64,000 nt of DNA from Phycisphaerae bacterium (GCA_030745875.1 JASLNT010000016.1:62001-126000), one strand, 5' to 3'. Positions 1-64,000 are shown, counted from the stretch's first letter. The notes: a model not told the origin generated them from the sequence alone. Numbers and translations: made by a program.

Positions 1-1260
1 TACAGTCTGAATGCCAGATGCAATATCGAGCATTACTGGCTCCTGAGAAATCGTCCGTGCGATGAAGATGAAACCGGATTGCAGGAATGGAAGGAGCGTG
101 TCGCGAGAGATCATCTTGTACTCCAGGGGGCGAACCTCCAATACGCCAATCTCCAGGGGATAAACCTCCCATCGGCTAATTTGCAGGGGGCAAATCTCTC
201 ATACGCAAACATCCAAGGAGCAGCCCTCCGGGAGGCCGACTTACAGGGGGCAATACTCCAGGGAACCGACCTGCGGGCGACAAACCTCGAGCAAGCCAAT
301 CTCCAGGAGGCAATACTCCATCTCGCCGACCTTCGGGGGACGCAGAATCTCCAGCACGTCAGCTTCCAGAAGGCAAGCCTGTTGGGCGCCAAATTCCAGG
401 AAACAAACCTCTCATATGCTAACTTCAAGGGGGCAGACCTCCGTTTCACCGAGATGCAGGGAGCAAGCCTCTTCTTTGCCGAGCTTCAAGGGGCAAACAT
501 CGAAGAAGCCGACATCCGGGGTGCCGATTTTAGCGACATTATCGTCGATGGAGAGACGTTCATAGGTACTATTAAGGTTGATCGAAAAACTGACTTCTCC
601 GGCGTTGGTCTGAGTAACACTCGCGTTGTGGCTGGTTTGCGGCAACTGCTGGAGTACAACGTCCGTCGAAAGCGCTGGAAAATATGGTATCGGGAGAATC
701 CGCATTTGGCAGCGCCGGTCTGGCTGTTCTGGGCGCTGACAGATTATGGTTTTTCGACATGGCGAATCATACTGTCAATTATCTTCGTGTCATACGGATT
801 TGCGGTAGCCTATCTTATGAATCCGACGTTTCTAGATCTAAATCCTCACATCGGCGAACTCCGTGGCTTCGTACATGCCCTGTACTTTTCGGTGGTGACA
901 ACGACCACATTAGGATTCGGGGATATTCACGCCAGTCCCGACAGCACTGGAGGACAGTTGACGCTGATGGGTCATGTTCTTCTGGGTTACGTTCTCCTCG
1001 GAGCGTTAATCACGCGCTTGGCGGTGGTCTTCTCGAACGATGGTCCGACACGCGGGTTCTATGATGGTAGACCTGATTTCTACGCCGTGACGGGAACACC
1101 TCTCCAACAATGGATGAAGATTCACTGGAGAATACTCCTTTGGAAAATACACCTCAGGCATCGGCAGATTGTGGATACGCTTGGAACACTTTGGGGATGG
1201 GTTCCAAGTTCGCTTCGTCACGCCTGGGATGAATTCGCAGAAAGGATCCGAGGTCAGTAG
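1..1260 (+). CDS. Pentapeptide-repeat protein with C-terminal two-TM ion-channel domain (5' partial)
   Basis: The reading frame is already open at base 1, so the gene probably starts left of the window; the first possible internal start is a TTG at 79. The first half is a run of about two dozen A(N/D)LQxA-type pentapeptides (roughly 110-540), which in known families fold as a right-handed quadrilateral beta-helix. After a linker comes a pore domain with two hydrophobic helices around a re-entrant loop. The loop carries TTTTLGFGD near 894-923, the selectivity-filter pattern of K+ channels (TxGF/YGD), followed by a second membrane helix and a short basic cytoplasmic tail. I infer a membrane cation (K+) channel with a cytoplasmic pentapeptide sensor or scaffold. 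The 3' end converges on the minus-strand gene ending at 1438. Confidence is high for the domains, low for ligand or role. Confidence 0.85.
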   Translation, partial: YSLNARCNIEHYWLLRNRPCDEDETGLQEWKERVARDHLVLQGANLQYANLQGINLPSANLQGANLSYANIQGAALREADLQGAILQGTDLRATNLEQANLQEAILHLADLRGTQNLQHVSFQKASLLGAKFQETNLSYANFKGADLRFTEMQGASLFFAELQGANIEEADIRGADFSDIIVDGETFIGTIKVDRKTDFSGVGLSNTRVVAGLRQLLEYNVRRKRWKIWYRENPHLAAPVWLFWALTDYGFSTWRIILSIIFVSYGFAVAYLMNPTFLDLNPHIGELRGFVHALYFSVVTTTTLGFGDIHASPDSTGGQLTLMGHVLLGYVLLGALITRLAVVFSNDGPTRGFYDGRPDFYAVTGTPLQQWMKIHWRILLWKIHLRHRQIVDTLGTLWGWVPSSLRHAWDEFAERIRGQ

Positions 1261-1437
1261 GGGACAATTGAATTCGGGGGACATCCATGAGCAAGTCTTT
1301 GTCCCGCTGTAGGCGGATCTTCGACACGGCGGATCTGCGACTTCGACTGCGACAGGGTCAATCGCGGACTTGCCGCCCGCGGCGTCGTCTCAGTTGGCGC
1401 CTTTGGCTTCGGACCGGTGGACGATTGGCTGCGGGGG

Positions 1438-2829
1438 TTACTTTGTTTTCTTGAAATGAAGGTCTTTTACAAACTCGTTCTTCTTGAGCTTGAGTTGTTC
1501 TTCATTCAAAACAAGTTTTCCGCGGATGCGGAAGTTGGTGAAAGTTACGCCCTCTATGCGATGGGTCTTGTCGAACCCCTGCATGATCGACGTGGGGAAA
1601 ACTTTGCCCGCAACATCAATATTCTTGAATCGAATATTTGAAATGCTCCCGCGCTGGGCGTCTTTGGTGTAGCGCGATTTGAGAATCTTGAAGTCTATGA
1701 GATAACCGACCGAATCCTCCACGCGGATGTTCTCGTAGAGCACGTTGCTCACCCTGGCCCGGTCGCCGTTGTGGATCGTGAACGTCCCTTCAGAACCCTC
1801 TACGTGGATCAGGTCGTTGTCGCGAAAGACAATATCGCTGATCGACTCGGCCCGCGTCTCAAAACCGATCTCCAGACCGTTTCCCCATTCCCCGTTCCAG
1901 AGCACCGATTTTTCGACCGTCACGTTCTTAACTTCGCCTATACCGTCTCCGGTCATCCAGTCGTAATGGACCGACTTGATCGCGACGCAATCGTCTTTCG
2001 TGCGGATAAAACAGTTGCTTATGGAGACATTTGAACTTCCGCAGACATTAATTCCATCATCCCAGTCTCGCCAGTTGACGATCTTCAGATTCGTGATGTT
2101 GACCTTGTCGCATTTCTTCAACGGGACCGTCCAGTGGCCGCTGTTGAAAATTACAATACCGCTGATGCGGAGATTCGTGCAGGCGAGCATCTCGATCATT
2201 CGGCGCTGGCCTTTGTGGTAGCTGCTCCCGTCGAGAATACCCCGGCCGGCGATGGTGATGTCCCGGGCGTTTTCGGCGATGAACGCGCCCCTGACTATCG
2301 CGCCGCCGGCGATGTAAACGGTGTCTCCGCTCTTTAGTTTCACCAGGCCGGTATTGTGGATCCGCCCGGGACCGTAATAGATCACTCCCCGATCGCCTCG
2401 CCCGGGAGGTTTCGTTTCCAGCGGATTGGCGAAAACGAACAGCGGGCGTTTTATATCGCCATTTAGCTCGACGCTTATATTGGCGGGTTTCTGCAGCGTG
2501 AATGTTATTTGGCGGCCTTTGACTTTGGGCGTTATTCCCAGGCTCAGGGGGCGGACGACGGCGCTCTTTACAGGCCCGGTCGAAGTAACTTCCAGGCGGA
2601 CCGGTCCGCTGCACGAGAAGATTGCGTAACCGGCGACGCGGGCGTGGTTCACGAATATGCTCTTACCGTCGGCCTTGACGGTGAAATCAGGGGCTCCGCT
2701 GGCGGCGACCGGAGAGTGATAGGTCACCACTTTCGCGCGGGCGGGCGCGGTCAGGCTTAGAGACAACACCGTCGCAATCACAACCAGTGACGAGCATCTT
2801 ATGATTCGGTGCGGCGTGCGTTTATCCAT
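1438..2829 (-). CDS. Exported right-handed beta-helix glycoside hydrolase, GH28/GH49-like
   Basis: The protein has 463 aa from ATG 2829; the frame stays open further upstream, but only this start gives a signal peptide (basic start, hydrophobic core, then APARA). An N-terminal beta-sandwich of about 100 residues precedes a parallel beta-helix with repeated GRGILDG, NVSISN and NVTVEKS-type coils. DDCVAIKS matches the catalytic Asp pair of polygalacturonases, and DDGINV precedes it. The usual GHG motif of GH28 appears as GNGLEIG, so the third catalytic element differs. The N-terminal sandwich plus helix also recalls GH49 dextranase/isopullulanase architecture, so the substrate is left open. It follows the cupin lipoprotein gene by 74 bp and probably shares its transcript. 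Likely a periplasmic or secreted polysaccharide hydrolase. Confidence 0.8.
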   Translation of the reverse strand: MDKRTPHRIIRCSSLVVIATVLSLSLTAPARAKVVTYHSPVAASGAPDFTVKADGKSIFVNHARVAGYAIFSCSGPVRLEVTSTGPVKSAVVRPLSLGITPKVKGRQITFTLQKPANISVELNGDIKRPLFVFANPLETKPPGRGDRGVIYYGPGRIHNTGLVKLKSGDTVYIAGGAIVRGAFIAENARDITIAGRGILDGSSYHKGQRRMIEMLACTNLRISGIVIFNSGHWTVPLKKCDKVNITNLKIVNWRDWDDGINVCGSSNVSISNCFIRTKDDCVAIKSVHYDWMTGDGIGEVKNVTVEKSVLWNGEWGNGLEIGFETRAESISDIVFRDNDLIHVEGSEGTFTIHNGDRARVSNVLYENIRVEDSVGYLIDFKILKSRYTKDAQRGSISNIRFKNIDVAGKVFPTSIMQGFDKTHRIEGVTFTNFRIRGKLVLNEEQLKLKKNEFVKDLHFKKTK

Positions 2830-2903
2830 GGGCTCCGCCTGGTCGGTCAGCGTGCTTGTCCGGGCGCGCGATTCCGAGTTATCGTCAGTGATGTTGTTCG
2901 GGG

Positions 2904-3737
2904 CTACTGTTTCACTTTCGTTATTTTGGCGGCTTGGGAGTTTCCGAATTCCATTGTGGGGTGGCTGAACTTTACGTCGTTGTGGTAGGTGGCGTATTCG
3001 GCGACGATGGCTCCGTTGGGTCCGGCGCGCATGAAGTGATACGACTCGGGATCGCTGAGCGAATAGATCTCGCCCGCGACGCACTTCTTGACGTACTTGG
3101 ACTTGAACCACTGTTTACCGTAGCCCCAGGGGCGCTGGTTGACGGGCAGTTCGCTGACGGCGGTTTCGCCGGCGGGGCCTTTGTACTCGCCGAAGAATTC
3201 GACCGAACCGTGGCGGACGTGCCAGGTCTCCATCTTGGGACCGAATCCCTTGTTGCTCCCGTTGCCCAGGTGATTGTGCTCCGGAAGCATCTGGCCGGGC
3301 AGGAGGAAGATTTCATGGCCGAGGTATCCGTAGCTGGTGTCCTTGAACTCGCCTTTGTACGCCCTGGCTCCTACGTCTCCGTACTTCCCGATGACGTTCT
3401 TCCAAAAGATGCCCGCCATTCCGAGCTTTGCGAAATCGCCCTGTTTGAAGTCGGCGGTCCAGAACTCCTTGGTGCGGAGGTAGTCCGGGATCGGGTAGTG
3501 AAACGCCTTCATCATGTCATAGTAGGCTTTTTTGGCGATGGTCTCGTCGAACGATCCGTTGGTCTTGTAGAAAGCGGAGTTGGCGAGCTTGGGAACGGGC
3601 GAAAACGGCGCCAGGCCGGTATTGCCCTCGGGCGGCGCCAGGGCGGTATTGTTTGCGGGCGGCGCGGCGCATCCGGTGACCAGCGACAGCACAAGAACGC
3701 ACAGCAACGACAGGGAAAGGAATGCGGATTTGGACAT
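2904..3737 (-). CDS. Cupin-fold lipoprotein resembling D-lyxose isomerases
   Basis: This 277-aa protein starts at ATG 3737 behind a good AGGAG site. It has a lipoprotein signal with lipobox LVTGC (Cys about residue 23), so it should be membrane-anchored outside the cytoplasm. The body looks like a single cupin: PEHNH, then KMETW about 13 residues on, and a late SYHFMRAG with a following Glu supply His/Glu ligands of a metal site. The H-x-H ... KME spacing and the late AEYATYHND segment recall the D-lyxose ketol-isomerase family. Those enzymes are cytoplasmic, so a lipid-anchored version is odd, and a sugar-binding or uronate-handling role is equally possible. The pairing with the downstream beta-helix hydrolase suggests joint carbohydrate processing. 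Confidence 0.7.
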   Translation of the reverse strand: MSKSAFLSLSLLCVLVLSLVTGCAAPPANNTALAPPEGNTGLAPFSPVPKLANSAFYKTNGSFDETIAKKAYYDMMKAFHYPIPDYLRTKEFWTADFKQGDFAKLGMAGIFWKNVIGKYGDVGARAYKGEFKDTSYGYLGHEIFLLPGQMLPEHNHLGNGSNKGFGPKMETWHVRHGSVEFFGEYKGPAGETAVSELPVNQRPWGYGKQWFKSKYVKKCVAGEIYSLSDPESYHFMRAGPNGAIVAEYATYHNDVKFSHPTMEFGNSQAAKITKVKQ

Positions 3738-4401
3738 CGTAATATCTCCTAAGGCTTGCAGGCGTACTGCAATAGATTCAGTGAATACAGCATATCAACC
3801 GACAAGCCATCTTATTAAGTGACAATCGCGATGCCAAGCCTGCATTTTCGCGGAGTTCGCGATCGGCGCAGAAGCGGGGAGGGGCTTTTGGGGTGGAACC
3901 GAGCGCCCGGCTTGCTTGGCTGCGTGTCATGCGTTGTTGGGCGGGGCACGCAGTCTGAGTTGTGCTGGGGGAGGCGGTAAGGGTGACTGAAGTGCGTGAT
4001 GAGTGTTAAATATGGATGTGTAAGGCGGTTAACACCTGTGAACTATGGGGCGGATTTTGGCGACGCCCAGCCGGGCGGAAAGGCTGTCGTGCTGAATCGT
4101 AACTAAAGTGTGAATAATATGTTACGTGGCGAAAACTGATCGCGGGGGGCGATGCGCGCGGGCAAATACAAGGTACACAGATTCAACCGTCCTCCGGCCC
4201 GATTCAGCAGACGTCAGGCGTGTTCAGCATGGGGCAGGCGATTGTAAGGCGTGGCGGTAGAGTATGTTACAGAGCGAAGATAATGGATATGTATAATGAA
4301 ACTGCCTGTTGGTCCATATGTCACAATCACCAAAAGTGTGAACCAATTGTGAACTTCGCCAAATTCGAGGTCCGAGTGGCCTGGATCGGCGGGCGGATAT
4401 G
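3738..4401. other. 664-bp intergenic region with repeated TGTGAA(C/T) motifs
   Basis: No convincing gene was found. A 62-codon plus-strand frame (4220-4408) has no recognisable domain and runs into the 3' end of the acetyltransferase gene. The stretch 4000-4350 is AT-richer than its surroundings. It carries TGTGAAC at 4037 and TGTGAAT at 4109, then two TGTGAAC copies at 4337 and 4348, exactly 11 bp apart on the same helix face. A TCACA at 4321 sits opposite. A lone TATAAT occurs on the plus strand at 4292-4297 with no good -35 box. The left end holds the promoter at 3809-3837. The middle could be a regulatory region or a small RNA locus; neither is proven. Confidence 0.45.
3809..3837 (-). promoter_or_regulatory. 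Predicted sigma-70-type promoter for the lipoprotein/hydrolase pair
   Basis: On the minus strand TTGGCA (3832-3837) and TAAGAT (3809-3814) are separated by exactly 17 bp. A start around 3802 would leave a leader of about 65 nt before ATG 3737. Five of six and four of six bases match the consensus. No experimental support. Confidence 0.5.
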
Positions 4402-5220
4402 CTACTGATCTCCAGCCCGCGGCGCCAGGCGGTATATTGCTTCGAACTCGCGTGAGAGAATTGACATCACCACGATATCCACAAGTTCCTCATCGAGCAT
4501 ATTGCACTCTCTGAGAATTCCCTCGAATCGCAGGCCGAGTTTCTCGTTGAGCTTGATATTCTGCAGGTTGAAACCCGCGGTGCGGATGAACACGCGGTTC
4601 AAATTCAGGCGATCGAACGCATATGCGAGCATAAGTACCTCTGATTCCTTGGCGTAACCTTTTCCGCGGGCGTTTGGATCGCCCACGAGTTTCGCCATCT
4701 CACCGCAGGACGGGGATGACGACAAGTTGAAAAGCGAGGTCAGGCCGATCGGCTGGTCGTGCTCGTCATGGATGATGAAACTCTCGCGTGTATGCGTATC
4801 GGGTCGGGTTAGTTCGCCCTGGAGATCACAAACAAGCGATCTGCTGAGACTGTGATGGATGTCCTTGTCCTGGGCCCATGTGTCCAGAAGCGGGAGATTA
4901 TCGGGCGTCAGGGGACGAAGCGAGACCCGCAGCCCGCGGATAACTGTCTTGTTGTCCTGGGTTTCGCACTCGAAGGGGACCTCGACGACGTTCGGACGCG
5001 GGTGGTGGGGCTGCTCGACGTGCAGGTCCGGTTGGGCGAAACCGCGATCGATTACGTTGCGCATTATCTCGCTTGTGAAACCGATCAGTTGCCCGGTTTC
5101 GCATCCGGATCGAATCAACTGGGTGACTACGGATTCCGCCAGGACGCGGCAGAGTATTTCGTCCTGTTTGCGTTTCTTTTCGATTGCTTCCGGGTCGTTT
5201 TGTGCGTTCTGCTCGGCCAT
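4402..5220 (-). CDS. GNAT-family N-acetyltransferase
   Basis: The protein has 272 aa. Residues about 85-260 look like an Acetyltransf_3 (RimJ/RimL-like) GNAT domain: RPLTPDNLPLLDTW at the start, the acetyl-CoA-binding segment NARGKGYAKES (the family R/Q-x-x-G-x-G/A loop), and a C-terminal NLQNIKLNEKLGLRFEG motif typical of GNAT folds. The first 85 or so residues are an extra N-terminal region with charged helices and no family I recognise. It probably acetylates an amino group of a small molecule or protein in the cytoplasm; the substrate cannot be told. It stands alone, flanked by the long intergenic region downstream and divergent from the gene at 5441. Confidence 0.8.
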   Translation of the reverse strand: MAEQNAQNDPEAIEKKRKQDEILCRVLAESVVTQLIRSGCETGQLIGFTSEIMRNVIDRGFAQPDLHVEQPHHPRPNVVEVPFECETQDNKTVIRGLRVSLRPLTPDNLPLLDTWAQDKDIHHSLSRSLVCDLQGELTRPDTHTRESFIIHDEHDQPIGLTSLFNLSSSPSCGEMAKLVGDPNARGKGYAKESEVLMLAYAFDRLNLNRVFIRTAGFNLQNIKLNEKLGLRFEGILRECNMLDEELVDIVVMSILSREFEAIYRLAPRAGDQ

Positions 5221-5368
5221 TGACTGCTTTCTGTCGCTCGATTTATATACGTCGCCTCGGCCGGCGGCGCGAGGTCTATAGTCTGTTTTCGGTCAATAGA
5301 AGCGTTGGAATGAAGTACGGTCTTCCGATTCACGGGTGTCAGGCCCTGTTTCGAGCCCGGAGGAGCCC

Positions 5369-5397
5369 TTGTCACCGGCTCGGCCAGACGGTATTCT
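5369..5397 (+). promoter_or_regulatory. Predicted sigma-70-type promoter for the 5.4-12.2 kb operon
   Basis: TTGTCA (5369-5374) and TATTCT (5392-5397) are spaced by 17 bp. The expected start near 5404 leaves a leader of about 37 nt to ATG 5441, which is preceded by AAGGA. The -10 hexamer is identical to that of the promoter at 23904. Confidence 0.55.
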
Positions 5398-5440
5398 CAA
5401 GTTGCATGCGATTTGACGATCTGACAAAAGGACGGCGCAA

Positions 5441-7567
5441 ATGAGCGATTATCGAGTGTGGACATTAGCATTTGCCTTGCTTGTAGCGTTGGTTGGTGGG
5501 CTGGAAGCGGCCGATCGCGACGGGCCCAAGACAATTGTGCGTGTAGGTCTCAAAGCTGGTCAGGCACCGGTGAAGTACAATGGGGGGATCAAGCAGGGCT
5601 CGGACGGGACTTTCACTTTGCCCACGCGTAATCCGCGAGGGTGGATTACCGTCGGAGCGGGCAAGCCGATGGATTCGCTCGAGGGTTTGCGGTCGTTTAC
5701 GATATGCGGCTGGGCCAGACCGACCAGTCTTCGGATTGGACGCGGGGGCAATCGCATTGCATTCAACCTCAAATACAACAAGTCAGGTTTCGATCTCGTT
5801 CACAATCCCCGCGGAGGGCTTCGTCTGGCGGTGAACCAGTGGCCCGATAGTATTCGCAACGATTCCTCGATTGGTAAGCTCCAGCCGGGTAAGTGGACGT
5901 TCTTTGCGGCGGCTTACGACAGCACCAGGAAGACGGAAAACGTTCGCTGGTATTTCGGCGGGCCCAAGACGCCAGCCGTGCTGGACAGAACCACGTCGTA
6001 CAACAACGGGCCTACGGGCAAGGGCTCTGGACCTCTGACGATAGGCAACTATAACGAGACGATTCACAACCACGGTACGGATCGCCAATTCCGCGGGCAG
6101 CTTCACGCAGTTCAGATATTCGGAAGCAAGACCGGTTCGGACGGAGCCTTGAGCGTTGCAGCGATACGCAAGCACCAGGCTGACTCCGACGCCCAGCCGG
6201 ATTTCAAGGCTCCCGCGCCGAAAGTCGTAGCGACGGTTGGTCCTTCGCTCAAGCCGCGCGACGCCGCGAACCCCACGGACGCTGCGGACGATATCAAAGA
6301 CACGACCACACCTCCCGCCGGGGCCCGCCCAAGAATAATCGCCACCACCGACGGAGAGATCGACGACCGCTGCTCGATGGTTCGGTTCCTTCTGTATGCC
6401 AACGAGTGGGATATTGAGGGCATAATCTACTGCAGTTCGAAATTCCACTGGAAGGGGCACAACTGGGCCGGCGAGAAGTGGATCGAACGCGACATCGATA
6501 TGTACGCGAAGTTCTACGATACTCTGAGGACGCACGCTCTCGGTTTTCCAACGCCCAAACAGCTCAAGGCCGTTACGTTCGTCGGCAATATCGATCGTGT
6601 GGGGGAGATGACCAAGGTTACGCCCGGTTCGCAGCGGATAGTCAAGATCCTGCTGGACGACAAGCCGGGCCCGGTCTATCTGCAGGCCTGGGGCGGGACG
6701 AACACCATCGCGCGCGCCTTGAAGACCATCGCCGAAAAGCATCCCGATCAGGTAGCCAAAGTCACCAAGAAGGCGATAATCTACATAATCCTCGACCAGG
6801 ACAAGACGTTCCGTCAGTACATAGAACCGAACTGGCCGGGCCTGCAGGTTCTCGGGAGTTTCCGGCAGTTTGCGTGTATAGCGTATTCCTGGGACAGGAA
6901 GATCCCTCGGGAGTTACACAAGTACTACGATAGGGCGTGGATGCAGGAGAATATTCTCAGCGGCCACGGTCCGCTGTGCGCCAGATACGAGCACCATTCC
7001 AAGAAGGGCTTTCGCTCTGAGGGCGACTCGCCGGCGTTCATGCACCAGATTCTTGTTGGTTTGCGGAGCCTGGAGCATCCGGGTTATGGCGGATGGGGAG
7101 GGCGGTTTGTCAGGGAAGGGCGAGGGCGCAAGAGCACCTGGAGAGGCGCCCGCGACGACGGCGACGTAAACAAACCCATATGGCGATGGTCGGAGGCGTT
7201 TGAGAACGATTGGGCCGCCCGCGCCGACTGGTGCGTCAAGAAGCGCGACCAGGCCAATCATCCGCCGAAAGTCAAGCTGGTCGGCTCGCCGGATCGGACC
7301 GCCAAACCGGGTGAGAAGATCACGCTCAGCGCCGAAGGATCGAGCGATCCGGACGGCGATAAACTGAACTACAAGTGGTGGAGGTATGATGATGTCGACA
7401 CCGCCGGAGCGAAAATCGAGATTACCGGTTCGGACAAGTCCGCCGCGAGTTTTACCGTGCCTGACGAACCGGGCAAAACGATCCACATAATCCTTGAAGT
7501 AACCGACGACGGCGACCCGCCCCTTACGCGATACGCCAGGGTGATAGTGAAAGTCGCAGGCAAGTAG
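5441..7567 (+). CDS. Exported LamG / nucleoside-hydrolase-like / Sde0182-type protein (DUF1593)
   Basis: The protein has 708 aa with an N-terminal signal peptide (hydrophobic core, cleavage near LEAAD). Residues about 60-235 form a concanavalin A-like LamG fold (SFTICGWARP, then KWTFFAAAYDS). Residues about 295-560 resemble the nucleoside-hydrolase-like domain of DUF1593 proteins such as Saccharophagus Sde0182: RIIATTDGEIDDRCSM has the Asp-rich metal-binding start, followed by YLQAWGGTNTIARAL. The last 100 residues are an Ig-like domain (SAEGSSDPDGDKLNYKWW) usual at the C-terminus of that family. Sde0182 has been described as cellulose-binding; the actual enzyme activity is uncertain. It is the first gene of an operon with an oxidoreductase and two sulfatases, and ends 15 bp before the next start. 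Confidence 0.8.
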   Translation: MSDYRVWTLAFALLVALVGGLEAADRDGPKTIVRVGLKAGQAPVKYNGGIKQGSDGTFTLPTRNPRGWITVGAGKPMDSLEGLRSFTICGWARPTSLRIGRGGNRIAFNLKYNKSGFDLVHNPRGGLRLAVNQWPDSIRNDSSIGKLQPGKWTFFAAAYDSTRKTENVRWYFGGPKTPAVLDRTTSYNNGPTGKGSGPLTIGNYNETIHNHGTDRQFRGQLHAVQIFGSKTGSDGALSVAAIRKHQADSDAQPDFKAPAPKVVATVGPSLKPRDAANPTDAADDIKDTTTPPAGARPRIIATTDGEIDDRCSMVRFLLYANEWDIEGIIYCSSKFHWKGHNWAGEKWIERDIDMYAKFYDTLRTHALGFPTPKQLKAVTFVGNIDRVGEMTKVTPGSQRIVKILLDDKPGPVYLQAWGGTNTIARALKTIAEKHPDQVAKVTKKAIIYIILDQDKTFRQYIEPNWPGLQVLGSFRQFACIAYSWDRKIPRELHKYYDRAWMQENILSGHGPLCARYEHHSKKGFRSEGDSPAFMHQILVGLRSLEHPGYGGWGGRFVREGRGRKSTWRGARDDGDVNKPIWRWSEAFENDWAARADWCVKKRDQANHPPKVKLVGSPDRTAKPGEKITLSAEGSSDPDGDKLNYKWWRYDDVDTAGAKIEITGSDKSAASFTVPDEPGKTIHIILEVTDDGDPPLTRYARVIVKVAGK

Positions 7568-7582
7568 CAAAGGAACACGATT

Positions 7583-8821
7583 ATGTTACGCAAGACCGAA
7601 GAAACAACATCGGACGGGAAAATGACGCGTCGCGGGTTTGTCGGCGGTGCGGCGGCCGGGGCGATCGGTATGACGATCATGAACCCCTCGCTGGTTCGGG
7701 GGGCCGAGGCGAACACCAAGATCAAGGCGGGCGTTATCGGACTGGGCGGGCGCGGGGCCTGGATCGCCAACCTTGTCAAGGCCCACGGCGGGTACGAGGT
7801 GACGGCCGTTGCGGATTACTTCGACAGCGTCGCCCAGAGTGTTGGCGAGAAACTCGGCGTCGATAAGGCTCTCCGCTTCAGCGGTTTGTCGGGCTACAAG
7901 AAGGTTATCGCCAGCGGGATCGACGCTATCTTTCTGGAGACGCCTCCGTGCTTTTTTCCGGAGCATGCGGCCGCTGCGGTCGCCGCGGGCCTTCACGTAT
8001 ACGTAGCCAAGCCCGTAGCGTGCGACGTCCCCGGTTGCATGACGATCTCCGAGGCCGCCGCTAAATCAAAAACCGCCAAGAAGGTCTTCCTGGTGGACTT
8101 CCAGACCCGCACCGACCCGATGTACATAAAGGGTATCGCGAGTCTTCTGGCCGGTGATATCGGGAAGATCGGGATGCTGTGCTCCCGTTACATCGACGAG
8201 AGTTTTCCCGATCCGCCGAAGACCAAGACAATCGAATCCCGCCTCCGCCGCCTGATCTGGACCAACGACGTAGCCATCGGCGGCGGATTTCACGTTAACG
8301 CCGATATTCACGCCGTCGACGTAGGCTTGTGGATGGCGGGCGGTCAGACGCCCATAAGCGCCAGCGGCGCCGGAGCGGTCTGCAAGTCCAACGCAAACGG
8401 AGATACCAATCTTGTGTACTCGCTTACGTTCCAGTTCAAGGATGGTTTGTTCCTGAACCATCGCGGCGAGCACTTGCGAAACTCCACGCAGTTCGCCGCC
8501 GATTGCTTCGCTCACTGCGAGCGGGGGTACATTGACACCCAGTACGGCGGTCTCGTTAAGATGATCGGGCGGGGCGTCAAATTCAACGGCGGTAAGGTCG
8601 TCGGGCTCTACGGAAATGGAGCCAAACGGAACATCGCCAAGTTCCACGAGTGCATCACCAAGGGCGATTGCTCCAATCCGACGGTCAAGCCCAGTGTTGA
8701 TGCAACGCTTACGACCATCCTGGGACGGGAAGCGGCCGCCCAAAGAAAAACCGTCACGTGGGATGAGATCATAAAAGCCAACAAGAAAGTACCAGTAGAC
8801 CTCACCGGACTGAAAGAGTAA
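7583..8821 (+). CDS. Tat-exported Gfo/Idh/MocA family oxidoreductase
   Basis: The protein has 412 aa behind an AAGGA site. The N-terminus is a Tat signal (TRRGFVGGAAAGA). A Rossmann NAD(P)-binding fold follows, with GVIGLGGRGAW as the dinucleotide loop, a strand end at AVADY, and the family Lys in YVAKPVACD (usually EKP). The C-terminal half is the alpha/beta GFO_IDH_MocA_C-like domain with a substrate-site HAVDVGLW helix. Members use bound NAD(P) to oxidise or reduce sugars, inositols or pseudosugars, and some Tat-exported ones carry the cofactor out pre-bound. The position between a LamG/DUF1593 protein and two sulfatases points to sugar processing outside the cytoplasm. It lies 4 bp upstream of the next gene. 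Confidence 0.88.
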   Translation: MLRKTEETTSDGKMTRRGFVGGAAAGAIGMTIMNPSLVRGAEANTKIKAGVIGLGGRGAWIANLVKAHGGYEVTAVADYFDSVAQSVGEKLGVDKALRFSGLSGYKKVIASGIDAIFLETPPCFFPEHAAAAVAAGLHVYVAKPVACDVPGCMTISEAAAKSKTAKKVFLVDFQTRTDPMYIKGIASLLAGDIGKIGMLCSRYIDESFPDPPKTKTIESRLRRLIWTNDVAIGGGFHVNADIHAVDVGLWMAGGQTPISASGAGAVCKSNANGDTNLVYSLTFQFKDGLFLNHRGEHLRNSTQFAADCFAHCERGYIDTQYGGLVKMIGRGVKFNGGKVVGLYGNGAKRNIAKFHECITKGDCSNPTVKPSVDATLTTILGREAAAQRKTVTWDEIIKANKKVPVDLTGLKE

Positions 8822-8825
8822 TGCT

Positions 8826-10631
8826 ATGACAGGAAGACGCGATTTTCTCAAGAAGATAGGGTTTGGAGCGGCGGCGATTCTAGCCAGCCCGTTAGGTCTT
8901 GCACGCCAGGGCGTCGCAGGGCGCCCCAATATCGTCATGATAATGACCGACGATCAGGGTTGGGGCGATGTTACGGCCCATGGCAACGACAGTCTCAAGA
9001 CGCCGAACATGGACCTCCTGGCCCGACAGGGAGCGTGGTTCGACCGTTTCTACGTATCGCCCGTATGCGCTCCTACGCGAGCAAGCCTGCTGACAGGGCG
9101 ATACCATCCGCGTACGGGCGTGCACGGCGTGACTCGGGGCGCTGAGAACATGCGTCTGGAGGAAGTCACGCTCGCCGACGTGTTCAGGAAGGCCGGATAC
9201 GCCACCGGGTGTTTTGGGAAGTGGCATAACGGGAGGCATTATCCGTACCACCCCAACGGGCGCGGATTCGACGAGTTCTACGGTTTCTGTGCGGGGCACT
9301 GGAATAACTACTTCAATACCGGTCTCGATCACAACGGTAAGGATGTGAAATCGAGCGGGTTTATCATCGACGATCTGACCGACAAGGCCATTGCGTTCAT
9401 TCAGGCAAACCGCTCCAAGCCGTTCCTGTGCTATGTGCCCTACAACACTCCGCACACGCCCTGGCAGGTTCCCGACAAGTACTGGGATCGCGTCAAGGCT
9501 CGCGATATCAGCAAGGACACCACCGTCTGCGCCTACGCGATGTGCGAGAACATAGACGACAATATCGGGCGAATACTGAAAGCCCTCGACGATCTGAAAC
9601 TCACCAATGACACGATCGTGATATTCCTGTCCGACAACGGCCCGAATACGGGACGGTGGAACGGGGAGATGAAAGGCAGAAAGGGCTCCACCGACGAAGG
9701 CGGAGTCCGCGTACCGTTCTTCCTGCGCTGGCCCGGACACGTTAAACCGCGCAAGATCGAGCAGATCGCCTCGCATATAGATGTTCTTCCGACCCTGGCG
9801 GATCTGGCGGGGATCGGCAAGCCGAAGACCTGTCCGCTGGACGGTGTGAGCCTGGTTCCGCTGATCGAAGGCAAGGCGAGGGAGTGGCCCGACCGGATGA
9901 TCTTCTCGAGTTGGGGCGGACGGGTGAGCGTGCGCACGCAGCAGTATCGCGCCAATGCCCAGGCGCTGTATGACATGACGGCCGATCCGCACCAGAAGAA
10001 GAATATCGCAGCCGCGAAACCGGACGTCCACGCGAAGCTCGCAGCCGCCTGCAAGAAGTGGTCGGAAGAGGTCGGTCTGAGCGTTCGCAAGGTGCGCCCG
10101 ATTCCGATCGGACATCCCGAGCGGCCGGTCGTGACCATGCCCGGACACGAAGCGATGCTTGTTTCATCGAGCAAGGCTCCGGCCCCGGCGCCGCGAAAAG
10201 GCAAGCGTAGAAGACGGGGCGGATCGAGGGGCGTCAGTTACAACAAAGGAGCCGGATGGGCCAATGACTGGGTTGACAATTGGACGCACATAGACGCTTA
10301 CCCGTATTGGCCCGTGGATGTGGTTAAGGGAGGACGGTACGAAGTTACGCTGATGTACGCGTGTGCGGCCGATGATGTCGGTGCGAAGATTCGCGTCGAG
10401 TGTGGTCAGGGCTCCCTGGACGGGCAAATCACCAAGGCGCACAATCCGGAATTCATCCACAGCCCCGACCGGATCGCACGCAAGGAAGTCTACCAGAAGG
10501 TCTGGGCTCCGCTGAAAATGGGCAAGATCACACTCACCAAAGGCGTTAGTAAGTTCATCGTTCGCGCCCTGTCCAAGCCGGGCAAGAAGGTCATGGAACT
10601 CAAAGCCGTCAGGCTTGAAAGGATTAAATGA
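8826..10631 (+). CDS. Exported Cys-type sulfatase with extra C-terminal domain
   Basis: The 601-aa protein begins with a Tat-like signal (GRRDFLKKIGFGAAA). The sulfatase core starts at NIVMIMTDDQGWGD with the metal-binding Asp pair. The active-site signature VCAPTRASLLTGR (C about residue 81) fits C-x-P-x-R, where Cys becomes formylglycine. LSDNGPN and the KGRKGSTDEGG segment are later family motifs. After a basic linker (KGKRRRRGGS, about residue 460) comes a domain of about 120 residues (WANDWVDNW ... LKAVRLERIK) that looks like a beta-sandwich, perhaps carbohydrate-binding. Together these indicate hydrolysis of sulfate esters on a polysaccharide. Its stop overlaps the next start by 4 bp (ATGA). 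Confidence 0.9.
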   Translation: MTGRRDFLKKIGFGAAAILASPLGLARQGVAGRPNIVMIMTDDQGWGDVTAHGNDSLKTPNMDLLARQGAWFDRFYVSPVCAPTRASLLTGRYHPRTGVHGVTRGAENMRLEEVTLADVFRKAGYATGCFGKWHNGRHYPYHPNGRGFDEFYGFCAGHWNNYFNTGLDHNGKDVKSSGFIIDDLTDKAIAFIQANRSKPFLCYVPYNTPHTPWQVPDKYWDRVKARDISKDTTVCAYAMCENIDDNIGRILKALDDLKLTNDTIVIFLSDNGPNTGRWNGEMKGRKGSTDEGGVRVPFFLRWPGHVKPRKIEQIASHIDVLPTLADLAGIGKPKTCPLDGVSLVPLIEGKAREWPDRMIFSSWGGRVSVRTQQYRANAQALYDMTADPHQKKNIAAAKPDVHAKLAAACKKWSEEVGLSVRKVRPIPIGHPERPVVTMPGHEAMLVSSSKAPAPAPRKGKRRRRGGSRGVSYNKGAGWANDWVDNWTHIDAYPYWPVDVVKGGRYEVTLMYACAADDVGAKIRVECGQGSLDGQITKAHNPEFIHSPDRIARKEVYQKVWAPLKMGKITLTKGVSKFIVRALSKPGKKVMELKAVRLERIK

Positions 10632-12199
10632 CAATGGTTGCAAGCAGACGCGATTTTCTAAAAGGGATCGCCGGTGGTGCGATATCGCTGGGCATTTGTC
10701 AAACAGTGCGCGCCAAGAACGCATCGCCTGCAAAACATCTTAACATCCTGCTGATCACAGCCGACGATCTGAACTGCGATTCGGTGGGGGTTTACGGCTG
10801 CAAAACTCCCGACATCACGCCGAATATCGACCGCCTGGCCGCCGAGGGTGTGCGTTTCGAACACGCCCACGTGACTATCGCCGTCTGCCAACCCTGCCGC
10901 GGCGTGCTGGCTACGGGGCGTTATCCGCATCGGAGCGGTATTGAGGGTTTTCAGCGCCTCCCCGCCGGTAGGGACATTCCGCTGGTTACCGAAAAACTGC
11001 GGGCTGGCGGATACCTCAACGGGATTCTCGGGAAGGTCGGGCATTCCTCACCGAAACCGTCGTTCAAATGGGACATGAGCTACGACATGCCGCAACTTGG
11101 CAAGGGACGCGACCCCAAACTTTATTACACCTACGCCAAAGAGTTCTTCGTTCGCGCCAGGAAAGAAGGCAAGCCATTCCACATGATGGCCAATTCGCAC
11201 GATCCGCACCGCCCGTTCTCCGGCAGCGACCAGGAGGCCGGTATGCGCAGAGGCGGAAAGCTCACCCCGCCGTCTCGAACATATAAGCCCGCCGAAATCG
11301 ACGTGCCGGGGTTCCTGCCTGATATACCGGAAGTCCGGCGCGAGATCGCCGAATACTACAGTTCGGTGAAGCGATGCGACGACACCGTCGGTGCGCTGCT
11401 CAAGGCTCTTGACGAGTCCGGTCTGGCGCCAAACACTCTGGTGATGTTCATTTCGGACCACGGAATGGCCCTTCCGTTCGCCAAGACCAACTGCTATCTG
11501 CACTCGACCCGCACGCCGTGGATCGTTCGCTGGCCCGGCGTGATCAAAGGCCCGAAGGTCGACAAAACGCACTTTATCTCGGGCATAGACTTCATGCCCA
11601 CCGCACTTGAAGCCGCCGGCCTGCCGAAGACAGACGGGCTGGACGGCGTGTCGTTCCTTGAGATACTCAAAGGCGGCAAGCAGGGCGGAAGGGACCAGGT
11701 CTTTACGCAGTTCCACCAGACGGCCGGGCGAAAACGCTTTCCCATGCGAACCGTTCAGAACAAGCGGTTCGGATACCTCTTCAACCCGTGGTCCGACGGC
11801 AAGACGGTGTTCAAGAATGAGTCGCAAAGCGGGCGGAGTTTCAAGGCGATGCAGGCCGCCGCAGGCCGCGACCCGAAGATCGCCGCACGCGTCAAGCTCT
11901 TCCAATACAGGGTGGTCGAAGAATTCTACGACTTCGAGAAGGATCCCGACGCCCTGAACAATCTAATCGATAATGCGGAGTATAAACCGCAGATCGACAA
12001 GATGCGTTCCGAACTGCTTAAGTGGATGATATCCACCGGCGACTCCGCGAAAGCTGCGTTCGAGAAGCGTGATTCTCCAGAGGCTTTGGCGAAATTCATG
12101 ACCGAACAGAACGCCAAGGCGCGCAGTTTGCCAAGGAAGAAGAAACAGCCGAACAGACGTAAGACGAAGCGCGCCGGGAAGGTGGGCAAGGATAAGTAG
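10628..12199 (+). CDS. Exported Cys-type sulfatase, heparan N-sulfatase-like subgroup
   Basis: The 523-aa protein has a Tat-type start (ASRRDFLKGIAGG). The core opens with LNILLITADDLNCDSVG and has the active-site signature VCQPCRGVLATGR (C about residue 87), still fitting C-x-P-x-R with Cys at the fourth position. MISDHGMALPFAKTN and the N-terminal layout resemble N-sulfoglucosamine sulfohydrolase-type enzymes more than arylsulfatase A; this subgroup call is tentative. The C-terminus is strongly basic (Lys/Arg tail). It is translationally coupled to the preceding sulfatase by an ATGA overlap, so the two probably remove different sulfate groups from one substrate. Confidence 0.9.
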   Translation: MTMVASRRDFLKGIAGGAISLGICQTVRAKNASPAKHLNILLITADDLNCDSVGVYGCKTPDITPNIDRLAAEGVRFEHAHVTIAVCQPCRGVLATGRYPHRSGIEGFQRLPAGRDIPLVTEKLRAGGYLNGILGKVGHSSPKPSFKWDMSYDMPQLGKGRDPKLYYTYAKEFFVRARKEGKPFHMMANSHDPHRPFSGSDQEAGMRRGGKLTPPSRTYKPAEIDVPGFLPDIPEVRREIAEYYSSVKRCDDTVGALLKALDESGLAPNTLVMFISDHGMALPFAKTNCYLHSTRTPWIVRWPGVIKGPKVDKTHFISGIDFMPTALEAAGLPKTDGLDGVSFLEILKGGKQGGRDQVFTQFHQTAGRKRFPMRTVQNKRFGYLFNPWSDGKTVFKNESQSGRSFKAMQAAAGRDPKIAARVKLFQYRVVEEFYDFEKDPDALNNLIDNAEYKPQIDKMRSELLKWMISTGDSAKAAFEKRDSPEALAKFMTEQNAKARSLPRKKKQPNRRKTKRAGKVGKDK

Positions 12200-12285
12200 C
12201 AAATGCTTGAAACACTGTCGGTGCGGCGATATTGTCCACCGGTTCGTTGTCGCCCGTAGTGCGGGCCTTGGATAAGGGAAGAGAT

Positions 12286-12663
12286 TTGTCGACCGATACG
12301 CCAGATTCAGATTGTCAATTCTGCGGGAAAATGTTTGAGTCCCAGATCGTGGAGACGTTCGGGACGGTGGCGGCTGTGGAGGACGCCAAACCGGTGGCTC
12401 CGGGGCATATGCTCATAGTCACCTTGAGGCACACCGAAGACATCTTCTCCATGACCGACGAAGAGAGGTCCGACGCGATGAAGATGATCGGGATCCTCAA
12501 GCGCCGAGCCCTTGGGATAGACCCGTTGATCACCGGTTTCAACGTCGGGGCCAATTGCGGAGTGTCCGCCGGTCAGCATATCATGCACGCACATATCCAT
12601 TTCATCCCCCGGCGCGATACAGAGTCGGTAAAGGGCGTGATTCGCAACAAGATGGCGTATTGA
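12286..12663 (+). CDS. HIT-family nucleotide hydrolase/transferase
   Basis: A cytoplasmic HIT-domain protein of 125 aa. CQFCGKMF near the N-terminus resembles the Cys pair in many bacterial HIT proteins. HMLIVTLRH and the histidine triad HAHIHF (H-x-H-x-H) provide the catalytic centre, which in the family cleaves the alpha-phosphate of nucleotides such as AppppA or ADP-conjugates. I prefer the TTG start at 12286, just behind GGGAAG; the frame is open to an earlier TTG at 12232, giving 143 aa. It follows the second sulfatase gene by fewer than 100 bp, but its role is housekeeping-like and it need not belong to the operon. Confidence 0.88.
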   Translation: MSTDTPDSDCQFCGKMFESQIVETFGTVAAVEDAKPVAPGHMLIVTLRHTEDIFSMTDEERSDAMKMIGILKRRALGIDPLITGFNVGANCGVSAGQHIMHAHIHFIPRRDTESVKGVIRNKMAY

Positions 12664-12692
12664 GCGATTTTGGGCCTGTGGAGTGCGAAAAG

Positions 12693-12721
12693 TTTTGTTT
12701 TTCGCGGCTTATGCGTATAAT
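12693..12721 (+). promoter_or_regulatory. Possible promoter of the large subtilisin gene
   Basis: A perfect TATAAT lies at 12716-12721. The hexamer 17 bp upstream is TTTTGT (12693-12698), a weak -35. The predicted start is about 80 nt before ATG 12807. Confidence 0.4.
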
Positions 12722-12806
12722 GGGGTTGACCTGACATCACTGACGGCAGGTCGAACTGTCTCCGGTTGCAGAGCTTGCCCCGGTTGCGGATGAGTGAGGG
12801 TTGGAA

Positions 12807-15800
12807 ATGGATGGGACAATGTTCAATTACGCCTCGCGGCGACCGGAGTTTGAAAGTCTTGAACCGCGACTGTTGCTGTCAGCCGCTACGGAATCGGCTG
12901 CTCCGGTTTCCGTGCAGTGGCGCGGTGCAGCCGTGCAGGCCCGGGCCGATGAGTGGATCGTTCGCCTTAAGGACGGTCCGGGCGGGGCGGACGCGATCAA
13001 CTCGCTGGAGAGCAGCCTGATCGGCAGTGGGATTGAACACGAGACTCTCAAAGGCATCGGGCAGACGCAATTCGGTTTGCTCAAAGCCCCCGGACTCTCG
13101 CCGGACCAGGCGATGGATTGGGCTAACAAGCAAGCCGACGTCCTGTACATCGAACCTAATTTCGCGTACTCGCTTTCCGAGACTATCTCGTCCACCATTC
13201 CAGATGATCCGGCGGTGACGGACGGTTCGTTGTGGGGTTTGCACAACACCGGTCAATCCGGAGGGGTGATCGATGCGGACATTGACGCCCCGGAGGCGTG
13301 GGACATCACCACCGGTTCATCCAGCGTCGTGCTTGCGGTGATTGACACCGGTATTGACTACACGCACCCGGATCTGATCGACAATCTCTGGATGAATCCC
13401 GGTGAGATTGCCGGTGATGACATCGATAACGATTCGAACGGATACGTTGATGACGTCTACGGGTGGAATTTTGTCAATGACGATAACGATCCGATGGACG
13501 GCCACGATCACGGAACGCACGTTTCAGGGACGATAGGAGGCGTCGGAAACGATGCGACGGGCGTATCCGGTGTGAACTGGGACGTCAGCATAATGGCGTT
13601 GAAGTTCCTCGATGATTCCGGATCGGGATACACTTCCGACGCCATTGAGGCGCTGAACTACGCGACAATGATGAGGCGGGATCACGGTGTCAATGTGGTG
13701 GCCGCCAACAACAGTTGGGGCGGTTCGTTGTATTCGTCGGCGTTGCTGGACGCCATAGAAATCGCCGGGCGGGAAGGAATTCTCTTTATCGCCGCGGCCA
13801 GCAACGAAGGACAGGACAACGACGTTTATCCCACGTACCCGAGCAATTACGATTCGCAGTACATACTGTCTGTGGCGGCTACTGATCGGCATGACCAATT
13901 GGCGCACTTCTCAAACTACGGAGCGACGACGGTGGATCTCGGAGCCCCGGGCGTGTCGATATACTCAACGGTGGCGGGGGGAGGGTACGATTGGTTTGAT
14001 GGGACCTCGATGGCTGCTCCGCACGTTACAGGCGTAGCGGGCCTGCTGTCTGCGTCCCAGCCCGGTGCGACCGCTGGCGAGATTAAAGACGCCATATTGG
14101 CCGGCCTGGATCCGGCTGCATCTCTGGCGGGCAAAACGATCACCGGCGGGCGTTTGAACGCCTACAACGCTCTGTTGGCGTTGGGTACGTTTGGGCCCAG
14201 GGTGATGTCGGTGAGTCCTTCGGGTGGATCGGTTCCTGTGGACACGATCAGCATGTACTTCAGCGAGGGTATCGAACCGACTTCGGTCGTGGGTGTGAAT
14301 TTCATGCTCAGGGATGACGGAGCCGACAATATTTTCGACAACGCCGACGACAACATATTCGTCATCGGCGACTCCGACCTCAGCCAGCCTGAAGCAAACC
14401 GTGTTGTGATTTCACTAGGGGCGGAGCTGACGCTGGAGGACTATCGCCTGACAATTGTGGGGTCCGGAGTTAGTCCGGTGCGCGATCCGGACGGGAACGC
14501 CCTGAATAACGGAAGCGACCAGGAGCATTTCTTCACTATACTCTCGCCTTACGGAGCCATTGAACCCAATGATACTCTCGCTACAGCCGTTTCCAGCGGT
14601 CTGACGGGGGTTGGCGAGGCGTCTTTCAGCGGAGAGATTGGCGATGGAGTCTGGGGCTGGGATGACGTTGATCTGTTCGAGATGCAGATTACCGAGCCAG
14701 TCACGCTGAGAGCCGAAACCGACACGGATGTCATGTTCAGCGAATTGGATACTGTGCTTCGCTTGTTCGACGCTGCAGGCGCCGAACTGGCCCGCAACGA
14801 TGACTGGGATTTCCGCGACAGCCTGATCCAGTACGAATTGACTGTTGCGGGCACTTACTACATCGGCGTGTCGGGCTACAGTAATTTCGACTACGATCCC
14901 TCGGTGGCCGGTAGTTGGTTTGGGGATTCGATCGGCGATTACTATTTGACGCTAAACCTTCTCGGTCGCCCGGAAATCCACGGTAACAAGTGGGACGATC
15001 TTGATGGTGACGGGATTCAGGATGACGGCGAGAGCCCGCTGGTCGGCTGGGCGGTTTTCCTGGACAGCGATGTTGACGGTGTTCTCGATGTCGGCGAGAC
15101 CTCGACGACAACTGATGCGGAAGGGAACTTCTCATTTGCGGGTCTGACCTCGGGCGTGCATGTGGTGGGTGAGGTGGCCCAGACCGGTTGGACGCGGACG
15201 TATCCCGTGATCGAAGACACCACATCATATGTTGGACATGCCGGCGCCCTGGAATTTGAGGACATAAGCAGTTCGGGGCAGGGCGTGCTGGTTGCGGCGG
15301 ATGATGATTTCCACTATCTGTCGGCTGTAGATCTGGGCGGTTTTGAGTTCCCGCTGTACGATTCAGTTTACGACGAGATATACATAAACTCCAACGGTCT
15401 GCTGACTTTTGAAGCTGAGGCCGTGTCGTGGCTTAACGGCAATCTGAGCCTGTATCCCGAGGGCGCGGCGATAGCGGTGTTTTGGGACGATCTGGTTATC
15501 AGCGGATCTCCCGATTCCGCGGTTTACTGGGAGGTCCGCGGAAGCGGAGCCGACCAGCGCCTGATAATTCAATGGCAGCATGTTGAGTTCTTTGACGCAC
15601 TGGACCCCGGCTCGCTGACGTTCCAGGCCGTTCTGCGTGCTGATGGGCGTGTTACGTTGAGCTACAGCGATCTGGTAAGCAGCGACGAAGGCGCCGAAGG
15701 GGAGTTTGCGACCGTCGGCGTCAAGGATTCGCAATTTTTCGGGCGTCATGTCCTGTTGAGCTATAACTCCGGACCTGGAACGTTCGTGGGAACGGGCAAG

Positions 15801-16475
15801 AGCACGCACCTGGTCCATCCGATGGTCGGGCAGCACTCGGTGGCGCTTGAAGCCGGACAGATCGAAACGGGAGTTCTTTTCGGCAGCAGGAGGAATACGC
15901 CCCTTGGCGACATCAATGGCGATGGTGCGGTCGACAATGCGGATGTTGATCTCTTTGCGGATCAGTTTGGTGTGAAGGATCAAGGTTTGTATTCCGATTT
16001 TGACGGTGACGGCGATGTCGATCTGGGCGACTTTGCGATACTGCGGTCCAACCACGGAACGTCAGCGGCGGCCGCACCGATGAATACGGAGCTGTCGAGC
16101 AGCGCAGTTGTGCAACCCGCCAATTCGGCCCGGGCAAAGGCCCAGCCGAAGGCGGCTGCGTCAAAGACTCGCCCCCTCAAGAAGCGAGCCCCGCGTCGCG
16201 AGGATCGGATGCTGCTGGAACCAGATGCGAAGAGAACCCGCGCGAAACGGCCGCAGAACGCAGATGTACTCACCTGCGCGATTCCGTTGGACATTAACGT
16301 GGGCGGGCTTCCGAGCGTCAGCGACCGGGGCGAGATTCCCGGTCGGCAACCGGTGACGCACTTGTTGGATCGCGGTGATCTGATCGCCGATTCGGACGTT
16401 GACGATGGATTCTCGGATATCGACGATATCCTTGACATCGCTCTTGATGAAGTTCTCGGTGGGATATTCACCTGA
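12807..16475 (+). CDS. Large secreted subtilisin-like (S8) protease with LEPR-XLL N-terminus and dockerin-like repeats
   Basis: A 1222-aa modular exoenzyme; ATG 12807 follows GAGGG and is preferred to TTG 12801. SLEPRLLLSA near residue 20 is the LEPR-XLL signature of large exported planctomycete proteins. A short inhibitor_I9-like region leads to the S8 domain, with catalytic Asp in AVIDTGIDYTHPDL (about 178), His in HGTHVSG (about 235) and Ser in GTSMAAPH (about 400). Then come a Big_5/Ig-like segment (PRVMSVSPSGGS), a pre-peptidase C-terminal domain (DDVDLFEMQ), an SdrD B-like domain (GNKWDDLDGDGIQDDGE), a nidogen-like beta-rich part, and two EF-hand or dockerin-type repeats (GDINGDGAVDNADV and DFDGDGDVDLGDF). 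The final 130 residues are basic and low-complexity. Likely a surface or extracellular protease. Confidence 0.9.
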   Translation: MDGTMFNYASRRPEFESLEPRLLLSAATESAAPVSVQWRGAAVQARADEWIVRLKDGPGGADAINSLESSLIGSGIEHETLKGIGQTQFGLLKAPGLSPDQAMDWANKQADVLYIEPNFAYSLSETISSTIPDDPAVTDGSLWGLHNTGQSGGVIDADIDAPEAWDITTGSSSVVLAVIDTGIDYTHPDLIDNLWMNPGEIAGDDIDNDSNGYVDDVYGWNFVNDDNDPMDGHDHGTHVSGTIGGVGNDATGVSGVNWDVSIMALKFLDDSGSGYTSDAIEALNYATMMRRDHGVNVVAANNSWGGSLYSSALLDAIEIAGREGILFIAAASNEGQDNDVYPTYPSNYDSQYILSVAATDRHDQLAHFSNYGATTVDLGAPGVSIYSTVAGGGYDWFDGTSMAAPHVTGVAGLLSASQPGATAGEIKDAILAGLDPAASLAGKTITGGRLNAYNALLALGTFGPRVMSVSPSGGSVPVDTISMYFSEGIEPTSVVGVNFMLRDDGADNIFDNADDNIFVIGDSDLSQPEANRVVISLGAELTLEDYRLTIVGSGVSPVRDPDGNALNNGSDQEHFFTILSPYGAIEPNDTLATAVSSGLTGVGEASFSGEIGDGVWGWDDVDLFEMQITEPVTLRAETDTDVMFSELDTVLRLFDAAGAELARNDDWDFRDSLIQYELTVAGTYYIGVSGYSNFDYDPSVAGSWFGDSIGDYYLTLNLLGRPEIHGNKWDDLDGDGIQDDGESPLVGWAVFLDSDVDGVLDVGETSTTTDAEGNFSFAGLTSGVHVVGEVAQTGWTRTYPVIEDTTSYVGHAGALEFEDISSSGQGVLVAADDDFHYLSAVDLGGFEFPLYDSVYDEIYINSNGLLTFEAEAVSWLNGNLSLYPEGAAIAVFWDDLVISGSPDSAVYWEVRGSGADQRLIIQWQHVEFFDALDPGSLTFQAVLRADGRVTLSYSDLVSSDEGAEGEFATVGVKDSQFFGRHVLLSYNSGPGTFVGTGKSTHLVHPMVGQHSVALEAGQIETGVLFGSRRNTPLGDINGDGAVDNADVDLFADQFGVKDQGLYSDFDGDGDVDLGDFAILRSNHGTSAAAAPMNTELSSSAVVQPANSARAKAQPKAAASKTRPLKKRAPRREDRMLLEPDAKRTRAKRPQNADVLTCAIPLDINVGGLPSVSDRGEIPGRQPVTHLLDRGDLIADSDVDDGFSDIDDILDIALDEVLGGIFT

Positions 16476-16578
16476 TTGCTTGTGGGGATCGGGGTGATAT
16501 TAGGCAGATTCTAATGGCCCCGGCGTTGCGGCGTTGCTATAGTCTGTGTGATTGAACGGATTGCGATGGAGACGATGG

Positions 16579-17829
16579 ATGCCAGGAAAAGACTCCAGGG
16601 AATTGGCTGACCTTCAAAAGGTTCTGGATATTACTCGCGTGATGGCCGCAACGGTTGATATCGGGGATCTGCTGCAGTTGATAATCGATCGGAGCATGGA
16701 ACTGCTCGATGCCGAACGGGCCAGCGCCTTCCTCTTTGAGGAGGAGACCAATGAGCTTGTCAGCATTGTCGCCGCCGGCAGCGGAGAGATTCGTTTTCCC
16801 GCCGACAGGGGGCTGGCCGGAGCCGCCGCACAAAGTAGGTCAACCATAAACGTTCCAGACGCTTACAACGATGATCGCTTCGACGCTACAACAGATCATA
16901 AGAGCGGTTTTCACACCCGCAACATCTTGTCCGTTCCGCTGAGCGATCACCAGGGCGGGCTTGTCGGTGTGCTGCAGGTGCTCAACAAGCGGGGAGGCGA
17001 CTTCAGCGACTCGGACGTTAATCTTGCCGAAACATTGGGCGCCCAGGCCGGCGTGGCGTTGCAGCGAGCGACGCTGATAGAACACTACGTCGCCAAACAG
17101 GAAATGCAGCGTGCGATGGAGATCGCCCGGGAAATCCAGCGGGCGCTGTTGCCCGCGGGTCCGCCGTTGATAACAGGATTCGATGTCGCAGGTTTCTCTG
17201 AATCGGCGGACGATACGGGCGGGGATACTTTTGACTTTCTGCAGTTGGCTGACGGCAGGTGGTTGCTGGCGGTCGCAGACGCCAGCGGGCACGGTGTGGG
17301 CCCGGCGCTTGTTATCGCCCAGACCCGGGCGATGCTGCGGGCGATTGCGATGCAGGGGCAGGATGTGTCGGCGATATTGACCACCGCCAACAATCTGCTG
17401 TGTCGAGATCTTCAGGGCCGATTTGTCACCTGTTTCCTGGGAATGCTCGATTCGATAACAGCCGGTGTGACCTATGCGTCAGCCGGGCACGGACCGCTGC
17501 TGTTCTACGATTACCAAAGGGATGAATTCGACGAACTGCCCTCAACCGGATTGCCAATGGGCGTAATGGAGGAGGCCGACTACAGCCAAGTCGTAGCCAG
17601 GCAATTCCAAACCGGAGATTTTGCGGCGATCACGACTGACGGATTCTTTGAGGCCGCGAATGTTGACGGCGAGATGTTCGGAATGGCCAGACTCAGGGCG
17701 CTGCTGCGGGATAATCGCGACAAGTCGTCGGCGGAAATGATAAGTACAATCTGCAAGGCGGTCGAGGAGTTCACAGTGGGCCTGAAACAGGCTGACGACC
17801 TGACCGTGATTATCATTAAGAAGACTTGA
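16579..17829 (+). CDS. GAF-domain PP2C-type (SpoIIE/RsbU-like) serine phosphatase
   Basis: The protein has 416 aa from ATG 16579, preceded by GGAG at a 7-nt spacing; an upstream TTG at 16552 is less likely. Residues about 10-160 form a GAF domain (LLQLIIDRSMELLDAERAS, later GLVGVLQVLNK). Residues about 185-415 are a SpoIIE-type phosphatase: MEIAREIQRALLP, DTGGDTFDF and ADASGHGVGPAL carry the metal-binding Asp residues, with TDGFFEA and a final DDLTVIIIK. Family members dephosphorylate anti-sigma-factor antagonists or similar partners in response to a ligand of the GAF domain. No STAS or kinase partner lies nearby, so the target is unknown. It converges on the cyclase gene at 17864. A TATAGT (16538-16543) may be its -10 box. 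Confidence 0.88.
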   Translation: MPGKDSRELADLQKVLDITRVMAATVDIGDLLQLIIDRSMELLDAERASAFLFEEETNELVSIVAAGSGEIRFPADRGLAGAAAQSRSTINVPDAYNDDRFDATTDHKSGFHTRNILSVPLSDHQGGLVGVLQVLNKRGGDFSDSDVNLAETLGAQAGVALQRATLIEHYVAKQEMQRAMEIAREIQRALLPAGPPLITGFDVAGFSESADDTGGDTFDFLQLADGRWLLAVADASGHGVGPALVIAQTRAMLRAIAMQGQDVSAILTTANNLLCRDLQGRFVTCFLGMLDSITAGVTYASAGHGPLLFYDYQRDEFDELPSTGLPMGVMEEADYSQVVARQFQTGDFAAITTDGFFEAANVDGEMFGMARLRALLRDNRDKSSAEMISTICKAVEEFTVGLKQADDLTVIIIKKT

Positions 17830-17863
17830 CGACGGAATCTGTCGGGGGCGGATGTTGGGAGTT

Positions 17864-20746
17864 TTAGACGTTTTCCGGCCAGGCCAGGCGAACTACGCCT
17901 CCCGCCGTTTCGCATTCTACAGGCCATGCGTTGATTTCCGAGCCCCAACCGATGCAGTGGCTGCAGATGTCCAGGTACAGTTTTGTCGGCGTGTCGTCGG
18001 GATGGAGTTGATCGGCTTGTTGGAGTTGTGTGCGGGCCTCGGGGAACTTACGATGGGAGATCATATCCATCGCTTGGGCGAAGTGAGAGACGGCTTTGCT
18101 ATGGGACTCGCCGACCTCTTCCACAGGTCCAATTACCTCCAGTATGTTTAACGAGTCCCTTACGCCCGTGATGAACACGTTTCCGAGCGGTCTAACCAGC
18201 AGGTCGTCGCGGTCGCACAGGTTCCATGTGTGTTCGCTTACGATTATCCTCGTGCCGAAGAACTTGTTTGCCGACTCGAGTCTGGCCGACAAGTTCACGC
18301 AGTCGCCGATGGCGGTGTAGTCCGTTTTTTCGGTCGAACCGCAGTTGCCGAAGATAGCCCCTCCCCCGTGCAGTCCGATGCGAACTTTCAGTTTGACCTC
18401 GCCGCCGAGTTCTTCGGCGAGTGCTTCGTTGAGTCGGGCGACTTCCGCTTGACACAGCAGGGCGGCGTCGATTGCTCTTGACGGATGGTCGTCCATTTTG
18501 ATAGGGACCCCGAACAGCACAAACACGCCGTCCCCAAGGAACTTGTTCAGGTATCCTTCGCAGCGAGTCTGAACGATATCGGTCACGCCGTCAAAGTACC
18601 GATTCAGCAGAGCGACCGTTTTCTGCGGTCCCAGTGATTCCGACAGAGGCGTGAAGCCCGCCAGGTCCGAGAACATGCATGTAAGTTCGGTATTCTGCCC
18701 GCCAAGGTTGACCATCTCCGGGTTCTTCAGTATTTGTTCGACTAACGCAGGCGAAAGGGACTGCGCCCACATGCCGCGTATGTGTCGCTTCGCCCGCTCC
18801 TCGGTCAACTGCCGGAAAGCGGTGACAAAGAGGAACGTAAGCAGCATCGCCCCCAGCGGTGCGACAAACGCTAACCAGATTCCCCACCAAGCAAAGACCA
18901 CAAACGTGTTGAACACCGCATAACCAATCGCCGCCAGCAGCGACAGCGGGGCGGCCTGCAGGATCGGGCGGGTCGCGGCCAGGAAGGACACCAGGATTCC
19001 CGCGAGAAGTATGGTTAGCGTGTTGGCCAGCATACCCGCGGGGTACACGAAGGCGCCCGAAAGGATCGTATTGATGATGTTGCTGTGTACGAATACGCCC
19101 GGGGTTTTGGGTCCCAGCGGAGTGGGTACGAAGTCCGGCACGCCGGTTCCTGTGGCGCCCAACAGGCAAATTCTGTTTGCGATCTGCGGCCTGAGTCTGT
19201 CCATTAGAATCCGGATTTCTTTTTCGCTCTCCAGGTTCGCTCGGTGCAGTTCGGTCTCCATCGCGTGTAGTTCTTTAGCTTTTGTCATCGCTTTGACAAA
19301 CGCCTGTTGTTCCGGTGAATTATCCGCCGGCTGGGTTGTGCTTGATGACTGAGGCTTACCGAGGAATATCTCCAGATTGCCTGGTTTTCGCAACTTCTCC
19401 ACAAGAGCCCCCAGGTTGCTCTCAAGGCGTTGCTGTATGTTCTTTTCTTTGAGCCGGAGTTTCTCCAGAAGCGTCGTGTCCGGTATTCTTGACGGGGCGT
19501 ACAGGCTGGTCATACGCAGTTTCTGCTCAGCGGCCAGACGTTCGGTGTACGCGAAATCGAAGAGTTTGCTGTCCTCGACGTAACCATCGTGGTAGAGGCT
19601 CTTTATTTCCTCGTCATCGGGCAGTTGCTTACCCATGTGGATAAAACGAACTCGGAGCCCCTGGATACGGTTTGCATTGATCCGACGGCTGTTTTTTATA
19701 CGCCATATTCCCACCGTTTCAGCCGCGGAGATATTGTCTACGCCGTATGTGGGGCTGTTAATCGCCTGTCGAGGCCAGCGAATTACCATGAACCCATCGC
19801 GGTCCAGGGGAATCATCCGCTCTGTTCCATCTTTGCATTTGATAGTGAAGCTTGATTCATCGCCCCTCATGGAAACAATACCGCCGTGTCTGGACGCAAG
19901 TTCGTTCATCACCAATGAGAAAGCAAACTGAGGATATATGCCTCCGCGGCCTCGAAAGAAAAGCGGACTTCGCCGTACGAGCTTGTCCGGATCGCGAACG
20001 CTGTTCACGCACCCAATCCCGGCGGCCTGCTGTGCGAATGAAACAAGAGGAGGAGTTACCCGTCCCGATGGGACATTCATGACTCCTATGGAATCGGCGG
20101 GAATGGAAAATCGTTCTGTCGCCACGAGCGAGCGGTGGTGCAAGTAAGATTTTATTGCTGACTTCCGAGACCCCGAAACGCCTTTGAGGACTGTTTGCAG
20201 ATCAGCGTGAGGATTGTCGGACATCAACTGCGACATCGCGTCATAGGCTTCTGTAGTAGCCGATTCTCCCGCCTCTGTGTCCACGTGCATCGTTAGAAAC
20301 ACGTTTCCTGCTTCGGCCAGCGAAGTAGCGAGGATTGTGTCGTCGAAGATAGGCTGGGCCAGATTTTGGGAGAGAATTTCCTGATCACCGCCGGCGTATA
20401 CTTCGTATGCAGGTGCTTCAAAGCGGAGTTCCTGCGGGTCACTGAAAATCAAGTCGACCATAACCGCCTTGGCGCCGCACTCTTTCAGGACATCGATGAT
20501 TGCGGCGAGTTTCTGGCGGTGCCACGGCCAGCGACCTATATCCTCAAGGCTTCCATCATCTATATTGACATGGAGGATATCGTTGGGCAACGGGGCGTCG
20601 GTCAGACCGAAACGCATGTCAAGTGCGATAAGCTCGGTGCGGGGGTCCAGACCGGTCCAGAAGGCGATCAGGATAAGTAACGTTCCGGCAAGCCCCAGCA
20701 GAAAAGCCGCCAGCGGGCGAGATGTTCTCAGAGCCCGGTAAATCAT
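17864..20746 (-). CDS. CHASE2-domain adenylate cyclase
   Basis: The protein has 960 aa. A first membrane helix (about 12-32) is followed by an extracytoplasmic CHASE2 domain (DMRFGLTDAP, then HVNIDDGSLEDIGRWPW; about 40-570), three closely spaced TM helices (about 585-675) and a class III cyclase domain (687-880). Metal-binding Asp residues are in FSDLAGF (D694) and FLGDGVF (D739). Lys735 and the TDYTAIGD segment (D809) are the adenine-selecting type, and NLSARLES supplies the transition-state Asn/Arg. So it should make cAMP. A C-terminal helical tail may be TPR-like. It is the last gene of the operon beginning at 23782, 53 bp after the FecR gene, suggesting that the periplasmic partners feed its CHASE2 sensor. 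Confidence 0.92.
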   Translation of the reverse strand: MIYRALRTSRPLAAFLLGLAGTLLILIAFWTGLDPRTELIALDMRFGLTDAPLPNDILHVNIDDGSLEDIGRWPWHRQKLAAIIDVLKECGAKAVMVDLIFSDPQELRFEAPAYEVYAGGDQEILSQNLAQPIFDDTILATSLAEAGNVFLTMHVDTEAGESATTEAYDAMSQLMSDNPHADLQTVLKGVSGSRKSAIKSYLHHRSLVATERFSIPADSIGVMNVPSGRVTPPLVSFAQQAAGIGCVNSVRDPDKLVRRSPLFFRGRGGIYPQFAFSLVMNELASRHGGIVSMRGDESSFTIKCKDGTERMIPLDRDGFMVIRWPRQAINSPTYGVDNISAAETVGIWRIKNSRRINANRIQGLRVRFIHMGKQLPDDEEIKSLYHDGYVEDSKLFDFAYTERLAAEQKLRMTSLYAPSRIPDTTLLEKLRLKEKNIQQRLESNLGALVEKLRKPGNLEIFLGKPQSSSTTQPADNSPEQQAFVKAMTKAKELHAMETELHRANLESEKEIRILMDRLRPQIANRICLLGATGTGVPDFVPTPLGPKTPGVFVHSNIINTILSGAFVYPAGMLANTLTILLAGILVSFLAATRPILQAAPLSLLAAIGYAVFNTFVVFAWWGIWLAFVAPLGAMLLTFLFVTAFRQLTEERAKRHIRGMWAQSLSPALVEQILKNPEMVNLGGQNTELTCMFSDLAGFTPLSESLGPQKTVALLNRYFDGVTDIVQTRCEGYLNKFLGDGVFVLFGVPIKMDDHPSRAIDAALLCQAEVARLNEALAEELGGEVKLKVRIGLHGGGAIFGNCGSTEKTDYTAIGDCVNLSARLESANKFFGTRIIVSEHTWNLCDRDDLLVRPLGNVFITGVRDSLNILEVIGPVEEVGESHSKAVSHFAQAMDMISHRKFPEARTQLQQADQLHPDDTPTKLYLDICSHCIGWGSEINAWPVECETAGGVVRLAWPENV

Positions 20747-20799
20747 TCCAAGAGCCTAATCTCACCGCTTCATTGAGGCAAGTGCAATACTGATGCGCC

Positions 20800-21717
20800 T
20801 TAACGCCCGCGCCCGCGTTCGGGATCGTCGGCGTACTTGTCGGGGTCGTCCGAACCGCCTACAGGCCCGCCTGACACGTTATTGTTCTGCTGCATGATCC
20901 GGCGCCTGATCAGCCTCGGAGCGCCATGGCCTTTGGCGTTTCCGATGAAGCCTACGATTCCTCTGCCACCACCGTTGATCAGCAGATTCTTGAGTTCACC
21001 CAGTGTCAGCCCACCGAATCGATCGCCAACTTTGACTCCATGCTTGGCAAGCATTGCAGCCAGCGGTTGCCCCAGTTGTTTGTCAGTCCATTCGCCCTGA
21101 AGAAGGGAAATCACTCTGTTGGATATCTGTGTCTGCCACGCTCCGTCCGTTCCTTTGGCCTGGAAGGAGAAATCACCCCACTGGGCCATATCGCCTCCGG
21201 TTCCCCGTGCTGCAAGCGTTCCCACAGCCGTTCGGACGCGAAAATCATTGGCGCCCTTTGTGGAGTCTACTTTTGCACGGATCGCTCCGTACTTCAGACC
21301 GAGTCTGGTCTTGACCAGTTTGCCCTGTTTGCGGAAGGACGCAATGCCGATTTTTGTACCGCTCTTTACAGTGACATTCCCTCTGTTCGAAAACTTCAGC
21401 ACCACCTTGCCGCCGAGCCCCGTGCGAATGAGCGTCATTTCGTCCAGGACGTCTCCGGCCTTCATAGGCGCCCATTTGGCCTTTTCTTCTGCGGCGGATC
21501 GCTGTTCGGCGATTCCGGATACTGAGACCACGGTGACCTGAAGCTTGTCTGCTGTATTCTTCGCCGGAGCCTTGGCGGCGGGCTTGACGGGTGGTTTGGC
21601 GGCTTTATCGGTTTTGGAGGCCGCTGGCTTATCGGCGGCGGGAGCCTTGGCTTGAGCCAGGATTGAGCCTGTCGACAAGGCAACCACAACCCCTATAATA
21701 ATCGTATATCGCAGCAT
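20800..21717 (-). CDS. Exported FecR-domain protein
   Basis: This 305-aa protein starts behind AGGAGA. It has a cleavable signal (hydrophobic core ending STGSILAQA), then a Lys/Ala/Pro-rich linker (about 25-55) as in cell-wall or periplasm-spanning tethers. Residues about 58-170 fit a FecR fold: LQVTVVSVSG, WAPMKAGDVLDEMTLIRTG, NVTVKSGTKIGI, and a TLAARGTGGDM segment in the position of the family TPTAVAGVRGT motif. The C-terminus is Gly/Asn/Asp-rich. Such stand-alone FecR proteins are thought to be periplasmic sensors or scaffolds. It lies 12 bp after the lipoprotein gene and 53 bp before the CHASE2 cyclase gene. Confidence 0.82.
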   Translation of the reverse strand: MLRYTIIIGVVVALSTGSILAQAKAPAADKPAASKTDKAAKPPVKPAAKAPAKNTADKLQVTVVSVSGIAEQRSAAEEKAKWAPMKAGDVLDEMTLIRTGLGGKVVLKFSNRGNVTVKSGTKIGIASFRKQGKLVKTRLGLKYGAIRAKVDSTKGANDFRVRTAVGTLAARGTGGDMAQWGDFSFQAKGTDGAWQTQISNRVISLLQGEWTDKQLGQPLAAMLAKHGVKVGDRFGGLTLGELKNLLINGGGRGIVGFIGNAKGHGAPRLIRRRIMQQNNNVSGGPVGGSDDPDKYADDPERGRGR

Positions 21718-21729
21718 GATCTTCTCCTG

Positions 21730-22278
21730 CTAGTCGGTATCACCTACCATGTCAGGGAACCTCCGTGTTCGTTTGTATATCTCGGCTCTGGTCAGCACTG
21801 AGGCGAATTCCATTCCGCTGACCTTTGCAGAAACCGAGCCGTCTATCATCATTTTTCTGTACTGAAGTTCTCGCAGGCAGTATCGCTCGCTTGGACCGGT
21901 GAGTCTCAGGACGAGTCCGCCCGACAATTTACACGCGCAACAGATCATGCGCGCCAGTTGTCCTCTGGACAGTTCGTGCGAAGCGTTGTAGGAGCCTGTG
22001 GGGGAGATTATCTTCTTGTCGATCAGAAGATCGACTTTCTGCTTGAATGTATCGGTCTTGTCTCCGCCTTCGAGCATGAGAAGACCTCGCATGGCGTCGT
22101 TCTGGGTGACAGTATCCAGAGAAGACATCCTGTCGAGGAACGCCGCGGAATTCTCGCCTTTAGGCAGAGTTGCGTTTTCGTCGGCTACCGTTAGTTGCGA
22201 AGGGGCGCAACCGCCCAAAGCCGCGACCGCAGTCAATCCTGCTATCAGAAAATAGTAGCGCCGTGATGTCACATGCAT
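21730..22278 (-). CDS. Small predicted lipoprotein of unknown function
   Basis: The protein has 182 aa. A signal of hydrophobic residues ends in a lipobox-like AALGGC (Cys about 24), so it is probably lipid-anchored. I recognise no domain in the rest: it is helical and charged, with ELSRGQLARMICC in the middle and a Cys-rich stretch (MICCACKLSG) followed by a further Cys (SERYCLREL). The conserved position between the outer-membrane barrel gene (67 bp upstream) and the FecR gene (12 bp downstream) suggests a part of the same envelope complex. The cysteines could form disulfides outside the cytoplasm. Confidence 0.75.
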   Translation of the reverse strand: MHVTSRRYYFLIAGLTAVAALGGCAPSQLTVADENATLPKGENSAAFLDRMSSLDTVTQNDAMRGLLMLEGGDKTDTFKQKVDLLIDKKIISPTGSYNASHELSRGQLARMICCACKLSGGLVLRLTGPSERYCLRELQYRKMMIDGSVSAKVSGMEFASVLTRAEIYKRTRRFPDMVGDTD

Positions 22279-22345
22279 CGCATTTTTTCCTATTCTACAG
22301 GCCTGTCAGGCCGCCCGCGCGGTCCGGTCGGGCCATCGCAATCTT

Positions 22346-23782
22346 CTAGAAGCTGAAAACCAGTCCGCCATACAGGAACTGCCTGGCCGACTTGTCTCCG
22401 CCGTCATAGGCGTTTCCCGGGAAGAACGAACCGTACCGCACCGTCAACGCCACATCGCTGGTCATTCGCCAGTTGCAGAAGAAGTCCATTTCAAATCCTG
22501 TCGATTGGGCTTCACTGGTGGTCGTCGGGTCGCTGATCGGAGCCGATCCGTGAGCCCGGCTGTAGAAGAACAGTTTGGTTCCAAGTTCCATCGCTTCGAA
22601 CATCTCGATGTGTTCCAGCGGGAAGAAACTAGCATTTATCGCGTACACGTGGATGTTGGAGATTTCCGGGGAGAAGGCTATGCCCAGATCGCGAAAACCA
22701 AATCCTCCGAATCCACGGTCCAGAGTTCCCGCTCGATTGCCGCCATCCGTTCCGATGGGGGCTGTGGAGCGATCGCTGTCGCCTGTGGCGAAGAGATATT
22801 CAAATCCGACTCTGGGCTTGGTGGGGCAGTCTACGAAGAGATACTCGAGCACCGCGTTGACAGCCCATGCCTGGATGCGATCGCTCTGCCCGGGCTCAAA
22901 GCCGTCGGGGAAGCTCCCTGACGAGTAGGTCCTACCCAGTTCAGCGACACCTTCAACGCTGTATCGCAGGTTCGGCAGGCAGAGGGTTCCCGTGCTGCCC
23001 ATGCCGATGTAGTCCGAGTTGTACTCGTATTTCTGCCCGGGTCCGGCTATCGAACCGGAGGGGTCGGTATTGTCGTCGTTGTGCATGAAATACACGAACG
23101 GGCGGTGTCGGTTGAAGCCCAGATACGTCGCTTGGAAGCCTGATATCCACCGTTGCTGGCGATTGGCCACCGCGGGGGAGTTATCGATGTTCCACGAATC
23201 TCTGAGTGTGTGGCCGATGAATCCCATCAACTCCCAGTCGCCGATGGTGACTTCAGCCCTGGCCATATCCAGAGTAGTCGAGAGCACCAGGGCGGTTCCT
23301 ATACTCATGAAATCCCGCCCCAGCTTTATACGCACGCCTATCGGCGGACGTCTTCCTGAGTGGTTTTCAAGGAGCTTGCCAAGGTCGACCTCATACCAGG
23401 CCCGCTCGATTTCAGTACCCCACTCGTCGCTCCTGTTGCCCGACCAGTCGTCCAGGCTAGCCAATCCGCGAACGTAGAACTTGTGGACGCCCCGGAGGTT
23501 CATACTCGCCCAGGCTCTGAGTTCGTATTGGCGCATCTGACGCTCAGTACGGGCTGTGGCGTCGTCATAGTCGAAGAACGCGATGTTAAGCCATCCGCCT
23601 ACGTCGACCTTGTCCTCGCGAGTCTCGGGATCGAGATTGTCGAGTTTGACGCGAAGTTGCTCGTCGTAAATGCGTGAGGCCGCCGGTTGGGCCGCAGCCT
23701 GAGCAACGCATATCGCCACAAGCACACTGGCAAGCAAACCTCGCCACGCTATCCGATGTGTATTACCGCTCAATCCTTTCAT
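22346..23782 (-). CDS. Predicted outer-membrane beta-barrel, alginate-export (AlgE)-like
   Basis: The protein has 478 aa with a signal peptide (LLASVLVAICVAQAAAQ). The mature part alternates short amphipathic strands with Gly/Asp/Asn-rich turns and ends in YGGLVFSF, a terminal-Phe strand typical of Bam-assembled barrels. Segments such as RAWASMNLRG, KFYVRGLASLDDW and RIKLGRDFMSIGT fit the alginate-export porin family, whose members form 18-strand anion-selective barrels. The substrate is not determinable here, and alginate is not implied. It is the first gene after the promoter at 23904, leading a four-gene operon with the lipoprotein, FecR protein and cyclase. Confidence 0.78.
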   Translation of the reverse strand: MKGLSGNTHRIAWRGLLASVLVAICVAQAAAQPAASRIYDEQLRVKLDNLDPETREDKVDVGGWLNIAFFDYDDATARTERQMRQYELRAWASMNLRGVHKFYVRGLASLDDWSGNRSDEWGTEIERAWYEVDLGKLLENHSGRRPPIGVRIKLGRDFMSIGTALVLSTTLDMARAEVTIGDWELMGFIGHTLRDSWNIDNSPAVANRQQRWISGFQATYLGFNRHRPFVYFMHNDDNTDPSGSIAGPGQKYEYNSDYIGMGSTGTLCLPNLRYSVEGVAELGRTYSSGSFPDGFEPGQSDRIQAWAVNAVLEYLFVDCPTKPRVGFEYLFATGDSDRSTAPIGTDGGNRAGTLDRGFGGFGFRDLGIAFSPEISNIHVYAINASFFPLEHIEMFEAMELGTKLFFYSRAHGSAPISDPTTTSEAQSTGFEMDFFCNWRMTSDVALTVRYGSFFPGNAYDGGDKSARQFLYGGLVFSF

Positions 23783-23903
23783 CTGTTCGCATATCCCTTA
23801 TGCTAAGTTACTAAGGATCACCAAGACCTACGAAGCGGTCGATCCCATGAGCGAACAATGGCGGGCGCCGACATGACTGCCGCCCGACCCGTATCAATTA
23901 AAT

Positions 23904-23932
23904 AGAATACACTACCCAATGCTATCTGTCAA
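23904..23932 (-). promoter_or_regulatory. Near-consensus sigma-70 promoter of the barrel/lipoprotein/FecR/cyclase operon
   Basis: On the minus strand a perfect TTGACA (23927-23932) is followed after exactly 17 bp by TATTCT (23904-23909). The expected start near 23897 gives a leader of about 115 nt to ATG 23782. This is the best promoter match in the window. Confidence 0.65.
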
Positions 23933-24063
23933 CAGCGTTGCAGTGAATAAATCCATAGCCCAACCCCGGACTTTCTCCACCGATCATCGCGCCAACCAGC
24001 GGCGCCCGCCGCCACGACGCTTCACCAGATAACCCAAGTCAGTGAAAGAGCTAACGATACTCC

Positions 24064-27000
24064 CTATTGGTCCGCCGCAGCCTGGTCGGATTTCTTCAGT
24101 CGCTTCTCGGCTTTGTGGTAGACGTAGGACGCGGCCACCATCAGCAGACCCATTACGAAAAACGAGATGATTCGATAGATCTGTCTGACATTGGCCATAT
24201 CCACCAGAAGCAGCTTCACCGCCGTAAATCCATATAGCGTAAGGGCCGCCAGTCGCAGAGGCATAACACGCCGCCAGAAGCCTATCGACAGCATTGCCGA
24301 TGCGTACAGCCCCCAGACAACGGTAACCGACATCTGGGCCGTCCATGCGGCTTGGCGGGGATCGGTGATGTTGCGATATAACCATCCGACCGGTTCGGTA
24401 GTCAACAGCGCCAGAAGCGACACCGTAAACCAGACGTATAGCGGTACAATCGCCTCGCTGGGCTTCGTAGACATTTGACGATCGGTGCGCATCACCATCG
24501 CCCACGCCAGCATAATCAGAAGAGTGATCATGGCGCCGACGAAACGCGGATTAAGGAACATTATCGTATAGCCTTGCGTGTGAAGTAAATACGCCTGGAG
24601 CGTGCACATCCAGGCAATCGCCAGAGGCGCCAGTCCGGCTGAATACGCCTCGATTACGCGCCTGACCTTTCCGACCAGCAGGTAAACCGCTGCGCCCGCT
24701 GACAGCAGCATCGACGAAGCCCACCATGCCGTATACTGCTGATCAATCCCCCATTGCGGCGCCATCCGCCATACCCATGGAATAACTTCAGCGCAGACCA
24801 GGGCGAGAGTTGCGTAACTGCTCAGGATGCAGGAACCTGTCTTTGGCTGCGACTCGGACCAACTGAAGCTGTGTATCCACATCACCACGCAAACGAATGC
24901 AGCCGCACCGAATCGCGGGTTAACAAAGAGCGTCTGGGGCAAACCCGCATGGGCGACGAATGCGTACCCGATCAATACCGCCGCTCCGCCCAGGGGCAAC
25001 AGCCCTGTGGCCTGGAGCGGACGGGCCATCGACTTGCATCTCGAGCCTGCAAGAAACGCCAACGTTCCCACGCCCCAAAGCGCGGCGATTGCACAGTCAT
25101 GCAGATATTGCAGGTAAGGCCCGGCGATATCCAGGGTCTGGAACCAGCGATCCAGTTCCATGCTGAACAGCAGCAGAGTCACCAGTCCTGCGCCTATTGC
25201 GAATGTGGTTTTCGTCTGCAGGTTTTTCCACGTGAGGGTGTAAGCCCACATCACCCCGCATGCCAACAGCGATGCGCCAAACAGCGGATTGATCGCGAGC
25301 ATATGTGCTCGGCCTCGATCGATGGTGAAAGTCCATCCGATCAGAAGCAGTGCTCCGGCCAGCGGCCAGAGCCCGGTGATGCGAAGCGCCCGGGACATCC
25401 GGCTTTTCATTCCAACAAGAAACGCCGCCGCCCCCAGCGACCACAGTACGGCTAGCGACGAATAGCTGAGATATCGCCGGTAAGCGAAGGATAAGCCTTC
25501 TTTCGCTCGGAACCACTGATCCATTTCAAAGCTGACCAGCAGCAACGCCAGCAAACTGGCGCCAATCGTGCAAATTATCTGAATCTGCTTGTCTTCAGGC
25601 TCGGCTTTGCGGCGGTATCCCTGGTGTACGACAGCAATCATAGCGCTTGCTGCAGGGGCGCACATCATCGTCCAGAAGTTCTTGTTGGCGAAGGGCGTTG
25701 TCTGGGCGTCCGTCCAGATCGCAACTGGATAATGAACACAGACGATTCGCCCGACGCCCAACAGCAGAGTGATGAAACCGCCGATACGGACAGGGCGGTA
25801 ATCGAACAGGAATCCCAGATACGCCAGCACAACCGCCTCAGCCAACCAGGCCAGAGTTATTCCATTCAGGGCGAAACGCAACGGGGCGAACAGCGTGAGG
25901 AACATCATCGACAAAGAGATGAATCCGAACATTGCCTTAGCGTCGTCGCATCGCAGCTTTGCGAGCGCTCCAAGCGTCAGGTAAGCGCCCGACATAACCA
26001 TCGCCGCCCACGCAAGATCGCCCGGGCGGTCAGCGAGTATCTGGTATGCGAAAGCGAATCCGTACGTCGCGTTCACCAGCGACATGAGCAGACGTTCGAT
26101 GGTAAGGTGTGTCTTGTGCCTGAGGTGGTGCGCGACCGGTACGATCGCAAAGACCGCCCAGAATGCGCCCAACCACGCCAGGGGGGGACCGATCGGAGCT
26201 CCGACTCCGAATTTGTGAAACCATCCCCAGAACATAGCGAGCGTGCCCACAAACGCGAGAATGTCCAACGCTCGCCATTTCTTGTAGAACGCTACTCCCA
26301 GAACTCCCAGGTCCAACAGCAGAATATACGAGAACAGTACGTCCCGTGCGTCGGCTCCGGTTGAGACCAGGCGCGGTGTGAGCATGCCCCCGAGCACGGC
26401 TAGGAATGATATCGAGATCGCGTCATGGCGAATCGCCAACGCCATCGCGACTATAGTAACTACGCACATCAGAGAGAACGTGAGGGACTGGCTTGCGATT
26501 ACGGGTGCTTCGAAGACATTAGGCGAGTAAGCGGCAAAAAGAGCGGCGTACAGGACCATTACGCCTCCGCCGATTAGTCCCCGTCCCAGCGGGCGCATTT
26601 CCTGATGCAGGAAATACTCGCCCAACACCAGCAGAACCACTCCGACGATAACCGACAGCAGCACGCGCACGCCCGGTCCGATCCAACCGACAGAGAACGC
26701 GTGTTCCAGGAAGAATGCGGCGCTGAGGAACAGAATGACAACGCCCGCCCAGGTCAACCATCGCTTACCGGCGGCGGATTCGAGATTGGCCCAGTCAGTT
26801 TGATGCTCAGCCGGTTTGGTTGTGGTTTGCGATGCTGCGGGCGTTGCGGTGAGTTTTACCGGTGTGGGCGGTGGGATCGGCGGGGGTTTGGGTTGGGTTT
26901 CCGGCGGTTCGACAACCGGTTCGATTACCTCCACCTCGTTGTGAGAGATAACAGTCTCAGGAAGTCGCTCAGGCCGGGGCGGTTCGACCGCCGGACCGAG

Positions 27001-27264
27001 AGACTGTGCTGCTTGTGCGGGGCGGTCGGCGGGGAGTTCCGGCGGGGGCTTGCTCTCGTCCGGAGGTGCGAAGTTTTTCTCCAGCAGCGATATCTTCCGG
27101 GCTAGTGTCGCTACTTTGGATGTAAGGTCCGCGATTATGTCTCGATACGATTTGACAGAGTGACTGAGACTGTTGGCTCGTCCCATCGCCGCGAACGCTG
27201 TAATTGCTCCGACCAGAAAGAAGACGAAGAGCAACACCAGTAGAGTGATGATGCTTTCTATCAC
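24064..27264 (-). CDS. Giant polytopic membrane protein, DUF2339 family
   Basis: The protein has 1066 aa from GTG 27264, which has GGGAG seven bases upstream; the frame is open further but that extension has no support. It opens with one TM helix and a coiled-coil (DLTSKVATLARKISLLEKNF), then a Pro-rich spacer of about 100 residues, then WLTWAGVVILFLSAAFFLEHAF, the typical start of DUF2339. The remaining 850 residues are an almost unbroken series of over twenty hydrophobic helices, with a repeated ALWGVGTLAFLAGSR-like unit. The function of the family is unknown. It forms its own transcription unit behind a good promoter, upstream of the promoter region of the barrel operon on the same strand. 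Confidence 0.85.
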   Translation of the reverse strand: MIESIITLLVLLFVFFLVGAITAFAAMGRANSLSHSVKSYRDIIADLTSKVATLARKISLLEKNFAPPDESKPPPELPADRPAQAAQSLGPAVEPPRPERLPETVISHNEVEVIEPVVEPPETQPKPPPIPPPTPVKLTATPAASQTTTKPAEHQTDWANLESAAGKRWLTWAGVVILFLSAAFFLEHAFSVGWIGPGVRVLLSVIVGVVLLVLGEYFLHQEMRPLGRGLIGGGVMVLYAALFAAYSPNVFEAPVIASQSLTFSLMCVVTIVAMALAIRHDAISISFLAVLGGMLTPRLVSTGADARDVLFSYILLLDLGVLGVAFYKKWRALDILAFVGTLAMFWGWFHKFGVGAPIGPPLAWLGAFWAVFAIVPVAHHLRHKTHLTIERLLMSLVNATYGFAFAYQILADRPGDLAWAAMVMSGAYLTLGALAKLRCDDAKAMFGFISLSMMFLTLFAPLRFALNGITLAWLAEAVVLAYLGFLFDYRPVRIGGFITLLLGVGRIVCVHYPVAIWTDAQTTPFANKNFWTMMCAPAASAMIAVVHQGYRRKAEPEDKQIQIICTIGASLLALLLVSFEMDQWFRAKEGLSFAYRRYLSYSSLAVLWSLGAAAFLVGMKSRMSRALRITGLWPLAGALLLIGWTFTIDRGRAHMLAINPLFGASLLACGVMWAYTLTWKNLQTKTTFAIGAGLVTLLLFSMELDRWFQTLDIAGPYLQYLHDCAIAALWGVGTLAFLAGSRCKSMARPLQATGLLPLGGAAVLIGYAFVAHAGLPQTLFVNPRFGAAAFVCVVMWIHSFSWSESQPKTGSCILSSYATLALVCAEVIPWVWRMAPQWGIDQQYTAWWASSMLLSAGAAVYLLVGKVRRVIEAYSAGLAPLAIAWMCTLQAYLLHTQGYTIMFLNPRFVGAMITLLIMLAWAMVMRTDRQMSTKPSEAIVPLYVWFTVSLLALLTTEPVGWLYRNITDPRQAAWTAQMSVTVVWGLYASAMLSIGFWRRVMPLRLAALTLYGFTAVKLLLVDMANVRQIYRIISFFVMGLLMVAASYVYHKAEKRLKKSDQAAADQ

Positions 27265-27361
27265 AGAGACTCTCCCTGGAGCTGTCCGCAACCAGGCAAT
27301 TCGCCGCGGACCGCCGCCCGTAAATCCACTTGTCCCCAAAACTCACGGATCACACTGAATA

Positions 27362-27390
27362 ATAATATGCCCGGTGTGGCGATCGGGCAA
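27362..27390 (-). promoter_or_regulatory. Predicted sigma-70-type promoter of the DUF2339 gene
   Basis: On the minus strand TTGCCC (27385-27390), a 17-bp spacer and TATTAT (27362-27367). The predicted start is about 90 nt before GTG 27264. Confidence 0.55.
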
Positions 27391-27541
27391 GGTCTAAAAT
27401 TAGATCGTTTCGGGAAATACTACGAGTGACGATCGTTGGAAGTCTGTTGCAAGGCGGACCTGCGGACGGTTAACATGTTAGAGAGTATCCAATGAGTGAA
27501 TACTCGTCTAAGCAAAGCAAACTATATTAGGAGACGGATAG

Positions 27542-28783
27542 GTGAAACATATTGCAATGACGATTGCGGCGGCTGTTGTGTTATCTGCGGCTATGACGGC
27601 GATTGGCGAGGACTGGCCTCAGTTCCGCGGACCTAATCGGGACGGCAAGTCGGCGGAGACCGGTTTGCTTAAGAGTTGGCCCGACGGCGGTCCGAAGTTG
27701 TTGTGGACCTCCAAAGTGAACCTTGGCGACGGATTCTCATCCATGTCGGTCGCTAAAGGGGTGATCTACACCACCGGCATGGTCGATGGTCAGGAGACTA
27801 TGTTCGCCATTGACCTCAAAGGCAAGCTGAAGTGGAAGGTCAAGTACGGCGCCGGATTCTCAAAATTCCCGCCCAGCACTCGGACTACTCCCACGGTGGA
27901 CGGTGAGAACCTCTACATCATGAGTTCCGTGGGCAAGGTCGGGTGCTTCCAGGCCGCCGACGGTAAGGAGAAATGGAGCGTAGACACCGCCCAGAAGTTC
28001 GGTGGGGAGAACATTCGCTGGGGCATCGCCGAATCGATTCTGATTATCGGCGACAAGGCTATCTGCACTCCGGGCGGGCCGGATGCGACTATGGTCGCCC
28101 TGAACAAGCTCACTGGCGAGACGATCTGGCGGACCAAGGGTCTGGGCGACAAGTCGGCGTATTGCTCTCCGATCCTGATCAAAGACGCTAAGAGAAACCT
28201 GATCGTAACAATGACTGAAAGCCACGCCGTCGGCGTGAGCCCGACAAACGGCAGGGTGCTTTGGAAGTTCCCGTACCGCGGGCGCTGCCAGGCGCACGCT
28301 GTTTCGCCCACCTACAGCGATGGGCGTATCTTTATCACCAGCGGCTATAACGACGGTGCGGTGATGTTGGATCTGGCGGCCGATGGGAAGAGCGTAAAGG
28401 TCGCCTGGAAGGATGAGGGTTTCGATACGCACCACGGAGGCGTCATTCTGGTCGATGGACATATCTACGGTACGACGTGGAAAGGCAATAGCGACGGCAA
28501 CTGGATATGCGCCGACTGGAAGACCGGGAAGGTCAAGTTCGATGAGCACTGGAAGTGCAAAGGTGCGATGGTGTTCGCCGACGGAATGCTGTACTGCTAC
28601 GAGGAGAAGGGCGGGACCATCGGTCTCGTAAAAGCCGCCCCCAGCGGATTCAAGGTTATCAGTTCCTTCAAAGTACCCGCCGGCGACGGAAAACACTGGG
28701 CTCACCCGGTGGTCGCCAACGGCGTGCTTTACGTTCGTCATGGAAGCGCATTGATGGCGTATGACGTCAAAGCCAAGCAATAA
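27542..28783 (+). CDS. Exported PQQ-like beta-propeller repeat protein
   Basis: This 413-aa protein starts at GTG 27542 with AGGAG eight bases upstream and has a signal peptide (AAAVVLSAAMTAIGE). EDWPQFRGPNRDGKS is the usual opening of planctomycete PQQ-like proteins. Repeats with a (D/N)xxTGxxxW pattern follow, for example DLKGKLKWKVKYG, ALNKLTGETIWRTK and DWKTGKVKF, consistent with an eight-bladed propeller. Bound PQQ is not implied: many of these are binding or scaffold proteins without dehydrogenase residues. It is the first gene of the PQQ-ThuA-sulfatase-cytochrome operon, 50 bp before the ThuA gene. Confidence 0.85.
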   Translation: MKHIAMTIAAAVVLSAAMTAIGEDWPQFRGPNRDGKSAETGLLKSWPDGGPKLLWTSKVNLGDGFSSMSVAKGVIYTTGMVDGQETMFAIDLKGKLKWKVKYGAGFSKFPPSTRTTPTVDGENLYIMSSVGKVGCFQAADGKEKWSVDTAQKFGGENIRWGIAESILIIGDKAICTPGGPDATMVALNKLTGETIWRTKGLGDKSAYCSPILIKDAKRNLIVTMTESHAVGVSPTNGRVLWKFPYRGRCQAHAVSPTYSDGRIFITSGYNDGAVMLDLAADGKSVKVAWKDEGFDTHHGGVILVDGHIYGTTWKGNSDGNWICADWKTGKVKFDEHWKCKGAMVFADGMLYCYEEKGGTIGLVKAAPSGFKVISSFKVPAGDGKHWAHPVVANGVLYVRHGSALMAYDVKAKQ

Positions 28784-28833
28784 CGATCCCGCCCGGGCAG
28801 GCCGGGGAAGATGAATACTCAGGAGACAACAGA

Positions 28834-29844
28834 ATGTCAAAAAGCATACTTGTCGCATCTTTGTTAGTCGCAATGATCGCCGGTGTTTTTACCACAGAGT
28901 CTTCAGCGGCGGCAAAGCCCGATAACGTCGAGAAAATGACCAAGGCCATGCCCGATAAGGCCCCAGCCAAGCCCGCCAAAGCTCGAAAAGTGCTTATCTA
29001 CGGTCATTGCAACGGATTTAGACACGGCGCCGCGATCGACGCAGCCAAGATCGCCCTTCCGATGATGGGCAAGAAGACCGGCGCTTACGAGGCTGTTGTC
29101 AGCGATGATCTGGCGAACTTCACGCCCGACAAGATCAAGCAGTTCGACGCGGTCATACTCAGCAACACCACAGGTGAGTTGTTCACGATCAAGGGCCCGC
29201 GCAAGCCCCGCAAACCGGACCCAAAACGCATAAAGGACGCTGCGAAACTCAAAAAGGCGGTGGACAGGTACGCAAAGCAACTGACGGACTACGAGAAGAA
29301 ACTCAAGGAGTTCGAAGCAAGCGACAAGCCCGACACCGAAGCCCTTCGCAAGAGCTTCATGGACTGGGTCAAAGCCGGAGGCGCCGTTATGGGCATCCAC
29401 GCGGCGACCGATTGCTCTTACAAGTGGAAAGAGTTTGGCGAGATGATGGGCGGATATTTCGCGGGCCATCCCTGGCATATGCCCGTTCCCATCAAGAATG
29501 ACGATCCCGAGAATCCGATCAATGCCGCCTTTGACGGCAAGGGGTTCACCGTCACTGACGAGATTTACCAGTTCAATCGAGGAGTCTACTCGCGGGAGAA
29601 ACAGCGAGTGCTCCTGAGTTTGAATATGGACACCATCAAGAAGAAGGGCGGTTCGCGCAAGGATAACGACTACGCAATAAGCTGGGTCAAGACCCACGGC
29701 AAGGGACGCGTGTTCTATTGTTCGCTCGGTCATCGCGCCGAGATCTTCTGGAATCCCCAGGTCCTGAAGCACTACCTGGCCGGGCTCCAGTGGGCCATGG
29801 GTGATCTGAAAGATGTCAACATCACGCCCAATCCGCTGAAGTGA
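28834..29844 (+). CDS. Exported ThuA-domain protein
   Basis: The protein has 336 aa; it starts behind AGGAGA with a signal peptide (LLVAMIAGVFTTESSA). The ThuA fold, a class I glutamine-amidotransferase-like relative used in trehalose and disaccharide use, starts at RKVLIYGHCNGFRHGAAID. It continues with FDAVILSNTTGELF and MGIHAATDCSYKW, and ends near HPWHMPV and GHRAEIFWNPQVLKHY. A Lys-rich coiled insertion of about 60 residues (about 130-190, KPRKPDPKRIKD onward) interrupts the fold, longer than usual. Related proteins act in 3-keto-sugar pathways with Gfo/Idh/MocA and DUF1080 partners, which occur elsewhere in this window. The next start is 4 bp downstream. Confidence 0.85.
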   Translation: MSKSILVASLLVAMIAGVFTTESSAAAKPDNVEKMTKAMPDKAPAKPAKARKVLIYGHCNGFRHGAAIDAAKIALPMMGKKTGAYEAVVSDDLANFTPDKIKQFDAVILSNTTGELFTIKGPRKPRKPDPKRIKDAAKLKKAVDRYAKQLTDYEKKLKEFEASDKPDTEALRKSFMDWVKAGGAVMGIHAATDCSYKWKEFGEMMGGYFAGHPWHMPVPIKNDDPENPINAAFDGKGFTVTDEIYQFNRGVYSREKQRVLLSLNMDTIKKKGGSRKDNDYAISWVKTHGKGRVFYCSLGHRAEIFWNPQVLKHYLAGLQWAMGDLKDVNITPNPLK

Positions 29845-29848
29845 GACA

Positions 29849-31264
29849 ATGAAACGGCGAGAGTTCATGAAATTCGGGCTGGCGGCGGCGGTTGGCTCCG
29901 TCGCCGCCGGGTCCGTCTATGGCGAATCCGGCAAGCGGGTTCGGCCTAACTTCCTGTTCATCCTCGCCGACGACGTGACCTACAACACGCTGAGCTGTTA
30001 CGGTGGTGGGAATATCAAGACGCCGAATATCGACGCTCTAGCCTCTCAGGGGATGAAGTTCACCAGAGCGTATGCGGCGATGTCGATGTGCGCCCCGTTC
30101 CGCGCAGAACTGTACACGGGCCTCTATCCCGTTCGAAGCGGAGTGGCCCGCAATCATGTCGGAGCCAATGTTGGAACCAAGAGCATTTGTCACTATCTGC
30201 GAGATCTGCGTTACCGCGTAGGCATTGTCGGAAAGACCCACGCCAGCCCCAGAACCGTGTTCCCGTTCGATAGGGTTGGTGGGCGAGACCTGGCTGGCGA
30301 CAGCGTCCGACAGTACATCACCAAAGACCCCAAGCAACCGTTCTGCCTGTTTTGTTGTTCAAACAACGCTCATCCTCCGTGGCGGTCGGGAGACGCCTCG
30401 AAGATCGACAGTGACAAGGTCAAGCTCCCGCCGGTCATCCACGACAACCCGCCGACGCGGAAGACGTTCATCGGATATCTGGCGGAGGTTGTCGAGTTGG
30501 ACCGCGAGGTCGGAAGCGTACTCAAGCTCCTGAAGGAAACCGGCCAGGCCGACAATACGCTGGTGATGTTCTCTTCGGAGCAGGGGTGGGATTTCGCTTT
30601 CGGTAAATGGACCAACTGGGATATCGGTTTGCGATCGGCGCTTACCGCACGCTGGCCAGGGCGAATCAAACCAGGCTCCGTGTCCGACGCACTCATTCAG
30701 ATTGCCGACATAACGCCCACGTTCATCGAGGCGGCTGGCGGAGATCCCAAAACCATCGGGCTCGATGGGCGGAGTTTCCTACCCGTACTGACGGGTAAGT
30801 CCAGGAAGCATCGCAAGTTCGTCTACGGTGTTCACAACAACGCACCTGAAGGGAACCCCTATCCGATTCGCTCGCTTCGCGACGAAGAGTTCCACTACAT
30901 AGCGAATCTCAAGCACGACCAGCCGTATCACGAGAAGCATCTCCAGAACGTTGCTCTCGCCAAGCGGTACGATCTCCAATGGTGGGCCGCTACCACCGAA
31001 GCTGCGAAAAACGGCGACAAACGGGCCAAAATGCTGATGGATAAGTTCCATAACCGCCCGGCTGAGGAGCTTTATCGGGTCGATGAAGATCCATACGAGA
31101 TGAACAATCTCGCCGCCGACCCCAAATACGCCGACGTCAAGAAACGCCTGCGAGCCGAACTGGATCGCTGGATGAAGACTCAAAACGACCCCGGCGCCGC
31201 GATGGACGTTCCGATTAAGCCCAAGCCAAAACGAAGGCCCGCCAGAGGCAAATCTCGCCAGTGA
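29849..31264 (+). CDS. Exported Cys-type sulfatase
   Basis: The protein has 471 aa. The N-terminus is a Tat signal (KRREFMKFGLAAAVG). The core begins NFLFILADDVTYNTLSCYGG with metal-binding Asp residues, and the active site is MCAPFRAELYTGLYP (C about 81), fitting C-x-P-x-R. A late MFSSEQGWDFAFGKWT replaces the usual SDNG motif, so one metal or substrate contact differs from the other sulfatases here. The C-terminus ends in a Lys/Arg/Pro-rich tail. Its position between ThuA and the HzsA-like cytochrome suggests desulfation of a sugar polymer in the same pathway. Confidence 0.88.
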   Translation: MKRREFMKFGLAAAVGSVAAGSVYGESGKRVRPNFLFILADDVTYNTLSCYGGGNIKTPNIDALASQGMKFTRAYAAMSMCAPFRAELYTGLYPVRSGVARNHVGANVGTKSICHYLRDLRYRVGIVGKTHASPRTVFPFDRVGGRDLAGDSVRQYITKDPKQPFCLFCCSNNAHPPWRSGDASKIDSDKVKLPPVIHDNPPTRKTFIGYLAEVVELDREVGSVLKLLKETGQADNTLVMFSSEQGWDFAFGKWTNWDIGLRSALTARWPGRIKPGSVSDALIQIADITPTFIEAAGGDPKTIGLDGRSFLPVLTGKSRKHRKFVYGVHNNAPEGNPYPIRSLRDEEFHYIANLKHDQPYHEKHLQNVALAKRYDLQWWAATTEAAKNGDKRAKMLMDKFHNRPAEELYRVDEDPYEMNNLAADPKYADVKKRLRAELDRWMKTQNDPGAAMDVPIKPKPKRRPARGKSRQ

Positions 31265-31315
31265 CGCCGCGAGGGAAGCCTTGCGGCGGCTGGGGCAATA
31301 CGTCACAATCGGCGT

Positions 31316-34300
31316 ATGAAAACACACTCCTGTTTGAGCGTAATTGCAGTCTGTATTCTCGCCTCGATCGCATGCCCGGTCGATGGCGACGCGCCTGCGG
31401 CGAAGGCAAAAGAGAACAGCGTCGTTCAACTCAGCCAGTGGTACAGCGCCGGCCCGTTTAAGGATATGGAATTTGGAAACGTCGTGCGGAGTTTCAACTT
31501 CAAGTTCGGACCGGAGACCGATGTCCTGGCCGCCGGCGCCGAATTGACAGACCTTTCCCGTGTCTACAAGACCGGGAAGTTCCCGGCGATGCGTGATACG
31601 CGGCGTCCGTGGAAGGTGCATAAGGAATGGATTGACGGATATCGTCACCTGCTGCCTCGCGGCCCGGCGCCGTCTCGAAACGAGACTGTCTATCTGTACA
31701 GGACGATAACGGTCTCGAAGGCGACCACGAAGGTCATGCGGATCTACGCCGAAGATTTCCTGCGGGTCTGGGTCAACGGTAAGAAACTCGGCCAGGCCGT
31801 ACGGAACTACGGACCGAACCACTATCCCGTGCCGCTGGTTGTGAACGTTCCGCTCGGTCGCGGCGAGAATCGACTGCTGGTGAAGATCACCTCTCTTTTC
31901 GGAAGGCACGGATTTGCTTTTGGTCTGGACGGCGTTACGAAAAGCAATACCCAACTGCCGCTGCAACGCTCAGCGGAGATCATAGACGACAGCAAGAGGA
32001 CCAATTTCCATCCCGGCGACATGCCGTACGCCTCGGAGTCCAAACGCCTGGCGCTTGGCAAGCACAGCTTCGCCGATGCCGAGAGAAGGGTTCGCAAATT
32101 CAAATTTGATGTGACAATGACGCCGATGTTCGATCCGCCGGTCTCCCGGATGGATCGCAAGCTCAACGCCGAGTTTCCGCCCAGCGAAGGAGGGAAGGCT
32201 TACATCGATGATCTGTCGGCCCTGAAGCTCCGGTCGATCGAAGCGTTGGCGTTGCATAAACGCGATCCGAAACGCGGCGCCCAAGCCGTTGTCGCCGCAG
32301 CCGGGGCGATTGAGGCGACCTGGAAGAGGCACATACGCAAACTTGATCCCATAGCCTTTATTCGCTGCAGAGCTTTCGGCGTAAACGCCATAGCGCCGTA
32401 CAATTCAGGCGGATCGACGCCGGCGAGCATCTGCGTATTCGATCCGGCGAAACCTGACCGACCGGCGAGGGTCATCTTCACCGAACCGGAGTTGCGCATA
32501 TACGACATGAATCTCTCGTACGATGCGAAGACAGTCTTCTTCTCGGCAATACGGAAAGGCGTACCCGGCGGATGGCACATATACGAGATAGGCACAGGCG
32601 GTAAAGGCCTCAAACAGATCACCAAAGGCCCATGCCGCGACATCAGCCCGCTTCCGCTTCCCAGCGGGCGGATCATGTTCGTCTCCGAACGGGCCAATAC
32701 CTGGGTGCAATGCCAAGGCCAAAAGGCCGGTCTTCTCTACACCTGCAACCGCGACGGAAGTCAAATCAAGTGCGTATCGGCGAATATCGACAGCGACCAC
32801 TCGCCGCAGATCATGAACGACGGGCGAGTGCTCTTTACGCGATGGGACTACGGAATAGAGAGGAACGTATTCGCACGCCACGCTCTGTGGTCCATGAATC
32901 CCGACGGTAGTCGCATGCAGTTGTTCTTTGGGAACACGATCGAGGACCCGGGCGGTTTCTGGGAGGCCAGATCCATTCCCGGTCGCCCCGAAGTAGTCTG
33001 TGTTTTCGGACCGCATCACAGCTATCACGCCGGTATGCTCGGTCTGGTCTGGAACAAACTCGGCCCCGAAGCGCCGCGCGGAGAGGGCTTTCGCTTCATA
33101 ACCAATGAGATCCCCGTCTACTGTGATCTCACGTTTCCGCACGGATACCAGGACGCCTTCCCTGTCAACGAACGGTTGTTCCTGGTTTCCTACGGTGGAG
33201 ACGGCGAGCGGAAGAATCGTCTGTATCTGCTGGATGATCGTGGGAATCGCAAGTGCGTATACGAATCGGCCGGTAATCTGAGCTGCTGGGGTCCGATGCT
33301 GCTGAAGGCCCGCAAGACCCCGCCCGTGATTCCCCCGCAGTGCGACAATCCCGAATGGAAGTACCGCGACCCGGAGGAGATGAACTCAAAGCCCGACAAC
33401 CTGAGCGGTACGCTGATCGTTCAGGACGTTTACCAGGGCCTGGCGCCGCACGTGAAACGAGGGGAGGCCAAGTTCATCCAGGTCATGGAGCAGGTCCGCA
33501 AGTCGCGTCGGATGGCTGGGGGCGAGGCCTGGGGACATACGCCGATCATCGGGCGAGGCACCGTGCACGTTCGCAGACTGATCGGTCTGGTCCCGATAGA
33601 ATCCGACGGCTCGGCGCATTTCAAGGCTCCGGCGCTGAGGAATATATCTCTGAACGTGCTGGACGCTGACGGTAAGATGCTCATGCGCATGGGCTCGGAC
33701 ATGCACATCATGCCCGGTGAACGCCAGAGTTGCATCGGTTGCCACGAAAACCGCCGCGGCGGTCTTGCCTCGAGCCCCGGATCGGCCAGACCGCTGGCCG
33801 CGCGAAAACCGCCTGTCATGCCGAAACGCCCGGACTGGGGGACCGGCGGGCTGATCGACTACCAGAAGGTAATCCAACCGGTCTGGGACAAATACTGCAT
33901 CAAGTGTCACGGCGGGCCCAACCCCAAAGCCGGTATGGATCTCAGCGGCGATCGCACGCGATTCTTCTGCGTTTCGTACGATAACCTGGTCGAGCGTGAC
34001 ACGGTCAATTTCAACGCGCCTTTCGCCGGCGGGCACGACGAGACAACGCCTCGCAGCGTCGGATCGATCGTCAGCCGGCTGTGCGATCATATCGAGGGCA
34101 AGACCAAGTGCGGCAAGGCTATTCCGTTGGCCGATCGGAAGCGAATATACGCATGGATTGACGCAAACGTTCCGTACTACAGCACCTACGCCTACTCGAA
34201 AGTTCGCGGAATAGGCGCCCGAGACAGTTGGGAGACCGCTACTGGAAGGAATACGAAAGGCTGGTTAATTGGCGACGTATGGAAACCGTTCGAGAAGCGA

Positions 34301-34711
34301 TGTTTCTCGTGCCATCGCCGCCAGGTCAACAACCAGGGCTTTTGGGGTTGGCTGGGCGGTCCTATGACGCAAATGGTAACCGTCTCCAGCAAGCTGTGGA
34401 CCGACAGATCCGTCACGGCGCACGTTTTCCCCCAGCGGTACCCGATGAGCGCCAAGATCGGCCCTGAACTCCGCATAAACCTCACGAATCCGGCCAACAG
34501 CTCCCTGCTCCAGGCCCCTCTGGACAAGAAGGCTGGCGGATGGGGACTCTGTAAATCCAAGGACGGAGCGCCGGTCTTCAAGAGCAGAGGCGACGCCGAC
34601 TACAAGCGTATGCTCAAGGCCATCGAGGTCGGCAAGAAACGTCTGTATGCGATTCCGCGCGTTGACATGGACGCCGAGCATGTCAGGAAGACTCTCAAGC
34701 CGTCGAAGTGA
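31316..34711 (+). CDS. Exported HzsA-like multidomain cytochrome with three CxxCH haem motifs
   Basis: The protein has 1131 aa with a signal peptide (LSVIAVCILASIACPV). Residues about 30-215 resemble a galactose-binding-like sandwich (LYRTITVSKATTKVMRIYAEDF). Residues about 340-700 look like the beta-propeller of hydrazine synthase alpha-type proteins (DSDHSPQIMNDGRVLFTRWDYG, then GPHHSYHAGMLG). Three c-type haem sites follow: SCIGCHEN (about 805), YCIKCHGG (about 861) and CFSCHRR (about 998). Hydrazine synthase itself belongs to anammox bacteria; this homologue sits in a catabolic operon and more likely handles electrons from sugar oxidation, which is an inference. It is the last gene of the plus-strand operon. 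Confidence 0.85.
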   Translation: MKTHSCLSVIAVCILASIACPVDGDAPAAKAKENSVVQLSQWYSAGPFKDMEFGNVVRSFNFKFGPETDVLAAGAELTDLSRVYKTGKFPAMRDTRRPWKVHKEWIDGYRHLLPRGPAPSRNETVYLYRTITVSKATTKVMRIYAEDFLRVWVNGKKLGQAVRNYGPNHYPVPLVVNVPLGRGENRLLVKITSLFGRHGFAFGLDGVTKSNTQLPLQRSAEIIDDSKRTNFHPGDMPYASESKRLALGKHSFADAERRVRKFKFDVTMTPMFDPPVSRMDRKLNAEFPPSEGGKAYIDDLSALKLRSIEALALHKRDPKRGAQAVVAAAGAIEATWKRHIRKLDPIAFIRCRAFGVNAIAPYNSGGSTPASICVFDPAKPDRPARVIFTEPELRIYDMNLSYDAKTVFFSAIRKGVPGGWHIYEIGTGGKGLKQITKGPCRDISPLPLPSGRIMFVSERANTWVQCQGQKAGLLYTCNRDGSQIKCVSANIDSDHSPQIMNDGRVLFTRWDYGIERNVFARHALWSMNPDGSRMQLFFGNTIEDPGGFWEARSIPGRPEVVCVFGPHHSYHAGMLGLVWNKLGPEAPRGEGFRFITNEIPVYCDLTFPHGYQDAFPVNERLFLVSYGGDGERKNRLYLLDDRGNRKCVYESAGNLSCWGPMLLKARKTPPVIPPQCDNPEWKYRDPEEMNSKPDNLSGTLIVQDVYQGLAPHVKRGEAKFIQVMEQVRKSRRMAGGEAWGHTPIIGRGTVHVRRLIGLVPIESDGSAHFKAPALRNISLNVLDADGKMLMRMGSDMHIMPGERQSCIGCHENRRGGLASSPGSARPLAARKPPVMPKRPDWGTGGLIDYQKVIQPVWDKYCIKCHGGPNPKAGMDLSGDRTRFFCVSYDNLVERDTVNFNAPFAGGHDETTPRSVGSIVSRLCDHIEGKTKCGKAIPLADRKRIYAWIDANVPYYSTYAYSKVRGIGARDSWETATGRNTKGWLIGDVWKPFEKRCFSCHRRQVNNQGFWGWLGGPMTQMVTVSSKLWTDRSVTAHVFPQRYPMSAKIGPELRINLTNPANSSLLQAPLDKKAGGWGLCKSKDGAPVFKSRGDADYKRMLKAIEVGKKRLYAIPRVDMDAEHVRKTLKPSK

Positions 34712-34878
34712 TCCCCGAGCGCAGACGTGTACTCGCTCGTCGAGCCCGATACGCAGGGCATCGGATAATAAACGCAAACTGTAAGCTTCCATATGAGAGT
34801 TCCGATTGTTACACTACTGGATCGGAATTCAAAGCAATTGTAGCCCTTTACGCGCATGCTGAATATAAGGAGTCGCTT

Positions 34879-36285
34879 GTGACGCAAGATGCAGAAGGAA
34901 AGATAAAAGCACATCCGCTGGTCGACACCACCGAACCGAATCTGGTGGAGGAGACATTCCCCCATGACCTGCCGCCGCTGATCCAGTTCGAGCAGCCCGC
35001 GATTGAACATATTGACGGCCAAGCGGTCGAATTCGATCTGCCTGGGGTCAAGGATCGCGATATTGTCATCACTGACACGACGTTCCGCGACGGTCAGCAG
35101 GCCCGCCCGCCGTATACGATCGACCAGATGGTCAAGATATACGACCTGCTCAGCCGCCTCAGCGGGCCAAACGGCGTGATCCGCCAGACCGAGTTCTTCC
35201 TGTACACCAAGAACGATCGCGAGACGCTGGACCGCTGTCGCGAACTGGGGCATAAGTTCCCCGAGTGCACCGGCTGGATCCGTGCGGTCAAGGGCGACTT
35301 CCGCGCCGTCAAGGAGTGCGGGCTGAAAGAGACCGGGATGCTGACCAGCTCGTCGGACTATCACATCTTCGACAAGCTGATGTTCAAGAGTCGCAAGGAA
35401 TGCATGGACAGCTACTGCGAAGTCGTTGACGCCGCATTCGAGGCCGGTGTGCGGCCGCGTTGCCACCTGGAAGACATTACACGCGCCGACATCGAGGGAT
35501 TCGTCCTCCCGTTCGTCGATCGCCTGATGGAGATGAGTCAAGGCGTTCCCGAGGAACTGTCAGTCAAGATTCGCCTGTGCGATACGATGGGATTCGGTCT
35601 GCCGTTCGCCAACGTGGCGTTGCCCAGGAGCATCCCAAAGCTGATCTACAAACTCAACAAGGAATGCGGCGTGCCGAGCGACAGGCTTGAATGGCACGGG
35701 CACAACGACTTCCACAAGGTCAGCGTCAACGGGACCAGCGCGTGGCTCTACGGATGCAACGCGGTCAACACCACGCTGTTCGGATTCGGCGAGCGCACTG
35801 GAAATCCTCCGACGGCCGGAGCCATCTTCGACTACATCGCATTGAAGGGCGACCTTTGCGGGATCGACACCACCGCGATTACGGAACTGGCGGACTATAT
35901 GACGTCCATCGGTCTTCCGATTCCGGAGAACTATCCGTTCGCAGGAAGGGCGTTCAACACGACTCGCGCGGGCATTCACGCCGGCGGTCTGAGGCGAAAC
36001 GAGCGCATCTACAATATCTTCGACACCGAAAAACTGCTGGCCCGCCCGCCTCGCGTTGCGATTACCGACAAGAGCGGTACGGACGGAGTGGTGTTGTGGG
36101 TCAACGAATTCTTCGGTCTGAAGGGCGTCGATCGGATCAACAAGATGCGATGCGCTCCGCTGGCCCGATGGGTGATCGACCAGTACGAGAAGGAAGGGCG
36201 ATTAACTGCGATCAGCGATCAGGAACTGGAAGTCCAAACCAAGGAACTGATGTCCGAACAGTGGGCGAAGTATAAAGGCGAATAA
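34879..36285 (+). CDS. DRE-TIM metallolyase-family acyl transferase (isopropylmalate/homocitrate synthase-like)
   Basis: The protein has 468 aa. The start is GTG 34879, six bases behind a perfect AAGGAG (34867-34872); the frame remains open upstream but lacks any site. The HMGL-like TIM barrel begins DIVITDTTFRDGQQARPPY, with the catalytic Arg/Asp pair, and has LEWHGHNDFHK with the two metal-binding His residues. SSSDYHIF, CHLEDITRADIEGF and FGERTGNPPTAG are also typical. Members condense acetyl-CoA with an oxo-acid. Databases usually call this branch 2-isopropylmalate synthase, but it lacks the C-terminal allosteric LeuA dimer domain, and a Re-citrate synthase or citramalate synthase is possible. 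It is a single gene with its own strong terminator, unrelated to its catabolic neighbours. Confidence 0.82.
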   Translation: MTQDAEGKIKAHPLVDTTEPNLVEETFPHDLPPLIQFEQPAIEHIDGQAVEFDLPGVKDRDIVITDTTFRDGQQARPPYTIDQMVKIYDLLSRLSGPNGVIRQTEFFLYTKNDRETLDRCRELGHKFPECTGWIRAVKGDFRAVKECGLKETGMLTSSSDYHIFDKLMFKSRKECMDSYCEVVDAAFEAGVRPRCHLEDITRADIEGFVLPFVDRLMEMSQGVPEELSVKIRLCDTMGFGLPFANVALPRSIPKLIYKLNKECGVPSDRLEWHGHNDFHKVSVNGTSAWLYGCNAVNTTLFGFGERTGNPPTAGAIFDYIALKGDLCGIDTTAITELADYMTSIGLPIPENYPFAGRAFNTTRAGIHAGGLRRNERIYNIFDTEKLLARPPRVAITDKSGTDGVVLWVNEFFGLKGVDRINKMRCAPLARWVIDQYEKEGRLTAISDQELEVQTKELMSEQWAKYKGE

Positions 36286-36293
36286 CTCCCGGA

Positions 36294-36334
36294 GACGCAG
36301 GCGCCTCGATCGTTCGAGGCGCCTGCGTCCGGTT
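36294..36334 (+). terminator. Perfect 16-bp hairpin terminator
   Basis: Left arm 36294-36309 and right arm 36314-36329 are perfectly complementary around a 4-nt loop (TCGT), followed by CGGTTTT. It starts 8 bp after the stop of the acyl-transferase gene, so it should act as its intrinsic terminator. It also faces the end of the minus-strand sulfatase remnant. Confidence 0.85.
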
Positions 36335-36338
36335 TTAT

Positions 36339-36713
36339 CTAAGATTTCTTGGGCTGGGGGAAGGCTTCTATCATTATTCGTTTGGTGTCTTTGGCGACTT
36401 CCGGGTGCTTGGCGTAGAGGTCTGTTGTCTTTCCGCAGGGCGTCTTTCCCGGCCAGTTTGCGATCAACGGTACGCGAATCCCGCCTTCGAACATGTCGCA
36501 TTTCATGTCTCGGAACGGGCCTGCGCTCTTGAAGAATTGCGGCTTCTGCCCGCCTTCTCTGTGCGGTCCGTTGTCGCTGGCGAATGTCACCAGCGTGTTG
36601 TCGTCGATCTTCAACTCCTTCAGCAGGTCGAAGATCTTCCCCACGTCAGCGTCGAGTCGGGTGATCATCGCGTCGTGACTGTCTCGCGCCGGTCTTCCCG
36701 GCCATGCTTGTTT
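36339..36713 (-). pseudogene. Sulfatase remnant, N-terminally truncated and internally deleted
   Basis: The minus-strand frame between a TGA at 36714-36716 and the stop at 36339 reads as sulfatase mid-domain: WPGRPARDSHDAMITRLDAD, then TFASDNGPH and GGIRVPLIANWPGK. Right after CGKTTDLY it jumps to AKHPEVAKD, which in intact sulfatases lies at the very C-terminus some 150 residues later. The N-terminal half with the active-site C-x-P-x-R is absent. An ATG at 36668 would yield 109 aa, but no function is expected. It lies between the end of the large minus-strand block and the terminator at 36294, so the block may once have ended with another sulfatase. Confidence 0.8.
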
Positions 36714-36754
36714 TCATGTTTTGGTTTGCTTCCATGCTTCTATCTTGCGCGGAA

Positions 36755-37792
36755 TTAGTCGCGTTTGGACGACTTGAAGGTCTTGGGGTTTGTCTTGGCT
36801 TTCAAGTACTTGTCGAACCAGGCGATTTCGAGCTTCATCACGATGTCCAGCGATTTTCCTCGGTAGACGTCGTAATGCTTGGTGTTCTTGAGTACGTGAT
36901 ATTCCGTCGGTATTCCGCTCTTCTTGAGAATCTTGTGAACGCGTTCGGAGTTGTCCTTGATCTTGAAGTAGTGCTCCTTGTCGGCGTCGATCAGGAGTGT
37001 GGGGACTTTTACCTTGTCAGCGTACTGACCGGGATTGAAAAGGGCGATGCGTACGCGGTGGGGCGTGCCCTGCAATACTCCGCCCGAGCCTCCGCCCTGG
37101 GGCATGGGAGCGATCGCGCCGCGGGCGCGGGCGGACTTGCCCTTGTAAACGTCCCTTAGCCCTTTGGGATAGAGCTTTGTCCAGTCGTCGGGCATTGAAC
37201 CAACCTGGGCCGCCACGCACGCGATGCGCTTGTCGTGGGCGGCGCGGTAAATTACGTGCCCTCCGCCGAAACTTGTGCCCCAGATTCCGATGCGGGCCTG
37301 GTCGACCATCGGCTCGCCGTAGATATATGAAACCGCCGCGTCGATGTCCTTCTGCTGGTCCACCGGGTCGACCACTTCGCGAATGGCCTGGGCTTTGACC
37401 GTCACGTTTCCATCCTTGTCGGGCTTTGGCGTCTTACCTCGCACCACCAGGCGACAGTTGCTTTCACCCCAGCCGCGATAGTCGTAAACAATGACCACGT
37501 AACCGGCGGCGGCGAATCGCGGTGCGATACCGGAATTCAGCAGAAACGCCTTCGTTCCGCCCCAACCGTTGCACAACACCAGTCCGGGGAGTTTCTGGTC
37601 GGCCTTGCGGTCCTTGGGATACAGCAGGGCTCCAGACAAGCGCGTACCGTCGCTCCAGAGCGTTATCTCGCGTTTGACGATCGTGGGGTGGCCTTTGACC
37701 GCCTCCTCTTTCGGAGCTTTCGCAGCCTGACAGATCGACGTTAAACCAAGAATCGCTGCGACAGTCCAACTCAACGCGCCAAATGCTTTCAT
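36755..37792 (-). CDS. Exported alpha/beta hydrolase
   Basis: The protein has 345 aa with a signal peptide (VAAILGLTSICQAA). The alpha/beta-hydrolase fold shows the oxyanion region LCNGWGGTK, YDYRGWGESN and the nucleophile elbow GTSFGGG. A later LIDADKEHYF carries the acid Asp, and KNTKHYDVY the probable catalytic His. The overall pattern fits the S15/dienelactone-hydrolase-like group seen in polysaccharide loci, which cleaves esters. A deacylating or lactonase role on the polymer's decorations is a guess. It is the last intact gene of the minus-strand block, 1 bp after the PQQ/methyltransferase gene at 37794. Confidence 0.82.
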   Translation of the reverse strand: MKAFGALSWTVAAILGLTSICQAAKAPKEEAVKGHPTIVKREITLWSDGTRLSGALLYPKDRKADQKLPGLVLCNGWGGTKAFLLNSGIAPRFAAAGYVVIVYDYRGWGESNCRLVVRGKTPKPDKDGNVTVKAQAIREVVDPVDQQKDIDAAVSYIYGEPMVDQARIGIWGTSFGGGHVIYRAAHDKRIACVAAQVGSMPDDWTKLYPKGLRDVYKGKSARARGAIAPMPQGGGSGGVLQGTPHRVRIALFNPGQYADKVKVPTLLIDADKEHYFKIKDNSERVHKILKKSGIPTEYHVLKNTKHYDVYRGKSLDIVMKLEIAWFDKYLKAKTNPKTFKSSKRD

Positions 37793-37793
37793 G

Positions 37794-40700
37794 CTAGTTC
37801 TCCCTGTTTCCGGTTTTGAGGCGTATTACTGCCCCGTCTATCGTGGAGACGAATACGCCCGCATCAGTTATCGCCATTCCATCCAGCACCGGCGGCGCCG
37901 GAAGGGCGCAGGATGCTGTTTTTGCTCCGTTCTCGCGTGAAGCCGCCCAAAAGGTTCCAGGCCCGTGGTTCTCGGGGGTCTCGGTGGGGGACTTCCCGCC
38001 CGCGGCAAGCACAGCATCACGCGTGAGGACTATCGCCCTGGCTACAAAGGGCAATTGTGCGGTCCATGTGATCGTGCGTTTCTTCTGGGGATGTTTCGGT
38101 ATGATCTCGGCAAACAGTTTGTAGTTTCCGGTCATGTCCGGTTTAACGTGACCGCCGCCCATGCGATACGCCATCCGCCCGTATCCGTAAATGAACCTCC
38201 CCCCGTCAAACGCCAGCAACCGTCCGGACGGAGACACGTTGCCCGCGTCAGGCCAGTGGGTGTATCCGCCTTCTATTTTCTCTCCGTAGATCCAATACGT
38301 TCGATGCCACCACGTATCATCAAGGAATCCCCGCGGGGCGAACAGGTGTGTCGCATCCTCGACGGGCTTGAGATTCTTGTCGACACCCATTCCGCGCATC
38401 CATATCGCTCCCTTTTCCAGCGAAAGGATGTCCGGGAGCATTTGTCGCCGTATTCTCGGGCCAGCACCCCTGGATGTATGTACGTCTGTTTTGACGACGA
38501 CCTTTCCGGTCTTCAATTCCAGAACAAGGAGATGTATCCCGCCGTCGCTGGACGATGACCGTCCGGCTGCGAAGTACACGCGGGCTCCGTCGACCAGAAC
38601 CGACCCATGCACCGGCCAGACCGATTCGACTTGCCCGTAGGAGAATATCCTTCGATCCCCGGCCGAAACTCCGAACCGCCATACCAACGCCCCGTCCGAA
38701 GCTCGCAGACAATAGACTGCTCCGTTTCTCGTTCCAAACACGCACAGGCCGGCGGACAAAGTCGGCGGTGAGTCGATGCGACCGTCAGCGGTGAAGGTCC
38801 AGAGTCGTCTCCCGTCGGCTGCAGACATGGCGCACAGCGTGTGACGATCAGTCTCGGCGACAAACACCGCCCCGCCGGCCGACACCGGAGCGGTTATCGG
38901 CGCGTGGAGCTTTGTTGTCCACGCGATATGCGGTTTGCGTGGTGCGGGCAGGTCTTGATACGCGCTTCGGCGAGCATCTTTGCGATACGTCGGCCAGTCG
39001 GTTTTCGACGAACTGAACTTGATGCCTGAAATCTTCCCAAACGCCCGCCCGGTCTGGAGCGGAAGCGGGCCTTTCTGTGCGCTGGACTGCGGACTCAGCG
39101 CGTTCAGTCCGGTTATCAGCGATTCGGGATTGCACGCGCACGAATGCTGCGGGGTGTAGATCAGTCCGTTTGCGGGCATGATTCCGTATTGACATGCGCC
39201 GCGCGCCCACCCGACGTTCCGATTGGGCCCGCCTTTGGGGTCCACGAATTGCATTCCGCCGCGCCCCATGATAATCCAGCGAACGGTGGCTTTGTTCCTG
39301 TAGCAGCGGTGGTGTCCCCATCCTTTTTGGGCGGTGATCGTGGCCGTGATCTTGCCGGTCTTAAGGTCGCGTCCCTGCGTGAATCCCGGGTCGACGCCTC
39401 GCCGCATGGCGCCGGTCCAGACCGCGCCGTTTATCACGAAGACATCCTGCGGGACGTTGTAGTTTTCAAAGTATGGCGCGGTCCAGAGTTTCTTACCGCT
39501 GTCGAGAGCAAATGCGTACATTTCGGCTTTCTGCACAGTTGTTTTACCGCCGCTGGAGATTATCCACTTGCTGCCCTTGTCGGGAGGGGACTTGCCCACG
39601 TTGTCTTTCGCAGCGCGATCTATTGTCAGCACGACACCATCGTGGATCACCAGTGTGGGCGTTGACCAGGCCCAGCGGTTTTTTGCTACAGGGCGGGCGG
39701 CTGCCCAGGCGTCTTTTCCATCGCTCGCGTTCAGGCAAACTACGTGCGAGATCGTTTGGAGACAAACCTTTCCGGCGTCGATCGCCAGAGTTGTGGGCAT
39801 TATCTCACCGGGCTCCTTGAACTGTCGCTTCCAGAGCAGCTTGCCGGTTGCAGTGTTTATCGCCGCGATCCGCTGGGTTCCGTACATACGGACCGGTGTG
39901 CGCGGGAAACGCCATATTATTTCCAGCTTTGGGACGGTCTGGTCGATCCATTTCTTTCGCTGATCGTACTCATCGCTCGTCATGTCGTCGGCGAGAACGT
40001 ACAGGCGCTTGCCCGCCAGGAGCAATTCGCGTGCCCCGCCGGTTCCCGGAAGGGTCGCGGTCTCTTTGCCCGTTGCGGCGTCCAGAACGCTGACGGGCTT
40101 TGCGTAACCCAGTGCGACGTAGACTTTCTGTCCGCGTGCAACAAGGAGTCTTCCGATTTCCGGCGGGCCGCTGCGAAATCCTCGCAGGTGCGATTCCCAG
40201 TTGGTGATGGGCTTCTTCCAGAGCAGCACGCCGCTGAATGCGTCGCGGGCTATGAGGCTCCACTTGGGCGGCATGTAGACCGAGCTTATGGGTCCCTCGT
40301 CGATGATGTAAAATATTCGACCGCCGGCGCTCACCATAGCGCTGACGCTGGCCATGTGTTCGTGGCTGCGTGCGTACTTCGGTCCGCAGGTCCAGCGTAT
40401 TCCGTGCGGCGGTCCAACGAGAGTGTCTTTTGACACTGCGTTATTGGTCGCGTCGTAAAGGTAGTGCGTCCACTCGTCCAATTTTGCAGTCCCGTGCTTG
40501 CTGGATATCTTGATCTCCGCTTTGCGAACGTCGACGATCACACCCTTGGGGCACAGCGTTCTGGTCATTTCGGCGGGCGGTATGCGGGTCTCACCGGTAA
40601 GGACGATCATGTTGACCAGGCTGTCCACGTAGGGAAGCAGCCGATCGTTCACCGTCGAGACGGTGACCGGACCGTAGATGTTCCTGCCGAGGAGGCGTTT

Positions 40701-40973
40701 TCTGGCGGCGGCGACCTTTGCGGGGTCATCGTCCAAACCGTGGATCAGGTAGGGGCCCGCCTTGTGCAAGTCCTCCAGAAGTCTCGCATTGCCGCATCCG
40801 ATCACCACTACCAGCCCGCCCTTAATACCGGAAGCTTCGATAATCGCTTTGGCGGAATCGGTGCTCGGGGCGGCCGATGCGCTGTCGACCCCGCCGCCGC
40901 AAGTCGAGAGGACCACGCCCGCCAAGAGAATCAGGCCCGTGGTGAGTCGCCAGTGAATGGAGTCGTGCATCAT
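37794..40973 (-). CDS. Exported PQQ-like propeller protein with N-terminal methyltransferase-like domain (paralogue 1)
   Basis: The protein has 1059 aa from ATG 40973, seven bases after GGAAGG; the longer open frame adds residues overlapping the upstream gene. A hydrophobic export signal (GLILLAGVVLSTC) is followed at about 42-190 by a class I methyltransferase-like Rossmann region. Its motif I is VVVIGCGNAR (57-64), and the acidic residue that would bind the SAM ribose is in HGLDDDP (81-83). From about residue 200 the chain is a double PQQ-like propeller (DAATGKETATL, NTATGKLLWKR, SADGRRLWTFT repeats). A SAM-dependent enzyme outside the cytoplasm would lack its cofactor, so the domain is probably non-catalytic or binds something else. 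It follows its paralogue by 22 bp. Confidence 0.85.
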   Translation of the reverse strand: MMHDSIHWRLTTGLILLAGVVLSTCGGGVDSASAAPSTDSAKAIIEASGIKGGLVVVIGCGNARLLEDLHKAGPYLIHGLDDDPAKVAAARKRLLGRNIYGPVTVSTVNDRLLPYVDSLVNMIVLTGETRIPPAEMTRTLCPKGVIVDVRKAEIKISSKHGTAKLDEWTHYLYDATNNAVSKDTLVGPPHGIRWTCGPKYARSHEHMASVSAMVSAGGRIFYIIDEGPISSVYMPPKWSLIARDAFSGVLLWKKPITNWESHLRGFRSGPPEIGRLLVARGQKVYVALGYAKPVSVLDAATGKETATLPGTGGARELLLAGKRLYVLADDMTSDEYDQRKKWIDQTVPKLEIIWRFPRTPVRMYGTQRIAAINTATGKLLWKRQFKEPGEIMPTTLAIDAGKVCLQTISHVVCLNASDGKDAWAAARPVAKNRWAWSTPTLVIHDGVVLTIDRAAKDNVGKSPPDKGSKWIISSGGKTTVQKAEMYAFALDSGKKLWTAPYFENYNVPQDVFVINGAVWTGAMRRGVDPGFTQGRDLKTGKITATITAQKGWGHHRCYRNKATVRWIIMGRGGMQFVDPKGGPNRNVGWARGACQYGIMPANGLIYTPQHSCACNPESLITGLNALSPQSSAQKGPLPLQTGRAFGKISGIKFSSSKTDWPTYRKDARRSAYQDLPAPRKPHIAWTTKLHAPITAPVSAGGAVFVAETDRHTLCAMSAADGRRLWTFTADGRIDSPPTLSAGLCVFGTRNGAVYCLRASDGALVWRFGVSAGDRRIFSYGQVESVWPVHGSVLVDGARVYFAAGRSSSSDGGIHLLVLELKTGKVVVKTDVHTSRGAGPRIRRQMLPDILSLEKGAIWMRGMGVDKNLKPVEDATHLFAPRGFLDDTWWHRTYWIYGEKIEGGYTHWPDAGNVSPSGRLLAFDGGRFIYGYGRMAYRMGGGHVKPDMTGNYKLFAEIIPKHPQKKRTITWTAQLPFVARAIVLTRDAVLAAGGKSPTETPENHGPGTFWAASRENGAKTASCALPAPPVLDGMAITDAGVFVSTIDGAVIRLKTGNREN

Positions 40974-40995
40974 GATCCACCTTCCGCTCCGCCGC

Positions 40996-43900
40996 CTATT
41001 TACCGAAACAGACAAGGGATCCGTCCTGTAATGAGATAAAAATTCGACTTCGGGCTGCAATCATGCCGTCAAAGACCGGGGAATACTCCAGCTTATGTTT
41101 GGATAGCATATTTCCATTCGAGACCGAAACCCTCCACATCACCGCTCCTTTCTTTCCAAGGAAGGCTGCTTCGGCCTGGTCTGGAGCGTTGAGTTTGAGT
41201 TTGCGAGTTCTGGCTTCGTCAGGTTCGGGCGGACCGGCCAGGAACAGGCTATTGTCGGCGAGCACAAGCCCTCGGACAAAGACGGGCATCGGACGACTCC
41301 AGTGATAACGATGCAGGCTTGGCGCGCCGTGCTGTCTGTCCCTCTGGGTCACTTTAAGCCCGAGAGCCTGACCGGATCTGGCGTAACGGAGATGTTGTTT
41401 GTCTCGATTGCTGGGCAGCGGTTGGAAGGCTTTCTTCTCGGCGGCGAACAGGCGGTATGTCTCTCCTCCGCGAATCTGTCCGGACATTCCGCCCGGATAC
41501 TTGTCCCGCCCGTATCCGAATACGGTATCCTTGCCTACGGAGAGAATTCGTCCGGACGGAACCATATTGCCCACTCTCGGCCAGATCTGCCATCCGGATT
41601 CATTAACGGGCGTCATGCACACCGCGTCAGACCCATACAACCAATACGAGCGATGCCACCACGCGTCGTCGAGGAATCCTGTGGGTGCGAACAAATGCGG
41701 TGGGCCGATTTCCAGATCATCGCCAGTCTTGAAGTTGATCTTGAGGTGTCTCATGTACACCGATCCTCCGGACACCGCCAGGACATCATTCAACACGCCG
41801 CGCAGATCCACGCCTCCGTCGGGTTGGTCTCCTGTTTTGGGGTCGGGGCTGTGGATGACCGTCTCTGAGAGTTTCTTTCCGGTTTCCGGATCGAGCTTGT
41901 ACACGTAAATCCCACCGTCAAGATACGACGACCGTCCGGCTGCAACGATGAGCTTATTGTCGCTGACCAGAACACTACCGTGGACCGGCCAGACTGATTC
42001 GAGTTGTCCGCGAACCACGATCAGGCGATCCGTGGGCGCCGCGCGGAATCGCCACAGCATCGCTCCATCAGTTTGCCGCAGGCAGTAGACCCATCCGTCG
42101 GCCGAGCCGAAGACGACCGTTTGTTTGTGGATAGTAGGTGGGGAATCGACGCGGCCTCCAGTGGTGTGGGACCACAACGCCTTTCCGTTTGCGGCGTTAA
42201 GGGCGTGGACAGTGTGGGTGTCGACGGAGGCGACGAATATCTTCCCGCCGCCGACGACCGGGCTGGACAACCGTCCGCCGATCTTCGCCCGCCAGACTTG
42301 TCTGATATTCTCGGGAAGGCTTGTAGTACTCCGGCCGCTGCGTTCGTTGTCGTGTCTGAACGTCGGCCAGTCTTCGGAACTGTCGCTGCTCTCTTTCTCG
42401 ACCTTCCCAACCGCCTCGCCGGTTTCATGTCGGATGTCAGTTGCTTCGGCGGGGCTCGGTTGGTTATGAGACGAGGTGAAGGCGTACATGCCTTTCAGCA
42501 TCGTTTTGATATTGCAGGCGCAGGAGTGCGGTGGGGCGTACAGGAGACCGTTTGCGGGCATGATTCCGTATTGGCACGTGCCCCGCACCCAGTGGTTCGG
42601 GTTGATCTTACCTGACTTCACATTAATAAACTCGATCCCAGATCTGCTTGACATGATGAATCGGCTGGTGGCTTTGGGTCGGTAGCAGCGATGATGGGCC
42701 AGCGTTGCATACGCCCAGGCTTTCTTTGTGTCGATGGTCTTGATCAGTTTTCCAGTTTTGGCGTCCAGGCCCTCGCCGAAATCCGCGCTTCCGCGGCTTG
42801 GCGTGTATCCGCGCCACAGCAAACCGTTGATAATGAAGATGTCCGGCGGTGAGCAGAATCCCGCCCTTGCCGAACAGTTCCACAACGCCTTTCCGTCGCT
42901 GATTGAAAACGCCGACAGTTTCTGGAAATCCGCGATATATGCTATGCCGCCATGGGCCGTGAGCGTCGGAGCCGCCCACTGCCAAGCCCTGCCGCCCGTG
43001 CGGACCAGCTTGCAGGGATTGGTCACGCTCCATTTCTTGTCACCCGATTTGATTTTCAGGCATACGAGTTGCTTGTCTGTTTGATAGAGCAGCGAATCGC
43101 CCGAGGCAACCAGTGGGAGAAGTGTTTCGATGCTTACGGTTTTTCGCCAGATGACGTCGCCGGTTTTCTTATTGGCGGCCAGAATGATCCTGCTGGCGGC
43201 CCGTTCGTCTCCGCGACGCTTCATGTGGATGGCTTCCTGGCTGTCGCCGAGCAACATCACCAGGGTCTCTCCGGATTGGATGATCTGTCGCGTGCGGTCA
43301 GAGCCCCTGTAGGTCGTCAGCGTCTTGCCTGTGGCTGCGTCTAGTGCGCTTACCGGCTGGTCCAGTCCGAGCGTGACGTAAATGCGACCACCGTCTGCGA
43401 CGAGTCGGAACGGGAGATCCGCCGGACCCGAACGGAAACCGCGCATGTGGTCGGACCATTTGTTGATCGTACGCTTCCACAGGATCACTCCGTTGAAGGC
43501 GTCGCGTGCGGTCAGGATCCATCTTGGCGGCATGCGGATGTCGGCCCGCACCCCCTCATCGATCAGGTAGAATATCCGCCCTCTGGACGACACCATTGCG
43601 CTGACGCTTGCGAGTTGTTCGTGGCTTCGCGCGAATTTCGGGGACCCGATCCACTGCACGTGTTTCGGCAGGCCGACTACGGTGTCTTGCGCAACGGCGT
43701 TGTTGTCGGGCCCGTGCAGGTAGTGTGTCCATTCGTCGATGTCCGCCGGCCAGGGCTTGGCGACCTTTTTCCACGTTTCGCCCGACCTGATCCATGCCGT
43801 CCCGAGCGGAGCCAGCACGCGCATAACTTCGCCGGCGGGAATATCCCCGAGTTCGTCAGCCACCAGAAGATTCACCAGATTGTCCGCGTATGGGAGATGC

Positions 43901-44190
43901 TTCCGGGCCCAATATCGCACCGAGACCGCACCGTATTGATTATTCCGGCTGATATGCTCTCTCGCCCGATCGACTTGCTGCGGCTGGGTGTAAAGACCGT
44001 GCACGACAAAGCTGTTGCTGCGTTGTAGTTGGGCGGTGAACTTACCGTTCCCAGGTCCCAGATGGACGACCAGCCCGCCCCGGACGCCGCTCTCTTTCAC
44101 GATGTCTTCTGCGGACCGGGATTGGGCGGAGGTCCGGGCGACCAGTCCGCATAACGTAAGTGCGATGCATAGTGTTCTCATGCCTGTCAT
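40996..44190 (-). CDS. Exported PQQ-like propeller protein with N-terminal methyltransferase-like domain (paralogue 2)
   Basis: The protein has 1064 aa with a signal peptide (TLCIALTLCGLVARTSAQ). It has the same layout as its downstream paralogue: SAEDIVKESGVRGGLVV leads into a Rossmann motif GPGNGK (45-50), but the following acidic position is replaced (HGLYTQP, Tyr67), so SAM binding looks lost. LDEWTHY in one and IDEWTHY in the other open the propeller half. Both share ARSHE(H/Q)(M/L)ASVSAMVS and PVHGSVLV. Repeats include DAATGKTLTTY, NKKTGDVIWRK, NAANGKALWSH and DPETGKKLSET. The tandem paralogues probably arose by duplication and may bind different ligands. The gene lies 24 bp after the triple-DUF1080 gene. 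Confidence 0.85.
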   Translation of the reverse strand: MTGMRTLCIALTLCGLVARTSAQSRSAEDIVKESGVRGGLVVHLGPGNGKFTAQLQRSNSFVVHGLYTQPQQVDRAREHISRNNQYGAVSVRYWARKHLPYADNLVNLLVADELGDIPAGEVMRVLAPLGTAWIRSGETWKKVAKPWPADIDEWTHYLHGPDNNAVAQDTVVGLPKHVQWIGSPKFARSHEQLASVSAMVSSRGRIFYLIDEGVRADIRMPPRWILTARDAFNGVILWKRTINKWSDHMRGFRSGPADLPFRLVADGGRIYVTLGLDQPVSALDAATGKTLTTYRGSDRTRQIIQSGETLVMLLGDSQEAIHMKRRGDERAASRIILAANKKTGDVIWRKTVSIETLLPLVASGDSLLYQTDKQLVCLKIKSGDKKWSVTNPCKLVRTGGRAWQWAAPTLTAHGGIAYIADFQKLSAFSISDGKALWNCSARAGFCSPPDIFIINGLLWRGYTPSRGSADFGEGLDAKTGKLIKTIDTKKAWAYATLAHHRCYRPKATSRFIMSSRSGIEFINVKSGKINPNHWVRGTCQYGIMPANGLLYAPPHSCACNIKTMLKGMYAFTSSHNQPSPAEATDIRHETGEAVGKVEKESSDSSEDWPTFRHDNERSGRSTTSLPENIRQVWRAKIGGRLSSPVVGGGKIFVASVDTHTVHALNAANGKALWSHTTGGRVDSPPTIHKQTVVFGSADGWVYCLRQTDGAMLWRFRAAPTDRLIVVRGQLESVWPVHGSVLVSDNKLIVAAGRSSYLDGGIYVYKLDPETGKKLSETVIHSPDPKTGDQPDGGVDLRGVLNDVLAVSGGSVYMRHLKINFKTGDDLEIGPPHLFAPTGFLDDAWWHRSYWLYGSDAVCMTPVNESGWQIWPRVGNMVPSGRILSVGKDTVFGYGRDKYPGGMSGQIRGGETYRLFAAEKKAFQPLPSNRDKQHLRYARSGQALGLKVTQRDRQHGAPSLHRYHWSRPMPVFVRGLVLADNSLFLAGPPEPDEARTRKLKLNAPDQAEAAFLGKKGAVMWRVSVSNGNMLSKHKLEYSPVFDGMIAARSRIFISLQDGSLVCFGK

Positions 44191-44214
44191 TGTAGTGCGG
44201 CGCCTGTGGATTAT

Positions 44215-46251
44215 CTATTCGGAAGGCCTGAGGTCTTTGATGAAGATATTGCGGTATTCGATCGGGCAGGGGTTCATTCTGCCCAGATTGTCGCCGTCTA
44301 CGAAAATGTGCTTCTGGAACCTGATCGGGGCGGGCTCCATGTTGATCATCCAGTCGTGATACTTGAACTTGTCCAGGAGAACCTCTCCGTCATACTCGGT
44401 GGTGATGGTCCTGCCTTTCATCGTGATCTTGACCTTGTGCCATACTCCAACTTTTGGGTCGATGTACCGAACGTGCGGTTTGGTTTTTTCTGTCAGCCCG
44501 TGTTTCTTCGCTGTCGGTTTGGGCAGGAAGTAGTAGCTTTCCAGGTGGCCCATTCCTCCTTTGGATCTCAGGTTAAACTGTTCTTGGGTTCCGAAGCCCG
44601 GAATCTTCGGGATCAGCCTGCGGAAACTGATTCCGCTGTCGGAGATAGTCGGCATGCGGAATTCAGCCATCAGTATGAAATCTCGATAGTGCTTTTTTGT
44701 CTGCAGGCCGGCGCCCCATTTCTTCAACAGGCCGGGGGACTTAAGAACGCCATTTTCGATCGACCAGAACTCTCTGACCCTCGGATGGGCGTTCCAGTTG
44801 GTGAAATCCTTACCATTAAACAAGGCGGTGAAACCCTTGGGCGGTACGTTCAGTTTGCCCGGTTTGGCGACAGTTTTGGTGTCTTTGATTTCTTTGATAT
44901 ACATGTTGCGGAACTCGATCGGGCAGGGGTATTTCTTTGGCGGATTGCCCCATTCCAGGAAGCGATGCTTCTGGAGGCTGATCGGCGCCGGTTCGGTTGC
45001 CAGGAGGTTTTTGGGATACTCGAACTTGTCAATGATTGTCTCGCCGTCCAGTTCGGCGGACAACGTCCTGCCCACCAGAGTCATCTTGACCGTGTGCCAA
45101 TCTCCGATTTTGGGACTAACCGGCTTGATCTTCGGCATGTGGGCTTTCTTTATACCGAGTTCTTCCCTCATTTCCTTCGACATGAGATTCAGGCTGTCCA
45201 ACTGGCCCATGCGTTTTCCGGTTCCGAGGTTCAACTGGGCGGTCCGCCCGAAGTTCTTCAGTTTCGGTATAAGTCTACGGAAGTTGATCCCGCTGTCGGA
45301 CGACGTGGGCATACGGTAATCAAACAGCAGCACGAAGTCCTTGTACTCCTTCTGCGTGGTCAGGTCGGCGCCCCACTGGGTAAGCAGCCCGGGCGCCTTC
45401 AGCACGCCGTTTTCGATCGACCACATTTTCCGGGCCTTGGGGTTCATCCGCCAGCCGGTGAAATCCTTACCGTTGAACAGGGCGGTGAAACCCTCCGGCG
45501 GGGCGTTCTTGGCTTTCGCAACGCCGGGCTTCCAGTCTCGTATGCGGACGTTGCGAACGGCGATCGGGCCGTAGTCGCCCTGGATGATGATCATGCCCTG
45601 GGGATGTTGCTTGCGGTCCCAGTTAGGTCCGCAGGCGTACGGGACCTCCACGTTTTCCTGGATCAGGATTCCGTTGTGCACGACTTTTACGAATTTGGCA
45701 TTGGCGGTTTTCTTACCCGCTTTGTCGAACCGTGCGGCCTGGAAGATAATGTCGTAACTCTGCCACACCCCGGGTTTCTTTGCGGCGTTGACTCTGGGGG
45801 GCGAGCCTTTGTCGATGTGGTGGTATGTCGGTTTTTTTGCGGCGCGGGGATAGACGCCGCCGCAGTGCCCGCCAGTGGGTTTCTTGACGTGTGCGCTGTC
45901 GAGGATCTGTATCTCGTGGTTCCCGTGGAAGATGATCCCGGAGTTCGAGCCTTTGGCGAGCATGAACTCGACGTGGAATTCGATGTCGCGGTAATCGCGG
46001 CGTTTTGTGACGAGGCTTTTGGTCTTTCCGATCTTACCGTTGATCAGCACGCCCGAGCCGTCTTTGGCGACCAGACGTCTGGGGTTGGACGGATCGAGCG
46101 CGGCGTCGCCGGCCTTTATCCACTCGTCGCTGTTGTAGCAATCATCGAGGCCGATCTTCGTCCATCCGTCTGCGGCTTGAGTTATCGTCGGCGCCAACAT
46201 GATCGCCGATAGAAACAGTATTGACGTTATTCTTGTCTTGCAGCACTTCAT
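44215..46251 (-). CDS. Exported protein with three DUF1080 (3-keto-disaccharide hydrolase-type) domains
   Basis: The protein has 678 aa, preceded by AAGGA and carrying a signal peptide (ILFLSAIMLAPTITQAA). Three concanavalin A-like DUF1080 domains follow. The first (about 30-235) is divergent, with GIIFHGNHEIQILDS. The second (about 250-450) and third (about 470-670) each open with GFTALFNGKDFT(G/N)W and have W-SIENGVLK and SDSGI(N/S)FRRLIPK, so they look like a duplication. Characterised DUF1080 proteins hydrolyse 3-keto-glycosides, the products of Gfo/Idh/MocA-type glycoside 3-oxidation. Three such oxidoreductases lie upstream in this block. Most family members have one domain; three in one chain is unusual. 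Confidence 0.88.
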   Translation of the reverse strand: MKCCKTRITSILFLSAIMLAPTITQAADGWTKIGLDDCYNSDEWIKAGDAALDPSNPRRLVAKDGSGVLINGKIGKTKSLVTKRRDYRDIEFHVEFMLAKGSNSGIIFHGNHEIQILDSAHVKKPTGGHCGGVYPRAAKKPTYHHIDKGSPPRVNAAKKPGVWQSYDIIFQAARFDKAGKKTANAKFVKVVHNGILIQENVEVPYACGPNWDRKQHPQGMIIIQGDYGPIAVRNVRIRDWKPGVAKAKNAPPEGFTALFNGKDFTGWRMNPKARKMWSIENGVLKAPGLLTQWGADLTTQKEYKDFVLLFDYRMPTSSDSGINFRRLIPKLKNFGRTAQLNLGTGKRMGQLDSLNLMSKEMREELGIKKAHMPKIKPVSPKIGDWHTVKMTLVGRTLSAELDGETIIDKFEYPKNLLATEPAPISLQKHRFLEWGNPPKKYPCPIEFRNMYIKEIKDTKTVAKPGKLNVPPKGFTALFNGKDFTNWNAHPRVREFWSIENGVLKSPGLLKKWGAGLQTKKHYRDFILMAEFRMPTISDSGISFRRLIPKIPGFGTQEQFNLRSKGGMGHLESYYFLPKPTAKKHGLTEKTKPHVRYIDPKVGVWHKVKITMKGRTITTEYDGEVLLDKFKYHDWMINMEPAPIRFQKHIFVDGDNLGRMNPCPIEYRNIFIKDLRPSE

Positions 46252-46261
46252 ATTTGAATCC

Positions 46262-47206
46262 TTATTTGGGGGTTATGCCTGAATCGCTAAGCCATGCGAT
46301 GAAACTCTTCGGCCAGAGCGCCTTTGATTTTCCAGGCCCGGCGCCCATGCCGAATCCGTGCGAACCTTTGCCGAAGACGTGAAGTTCAGCGTTGACTCCG
46401 GCTTTGAGGAGTTTCGCGTAGAAATCGACGCACTTCTCGGCCGGCGTCAAGCGGTCGATGCGAGCATTAACGATAAACATCGGGCATATGCCGTGCTTCT
46501 CTTTTCCCGCCGCCACGCGACCGGCGAGGGTTTTGTCGGCGTCTTTGGGTATGCCCGGGTAGAACAGTCCGGCGAAATTCGGTCTGCCGCTGACTTGATA
46601 CCCAAATTCGGGATCGTCGTGCAGTGCGGTGTTCAGTGCGAGATGCCCGCCGGCGGAGAATCCGCATATTCCAATCTTGTTGGTCTTCAGACCGAGTTTT
46701 GAGGCTCCCGTTCTGAGAATTCGGATCGCCTGCCTCGCGTCGGTCCGGACGGATCGCTGATAGTTGTCCCATGCGTTGGGCTTGCTCAGATCGGCCGGGC
46801 GCGTGCGGTACTTCAGCACCAGCGAAGTCACGCCGTACTTCTTCAACCATATCGCCAGATCGTGCCCTTCGCGGTCGATCCATATGTCGCGAAAGCCCCC
46901 GCCCGGGCAGATCACCAGCCCCACGCCGTTGGGTTTGGCCGGGCGGTGGATGGTGTAAGTCGGTTTCGAGACCGAACTGAACACGCGATTCGATCCGGAG
47001 GGGGACTCGGGGCGAGCCTTGTAGGTTCGGACCTTCTCCTTGACGCCGGTCTTGCTGGGCGGTTTGTCCCAAAGCAGTAGTTCGGCGGGCAGTTCGGCGC
47101 CCAGCAGTGGTGACGCCAGCGCCAGTGCGACCACGAGCAAGCTCATCGCGCCTCGCCGGGCGGCCCCACTGGTATCGGTATGGTTCATTCGATGGGTCCT
47201 CATCAT
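46262..47206 (-). CDS. Exported alpha/beta hydrolase, acetyl-esterase-like
   Basis: The protein has 314 aa. The signal is MSLLVVALALASPLLGA after a short basic start. The fold shows oxyanion motif ICPGGGFRDIW, nucleophile GFSAGGHLALN, acid in NARIDRLTPAEK, and His in GKGSHGFGMG. This is the BD-FAE/Aes-type set used by acetylxylan and feruloyl esterases. It probably removes ester groups from the same polymer as the sulfatases. Its ATG overlaps the stop of the preceding oxidoreductase gene (ATGA), indicating coupled translation, and the next gene starts 10 bp on. Confidence 0.88.
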   Translation of the reverse strand: MMRTHRMNHTDTSGAARRGAMSLLVVALALASPLLGAELPAELLLWDKPPSKTGVKEKVRTYKARPESPSGSNRVFSSVSKPTYTIHRPAKPNGVGLVICPGGGFRDIWIDREGHDLAIWLKKYGVTSLVLKYRTRPADLSKPNAWDNYQRSVRTDARQAIRILRTGASKLGLKTNKIGICGFSAGGHLALNTALHDDPEFGYQVSGRPNFAGLFYPGIPKDADKTLAGRVAAGKEKHGICPMFIVNARIDRLTPAEKCVDFYAKLLKAGVNAELHVFGKGSHGFGMGAGPGKSKALWPKSFIAWLSDSGITPK

Positions 47207-48957
47207 TTCTCGCCGCCGGCCACGTACTCCATGATCCTGACGAACGACTTGCCCCTGTTGGCCATCTGGGGATGGACTCGACGTTTGTCCGCCCAGAGTT
47301 GGGCGATTCTGGCCTTTTGAGCGTCGCTCAACCCGGCCATTCGTCGATCAACATACTTCTGGTGCTTGGCGAGGCCGTACGCTTTTGGAAGATCGTTCTG
47401 ATCGATTTGCGTCAGCAGTTTCTCAAGCTTTGAGACAGGAGGTGTGCGTTTTTCGATCTCCGGCGTGCGACCTGTCTTTTTTGACGGGGCTCCAATCTCC
47501 ATCTTGGGTTTGTCCAGTTCCCAGCCCTTGCGGTAACTGCCCTGGATGAACTTGTCGGCCTCGGGAGCATTGACGGCCTTCATCTGAGCCGGGTCCCACT
47601 TGAGCTTCTTACCGGTTCGATAGGCCACGTTCCCCAGCGCCAACGTTTCGCACAGGGGGCCCGAGTAGCTGAAAGGCATTTCCGCTTTCGATTGATCGTT
47701 AGTTCTGACCGCCTGTATCCACTGGCGATACTCACCACCGGGAGATCGAGGAAGAGTACGCCGCGGGGGCGTGTACTTGGCGAACTTGGATTTCGGGTAC
47801 AACTCCATCGGGCCGGCGGGCCCTCTTTCGATCTGCATGGTCAGCCTTCCTTCACTCCCGACAAAGTGCATGGCGACAGGCCAATCGTGAGGCAGATCCA
47901 GACCCTTCAATTCATCAAAACGCTTATTACCGTGGGCCCATTTCAGTGTCACCGGCGGTTTCTTTCCTCGCGCCGGGAACGTCCATGTAGCTTTCTGCCA
48001 TGGGGGAACGCGTTCCAAAGCGGGGCGGCCGGGGCCTTCGCCGTCGGCCGTCAACGGGTACTTCAGGTCCAGCGCCCAGAATACGAGGTCTACAGCGTGA
48101 CTGCCGATGTCGGCAATCCGCCCGTTGCCGAAATCCCACCAACTTCGCCAACTTGAGGGATGATAAAAACGGCGTCCTGTGCCCGGATAGGGATGGGGCT
48201 CCCTGGGTCCAAGCCACAAATCCCAATCGAGGTTATCCGGGATGGGCCCTTTCTCCCGTAACTGTTTATCGGCAAAGGCGGGGTTATAGTTCCTTACCGC
48301 TCTTGGCGGCCAGGCTTTGGGGCCTTGGTATTTATCCCATTCATTATCGCACCAGACGAATGCATCTTTGACTTCCCCGATATCACCGGCCTGGATTATC
48401 TCGACGGCCTGATGGAATATCTCGCTGGTGTGGTTTCCGATTCCCATCTGGGTAATCACCCCGTATTGCTTCGCCAGTTGGGTCGCCAGGCGTATCTCGT
48501 GGATGTTATGTCCGAGCAGCTTGGAGCAATAGACATGCTTGCCCATTTTCATTGCCATTGCGGCCGCGGAGATGTGTATATGTTCGGGCGTTGTGATCAC
48601 AACCGCATCGATGTTGTCCTTCTCTTTGGCGAGCATGACGCGGAAATCTTTGTATTTCGGGACCTTGGGGAACTGCTTGAAGAGACCTGTGATCCTGCGA
48701 CTACCGTACTCCTTTGTTTCAGTATGGTTGGCGGACCATGAATCCACATCGCAAAGGGCGACTACGTTTATTCCGCCGACTTTGAGCATTTGGGTGACGA
48801 CAAACGCCCCATGCCCTCCAGAACCTACAACACCGATATTGATCAGGTTACTCGGGGCTGCCTTGCCAAGAACGTGTCGCGGAACAACTGTAATCGCAGC
48901 GGCGCTGGCGGCGGCGCCCACAAATTGACGTCGCGTAAGTCCTGATTTACGGTGCAT
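47203..48957 (-). CDS. Tat-exported Gfo/Idh/MocA oxidoreductase with C-terminal extension
   Basis: The protein has 584 aa behind GGGAGA, with a Tat signal (TRRQFVGAAASAA). The Rossmann loop is GVVGSGGHGAF, and the MGIGNHTSEIF segment and WWDFGNGRIADIGSHAVD are shared with the two paralogues here. The usual EKPL at the catalytic-lysine strand reads SKLLGHN, so Lys is kept but the flanking Glu and Pro are not. About 90 extra charged, helical residues at the C-terminus (about 495-584) distinguish it from the others. It probably acts on sugars in the periplasm, in the 3-keto-sugar scheme with DUF1080 partners. It is tightly packed between the gene at 48984 and the esterase gene. Confidence 0.85.
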   Translation of the reverse strand: MHRKSGLTRRQFVGAAASAAAITVVPRHVLGKAAPSNLINIGVVGSGGHGAFVVTQMLKVGGINVVALCDVDSWSANHTETKEYGSRRITGLFKQFPKVPKYKDFRVMLAKEKDNIDAVVITTPEHIHISAAAMAMKMGKHVYCSKLLGHNIHEIRLATQLAKQYGVITQMGIGNHTSEIFHQAVEIIQAGDIGEVKDAFVWCDNEWDKYQGPKAWPPRAVRNYNPAFADKQLREKGPIPDNLDWDLWLGPREPHPYPGTGRRFYHPSSWRSWWDFGNGRIADIGSHAVDLVFWALDLKYPLTADGEGPGRPALERVPPWQKATWTFPARGKKPPVTLKWAHGNKRFDELKGLDLPHDWPVAMHFVGSEGRLTMQIERGPAGPMELYPKSKFAKYTPPRRTLPRSPGGEYRQWIQAVRTNDQSKAEMPFSYSGPLCETLALGNVAYRTGKKLKWDPAQMKAVNAPEADKFIQGSYRKGWELDKPKMEIGAPSKKTGRTPEIEKRTPPVSKLEKLLTQIDQNDLPKAYGLAKHQKYVDRRMAGLSDAQKARIAQLWADKRRVHPQMANRGKSFVRIMEYVAGGEK

Positions 48958-48983
48958 GTCTTTCTCCCTTCTTGACTTCCTTG

Positions 48984-50309
48984 CTAGAGTTCCCAGCCTT
49001 TGCGGTTTTCGCGTTGGATGAACTGGTCAGCCTCGGGGCAGTTTGTGGCTTTCAGGTTCTTTGCGTCCCACTGGAGTTTCTCGCCAACTCGACACGCAAC
49101 GGCTCCGAGGAGAATGGTTTCGGTCAGCGGTCCGGCGTAGGCGAAGTCGGTTCCGGTCGGGCTCCCGGTTTTGCAGGCTTTGATCCATTCGGCGTGGTGG
49201 GACATTACGTTAGTTACGTGCGCACGCTTGAATCCGGCGAAATCCTTCTCCGGAAACAGTTTGAACCGCCCGTAGTCGGCGATCATCATCCCTTTGGAGC
49301 CCACAAAGATCGTCGCCTCCGGCCAGTTGGGCATCTTGTGTTGCTTCTGCAGAGGCGGGCGCTGGTTGCCGTCGTACCACGTGAGCTCAACAGGCGGGAG
49401 GTCGCCCCGCTTGCCGAACGTCCACTTGCTGATCAACCAACGCGGCGCGCTTTCCTTGTAGATCGGTGTGGAGCGTTTGCTCTCGACCGTCAGCGGATAT
49501 TTCAGATCCAACGCACTAAACGGCAGATCGATCATGTGGCAGCCCATGTCGCCGATCCGCCCGTTTCCGAAGTCCCACCATCCCCGCCATGCCAGAGGCA
49601 GGTAGCAGCGGTGGTAAGGGCGATATGGCGCCGGACCCAGCCACAGGTCCCACTTCAGCGTCTTGGGGATCGGAGGGGTGTCTTTCGGGCGGTTCTTGCT
49701 CGGCCAGGATTCGTCGCACCAGCAGTGGGCTTCTTTAACGTCGCCGATCACCCCGGACTTTATCATCTTGACAACGCTGCGGTAGTTGTATCCGGAGTGG
49801 GCTCCGTTTCCCATCTGAGTGGCAAGACCGTATCGCTTGGCGATTTTGGTCGCCTCGCGGACTTCGCCGATGTTCTGGCCAAGCGGTTTCTCGCAGTAGA
49901 CGTGTATGCCCCTTTTCAGGGCCATCACGCTGGCTGGAATATGTACGTGATCGGTCGTGGAGATGACAACCGCATCGACATTCTTCCGCTCCTTGTCGAG
50001 CAGCTTGCGGAAATCGTAGTATTTCTTCACTTTGGGGAATTTCTTGTACGTGTCGGCGGCCCGCTTGTCGTCGACATCGCAGAACGCGACGATGTTCTCG
50101 CCCTTGACGTTCATAATATTGGCGTATCCCCTGCCTCCCACGCCGATGCACGCGATATTGAGCTTGTCGCTGGGAGCCTGCTTGCCCGGCGCGCCGAACA
50201 CGCTGGACGGAACGATCGTCAGCGAAGCCGCGGCGGCCGCAGCGCTGACAAACTCGCGCCTGGTGATTCTTGGAGTTATTGATTTACCGCTTGCCTTGTC
50301 GTCTTGCAT
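48984..50309 (-). CDS. Tat-exported Gfo/Idh/MocA oxidoreductase
   Basis: The protein has 441 aa from ATG 50309, placed eight bases after AGAGGA; a TTG at 50315 is too close to that site. The Tat signal is TRREFVSAAAAAA. The NAD(P) loop is CIGVGGRGYAN, acidic AFCDVDDKR follows, and CEKPLGQN carries the catalytic Lys. WWDFGNGRIGDMGCHMID holds the conserved substrate-site His. Its start lies 2 bp after the stop of the FecR anti-sigma gene, so it is co-transcribed with the sigma/FecR pair and may be among its targets. Most similar within the window to the protein at 53740. Confidence 0.88.
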   Translation of the reverse strand: MQDDKASGKSITPRITRREFVSAAAAAASLTIVPSSVFGAPGKQAPSDKLNIACIGVGGRGYANIMNVKGENIVAFCDVDDKRAADTYKKFPKVKKYYDFRKLLDKERKNVDAVVISTTDHVHIPASVMALKRGIHVYCEKPLGQNIGEVREATKIAKRYGLATQMGNGAHSGYNYRSVVKMIKSGVIGDVKEAHCWCDESWPSKNRPKDTPPIPKTLKWDLWLGPAPYRPYHRCYLPLAWRGWWDFGNGRIGDMGCHMIDLPFSALDLKYPLTVESKRSTPIYKESAPRWLISKWTFGKRGDLPPVELTWYDGNQRPPLQKQHKMPNWPEATIFVGSKGMMIADYGRFKLFPEKDFAGFKRAHVTNVMSHHAEWIKACKTGSPTGTDFAYAGPLTETILLGAVACRVGEKLQWDAKNLKATNCPEADQFIQRENRKGWEL

Positions 50310-50311
50310 AT

Positions 50312-51640
50312 TCAAATTCCTCTACTGTCGATCGGCGGGATGAATTCGACTTCGGTCAGTTCCAATCCCGCCTGTTTGTCCAGGGTATGACACCAGAAGG
50401 TCTTGACATCCAGACCGAACGGATCGCCAGCCAGCCTGCTCTCTATTCTGCGGAGCGAGGGGTCGAGCTGAAAGTCCCGAAACTCCAGAATGACCTCAAA
50501 ATCCCGTCCGCCTTGAAACTCGCCTGCCGGTCGCGTGGTCTGGAAGCGCCCGGCGAACTGACCGCCTGAGTTCGTGACCGTTACGCCGAAGTACACCTTG
50601 TGGGCTGAGGCGACCCGGCCGCGCACGCGGAGACGGGAGCCGGATTGAACTATGACCGGCGGCTTGTCGCCATGGGACAGTCCGAGCCCCACTGTGTAGA
50701 TCGTAGGGCCTTGGGGCGTGGTATATGGAATCGCCCTTAGTCTGGCGTCTCGGGTATCGGTCTTCGGAGACCACTTCCCTTGCGTCGCGCGGGGCCCGAG
50801 GCGCAGTTGACTGGCCCAGCGGTTTACCGAATCCGGGACGGGTACGGGGGAAAGTTTGCGATCGGCGGCGGCGATAACGCGGTGTTTTGCGGGAACGTCG
50901 ACCATGCTTCCGTCGCTGAGGCGTTTGATCCGCACTGTCCCCTCGCTGACGTTCAGGGTTGTCGCCAGCAGTTCGGCGTCAACTTCAAACTGCGTGCCCA
51001 GCACTTCGAGCATCGCCGAGCGAGTGTAGATAAGCATCGGCTTGCCCGCCGGTTGGGGCTTGACGTCGCCCGAGACGCCGCCTTCCTTGAGATGCAGTTT
51101 CTTCTGCCCGTGATCCGAGAAGGTGAGCGTCGCGTTACCGGAGATCGTCACGGTCGAGCGGTCGTTGAACTGCAATTCGAACCACGATCCGGGTTCCATT
51201 CCCTCAATGGTCCCTCCGGACAATTCGGTCCCCACGCTCAGGTCGTGAAACACCCGCCCGCCGTCGCCCGTCCATTGCAGAGATCCGCTCAATCCGGTGA
51301 TCTTGGCGATCTTCCGTTCGGCGCTCGGGCGCATTAAGAGAAAGCTCGCGACCAGGGCGATCGCGACAGCAGCCGCTACCCCCGACATCGCCAACCACCG
51401 TCGCGCTCGACCGCCCACACCAGACAAATCTTCGCACGCTTCGCACTCAATTCCGGTGTCCGACGATAGTTCAGTCAGATCATCGGCGGCGAGCGTTGCG
51501 TGAATGCGGGCCATTTTCAGGTACAGTTTTCGCGTATCGGCGTCGTCCTCAAGCTGCCGGGAGAGTTCGGCGACTTCGTCCGGCTCGGCGATTCCATCGA
51601 GGTGGCGAGCGATCACGGATTGCCAATCGTGCGTATTCAT
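50312..51640 (-). CDS. FecR-type anti-sigma factor with C-terminal beta-sandwich
   Basis: The protein has 442 aa from ATG 51640 (GAGGAG nine bases upstream; ATGA overlap with the sigma gene). The N-terminal 75 residues (HDWQSVIARHLDGIAEPDEVAEL) resemble the cytoplasmic anti-sigma domain of planctomycete FecR regulators. One TM helix lies at about 85-103 (AAAVAIALVASFLLM). A FecR domain (about 110-265) has STVTISGNATLTF and RSAMLEVLGTQFEV, the family signature. From about 300 to 435 a beta-rich domain with RLRVRGRVASAHKVYFGVTV looks like a carbohydrate-binding-like sandwich. I infer that binding of a sugar ligand outside releases the sigma factor inside. Confidence 0.85.
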   Translation of the reverse strand: MNTHDWQSVIARHLDGIAEPDEVAELSRQLEDDADTRKLYLKMARIHATLAADDLTELSSDTGIECEACEDLSGVGGRARRWLAMSGVAAAVAIALVASFLLMRPSAERKIAKITGLSGSLQWTGDGGRVFHDLSVGTELSGGTIEGMEPGSWFELQFNDRSTVTISGNATLTFSDHGQKKLHLKEGGVSGDVKPQPAGKPMLIYTRSAMLEVLGTQFEVDAELLATTLNVSEGTVRIKRLSDGSMVDVPAKHRVIAAADRKLSPVPVPDSVNRWASQLRLGPRATQGKWSPKTDTRDARLRAIPYTTPQGPTIYTVGLGLSHGDKPPVIVQSGSRLRVRGRVASAHKVYFGVTVTNSGGQFAGRFQTTRPAGEFQGGRDFEVILEFRDFQLDPSLRRIESRLAGDPFGLDVKTFWCHTLDKQAGLELTEVEFIPPIDSRGI

Positions 51641-52158
51641 GTTGCCGATCTCCTCATTTTCGATTCGATGCACTTATGCAGGGCGTGCCGAATACGTTGC
51701 AGCATCTTGTAAACAGCGTCCACCGACCGCCCGGTCCGTTGCGATAGTTCGCTGACGGGATACTCGTCGCTGTAGTAACCGCCCAGAAGTTGGCGATGAG
51801 ACTCGGGGAGGGCGTCAACACAGTGTTTCAGGAAGCTCTCTCGCTCGTCGAGTTCCGCAGCGTGCCGCTGTTCGTCTTGAAGCAATAACTCAGCCGCCCG
51901 CACGGTCAATCTGGCGCGCCGCCCGGATTTGCGAAGAAAGCGACGCACCTCCATTCGCACGAACCCCAGAGCCCAGTTAGCGAACGGACGCTCCGGGTCG
52001 TACTCGGAAAAACGGCGCCACAACGCTACAGAACACTCCTGAAGAACATCGCGTGCATCGGCGCGATTCGGTACGGCAACCAGCGCACACCGCAAGAGTT
52101 CGGGCTCGTGCTGAATCAGCAGCCGAGTAAAGCGTTCGTGATTGTCTTTCACTTCCAT
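51637..52158 (-). CDS. ECF sigma factor, planctomycete/Verrucomicrobia (Rhodopirellula-type) group
   Basis: The protein has 173 aa. Region 2 (about 10-75) shows ADARDVLQECSVALWRRF and RPFANWALGFVRMEVRRFLRK, the core-binding and -10-recognition helices. Region 4 (about 110-168) has ALPESHRQLLGGYYSDEYPV and VDAVYKMLQRIRHAL, the helix-turn-helix for -35 contacts. It is a short ECF protein without a C-terminal extension, of the kind paired with FecR/transmembrane anti-sigma proteins in planctomycetes. Its stop overlaps the FecR start by 4 bp. The position in the middle of a catabolic block suggests that it controls genes there, but no target promoter was identified. Confidence 0.9.
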   Translation of the reverse strand: MEVKDNHERFTRLLIQHEPELLRCALVAVPNRADARDVLQECSVALWRRFSEYDPERPFANWALGFVRMEVRRFLRKSGRRARLTVRAAELLLQDEQRHAAELDERESFLKHCVDALPESHRQLLGGYYSDEYPVSELSQRTGRSVDAVYKMLQRIRHALHKCIESKMRRSAT

Positions 52159-52230
52159 ACAATGCTCTTATAGCAAATCCGCCGCTGGCCGCGAAATTGG
52201 ACATTGTTTCCGCGTTTTCTTTGAATAATT

Positions 52231-53727
52231 TTACTTATCGTCCGGCGCTTCCGGGCGGAAGTGCTTGGCGTTGATCTTCGGAAGCCATTTCTTCAGTTTC
52301 GCTATGGTTTGCGCATGTTCCGGATTATTCGCCAGATTCTTCCATCCATGCGGGTCAGCCGCATTGTCGTACAACTCCTCACCACCGTCGCGATAGTGAA
52401 TGTAGTGATACCGCTGGCTGTGAATCGCGTGGTTCGCGCCGTACCAGTAGGGCGAATGCGTTATGAGCGCCGGATAAGGCCATGCCTTCTCCGGATCTCG
52501 CACCAGCGGGGCGATGCTGCGTCCGTCCAGATCGCTTCGCTTGGGCAGACCGCACAATTCGATAAGCGTCGGATACAAATCCACCAGGCTTACCGCACGC
52601 TTGCAGCGTCCCGATTTGGAAGAGCTCGGATCGCAGATAATCAGTGGAGTTCGACTCGTTTCTCTCCAGAGAGCGGACTTGGAGAAGTGGTCTTTCTCTC
52701 CGATGTGGTAGCCGTGGTCGCCCCACAAGACGACGATAGTGTTGTCCCGATGCCTGCTCTTTCTCAATGCTTCCAGAACGCGTCCCACGCATGCGTCGGC
52801 AAACGAGCATGACGCCAGGTAACCCTGAACCGCCTTTTTCCACTGTCCGTGAGCTTTGATGATATTGAAAGTCTTTCCCGCCATCCTGAGCCCCATTTTC
52901 GGGACATCGTCCAGATCATCTTCTTTACAGACGGGTAGTTGGACTTTGTCCAGCGGATGCATGTCGAAGTACTTCTTGGGCGCATACCAGCTCAGGTGCG
53001 GGCGGAATATTCCACACGCCAGGAAGAACGGTTTGTCGTGTTTTCGGCCCAGGAACTGTGCCGCCAGATCGGCGGTTTTCCAATCGTTTGTCTCCCGGTC
53101 GCCTTGGGCGATGGGAGCCCAATCGTTCAGGCGGGCTACTATCGGGTTGACGAACTTGTCTTTCATTCCGTGCAGGTAACGTTTCTCCGCCGGCGGTCGG
53201 GGCGTACCTGTCTTTGTGGAGTACTGCTTGTCCCAGGCGATCGGGTCGGAGAATTTCCCACGGGCCTGGTGGTAAATCTTGCCGCCGGTCCAGGCGGCGT
53301 ACCCGTGCTTGCGGAAGTACTGCGGTATCGTCACCCAATCCTTGTACTTCGGATGGTCGCGAAACCATGTCTTGTTGCCGTAAATGCCTGTGGTCGACGG
53401 ACGCAACCCTGTCATGGTCGACGTTCGGGACGGGTTGCACAGAGGCGCCGCACAGTACGCCTGTTCGAAGAGAACGCCTTCCCTGGCCAGTCGGTCGATA
53501 TTCGGTGTTTTGGCTTGCGGGTGTCCGCCCAGGCAGCCCACCCAGTCGTTCAAATCATCGACGGCGATAAACAGAACGTTGTATCTCTTTCGTTTGTCCG
53601 GGTTGGTCCGGTCGTTTGCGCGGCAGGTGCGAGTCAGCGAAGGGGCAATGGCTCCGGCGGCCAGCAGCTTCAGAAACTGACGACGGTCTAGTTCCATTCG
53701 GCGCTCACTTGATACGGGGCTCTTCAT
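52231..53727 (-). CDS. Exported Cys-type sulfatase, iduronate-2-sulfatase-like
   Basis: The protein has 498 aa; ATG 53727 follows GGAG by six bases. The signal is Tat-like (LDRRQFLKLLAAGAIAPS). The core starts VLFIAVDDLNDWVGCLGGHP, typical of iduronate-2-sulfatases. The active site is LCNPSRTSTMTGLRPSTTGIY (C about 97), fitting C-x-P-x-R. LWGDHGYHIGEKDHFSKS carries later metal ligands, a clear marker of this subgroup. It should remove 2-O-sulfate groups from sulfated sugars. It lies 12 bp after the oxidoreductase gene at 53740 and 72 bp before the sigma gene. Confidence 0.9.
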   Translation of the reverse strand: MKSPVSSERRMELDRRQFLKLLAAGAIAPSLTRTCRANDRTNPDKRKRYNVLFIAVDDLNDWVGCLGGHPQAKTPNIDRLAREGVLFEQAYCAAPLCNPSRTSTMTGLRPSTTGIYGNKTWFRDHPKYKDWVTIPQYFRKHGYAAWTGGKIYHQARGKFSDPIAWDKQYSTKTGTPRPPAEKRYLHGMKDKFVNPIVARLNDWAPIAQGDRETNDWKTADLAAQFLGRKHDKPFFLACGIFRPHLSWYAPKKYFDMHPLDKVQLPVCKEDDLDDVPKMGLRMAGKTFNIIKAHGQWKKAVQGYLASCSFADACVGRVLEALRKSRHRDNTIVVLWGDHGYHIGEKDHFSKSALWRETSRTPLIICDPSSSKSGRCKRAVSLVDLYPTLIELCGLPKRSDLDGRSIAPLVRDPEKAWPYPALITHSPYWYGANHAIHSQRYHYIHYRDGGEELYDNAADPHGWKNLANNPEHAQTIAKLKKWLPKINAKHFRPEAPDDK

Positions 53728-53739
53728 GAGGACTCCAGT

Positions 53740-55188
53740 CTACAGTTCCCATCCTTTGCGATATTTGCGCCGGATGAATCTGTCCGCCTTCGGGCAGTTA
53801 ACTGCTTTGAGCTTCATCGGGTCCCACTGCAGCTTCTCTCCGACTCGATAGGCGACATTTCCCAGCAGGACGGTTTCGGTCAGCGGTCCGGCGTAGTCGA
53901 AGCCGCAGGTGGTCGGTTTGCCCGTTTTGCACGCGATGATCCACTCCCTGGCGTGGCCGAATGAGCGGGGGATTGTCTTTGGGGGCATCTTGAAGCCGGC
54001 GAACTTCTTCTTGGGATACAGTTCGAATCTGGGAGGGATTACTTCGATTTCAGTGATCAGCATTCCTTCCGAACCCACGAACAGCACGCCAATAGGCCAG
54101 TTGGGCAGATTCGCTTGCTTCATCAATTTGGGGCGCTTACCACCGTGATGCCACGTCAGGGCGACCGGCGGCAGCTTGCCGCGCCTGGGGAACGTCCACT
54201 TGCTTATCAGCCATTTCGGCGCGACCTGCAGGCCCACGCGTCGAGGGCCCGTGGACTCGACCGTAAGCGGGTGTTTCAACTCCAGCGCCCAGAACACCAG
54301 ATCCAGCAGATGACAGCCCATGTCGCCGAGCCTTCCATTACCGAAATCCCACCAGTTGCGCCAGACAATAGGATGGTACGCCGGATGGTAGGGTCGCACC
54401 GGCGCCGGACCTAACCAGAGATCCCAGTTGAGACCCTCGGGAGTGGCGGGCTTTTGTCGCGGCGGGCGATCGCCCCATGCGAGCTTGCCGTCGTCAGCGG
54501 GCATGCCTTTGTCATTGTCGCACCAGGCGTGGGCTTCCCTGACATCGCCGATCGCGCCGGACCGTACAACCTCGACAACGCGGCGGAAGGTCTCGCTGGA
54601 GTGGTTTCCGATCCCCATCTGCGTGGCGACCTTGTTCTTCCTGGCGGTTTCCGCCGCCAACCGGGCTTCGCAAATGTTGTGGGCCAGCGGTTTCTCGCAG
54701 TAGCAGTGCTTGCCCATTCTCATCGCCATCACGCTGACCGGGATGTGCAGATGATCGGGCGCGGCTACGACAACCGCATCAATGTTCTTCTGCTCCTTGT
54801 CGAGCATCCTGCGGAAATCGGCGTATTGTTTAGCCTTGGGAAACTTCTTGAATCCGCCGTAATTGGTGACGGCTGGGAGCTTGCGGATTATCGTAGCGCT
54901 GGCGCGCTTACGGTCCACGTCGCAGAGCGCTGCAAACCTGACGCCGCCCAGTCCCTTTGGCATGCGTCGGGCTTGATTGTATATCTCGTCTACAAGGAAT
55001 GCTCCGTGCCCTCCCACACCGATGGCGCCAATATTCAACGTGTCGCTCGGAGCCGACCCGCCCGGACCGCCGAGAACGTGCGCCGGGACAACCGTAAGCC
55101 CCGCCGCAGCCGCTGCGGCGCCGACAAACTGGCGCCTCGTAACGGTTGATTGGCGGTTTGTCTTGCCCTTGCTCATGTCGGGGCTCAT
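53740..55188 (-). CDS. Tat-exported Gfo/Idh/MocA oxidoreductase
   Basis: The protein has 482 aa. The Tat signal TRRQFVGAAAAAAG ends near AHVLGG. The Rossmann loop is AIGVGGHGAFL, acidic ALCDVDRKR follows, and CEKPLAHN keeps the catalytic Lys in the standard EKP context. The N-terminal domain is longer than in the paralogue at 48984 because of an insertion around MPKGLGG and PAVTNYGGF. WWDFGNGRLGDMGCHLLD and PVRPYHPAYHPIVWRNW are shared motifs. Probably a periplasmic sugar oxidoreductase, working with the sulfatase 12 bp downstream. The TolB-like propeller gene is 33 bp upstream. Confidence 0.88.
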   Translation of the reverse strand: MSPDMSKGKTNRQSTVTRRQFVGAAAAAAGLTVVPAHVLGGPGGSAPSDTLNIGAIGVGGHGAFLVDEIYNQARRMPKGLGGVRFAALCDVDRKRASATIIRKLPAVTNYGGFKKFPKAKQYADFRRMLDKEQKNIDAVVVAAPDHLHIPVSVMAMRMGKHCYCEKPLAHNICEARLAAETARKNKVATQMGIGNHSSETFRRVVEVVRSGAIGDVREAHAWCDNDKGMPADDGKLAWGDRPPRQKPATPEGLNWDLWLGPAPVRPYHPAYHPIVWRNWWDFGNGRLGDMGCHLLDLVFWALELKHPLTVESTGPRRVGLQVAPKWLISKWTFPRRGKLPPVALTWHHGGKRPKLMKQANLPNWPIGVLFVGSEGMLITEIEVIPPRFELYPKKKFAGFKMPPKTIPRSFGHAREWIIACKTGKPTTCGFDYAGPLTETVLLGNVAYRVGEKLQWDPMKLKAVNCPKADRFIRRKYRKGWEL

Positions 55189-55221
55189 CTTATTGCATCG
55201 GCGGGGGGCGGAACAAGCGGC

Positions 55222-56169
55222 TTATTTAGGCGTTGCTTCTCCGTGTGGGTATCTGTAGTCGGCACGCGGGTTTGTCGACACTTGCTTCGTGGAACCATCC
55301 TTCAACGTGTACAGGCGGAGCTTTCCGGCCGCGTGGTACACAATCGCCGCCTCGTCCTTCATCCATCGCGGGTAAGCGAACCACTGCTTCTTCTTTTCCA
55401 GGTTTGCAAACGGTTTGACGTTGGTAATGGCGAGCTTCTTGGCGTCGAAATCGGCCAGGAAGAGCGTGCGTCCTGTTGGGTTGTATTTGTGCCCGATCTG
55501 GTGTTCGAAACAGATCTTGTCCTCGCTGGGTGAGATGCTGATGCGGTCGAGAAGCCCTTTCTTCGCGAGCCCGGCGCAGTCTATACGCTGGTAGCGAGGT
55601 GTCCCGCCAATCTTGGGCGTCATTAGGAAGTAGCCCCAGCCCTGCTTCGGGTGGGCCGACTGCACCAGAATTCTACCGTCGACGAGACACGTATAGGCCC
55701 AGTTGTGATAGCGCCGGTCCGTGATGGGGACTTCCTGTCCCGGGCGATTGCCCACCTTGCTCTTCATAACGGTGAAACCGCCGGTCTTCGTGTTCCTCCG
55801 GTTCCAGATCGGAGTGTTCTTTCCGTCGCGCGTCCAGGTCTGGTTGAAATCCGTATGCGTTCCATCGGTCAGCTTGTGAAAGCCCGTACCGTCAACGTTG
55901 ATAATGCATATCGCAGTCTTCCAGTTGGTCACGACAGGATCGTTTTTCAGCCTGCGAAAGAAGACAAGCATGTCGCCGGTTTTCGACCATGATGGTTTAA
56001 AGTCCCAGTGGCCCGATGTCAGCGGTTTTCCTTCAGGCGTTCCAAGCTCGTTTACGTGGATCCGCCCGTTCATGTAATACGAGCTGCGATACTTGGTTTG
56101 TGCTGGTTTCCGGGCGAAGGCCGAACCAACTGCGGCCATGATCAACATAATTGCGATTGTTTTTTTCAT
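55222..56169 (-). CDS. Exported TolB-like beta-propeller protein
   Basis: The protein has 315 aa from ATG 56169, which follows GGGAG by about seven bases; the longer open frame lacks support. A signal peptide (IAIMLIMAAVGSAFA) is followed by repeats of the PD40/WD40-like type: SGHWDFKPSWSKTGDM, CIINVDGTGFHKLTDG, then DFNQTWTRDGKN and WFAYPRWMKDEAAIVYH. These resemble TolB blades and also the oligogalacturonate-lyase (OGL)-like propellers found in uronic-acid loci. No catalytic residues could be assigned, so binding is the safer call. It is the first gene of the minus-strand catabolic block. Confidence 0.8.
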   Translation of the reverse strand: MKKTIAIMLIMAAVGSAFARKPAQTKYRSSYYMNGRIHVNELGTPEGKPLTSGHWDFKPSWSKTGDMLVFFRRLKNDPVVTNWKTAICIINVDGTGFHKLTDGTHTDFNQTWTRDGKNTPIWNRRNTKTGGFTVMKSKVGNRPGQEVPITDRRYHNWAYTCLVDGRILVQSAHPKQGWGYFLMTPKIGGTPRYQRIDCAGLAKKGLLDRISISPSEDKICFEHQIGHKYNPTGRTLFLADFDAKKLAITNVKPFANLEKKKQWFAYPRWMKDEAAIVYHAAGKLRLYTLKDGSTKQVSTNPRADYRYPHGEATPK

Positions 56170-56224
56170 GGCGTGAGCTCCCTTTGAGTGTTGTTTGGCG
56201 ACAGGTTGTTGTATGAAGCGAATG

Positions 56225-56269
56225 GGGGGCGGCGGCAGAGCCGCCGCCCCCGTACGCATTGTGAATGCG
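56225..56269. repeat. Two adjacent perfect hairpins between catabolic block and peptidase gene
   Basis: A 12-bp perfect stem (56225-56236 with 56240-56251, loop AGA), GC only, is followed by a 6-bp perfect stem (56255-56260 with 56264-56269, loop GTG). Neither is followed by a T-run on the minus strand. They could slow transcription leaving the M56 gene or protect the mRNA end. Confidence 0.7.
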
Positions 56270-56294
56270 GCTTGGTCCGGTCAGGCGAGAAGGA

Positions 56295-59042
56295 TCAGCG
56301 CTGGTGGCGCCCGGACATCCGATCTTTGATTTCCTTGTATTTTGCGTCGGCTTCTTTGCGGGTCATGTCGCCGCGCTTCACGGCGCCTTCGATCCGCTTT
56401 CTGATGTTCTCCCAATTCACGCGGTCGGGCCTGCGGGGTGCGTCTTTCTCGCCGCCGCGATTACGTTGTCCGGCGGCGATTCTCTCTCTTACGGCTTTCT
56501 CGACTTCGGCGAACCTTTTGCCTGCGTCTTCCCTGCTGATCTTAGCGGCCTCGACGGCGGCTCCGAGTTCTCTTCTGACCTTCATAAGGTGCTCGCGGGC
56601 GGCATGCTCGGGCGCCTGGTGGGGTCTGGCGCGGTCACGGTCGCGTCCGGCGGCGAACCTCTTGGCTGCGTCTTCCCTGCTGATCTTCCCGGCCCTGACG
56701 GCGGCTCCGAGTTCTCCCCTGACCTTCATCAGGTGCTCGCGGACGCGGTTGGGCGTTTGGTCCTTCTGGTCGTGGGAATAGAGTTTCTTCTTTATCTCGT
56801 CCATTTTCTTGCGGGCGTCTTCTTCGGATATCTTCCTGTCCCTGACGGCTTGCTTGAGCTTCTCGCCTGCTTCGGCGAGTTCTATCTGACGCAAAAACTC
56901 CCTGGCTGCCTGTTCGGGTATCTTGCCTTCTTTGACAGCGGCGTGGAGCTTGGGCCCCAGTTGTTTCTCCTTGAATTCTTGCCATTTCGCCCAGGCTTGC
57001 TCGCCGGTGATTTTGTCCGACTCTGCAGCCTTGCGGATTTCATCGCCGACTTTTCCCACCCATTGACCAAACTTTTCGATCGCGGAACCGCCTTCTTTGC
57101 GATGTTCGTTGCGCCGGTCCTTGCGGTGGTCTTTGCCCTTGTCGCGATGTTCGCCGCGCCGCATGTGTTGCTTCTCGATTTCGCTCATTTTGCGGCGGGC
57201 GTCTTCTTCGGATATTTCGCCCCTCTTAACGGCCTGCTCCAGTCGTGTCCGGGCTTCGCCGAGTTCCAACCCGCGCCAGAAACCGATAGCCGCCTGCTCT
57301 GAAATCTCGCCTCCTTTTACAGCGCCTTTGAGCTTCTGCGCCAACGGTCCTTCCTTGAACCCGCGCCACCTTTCCCAGGCTTGTTTTTCGGTGATTTTGC
57401 CTTCCTCGACGGCCTTGTGAAGCTCCTGGCCAACCGAGCCGACCCAGCGGCCGATACCTTCGATAGGCGAGCCGCCTTCTTTGCGATGCTTCTGGGGGCG
57501 GTCCTTGTTTCCGCGCTGGAATTTGGCGTGGACTTGTCTTTTTATTTCGTCCATTTTCCGCTCGGCATCCTCTTTGGACATCTTGCCTTCACGGACCGCA
57601 TGCTGCATGCGTTCCCATATCGCGCGCAGATGAGCGTGGACTTTTTCCTCTTTACCCCTGTCGCCATCAGGGCGATGCTCACGGTTCTTGTGTTTGGCAT
57701 CGATATGCTTCTTGATCTCGCCCATCTTCTTGTGGGCGTCTTCCTGAGACATCTTGCCTTCGCGCACCTCGCGCTGGAGTTTTTCCCAGATTTCCCGCAG
57801 ATGAGCGTCGATCCTCTCGCGATCGGGTCGTCTGTCGCGGTGATCGTCTTCTTTCTCCTTGTACATCGAGCCCTTCAGGGCTCCCATCATTATGTGGGCC
57901 TGCTGCCTGGATATCTCGCCTTTGTCCACCGAAGTCTGCAGACGCTTCCAAACCGCGTCGAGATCCTGTGCGGATGCAACGCCAAGCGGAAGTACGATCA
58001 TCGCGCAAAGCAGTACGCATGTCTGCAACCAACGTGATTTAGATTTGTTCGAGTTGCCTGATACGATCATCTTGAATCTCCTTTCGAGGAATCCGCCGCT
58101 GTTAACTTCGCTTGCCATCGCCGGTGGGCGGACCGCCGGACGTACAAGAGATTCCACTGCCGTCAAAATCGATTTTGCATAAGAGTGAGGTTTCGGATTC
58201 AGCGACGATATGACCAGTGCGTCGCAGCATATCTCTTCGGTTGCGCGAAGGTTGCGCTGCGCCCACCAGACCACGGGGTTCCACCAGAATCCCACGCACG
58301 CCAACCATTCGAGCCAGCGAACCAGGTAGTCGCGCCGCTTTACGTGCGCCAGTTCATGCGCCAGAACCCACTTCAACTGCCTGGTTTCCAGTCGATCGAG
58401 TATGGTGATCGGGATGATTACCCGCACTTTTCCGCCAGTCCACCAGACCATAGGCGAAATGCGGGCCGACGTCGTGCAAATCGTTGGGAGCGTCTTCAGT
58501 TTCAATCGGCGAGCGATTCGCAGCGCTGAGGTCTGAAGTTGTTCCGGAGCGGGTTGAGCTTCGGCCGTCAGCAGGCGGCTGAAGCGAGAGACACGGACCA
58601 GCGACCAAACCAGAACAATCGCGCTTCCCAGCAACCAGATCGGAGGCGCCCATTGCCTGAGATGATCCAACACGGCCGACCGTTCGGCGACGGTGGGCGC
58701 AACGTTCTCCGCCGTAGAGGCGTTCGGTTGTGAAATGGCGAGTACATTAGCGCCGGATGCGGGGATCGACGGTGAAACGCCGGTCCGGCGATTACCGGCG
58801 AAATGACCGTGCGTTTGCAGATGCTCTTCGGCGCCGACCGCGGTTTCGGTTTGTCCGGACATCGCAACGCCGGGGATCGTCACAAGAGGGGGGGTGACTA
58901 ACTTCACCAGAACGAGCAACCACAGCAAGTTCGCCAAGTGCGGGCGTTTGGTTGTCTTTCCGACCACCAGCGCCACAATCGCCAAGGCCAGCGCAAAGCA
59001 GGCGTTGCTGAGCCCGATTTTCAGGAGGAGATCAGTCATCAT
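56295..59042 (-). CDS. M56 (BlaR1/MecR1-type) peptidase with long C-terminal helical-repeat region
   Basis: The protein has 915 aa. The N-terminal part has several TM helices, and the zinc site LAHELAHVKRRDY (HELAH about 229-233) is followed by GFWWNPVVWW and a downstream Glu in RATEEICCDAL. This is the BlaR1/MecR1 metalloprotease pattern. In place of a penicillin-binding domain, a further TM or signal-like helix (about 338-358, VLLCAMIVLPLGVASAQ) leads to about 550 charged residues made of repeated short helical hairpins, probably outside the cytoplasm. By analogy the protease cleaves the BlaI-type repressor encoded just upstream (ATGA overlap) when the outer region senses a signal, but the ligand is unknown. 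Confidence 0.88.
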   Translation of the reverse strand: MMTDLLLKIGLSNACFALALAIVALVVGKTTKRPHLANLLWLLVLVKLVTPPLVTIPGVAMSGQTETAVGAEEHLQTHGHFAGNRRTGVSPSIPASGANVLAISQPNASTAENVAPTVAERSAVLDHLRQWAPPIWLLGSAIVLVWSLVRVSRFSRLLTAEAQPAPEQLQTSALRIARRLKLKTLPTICTTSARISPMVWWTGGKVRVIIPITILDRLETRQLKWVLAHELAHVKRRDYLVRWLEWLACVGFWWNPVVWWAQRNLRATEEICCDALVISSLNPKPHSYAKSILTAVESLVRPAVRPPAMASEVNSGGFLERRFKMIVSGNSNKSKSRWLQTCVLLCAMIVLPLGVASAQDLDAVWKRLQTSVDKGEISRQQAHIMMGALKGSMYKEKEDDHRDRRPDRERIDAHLREIWEKLQREVREGKMSQEDAHKKMGEIKKHIDAKHKNREHRPDGDRGKEEKVHAHLRAIWERMQHAVREGKMSKEDAERKMDEIKRQVHAKFQRGNKDRPQKHRKEGGSPIEGIGRWVGSVGQELHKAVEEGKITEKQAWERWRGFKEGPLAQKLKGAVKGGEISEQAAIGFWRGLELGEARTRLEQAVKRGEISEEDARRKMSEIEKQHMRRGEHRDKGKDHRKDRRNEHRKEGGSAIEKFGQWVGKVGDEIRKAAESDKITGEQAWAKWQEFKEKQLGPKLHAAVKEGKIPEQAAREFLRQIELAEAGEKLKQAVRDRKISEEDARKKMDEIKKKLYSHDQKDQTPNRVREHLMKVRGELGAAVRAGKISREDAAKRFAAGRDRDRARPHQAPEHAAREHLMKVRRELGAAVEAAKISREDAGKRFAEVEKAVRERIAAGQRNRGGEKDAPRRPDRVNWENIRKRIEGAVKRGDMTRKEADAKYKEIKDRMSGRHQR
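56310..57965 (-). repeat. About twelve tandem SHOCT-like repeats encoded in the M56 peptidase
   Basis: Each repeat of about 30 residues follows the pattern L-x-x-A-V-x-x-G-K-I-(S/T)-x-E-x-A, then a KM-x-E-I-K type helix. Examples are LQREVREGKMSQEDAHKKM, LHKAVEEGKITEKQAWERW, LEQAVKRGEISEEDARRKM and IEGAVKRGDMTRKEADAKY. The pattern resembles the SHOCT motif (helix, G-x-I-T/S turn, EEF/EDA helix). Units 4-6 and 7-9 form two copies of a larger module. Confidence 0.75.
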
Positions 59043-59425
59043 TCCACACCCTGGCTTTCGTGTTGATTGAGGATCGCCCGGATACGGTCAATTTCGTCGC
59101 GGGAGATCTTCTTCTTCTCGACCAGATGCGTAATGAGCGGCGCGAACGATCCGGCGGTCAGCGTGTCGGCGAGCGATTCGAGCTGCTCGCCTGCATAGGT
59201 CTGACGCGATATTGTCGCCGAGAACAGATGGACCGACAAGCTGCGGTCACGCTGGACGTATCCTTTGTCCTCCAGACGCTGCAGCAGTTTCTGGACGGTT
59301 CCATGTTGCGCCCCGGTCGCGTCAGAGTAAAGTTGATCGCGTATCTGACGGGCGGTCAACTGATCTTCCTGCCAGAGGAGGTTCATTACTCCGAGTTCCG
59401 CGTTAGCCAGCGCTGGTTGCTTCAT
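59039..59425 (-). CDS. BlaI/MecI-family transcriptional repressor
   Basis: The protein has 128 aa. A winged helix (LANAELGVMNLLWQEDQLTA, then HGTVQKLLQRLEDKGYVQRD) precedes a C-terminal helical dimerisation domain with FAPLITHLVEKKKISRDEID. Members bind dyads upstream of their own operon and are inactivated by proteolysis through a BlaR1-type partner, which is the next gene (4-bp overlap). The two operators at 59459-59494 fit autoregulation. The usual BlaI sites contain TACA/TGTA cores, whereas here the half-sites are ACGACA/TGTCGT, so the recognition helix probably has adapted specificity. Confidence 0.92.
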   Translation of the reverse strand: MKQPALANAELGVMNLLWQEDQLTARQIRDQLYSDATGAQHGTVQKLLQRLEDKGYVQRDRSLSVHLFSATISRQTYAGEQLESLADTLTAGSFAPLITHLVEKKKISRDEIDRIRAILNQHESQGVE

Positions 59426-59458
59426 TATTGATGATCCTTATTATGCTCTGACGGACGC

Positions 59459-59494
59459 ACGACAACATGTCGTAAGTGTACGACAACATGTCGT
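59459..59494. promoter_or_regulatory. Two operators for the BlaI-type repressor
   Basis: The 15-bp sequence ACGACAACATGTCGT occurs at 59459-59473 and again, identically, at 59480-59494. Arms ACGACA and TGTCGT are perfect inverted repeats around a 3-nt centre. Centre-to-centre distance is 21 bp, two helical turns, so two repressor dimers would bind the same face. One covers the predicted start, the other the spacer. Confidence 0.85.
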
Positions 59495-59503
59495 CGATAT
59501 CAA
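59475..59503 (-). promoter_or_regulatory. Predicted promoter of the BlaI/M56 operon
   Basis: On the minus strand TTGATA (59498-59503), a 17-bp spacer and TACACT (59475-59480). A start near 59468 would give a leader of about 43 nt with AAGGA before ATG 59425. One operator lies in the spacer and the other around the start, as expected for repression. Confidence 0.6.
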
Positions 59504-59600
59504 CGGTAAAATAAAAACTTTCATAAGTGTTGATATATACGGATATAACGCAGCATGTTGCATTGCATGTGAGTCGTGTTCCACTTTGGTTGAGGCTTGA

Positions 59601-61079
59601 TCAGGTCTTTGCGGCGGGTGCTGCGTTCGTCGTATCGGATGGTCCATCCGTCTTGTAATCTTTCCCCTGCAAGCTGTCGTCACATGACTGACGCCATGAT
59701 TCGAGGGTCTTCTTCATGCTCTTTAGAATATCCGGGCGTTTGTCGGCGAGATCCTTCTTCTCGCCCGGATCGTCGACCAGATCGTACAGCGAATAGGTCT
59801 TGCCCCTATTCCTGCTGTAGATCTTGTAGCGATTATCGATCAGCGCAATCTGGCCGTGCACGGCGAACGCAATCGGTTTGGCCCGCTTTGTCTCGTTCCG
59901 GAAAACGGCGCCGAGGAGGGAGATTCCGTCAAGCGGGGTCGGCTGGGCTTTGGGCTTGATGTTCAGCGCCTCGTAAATTGTTGGAACGTAATCGCTGGTG
60001 CATGCGGGAGTCTTGACGACCCTGGGTTGTTTGATTCGTCTCGGCCAGACCATGATGCCGGGCACCCTGATTCCGCCTTCCAGCAGCGAAAGTTTGAAAC
60101 CGCGAAACGGGCCTGGTGATCCGACGTGGCGTTTTTTGCCCTGGCGGGCCGGACCGTTGTCGCTGCAGAAGAACATGATTGTGTCTTCGGAGACGCTTAA
60201 TTCGTTGAGCGTCTTTCGAAGGCGTCCGACCTGCTGGTCCATGGCCGTGAGGCATCCGTAGTAATGTGCTTCATGTTCGGGGCGGTCTTTGTACATCGCA
60301 AGATGCTTCGGGCCGGCCAGTACGGGCGAATGGGGCGTGTGGAACCACACGACCGCCAGGAAGGACTTTTTGACGGCGACCGCCTGCTTGATGAACGGGA
60401 CAACCCGGTCCATGATCACGCGCGAATCATCGCCTTCAAGATTGTCTCTGGCGATCTTGTCCGGTCCTACGAAGTAGTCGTTGCCGAACGGTTTGTCTTC
60501 CTTGTTTCCTTTTCGCTTCCAGTGTTCGGGCGTTTTCATCGGGTCCCAGGTCGGGACTTTCGACTCGGTTACGAAACACGCCTCCACGCCATTTACCCAG
60601 GGCGGAGAGTAATGCTCCCTGGGTTTCCTGGACCAGACGCCCCAGCGGTTCTGGGCTCCTTTCTCGCGTGTGAGCGTTCCTAGGTGCCATTTCCCGAAAT
60701 GCCCGGTGGCGTATCCGCGAGCTTTGAGCGCCTCGTAAATGGTTAGCTCCTGGGGCTTGATATGTCCGTCCATGGCGAACCAGATTCCGTACCTGTTGGG
60801 ATGGCGCCCCGTGATGCAGCTTCCGCGAGTGGGCGAGCAAACGGGCGCTGCGCTGTAGAAACGATCGAAACGCACGCCTTCGGACGCCATCTTGTCGAGA
60901 TTGGGCGTCTTGAGGTGCGGATGTCCGTTGTAACCGGTGTCGCCCCAACCCTGATCGTCTGTCATGCAGAGAATCACGTTGGGTCTCGACGGTGCTCCGG
61001 TTTTTGCGAGCAGCGATCGGGACAGTATCGCGCCTCCGGTTGCAATCACGCTGCTTGTAAGGAATTTCCTGCGATTCAT
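59601..61079 (-). CDS. Exported Cys-type sulfatase, arylsulfatase A-like
   Basis: The 492-aa protein starts behind AGGAAG and has a Tat-like signal (NRRKFLTSSVIATGGAILS). The core opens VILCMTDDQGWGDTGYNGHP and the active site is VCSPTRGSCITGRHPNRYG (C about 81), fitting C-x-P-x-R. FFCSDNGPARQGKK and GIRVPGIMVWP are standard later motifs. YDLVDDPGEKKDLADKRPDI near the end is the usual C-terminal signature and shows what the remnant at 36339 has lost. It probably hydrolyses sulfate esters in the periplasm. It is separated from the BlaI operon promoter by about 100 bp and is likely its own unit. Confidence 0.9.
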   Translation of the reverse strand: MNRRKFLTSSVIATGGAILSRSLLAKTGAPSRPNVILCMTDDQGWGDTGYNGHPHLKTPNLDKMASEGVRFDRFYSAAPVCSPTRGSCITGRHPNRYGIWFAMDGHIKPQELTIYEALKARGYATGHFGKWHLGTLTREKGAQNRWGVWSRKPREHYSPPWVNGVEACFVTESKVPTWDPMKTPEHWKRKGNKEDKPFGNDYFVGPDKIARDNLEGDDSRVIMDRVVPFIKQAVAVKKSFLAVVWFHTPHSPVLAGPKHLAMYKDRPEHEAHYYGCLTAMDQQVGRLRKTLNELSVSEDTIMFFCSDNGPARQGKKRHVGSPGPFRGFKLSLLEGGIRVPGIMVWPRRIKQPRVVKTPACTSDYVPTIYEALNIKPKAQPTPLDGISLLGAVFRNETKRAKPIAFAVHGQIALIDNRYKIYSRNRGKTYSLYDLVDDPGEKKDLADKRPDILKSMKKTLESWRQSCDDSLQGKDYKTDGPSDTTNAAPAAKT

Positions 61080-61467
61080 ATTGGTTGTCTTCCTGCTATT
61101 AAAACGTCATGGGGCAGTTGGTTGTTGCGGGACTGTTTCGAATGATACCGGTTCTGGGACCAGACCACCATGACTTGAGTCCGCTTGCGGAGCGTTCGCC
61201 TGGGAGAGATTGCTGGTTGGTTTCACGTACAACTTGACGCGTGTTCAACTGTGGACTGATCGAAAATCGCGCGAAACCGCAAGCGGTTCACCGTAGTGTG
61301 CGGACAAATGTGCATACGCGCGATTCCAAACCGGTTGCGGTTTCGCGAGCCTTTGGTGCAGTATGGAGTTGCGAATCTTCTCAACCCACATCGCAGCAAT
61401 AACTGACCTGTTCCAGGCGGACGCGACGCGCACAGTCGCACGCACACCTGAATGGGTTTTCACCTCC
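61080..61467. other. 388-bp intergenic region between sulfatase and transporter genes
   Basis: No gene is visible: short frames in it have no recognisable domain and no consistent ribosome-binding site. Its main feature is the long inverted repeat at 61270-61347. The left part presumably holds the promoter of the sulfatase gene at 61079, but no clear -35/-10 pair was found. Confidence 0.6.
61270..61347. repeat. 19-bp inverted repeat (18/19) around a 40-nt loop
   Basis: Arms 61270-61288 and 61329-61347 match in 18 of 19 positions after reverse complementation. The left arm itself contains a palindrome (AACCGC-AA-GCGGTT, 61275-61288). On the minus strand the structure lies about 120 nt after the transporter stop and is followed by GATTTTCG, so it may terminate that transcript. 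Confidence 0.65.
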
Positions 61468-62733
61468 TCAGTTCCCGCTCTGCAGAATCGTCAATCCTCC
61501 CTGATAGAACGCTCCTGCGACAGCTCCGGTCATCAGGCACGCCAGAGTCGCCGCCAGCAGCGCTCGCGGACCGACCGCCGCAAGATCCTTCCTCCGTTCG
61601 GGGACCAGTGCGGATATCCCGCCCACGAAAATCGCCATCGACGCTACGTGCGCGAATCCGCATAACGAATACGCTAACACAACCACAGTTCGCGGGTTCT
61701 TGATCAGCCCGCTTTCGATGGCGTCTTTGAGATGTTCGTAGGCGGGTATCTCGGTTACGATCGCCCGCTCACCGAGCAGTTTGCCCGCCTGCATTGCGTC
61801 TTCGGGCGGGACGCCTATCAGCACAGCAGACGGATACATCACATACCCCAGTATGCTCTGCAGTTCGAAGCCCGTTCCGCCGACGGCGCCGAGAATCAGA
61901 TTGATCACGCCGATGATTCCCATGAACGCTATCAGCAGGGTCACTATGCCCACCAGCAGTTTCATGCCCGCGGTCGCGCCGGTGACAATCGCTTCGATCG
62001 CGCCGGACTGTTTTTCGTAGTGCAGTTCGATGTGCTTGCCCATTGTTTCGGGCTGATCGGTTTCGGGTACGAGTATTTTCGACAGCACGATGGCGGCGGG
62101 AGCCGACAGAATCGATGCCGAGATCAGGTGGGCGGCGATCATGGGAAACGATTCCTGCAGGTATCCTACGTAGATGATCAGCGTGGTGGCGGCTACGGTG
62201 GCCATCCCGGCTGCGAGAATCGTCGTCAGCTCCGATCGGGTCATTTTGGCAAGGTGCGGGCGGACGGCGGTGGACGACTCCACGCCGACGAAGATATTGG
62301 TCGCCACGCAGAGGCTTTCGGCCCCGCTGATTCGCATGAGTCGCGTGAAGACCCAGGCAAACGCCCGGATCAACATTGGCATGACGCGCCAGTGGTACAG
62401 CAGCGACATAAGCGCCGAGAAGAATATCACCGCGGGCAGCGCGTGCAGGCCCAGGATGAAGCCGTTGGATGTAGCGGGATTCGACAGCGGGCCGAATACG
62501 AATTTTGTTCCCTCCATGGCGGAGTTGAAGACGCTTGTGACGGCCGTTCCAACGTGCTCGAACGCTCCGGTCCGCCCGAGCAGGAGGAACACAAGCGCCC
62601 CCAGCGCAAATTGCAGGCCCACGCCCCATACGATCACTCTGAAGTTTACGCGGCGGCGATTGGTCGACAGAGCCCAGGCGATGAGCATCAGTCCGAAAAC
62701 TCCCAGCAGGCTGATCAGATTGTAGCGGTCCAT
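61468..62733 (-). CDS. NupC-type concentrative nucleoside transporter
   Basis: The protein has 421 aa from ATG 62733 (AGGGA seven bases upstream). An earlier ATG at 62757 overlaps the predicted -10 box, which argues against it. It is an all-helical membrane protein with FILGLHALPAVIFFSALMSLLYHW, GAESLCVATNIFVGVESSTAVRP and a late VVVLAYSLCGFAHVASMAIFVGG. These are the paired gating and nucleoside-binding segments of the CNT family, which uses a Na+ or H+ gradient to import nucleosides. The GVESSTAVRP segment corresponds to the family's GQTEAPLLIRPYL-like region with altered residues. Divergent from fmt. Confidence 0.9.
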   Translation of the reverse strand: MDRYNLISLLGVFGLMLIAWALSTNRRRVNFRVIVWGVGLQFALGALVFLLLGRTGAFEHVGTAVTSVFNSAMEGTKFVFGPLSNPATSNGFILGLHALPAVIFFSALMSLLYHWRVMPMLIRAFAWVFTRLMRISGAESLCVATNIFVGVESSTAVRPHLAKMTRSELTTILAAGMATVAATTLIIYVGYLQESFPMIAAHLISASILSAPAAIVLSKILVPETDQPETMGKHIELHYEKQSGAIEAIVTGATAGMKLLVGIVTLLIAFMGIIGVINLILGAVGGTGFELQSILGYVMYPSAVLIGVPPEDAMQAGKLLGERAIVTEIPAYEHLKDAIESGLIKNPRTVVVLAYSLCGFAHVASMAIFVGGISALVPERRKDLAAVGPRALLAATLACLMTGAVAGAFYQGGLTILQSGN

Positions 62734-62755
62734 ACGCGATTCCCTGTCGCTATGC

Positions 62756-62783
62756 ATTATGGGTTTGTTTCACTCCGGTACAA
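62756..62783 (-). promoter_or_regulatory. Possible promoter of the nucleoside transporter gene
   Basis: On the minus strand TTGTAC (62778-62783), a 16-bp spacer and CATAAT (62756-62761). The start would lie a few bases upstream of ATG 62733, consistent with that start codon. Confidence 0.4.
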
Positions 62784-62815
62784 CCGTCAAGATCGCTCGG
62801 TGAGGCGAGTTTTTC

Positions 62816-62844
62816 TTGCGGAATGCTCGCCAGCCTGAGATAAG
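62816..62844 (+). promoter_or_regulatory. Possible promoter of fmt
   Basis: TTGCGG (62816-62821), a 17-bp spacer and GATAAG (62839-62844), followed by AGGTGA and ATG 62862. The hexamers are weak, so this is tentative. Confidence 0.35.
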
Positions 62845-62861
62845 TGTGCCCGAGGTGAACG

Positions 62862-63797
62862 ATGCGAGTTGTATTCTGTGGAAGCGGAGATTTTGCGGTC
62901 CCGAGTTTTCGGGCGATTGTCGGCGGCGAGCACGAGCTTGTCGGCGTGCTGACCCAACCTGCGCGCAAAGCGGGCAGGGGGGGCAAGCTGCGCCACACTC
63001 CGATAGCCGCAGCAGCACGTGAATTATCCGTCGAGGCGGTGCCCTGTGAGGACATAAATTCCGACGAGTTCCTGGAGATGCTCAGGTCGATGCGTCCGGA
63101 TGTGACTGCGGTTGTCGACTTCGGGCAGATCATTCGCGCCGAGGCCCGCGGGATACCCTCCCTCGACACGATCAACCTGCACGGTTCTCTGCTTCCGGAG
63201 TTGCGGGGGGCGGCGCCGGTGAACTGGGCGATAATGCGAGGATACAAGACCACCGGAGTGACGACCTTTTCGCTGATCGGACCTGTCGACGCGGGGGCGA
63301 TGATCGCCCAGGAGGAAACCGAAATCGCACCCGGTGAACGGGCCGATGAACTCAAAGTCCGACTGGCCGACATGGGCTCCGAGGTTATGCGCGATACGCT
63401 GGATATGCTGGCCTCGGGCCAGGCCCAACGCGTAGAGCAGGATCACTCGCAAGCTACTTTCGCCCCAATTATGAAGAAGTCCGACGGTGTGATCGATTGG
63501 ACCGCCGCTGCTGAAGAAGTAACGAATCTTGTGCACGGAGCCTGGCCCTGGCCGGGCGGACAGGCGGTGCTCAAACGCAGCGACGGGAAAGACTATCCGC
63601 TTGTCATCGCCCGAGCGGAAGTCGCAGCGGGGGCTGCATCGCTGGCGCCCGGAATGTTTGACGATGAGTTGAGCGTCTCGACCGGATCGGGATGGATTCG
63701 CATACTGGAGCTCAAGCCCGCGGGCAAGCGATTGATGGCGTTCAAGGATTTCGCCAACGGTTATAGAATCGCCGCCGGCGACAGCTTTCTGACATAA
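62862..63797 (+). CDS. fmt: Methionyl-tRNA formyltransferase
   Basis: The protein has 311 aa, the usual length. The Rossmann-like formyltransferase domain starts RVVFCGSGDFAVPSFRAI. TINLHGSLLPELRGAAPVNWAI carries the catalytic Asn and His, and TTFSLIGPVDAGAMIAQ the catalytic Asp. A C-terminal OB-like domain starts at about 200 (FAPIMKKSDGVIDWTAAAEE) and fits tRNA binding. It transfers a formyl group from 10-formyl-THF to initiator Met-tRNA in the cytoplasm. The basic loop after GVLTQPARKAGRG is typical. The stop shares one base with the next start (TAATG), as in the common fmt-rsmB pair. Confidence 0.95.
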   Translation: MRVVFCGSGDFAVPSFRAIVGGEHELVGVLTQPARKAGRGGKLRHTPIAAAARELSVEAVPCEDINSDEFLEMLRSMRPDVTAVVDFGQIIRAEARGIPSLDTINLHGSLLPELRGAAPVNWAIMRGYKTTGVTTFSLIGPVDAGAMIAQEETEIAPGERADELKVRLADMGSEVMRDTLDMLASGQAQRVEQDHSQATFAPIMKKSDGVIDWTAAAEEVTNLVHGAWPWPGGQAVLKRSDGKDYPLVIARAEVAAGAASLAPGMFDDELSVSTGSGWIRILELKPAGKRLMAFKDFANGYRIAAGDSFLT

Positions 63798-64000
63798 TGG
63801 AACTGATGATGGGAGACACCGCCCCCGAAAAACTATCTCCACGCGCCGTTGCTCTGAGGGCGATACGAGATCGCGACGGCAATGTGATGGCGCATGTTGA
63901 TCGACTGGCTGGAGTAAGCGAGTTGCGGTCCGCCGACCGCGGATTGGCGATGGAACTGGCTGCGGGAGTAATCAAGAGACGCTCGACTCTGACCGCGATA
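63797..64000 (+). CDS. rsmB: Start of 16S rRNA m5C967 methyltransferase-like gene (NusB-like domain; 3' partial)
   Basis: Only 68 codons are visible before the window ends. ATG 63797 overlaps the fmt stop by one base; in-frame ATGs at 63806 and 63809 are alternatives. SPRAVALRAIRD and LRSADRGLAMELAAGVIKRR match the NusB-like N-terminal domain of Sun/RsmB proteins. fmt followed by rsmB is a frequent bacterial order, which supports the call. The catalytic methyltransferase domain lies outside the window, so a stand-alone NusB protein cannot be fully excluded. Confidence 0.75.
   Translation, partial: MELMMGDTAPEKLSPRAVALRAIRDRDGNVMAHVDRLAGVSELRSADRGLAMELAAGVIKRRSTLTAI

What the first reader, a model, noticed from the sequence alone, without database searches (positions are those of the whole stretch)
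56295..59503. BlaI/M56 system with a repeat-built sensor instead of a beta-lactam-binding domain
The repressor and M56 protease form a translationally coupled pair. The peptidase continues through a membrane helix into about 550 residues made of roughly twelve SHOCT-like helical hairpins rich in Lys, Arg, Asp and Glu. I know of no BlaR-type protease described with such an array. It could be a mechanical or polyanion-binding sensor at the surface.
Basis: partly seen in the sequence, partly recalled or inferred. Interest (0 to 1): 0.75.

Follow-up and report, generated by a model that had tools for sequence, protein, structure and literature searches.

The report
Membrane sensor with built-in second start
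This bacterial membrane protease resembles the one that senses penicillin, but its outer sensor is a string of twelve small helical hairpins, and its gene appears to carry a hidden second start signal that would also make the string as a free, exported protein.

Summary
A BlaI-type repressor (59425-59039) overlaps a 915-aa M56/BlaR1-type protease gene (59042-56295). After the last membrane helix come 557 residues holding exactly 12 helical hairpins.

Orthologs occur in Planctomycetota, Acidobacteria and Gemmatimonadota with 1-12 hairpins. Their tails range from net charge -71 to +48, which argues against a conserved polyanion-binding role. SHOCT kinship is resemblance only. AlphaFold2 models the units as confident hairpins.

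(1) BlaI probably controls its own operon through two ACGACA-N3-TGTCGT boxes on the core promoter. These are conserved across the phyla. In 60 related genomes the tandem site occurs only in the three that carry this operon, and no partner gene is conserved. (2) Just before the last helix, the codons for L-E-R-R-x-x-M encode a Shine-Dalgarno site and an in-frame ATG. The site is conserved at synonymous positions far beyond each gene's codon usage (22 of 28 versus 2 expected), lies in unstructured RNA, and is followed by a signal-peptidase-like AxA. Two genomes keep orphan arrays that begin exactly at this ATG.

Best reading: an autoregulated sensor whose array is made both tethered and free. 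This is inferred from sequence only. The ligand is unknown, and some lineages lack the site.

The parts
59498..59503 (-). putative -35 (TTGATA) of the operon promoter
   Evidence: read; in orthologs a -35 TTGACA sits at the same place just upstream of operator box 1
59475..59480 (-). putative -10 (TACACT), 17 bp after the -35, between the two operator boxes (TATAAT in e.g. L059, L065)
59480..59494 (-). operator box 1, ACGACATGTTGTCGT
59459..59473 (-). operator box 2, ACGACATGTTGTCGT, 21 bp from box 1
   Evidence: tandem pattern found once per genome, only in the 3 of 60 relatives that carry this operon; same boxes upstream of blaI in nearly all orthologous loci with full upstream
59039..59425 (-). 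BlaI/MecI-type repressor, 128 aa
   Evidence: PF03965 5.7e-26; 60-87% identical in the orthologous operons
56295..59042 (-). M56 (BlaR1-type) membrane metalloprotease with C-terminal hairpin array, 915 aa
   Evidence: PF05569 5.1e-29; Foldseek best hits are BlaR1 cryo-EM structures 8exq/8exs/8exp/8exr
58344..58358 (-). HELAH zinc motif, residues 229-233
   Evidence: H229, E230, A232, H233, E269/E270 and D274 invariant in 23 orthologs
58078..58082 (-). internal Shine-Dalgarno AGGAG inside codons R321-R322 (AGG AGA)
   Evidence: most extreme codon bias of 113 conserved degenerate columns; AGGAG in 16/23 vs 0.78 expected; GGAG|GAGG in 22/28 dereplicated genes vs 2.0 expected
58068..58070 (-). internal in-frame ATG (M325), predicted start of the second product (591 aa)
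   Evidence: ATG in 23/23; RNA around it less structured than synonymous recodings, mean z +1.54 vs -0.07; orphan arrays begin here
57972..58034 (-). TM4 (residues 337-357); would act as signal peptide of the internal product
   Evidence: hydropathy, helix in the AF2 model
57969..57977 (-). A356-S357-A358, signal-peptidase-I-like site before Q359 (LPLGVASA|QD)
   Evidence: LPLGxAxA|(Q/H)D pattern shared by most orthologs
56298..57968 (-). array, residues 359-915; 12 hairpins at residues 364-392, 418-446, 475-503, 537-564, 567-594, 597-625, 665-693, 695-723, 725-753, 774-802, 822-850, 880-908; units 4-6 and 7-9 are a duplicated triple (57% identical over 99 aa)
   Evidence: repeat HMM, duplication, AF2 model
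55222..56259 (-). 345-aa secreted protein with a weak WD40-like propeller (PD40) match, 36 nt downstream; perhaps co-transcribed, not conserved as a partner

Best explanation
This is a self-contained, autoregulated BlaI/M56 signalling operon whose exported sensor is an array of small helical hairpins made in two forms. Shown from sequence: (a) BlaI and the M56-array protein are co-encoded, with two BlaI-type palindromes lying on the -35/-10 of their own promoter; (b) the protease is a BlaR1-type M56 with intact zinc motif, followed by TM4 and an outward array; (c) the gene carries a conserved Shine-Dalgarno and in-frame ATG just before TM4, with low RNA structure and an AxA site after TM4; (d) arrays that lost the protease begin at that ATG. 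Inferred: ribosomes also start at M325 and make a second protein, in which TM4 acts as a cleavable signal peptide and releases the array into the periplasm. In the resting state BlaI shuts the operon. A signal felt by the tethered array activates the protease, BlaI is cleaved, and both tethered and free array rise. As the only conserved target is the operon itself, the free array is probably the effector and/or feedback brake: it would soak up the ligand or bind the tethered array, as CpxP, Spy or ZraP do for their sensor kinases (analogy from memory). The ligand is unknown; it is unlikely to be a fixed polyanion, because array charge is not conserved.
For: Operators: tandem boxes with 21-bp spacing in only 3 of 60 relatives, each time at this operon, and in nearly all orthologous loci across Planctomycetota, Pyrinomonadaceae and Longimicrobiales. 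No conserved third gene. Internal start: R321 AGG 17/20 (expected 2.7) and R322 AGA/AGG 22/23 (expected 6.2) rank 1 and 2 of 113 columns, while other conserved Arg columns mostly use CGN. GGAG|GAGG before the ATG in 22/28 dereplicated array genes, expected 2.0, maximum 7 in 1000 recodings; other internal ATGs of these genes 21/526. The residue before the pair changes (E to V, L or R) while AGGAG stays. Homologs without ATG there: 1/51 with AGGAG. RNA unstructured, nominal p 2.8e-10. LPLGxAxA|QD after TM4. Orphan arrays in G003 and G000 with decayed M56 remnants start at the same SD-ATG. Own 16S rRNA has the CCTCC anti-SD. Array hairpins.
Against: Translation from M325 was not observed; everything is sequence inference. 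The site is not universal. In a second sample taken after the hypothesis was formed, AGGAG was found in one and GGAG in four of ten non-duplicate orthologs, and five lack it (L169, L171, L178, L179, L188). Genes share ancestry, so nominal p-values overstate the case. An SD-like stretch before a membrane helix could instead slow the ribosome. Signal-peptidase cleavage and the feedback role are untested. Single operator boxes exist elsewhere in G000 and G002, so a small further regulon is not excluded.
Confidence: 0.55

Rival explanations
1. Single-product sensor: only the full-length M56-array protein is made. The SD-like codons slow the ribosome so that TM4 inserts correctly, and the array is simply a long tethered sensor or stalk that passes an envelope signal to the protease, which cleaves BlaI.
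For: Some orthologs lack the SD. BlaR1-type architecture and fold.
Against: A pause site needs no ATG, yet ATG is invariant in the 23 first-sample genes and SD is missing where ATG is missing. Unstructured RNA and orphan arrays starting there fit initiation better. The AxA after TM4 has no role in this model.
Confidence: 0.27
2. Metal or cation sensor: linkers between hairpins bind metal ions and the free array is a periplasmic metal sponge.
For: Linkers are His-rich in the window, Cys-rich with a poly-Asp tail in L064 and Asp/Met-rich in L067. An EF-hand-like DKDGNG motif sits in the orphan P0006. BlaI scores with the CopY/TcrY copper-repressor model (62.8 bits, below its cut-off). Permease-like genes near L059 and L067.
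Against: No linker type is conserved, and no metal gene is a conserved neighbour.
Confidence: 0.12
3. Polyanion-binding or mechanical surface sensor.
For: The window array is basic (net +40 for the tail) and long.
Against: Orthologs range to net -71; hairpin number varies from 1 to 12.
Confidence: 0.06

Closest known systems
BlaR1/BlaI and MecR1/MecI of staphylococci and bacilli (peptidase family M56)
   Same: BlaI-type winged-helix repressor; membrane M56 zinc protease with a C-terminal exported sensor; two-gene operon; Foldseek hits 8exq/8exr.
   Different: No penicillin-binding sensor and no beta-lactamase partner gene. Sensor is a hairpin array; operators ACGACA-N3-TGTCGT on its own promoter only; conserved internal start before TM4.
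SHOCT / SHOCT-like domains (PF09851, PF08044, PF22746; PMC3581485)
   Same: About 29-residue helical hairpin with a G-x-[IM]-[ST]-x-E-x-A turn; multiple copies are known (eight in a Naegleria protein, PMC3581485).
   Different: The window array matches no SHOCT model. Arrays here are exported and joined to M56; the passages found in the SHOCT paper name no M56 partner.
SctQ/HrcQ of type III secretion (internal translation start, PMC8553256)
   Same: One gene, two in-frame products; the C-terminal product is translated on its own and binds the full-length protein.
   Different: Cytoplasmic structural protein; here the second product would begin with a signal peptide and be exported.
CpxP, Spy, ZraP periplasmic helical-hairpin chaperones/regulators (from memory)
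   Same: Induced, exported helical-hairpin proteins, some of which feed back on their own envelope sensor.
   Different: No sequence match to these families was shown; here tethered sensor and free protein would come from one gene, with a protease-repressor output.

Membership tests
BlaI/MecI repressor family (PF03965) | winged-helix penicillinase-repressor domain over the full length | tested here: met
   5.7e-26, residues 7-121, above the cut-off
BlaI/MecI repressor family (PF03965) | palindromic operators on its own promoter | tested here: met
   tandem ACGACA-N3-TGTCGT over -35/-10, conserved; binding itself not tested
Peptidase family M56 / BlaR1 | M56 domain with HExxH and downstream Glu ligand, membrane helices | tested here: met
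   PF05569 5.1e-29; invariant zinc residues; BlaR1 fold
Beta-lactam sensor BlaR1/MecR1 (NCBIfam NF000326, NF033108) | class-D beta-lactamase-like C-terminal sensor and scores above the curated cut-off | tested here: not met
   84 bits against a cut-off of 400, match ends before the sensor; array instead of sensor
SHOCT domain (PF09851) and SHOCT-like models | significant match of the unit to a SHOCT model | tested here: inconclusive
   window array no match; own genome none; 16/23 homologous tails match SHOCT-like models and 4/23 SHOCT, but by summed weak repeats and beside unrelated hairpin families
Signal-peptidase-I substrate | basic n-region, hydrophobic core, small-x-small site | tested here: met
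   MIVSGNSNKSKSRWLQTCVLLCAMIVLPLGVASA|QD from M325; pattern conserved. Cleavage not testable here
Dual-product gene with internal translation start (SctQ-like) | second product detected and start codon required | not testable with these tools
   conserved SD-ATG and low RNA structure only

The most novel reading that the evidence does not exclude
A broad group of planctomycete M56 genes, with arrays and with other sensors, carries a conserved internal translation start that yields the exported sensor as a free protein. The tethered and free copies then form a one-gene sensor/feedback pair. The SD-ATG is also found in 18 of 29 dereplicated non-array M56 genes that have the Met motif.
Probability: 0.42. 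Interest if true: 0.8.

Novelty: new variant of a known kind. Interest (0 to 1): 0.66.

Why it matters
BlaR1-type systems are known almost only as antibiotic sensors. This shows a whole branch, spread over three phyla, with a repeat array for a sensor and an operon that seems to control little but itself. If the internal start is real, one gene would encode both a membrane receptor and its free soluble sensor domain, which would be an unusual way to build feedback into one-component signalling. It can be tested with a tagged gene and synonymous changes of two codons.

Tried and rejected
Pfam and NCBIfam gave no domain for the window array. Foldseek of the full model hit mainly BlaR1 and related metalloproteases, and of the acidic array nothing significant. 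Conserved neighbour genes as regulon: none. Single operator boxes as further targets: two in G000 and one in G002, none shared. Orphan arrays in other members of the class: beyond G000 and G003, the search of 298 genomes gave mainly EF-hand proteins sharing the P0006 N-terminal part, plus two M56 genes of another lineage with 9 and 6 hairpins and no SD-ATG. No paper with BlaR1 and 'internal translation' in the library. Polyanion binding as a family trait was rejected on charge.

Full report
1. What is there. The two ORFs are as described: a 128-aa BlaI-type repressor and a 915-aa M56 protein overlapping by ATGA. The M56 part has the zinc motif and, by model, the BlaR1 fold. After TM4 come 557 residues. 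A repeat HMM built from the family finds exactly 12 units in the window, all with low E-values. Shuffled tails give none above 10 bits against 142 in the real ones. Family consensus: i..kL.aAVeaGkiTeEeA.aKl.aikkr. Units 4-6 and 7-9 are a duplicated triple, 57% identical over 99 aa. AlphaFold2 gives helix-turn-helix for every unit at mostly high confidence. The acidic ortholog L067 is also modelled as helical hairpins, with lower confidence.

2. Relatives. A scan of 84,980 species genomes with the M56 part gave array-bearing orthologs in Phycisphaerae, Sedimentisphaerales and other Planctomycetota, and also in Pyrinomonadaceae (L070, L072, L073) and Longimicrobiales (L078). Unit number varies from 1 to 12; a same-genus genome has 9. 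Net charge of tails runs from -71 to +48. Units are on average more alike within a protein than between proteins (0.41 against 0.33; 0.68 in L059), so arrays grow by duplication. Closely related Gemmatimonadota M56 proteins carry quite different C-terminal domains, so the sensor part is exchangeable. A second, distant M56 lineage (L146, L151) has 9 and 6 of the same hairpins, so arrays joined M56 more than once or were exchanged.

3. SHOCT. The window array hits no SHOCT model at E<=10 and the whole genome has none at 1e-3. 16 of 23 homologous tails hit SHOCT-like models and 4 hit SHOCT. These are sums of weak repeats and come with unrelated hairpin families such as DUF2680, Phage_XkdX and GvpG. 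I call the unit SHOCT-like in form and leave membership open.

4. Regulation. Two perfect ACGACATGTTGTCGT boxes, 21 bp apart, lie on the promoter. Across 60 relatives, with up to 3 mismatches, the tandem site occurs once each in G000, G002 and G045, the three genomes in that set with this operon, always at it. Nearly all orthologous loci with enough upstream sequence have the same pair over a TTGACA/TATAAT-type promoter; L080 keeps only a degenerate form. BlaI is 60-87% identical across them. No third gene is conserved. The system therefore mainly controls itself.

5. The internal start. The codons before TM4 read GAA AGG AGA TTC AAG ATG in the window. Of 113 conserved degenerate codon columns, R321 and R322 are the two most biased: AGG 17/20 and AGA/AGG 22/23, against 2.7 and 6.2 expected; other conserved Arg columns mostly use CGN. 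AGGAG stands before the ATG in 16/23 genes, with 0.78 expected and a maximum of 6 in 2000 synonymous recodings. After removal of close copies and addition of new genes, GGAG or GAGG is in 22/28 array genes (2.0 expected) and 18/29 non-array M56 genes that have the Met motif (2.2 expected), against 21/526 other internal ATGs. Homologs without ATG: 1/51. RNA around the ATG is less structured than recodings, mean z +1.54 against -0.07. TM4 ends in LPLGxAxA|QD. A second sample, taken after the hypothesis was made, was weaker: 5 of 10 non-duplicate orthologs have AGGAG or GGAG and 5 do not. The genome's 16S rRNA carries the CCTCC anti-SD.

6. Orphan arrays. G003:C123 (P0005) and G000:C118 (P0006) hold intact array genes that begin at the same SD-ATG. 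Upstream remain short scraps of the M56 end (ASEITSGGFLERRLKM and SEIRSAESLERRFRM), with no peptidase; in G003 the M56 frame upstream is broken. These are natural cases of the array being made from that start. Both are in draft assemblies of many contigs.

7. Mechanism. Shown by sequence: operon, operators, protease, array, conserved SD-ATG, AxA, orphans. Inferred: initiation at M325, export and cleavage, release of a free array, its role as effector or feedback brake, and activation of the protease by the tethered array. Precedent for one gene giving a full-length protein and a partner from an internal start is SctQ/HrcQ (PMC8553256). BlaR1 signalling is reviewed in PMC7593790.

8. Verdict. 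A real feature, richer than described: a new variant of BlaR-type signalling. The array is well supported; the second start is strongly suggested but unproven and not universal.

Noticed in passing
G000:C89, L038 6703-11700(+): A second BlaI-M56 pair in the same genome, with a 1665-aa M56 protein whose tail contains leucine-rich-repeat-like sequence; it has no Arg-Arg-x-x-Met motif at the corresponding place.
   Followed up: partly
L101-L110 (Phycisphaerae and other Planctomycetota): Another M56 group (ARR[IL]xM) with a different exported tail (repeated SYKL-GKL-ALTELM-RDDVP domain plus coiled coil) has the internal AGGAG-ATG in all genes examined, and a Cys after TM4 that looks like a lipoprotein site.
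   Followed up: partly
L146 and L151 (G130:C35, G272:C41): A distant M56 lineage carries 9 and 6 of the same hairpins; L151 shares an extra helical module with L071, L075 and L076, which suggests exchange of sensor parts between lineages.
   Followed up: partly
L064 2493-5225(+): The array of this ortholog has Cys-rich linkers (ACPKGCxKPCC repeats) and ends in long poly-Asp runs.
   Followed up: no
L034 4424-5770(+) and matches at G000:C117, C120, C128: The N-terminal part of P0006 is an EF-hand-like domain shared by a family of secreted planctomycete proteins; P0006 joins it to the hairpin array.
   Followed up: partly
L081-L094 (Gemmatimonadota): M56 relatives with what looks like a beta-propeller instead of the array in many of them; ATG is replaced by ACG or GCT, and the SD is missing.
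   Followed up: partly
window 50312-52158(-): A putative ECF-type sigma factor gene (51637-52158) followed by a 453-aa protein gene, separate from the finding.
   Followed up: no
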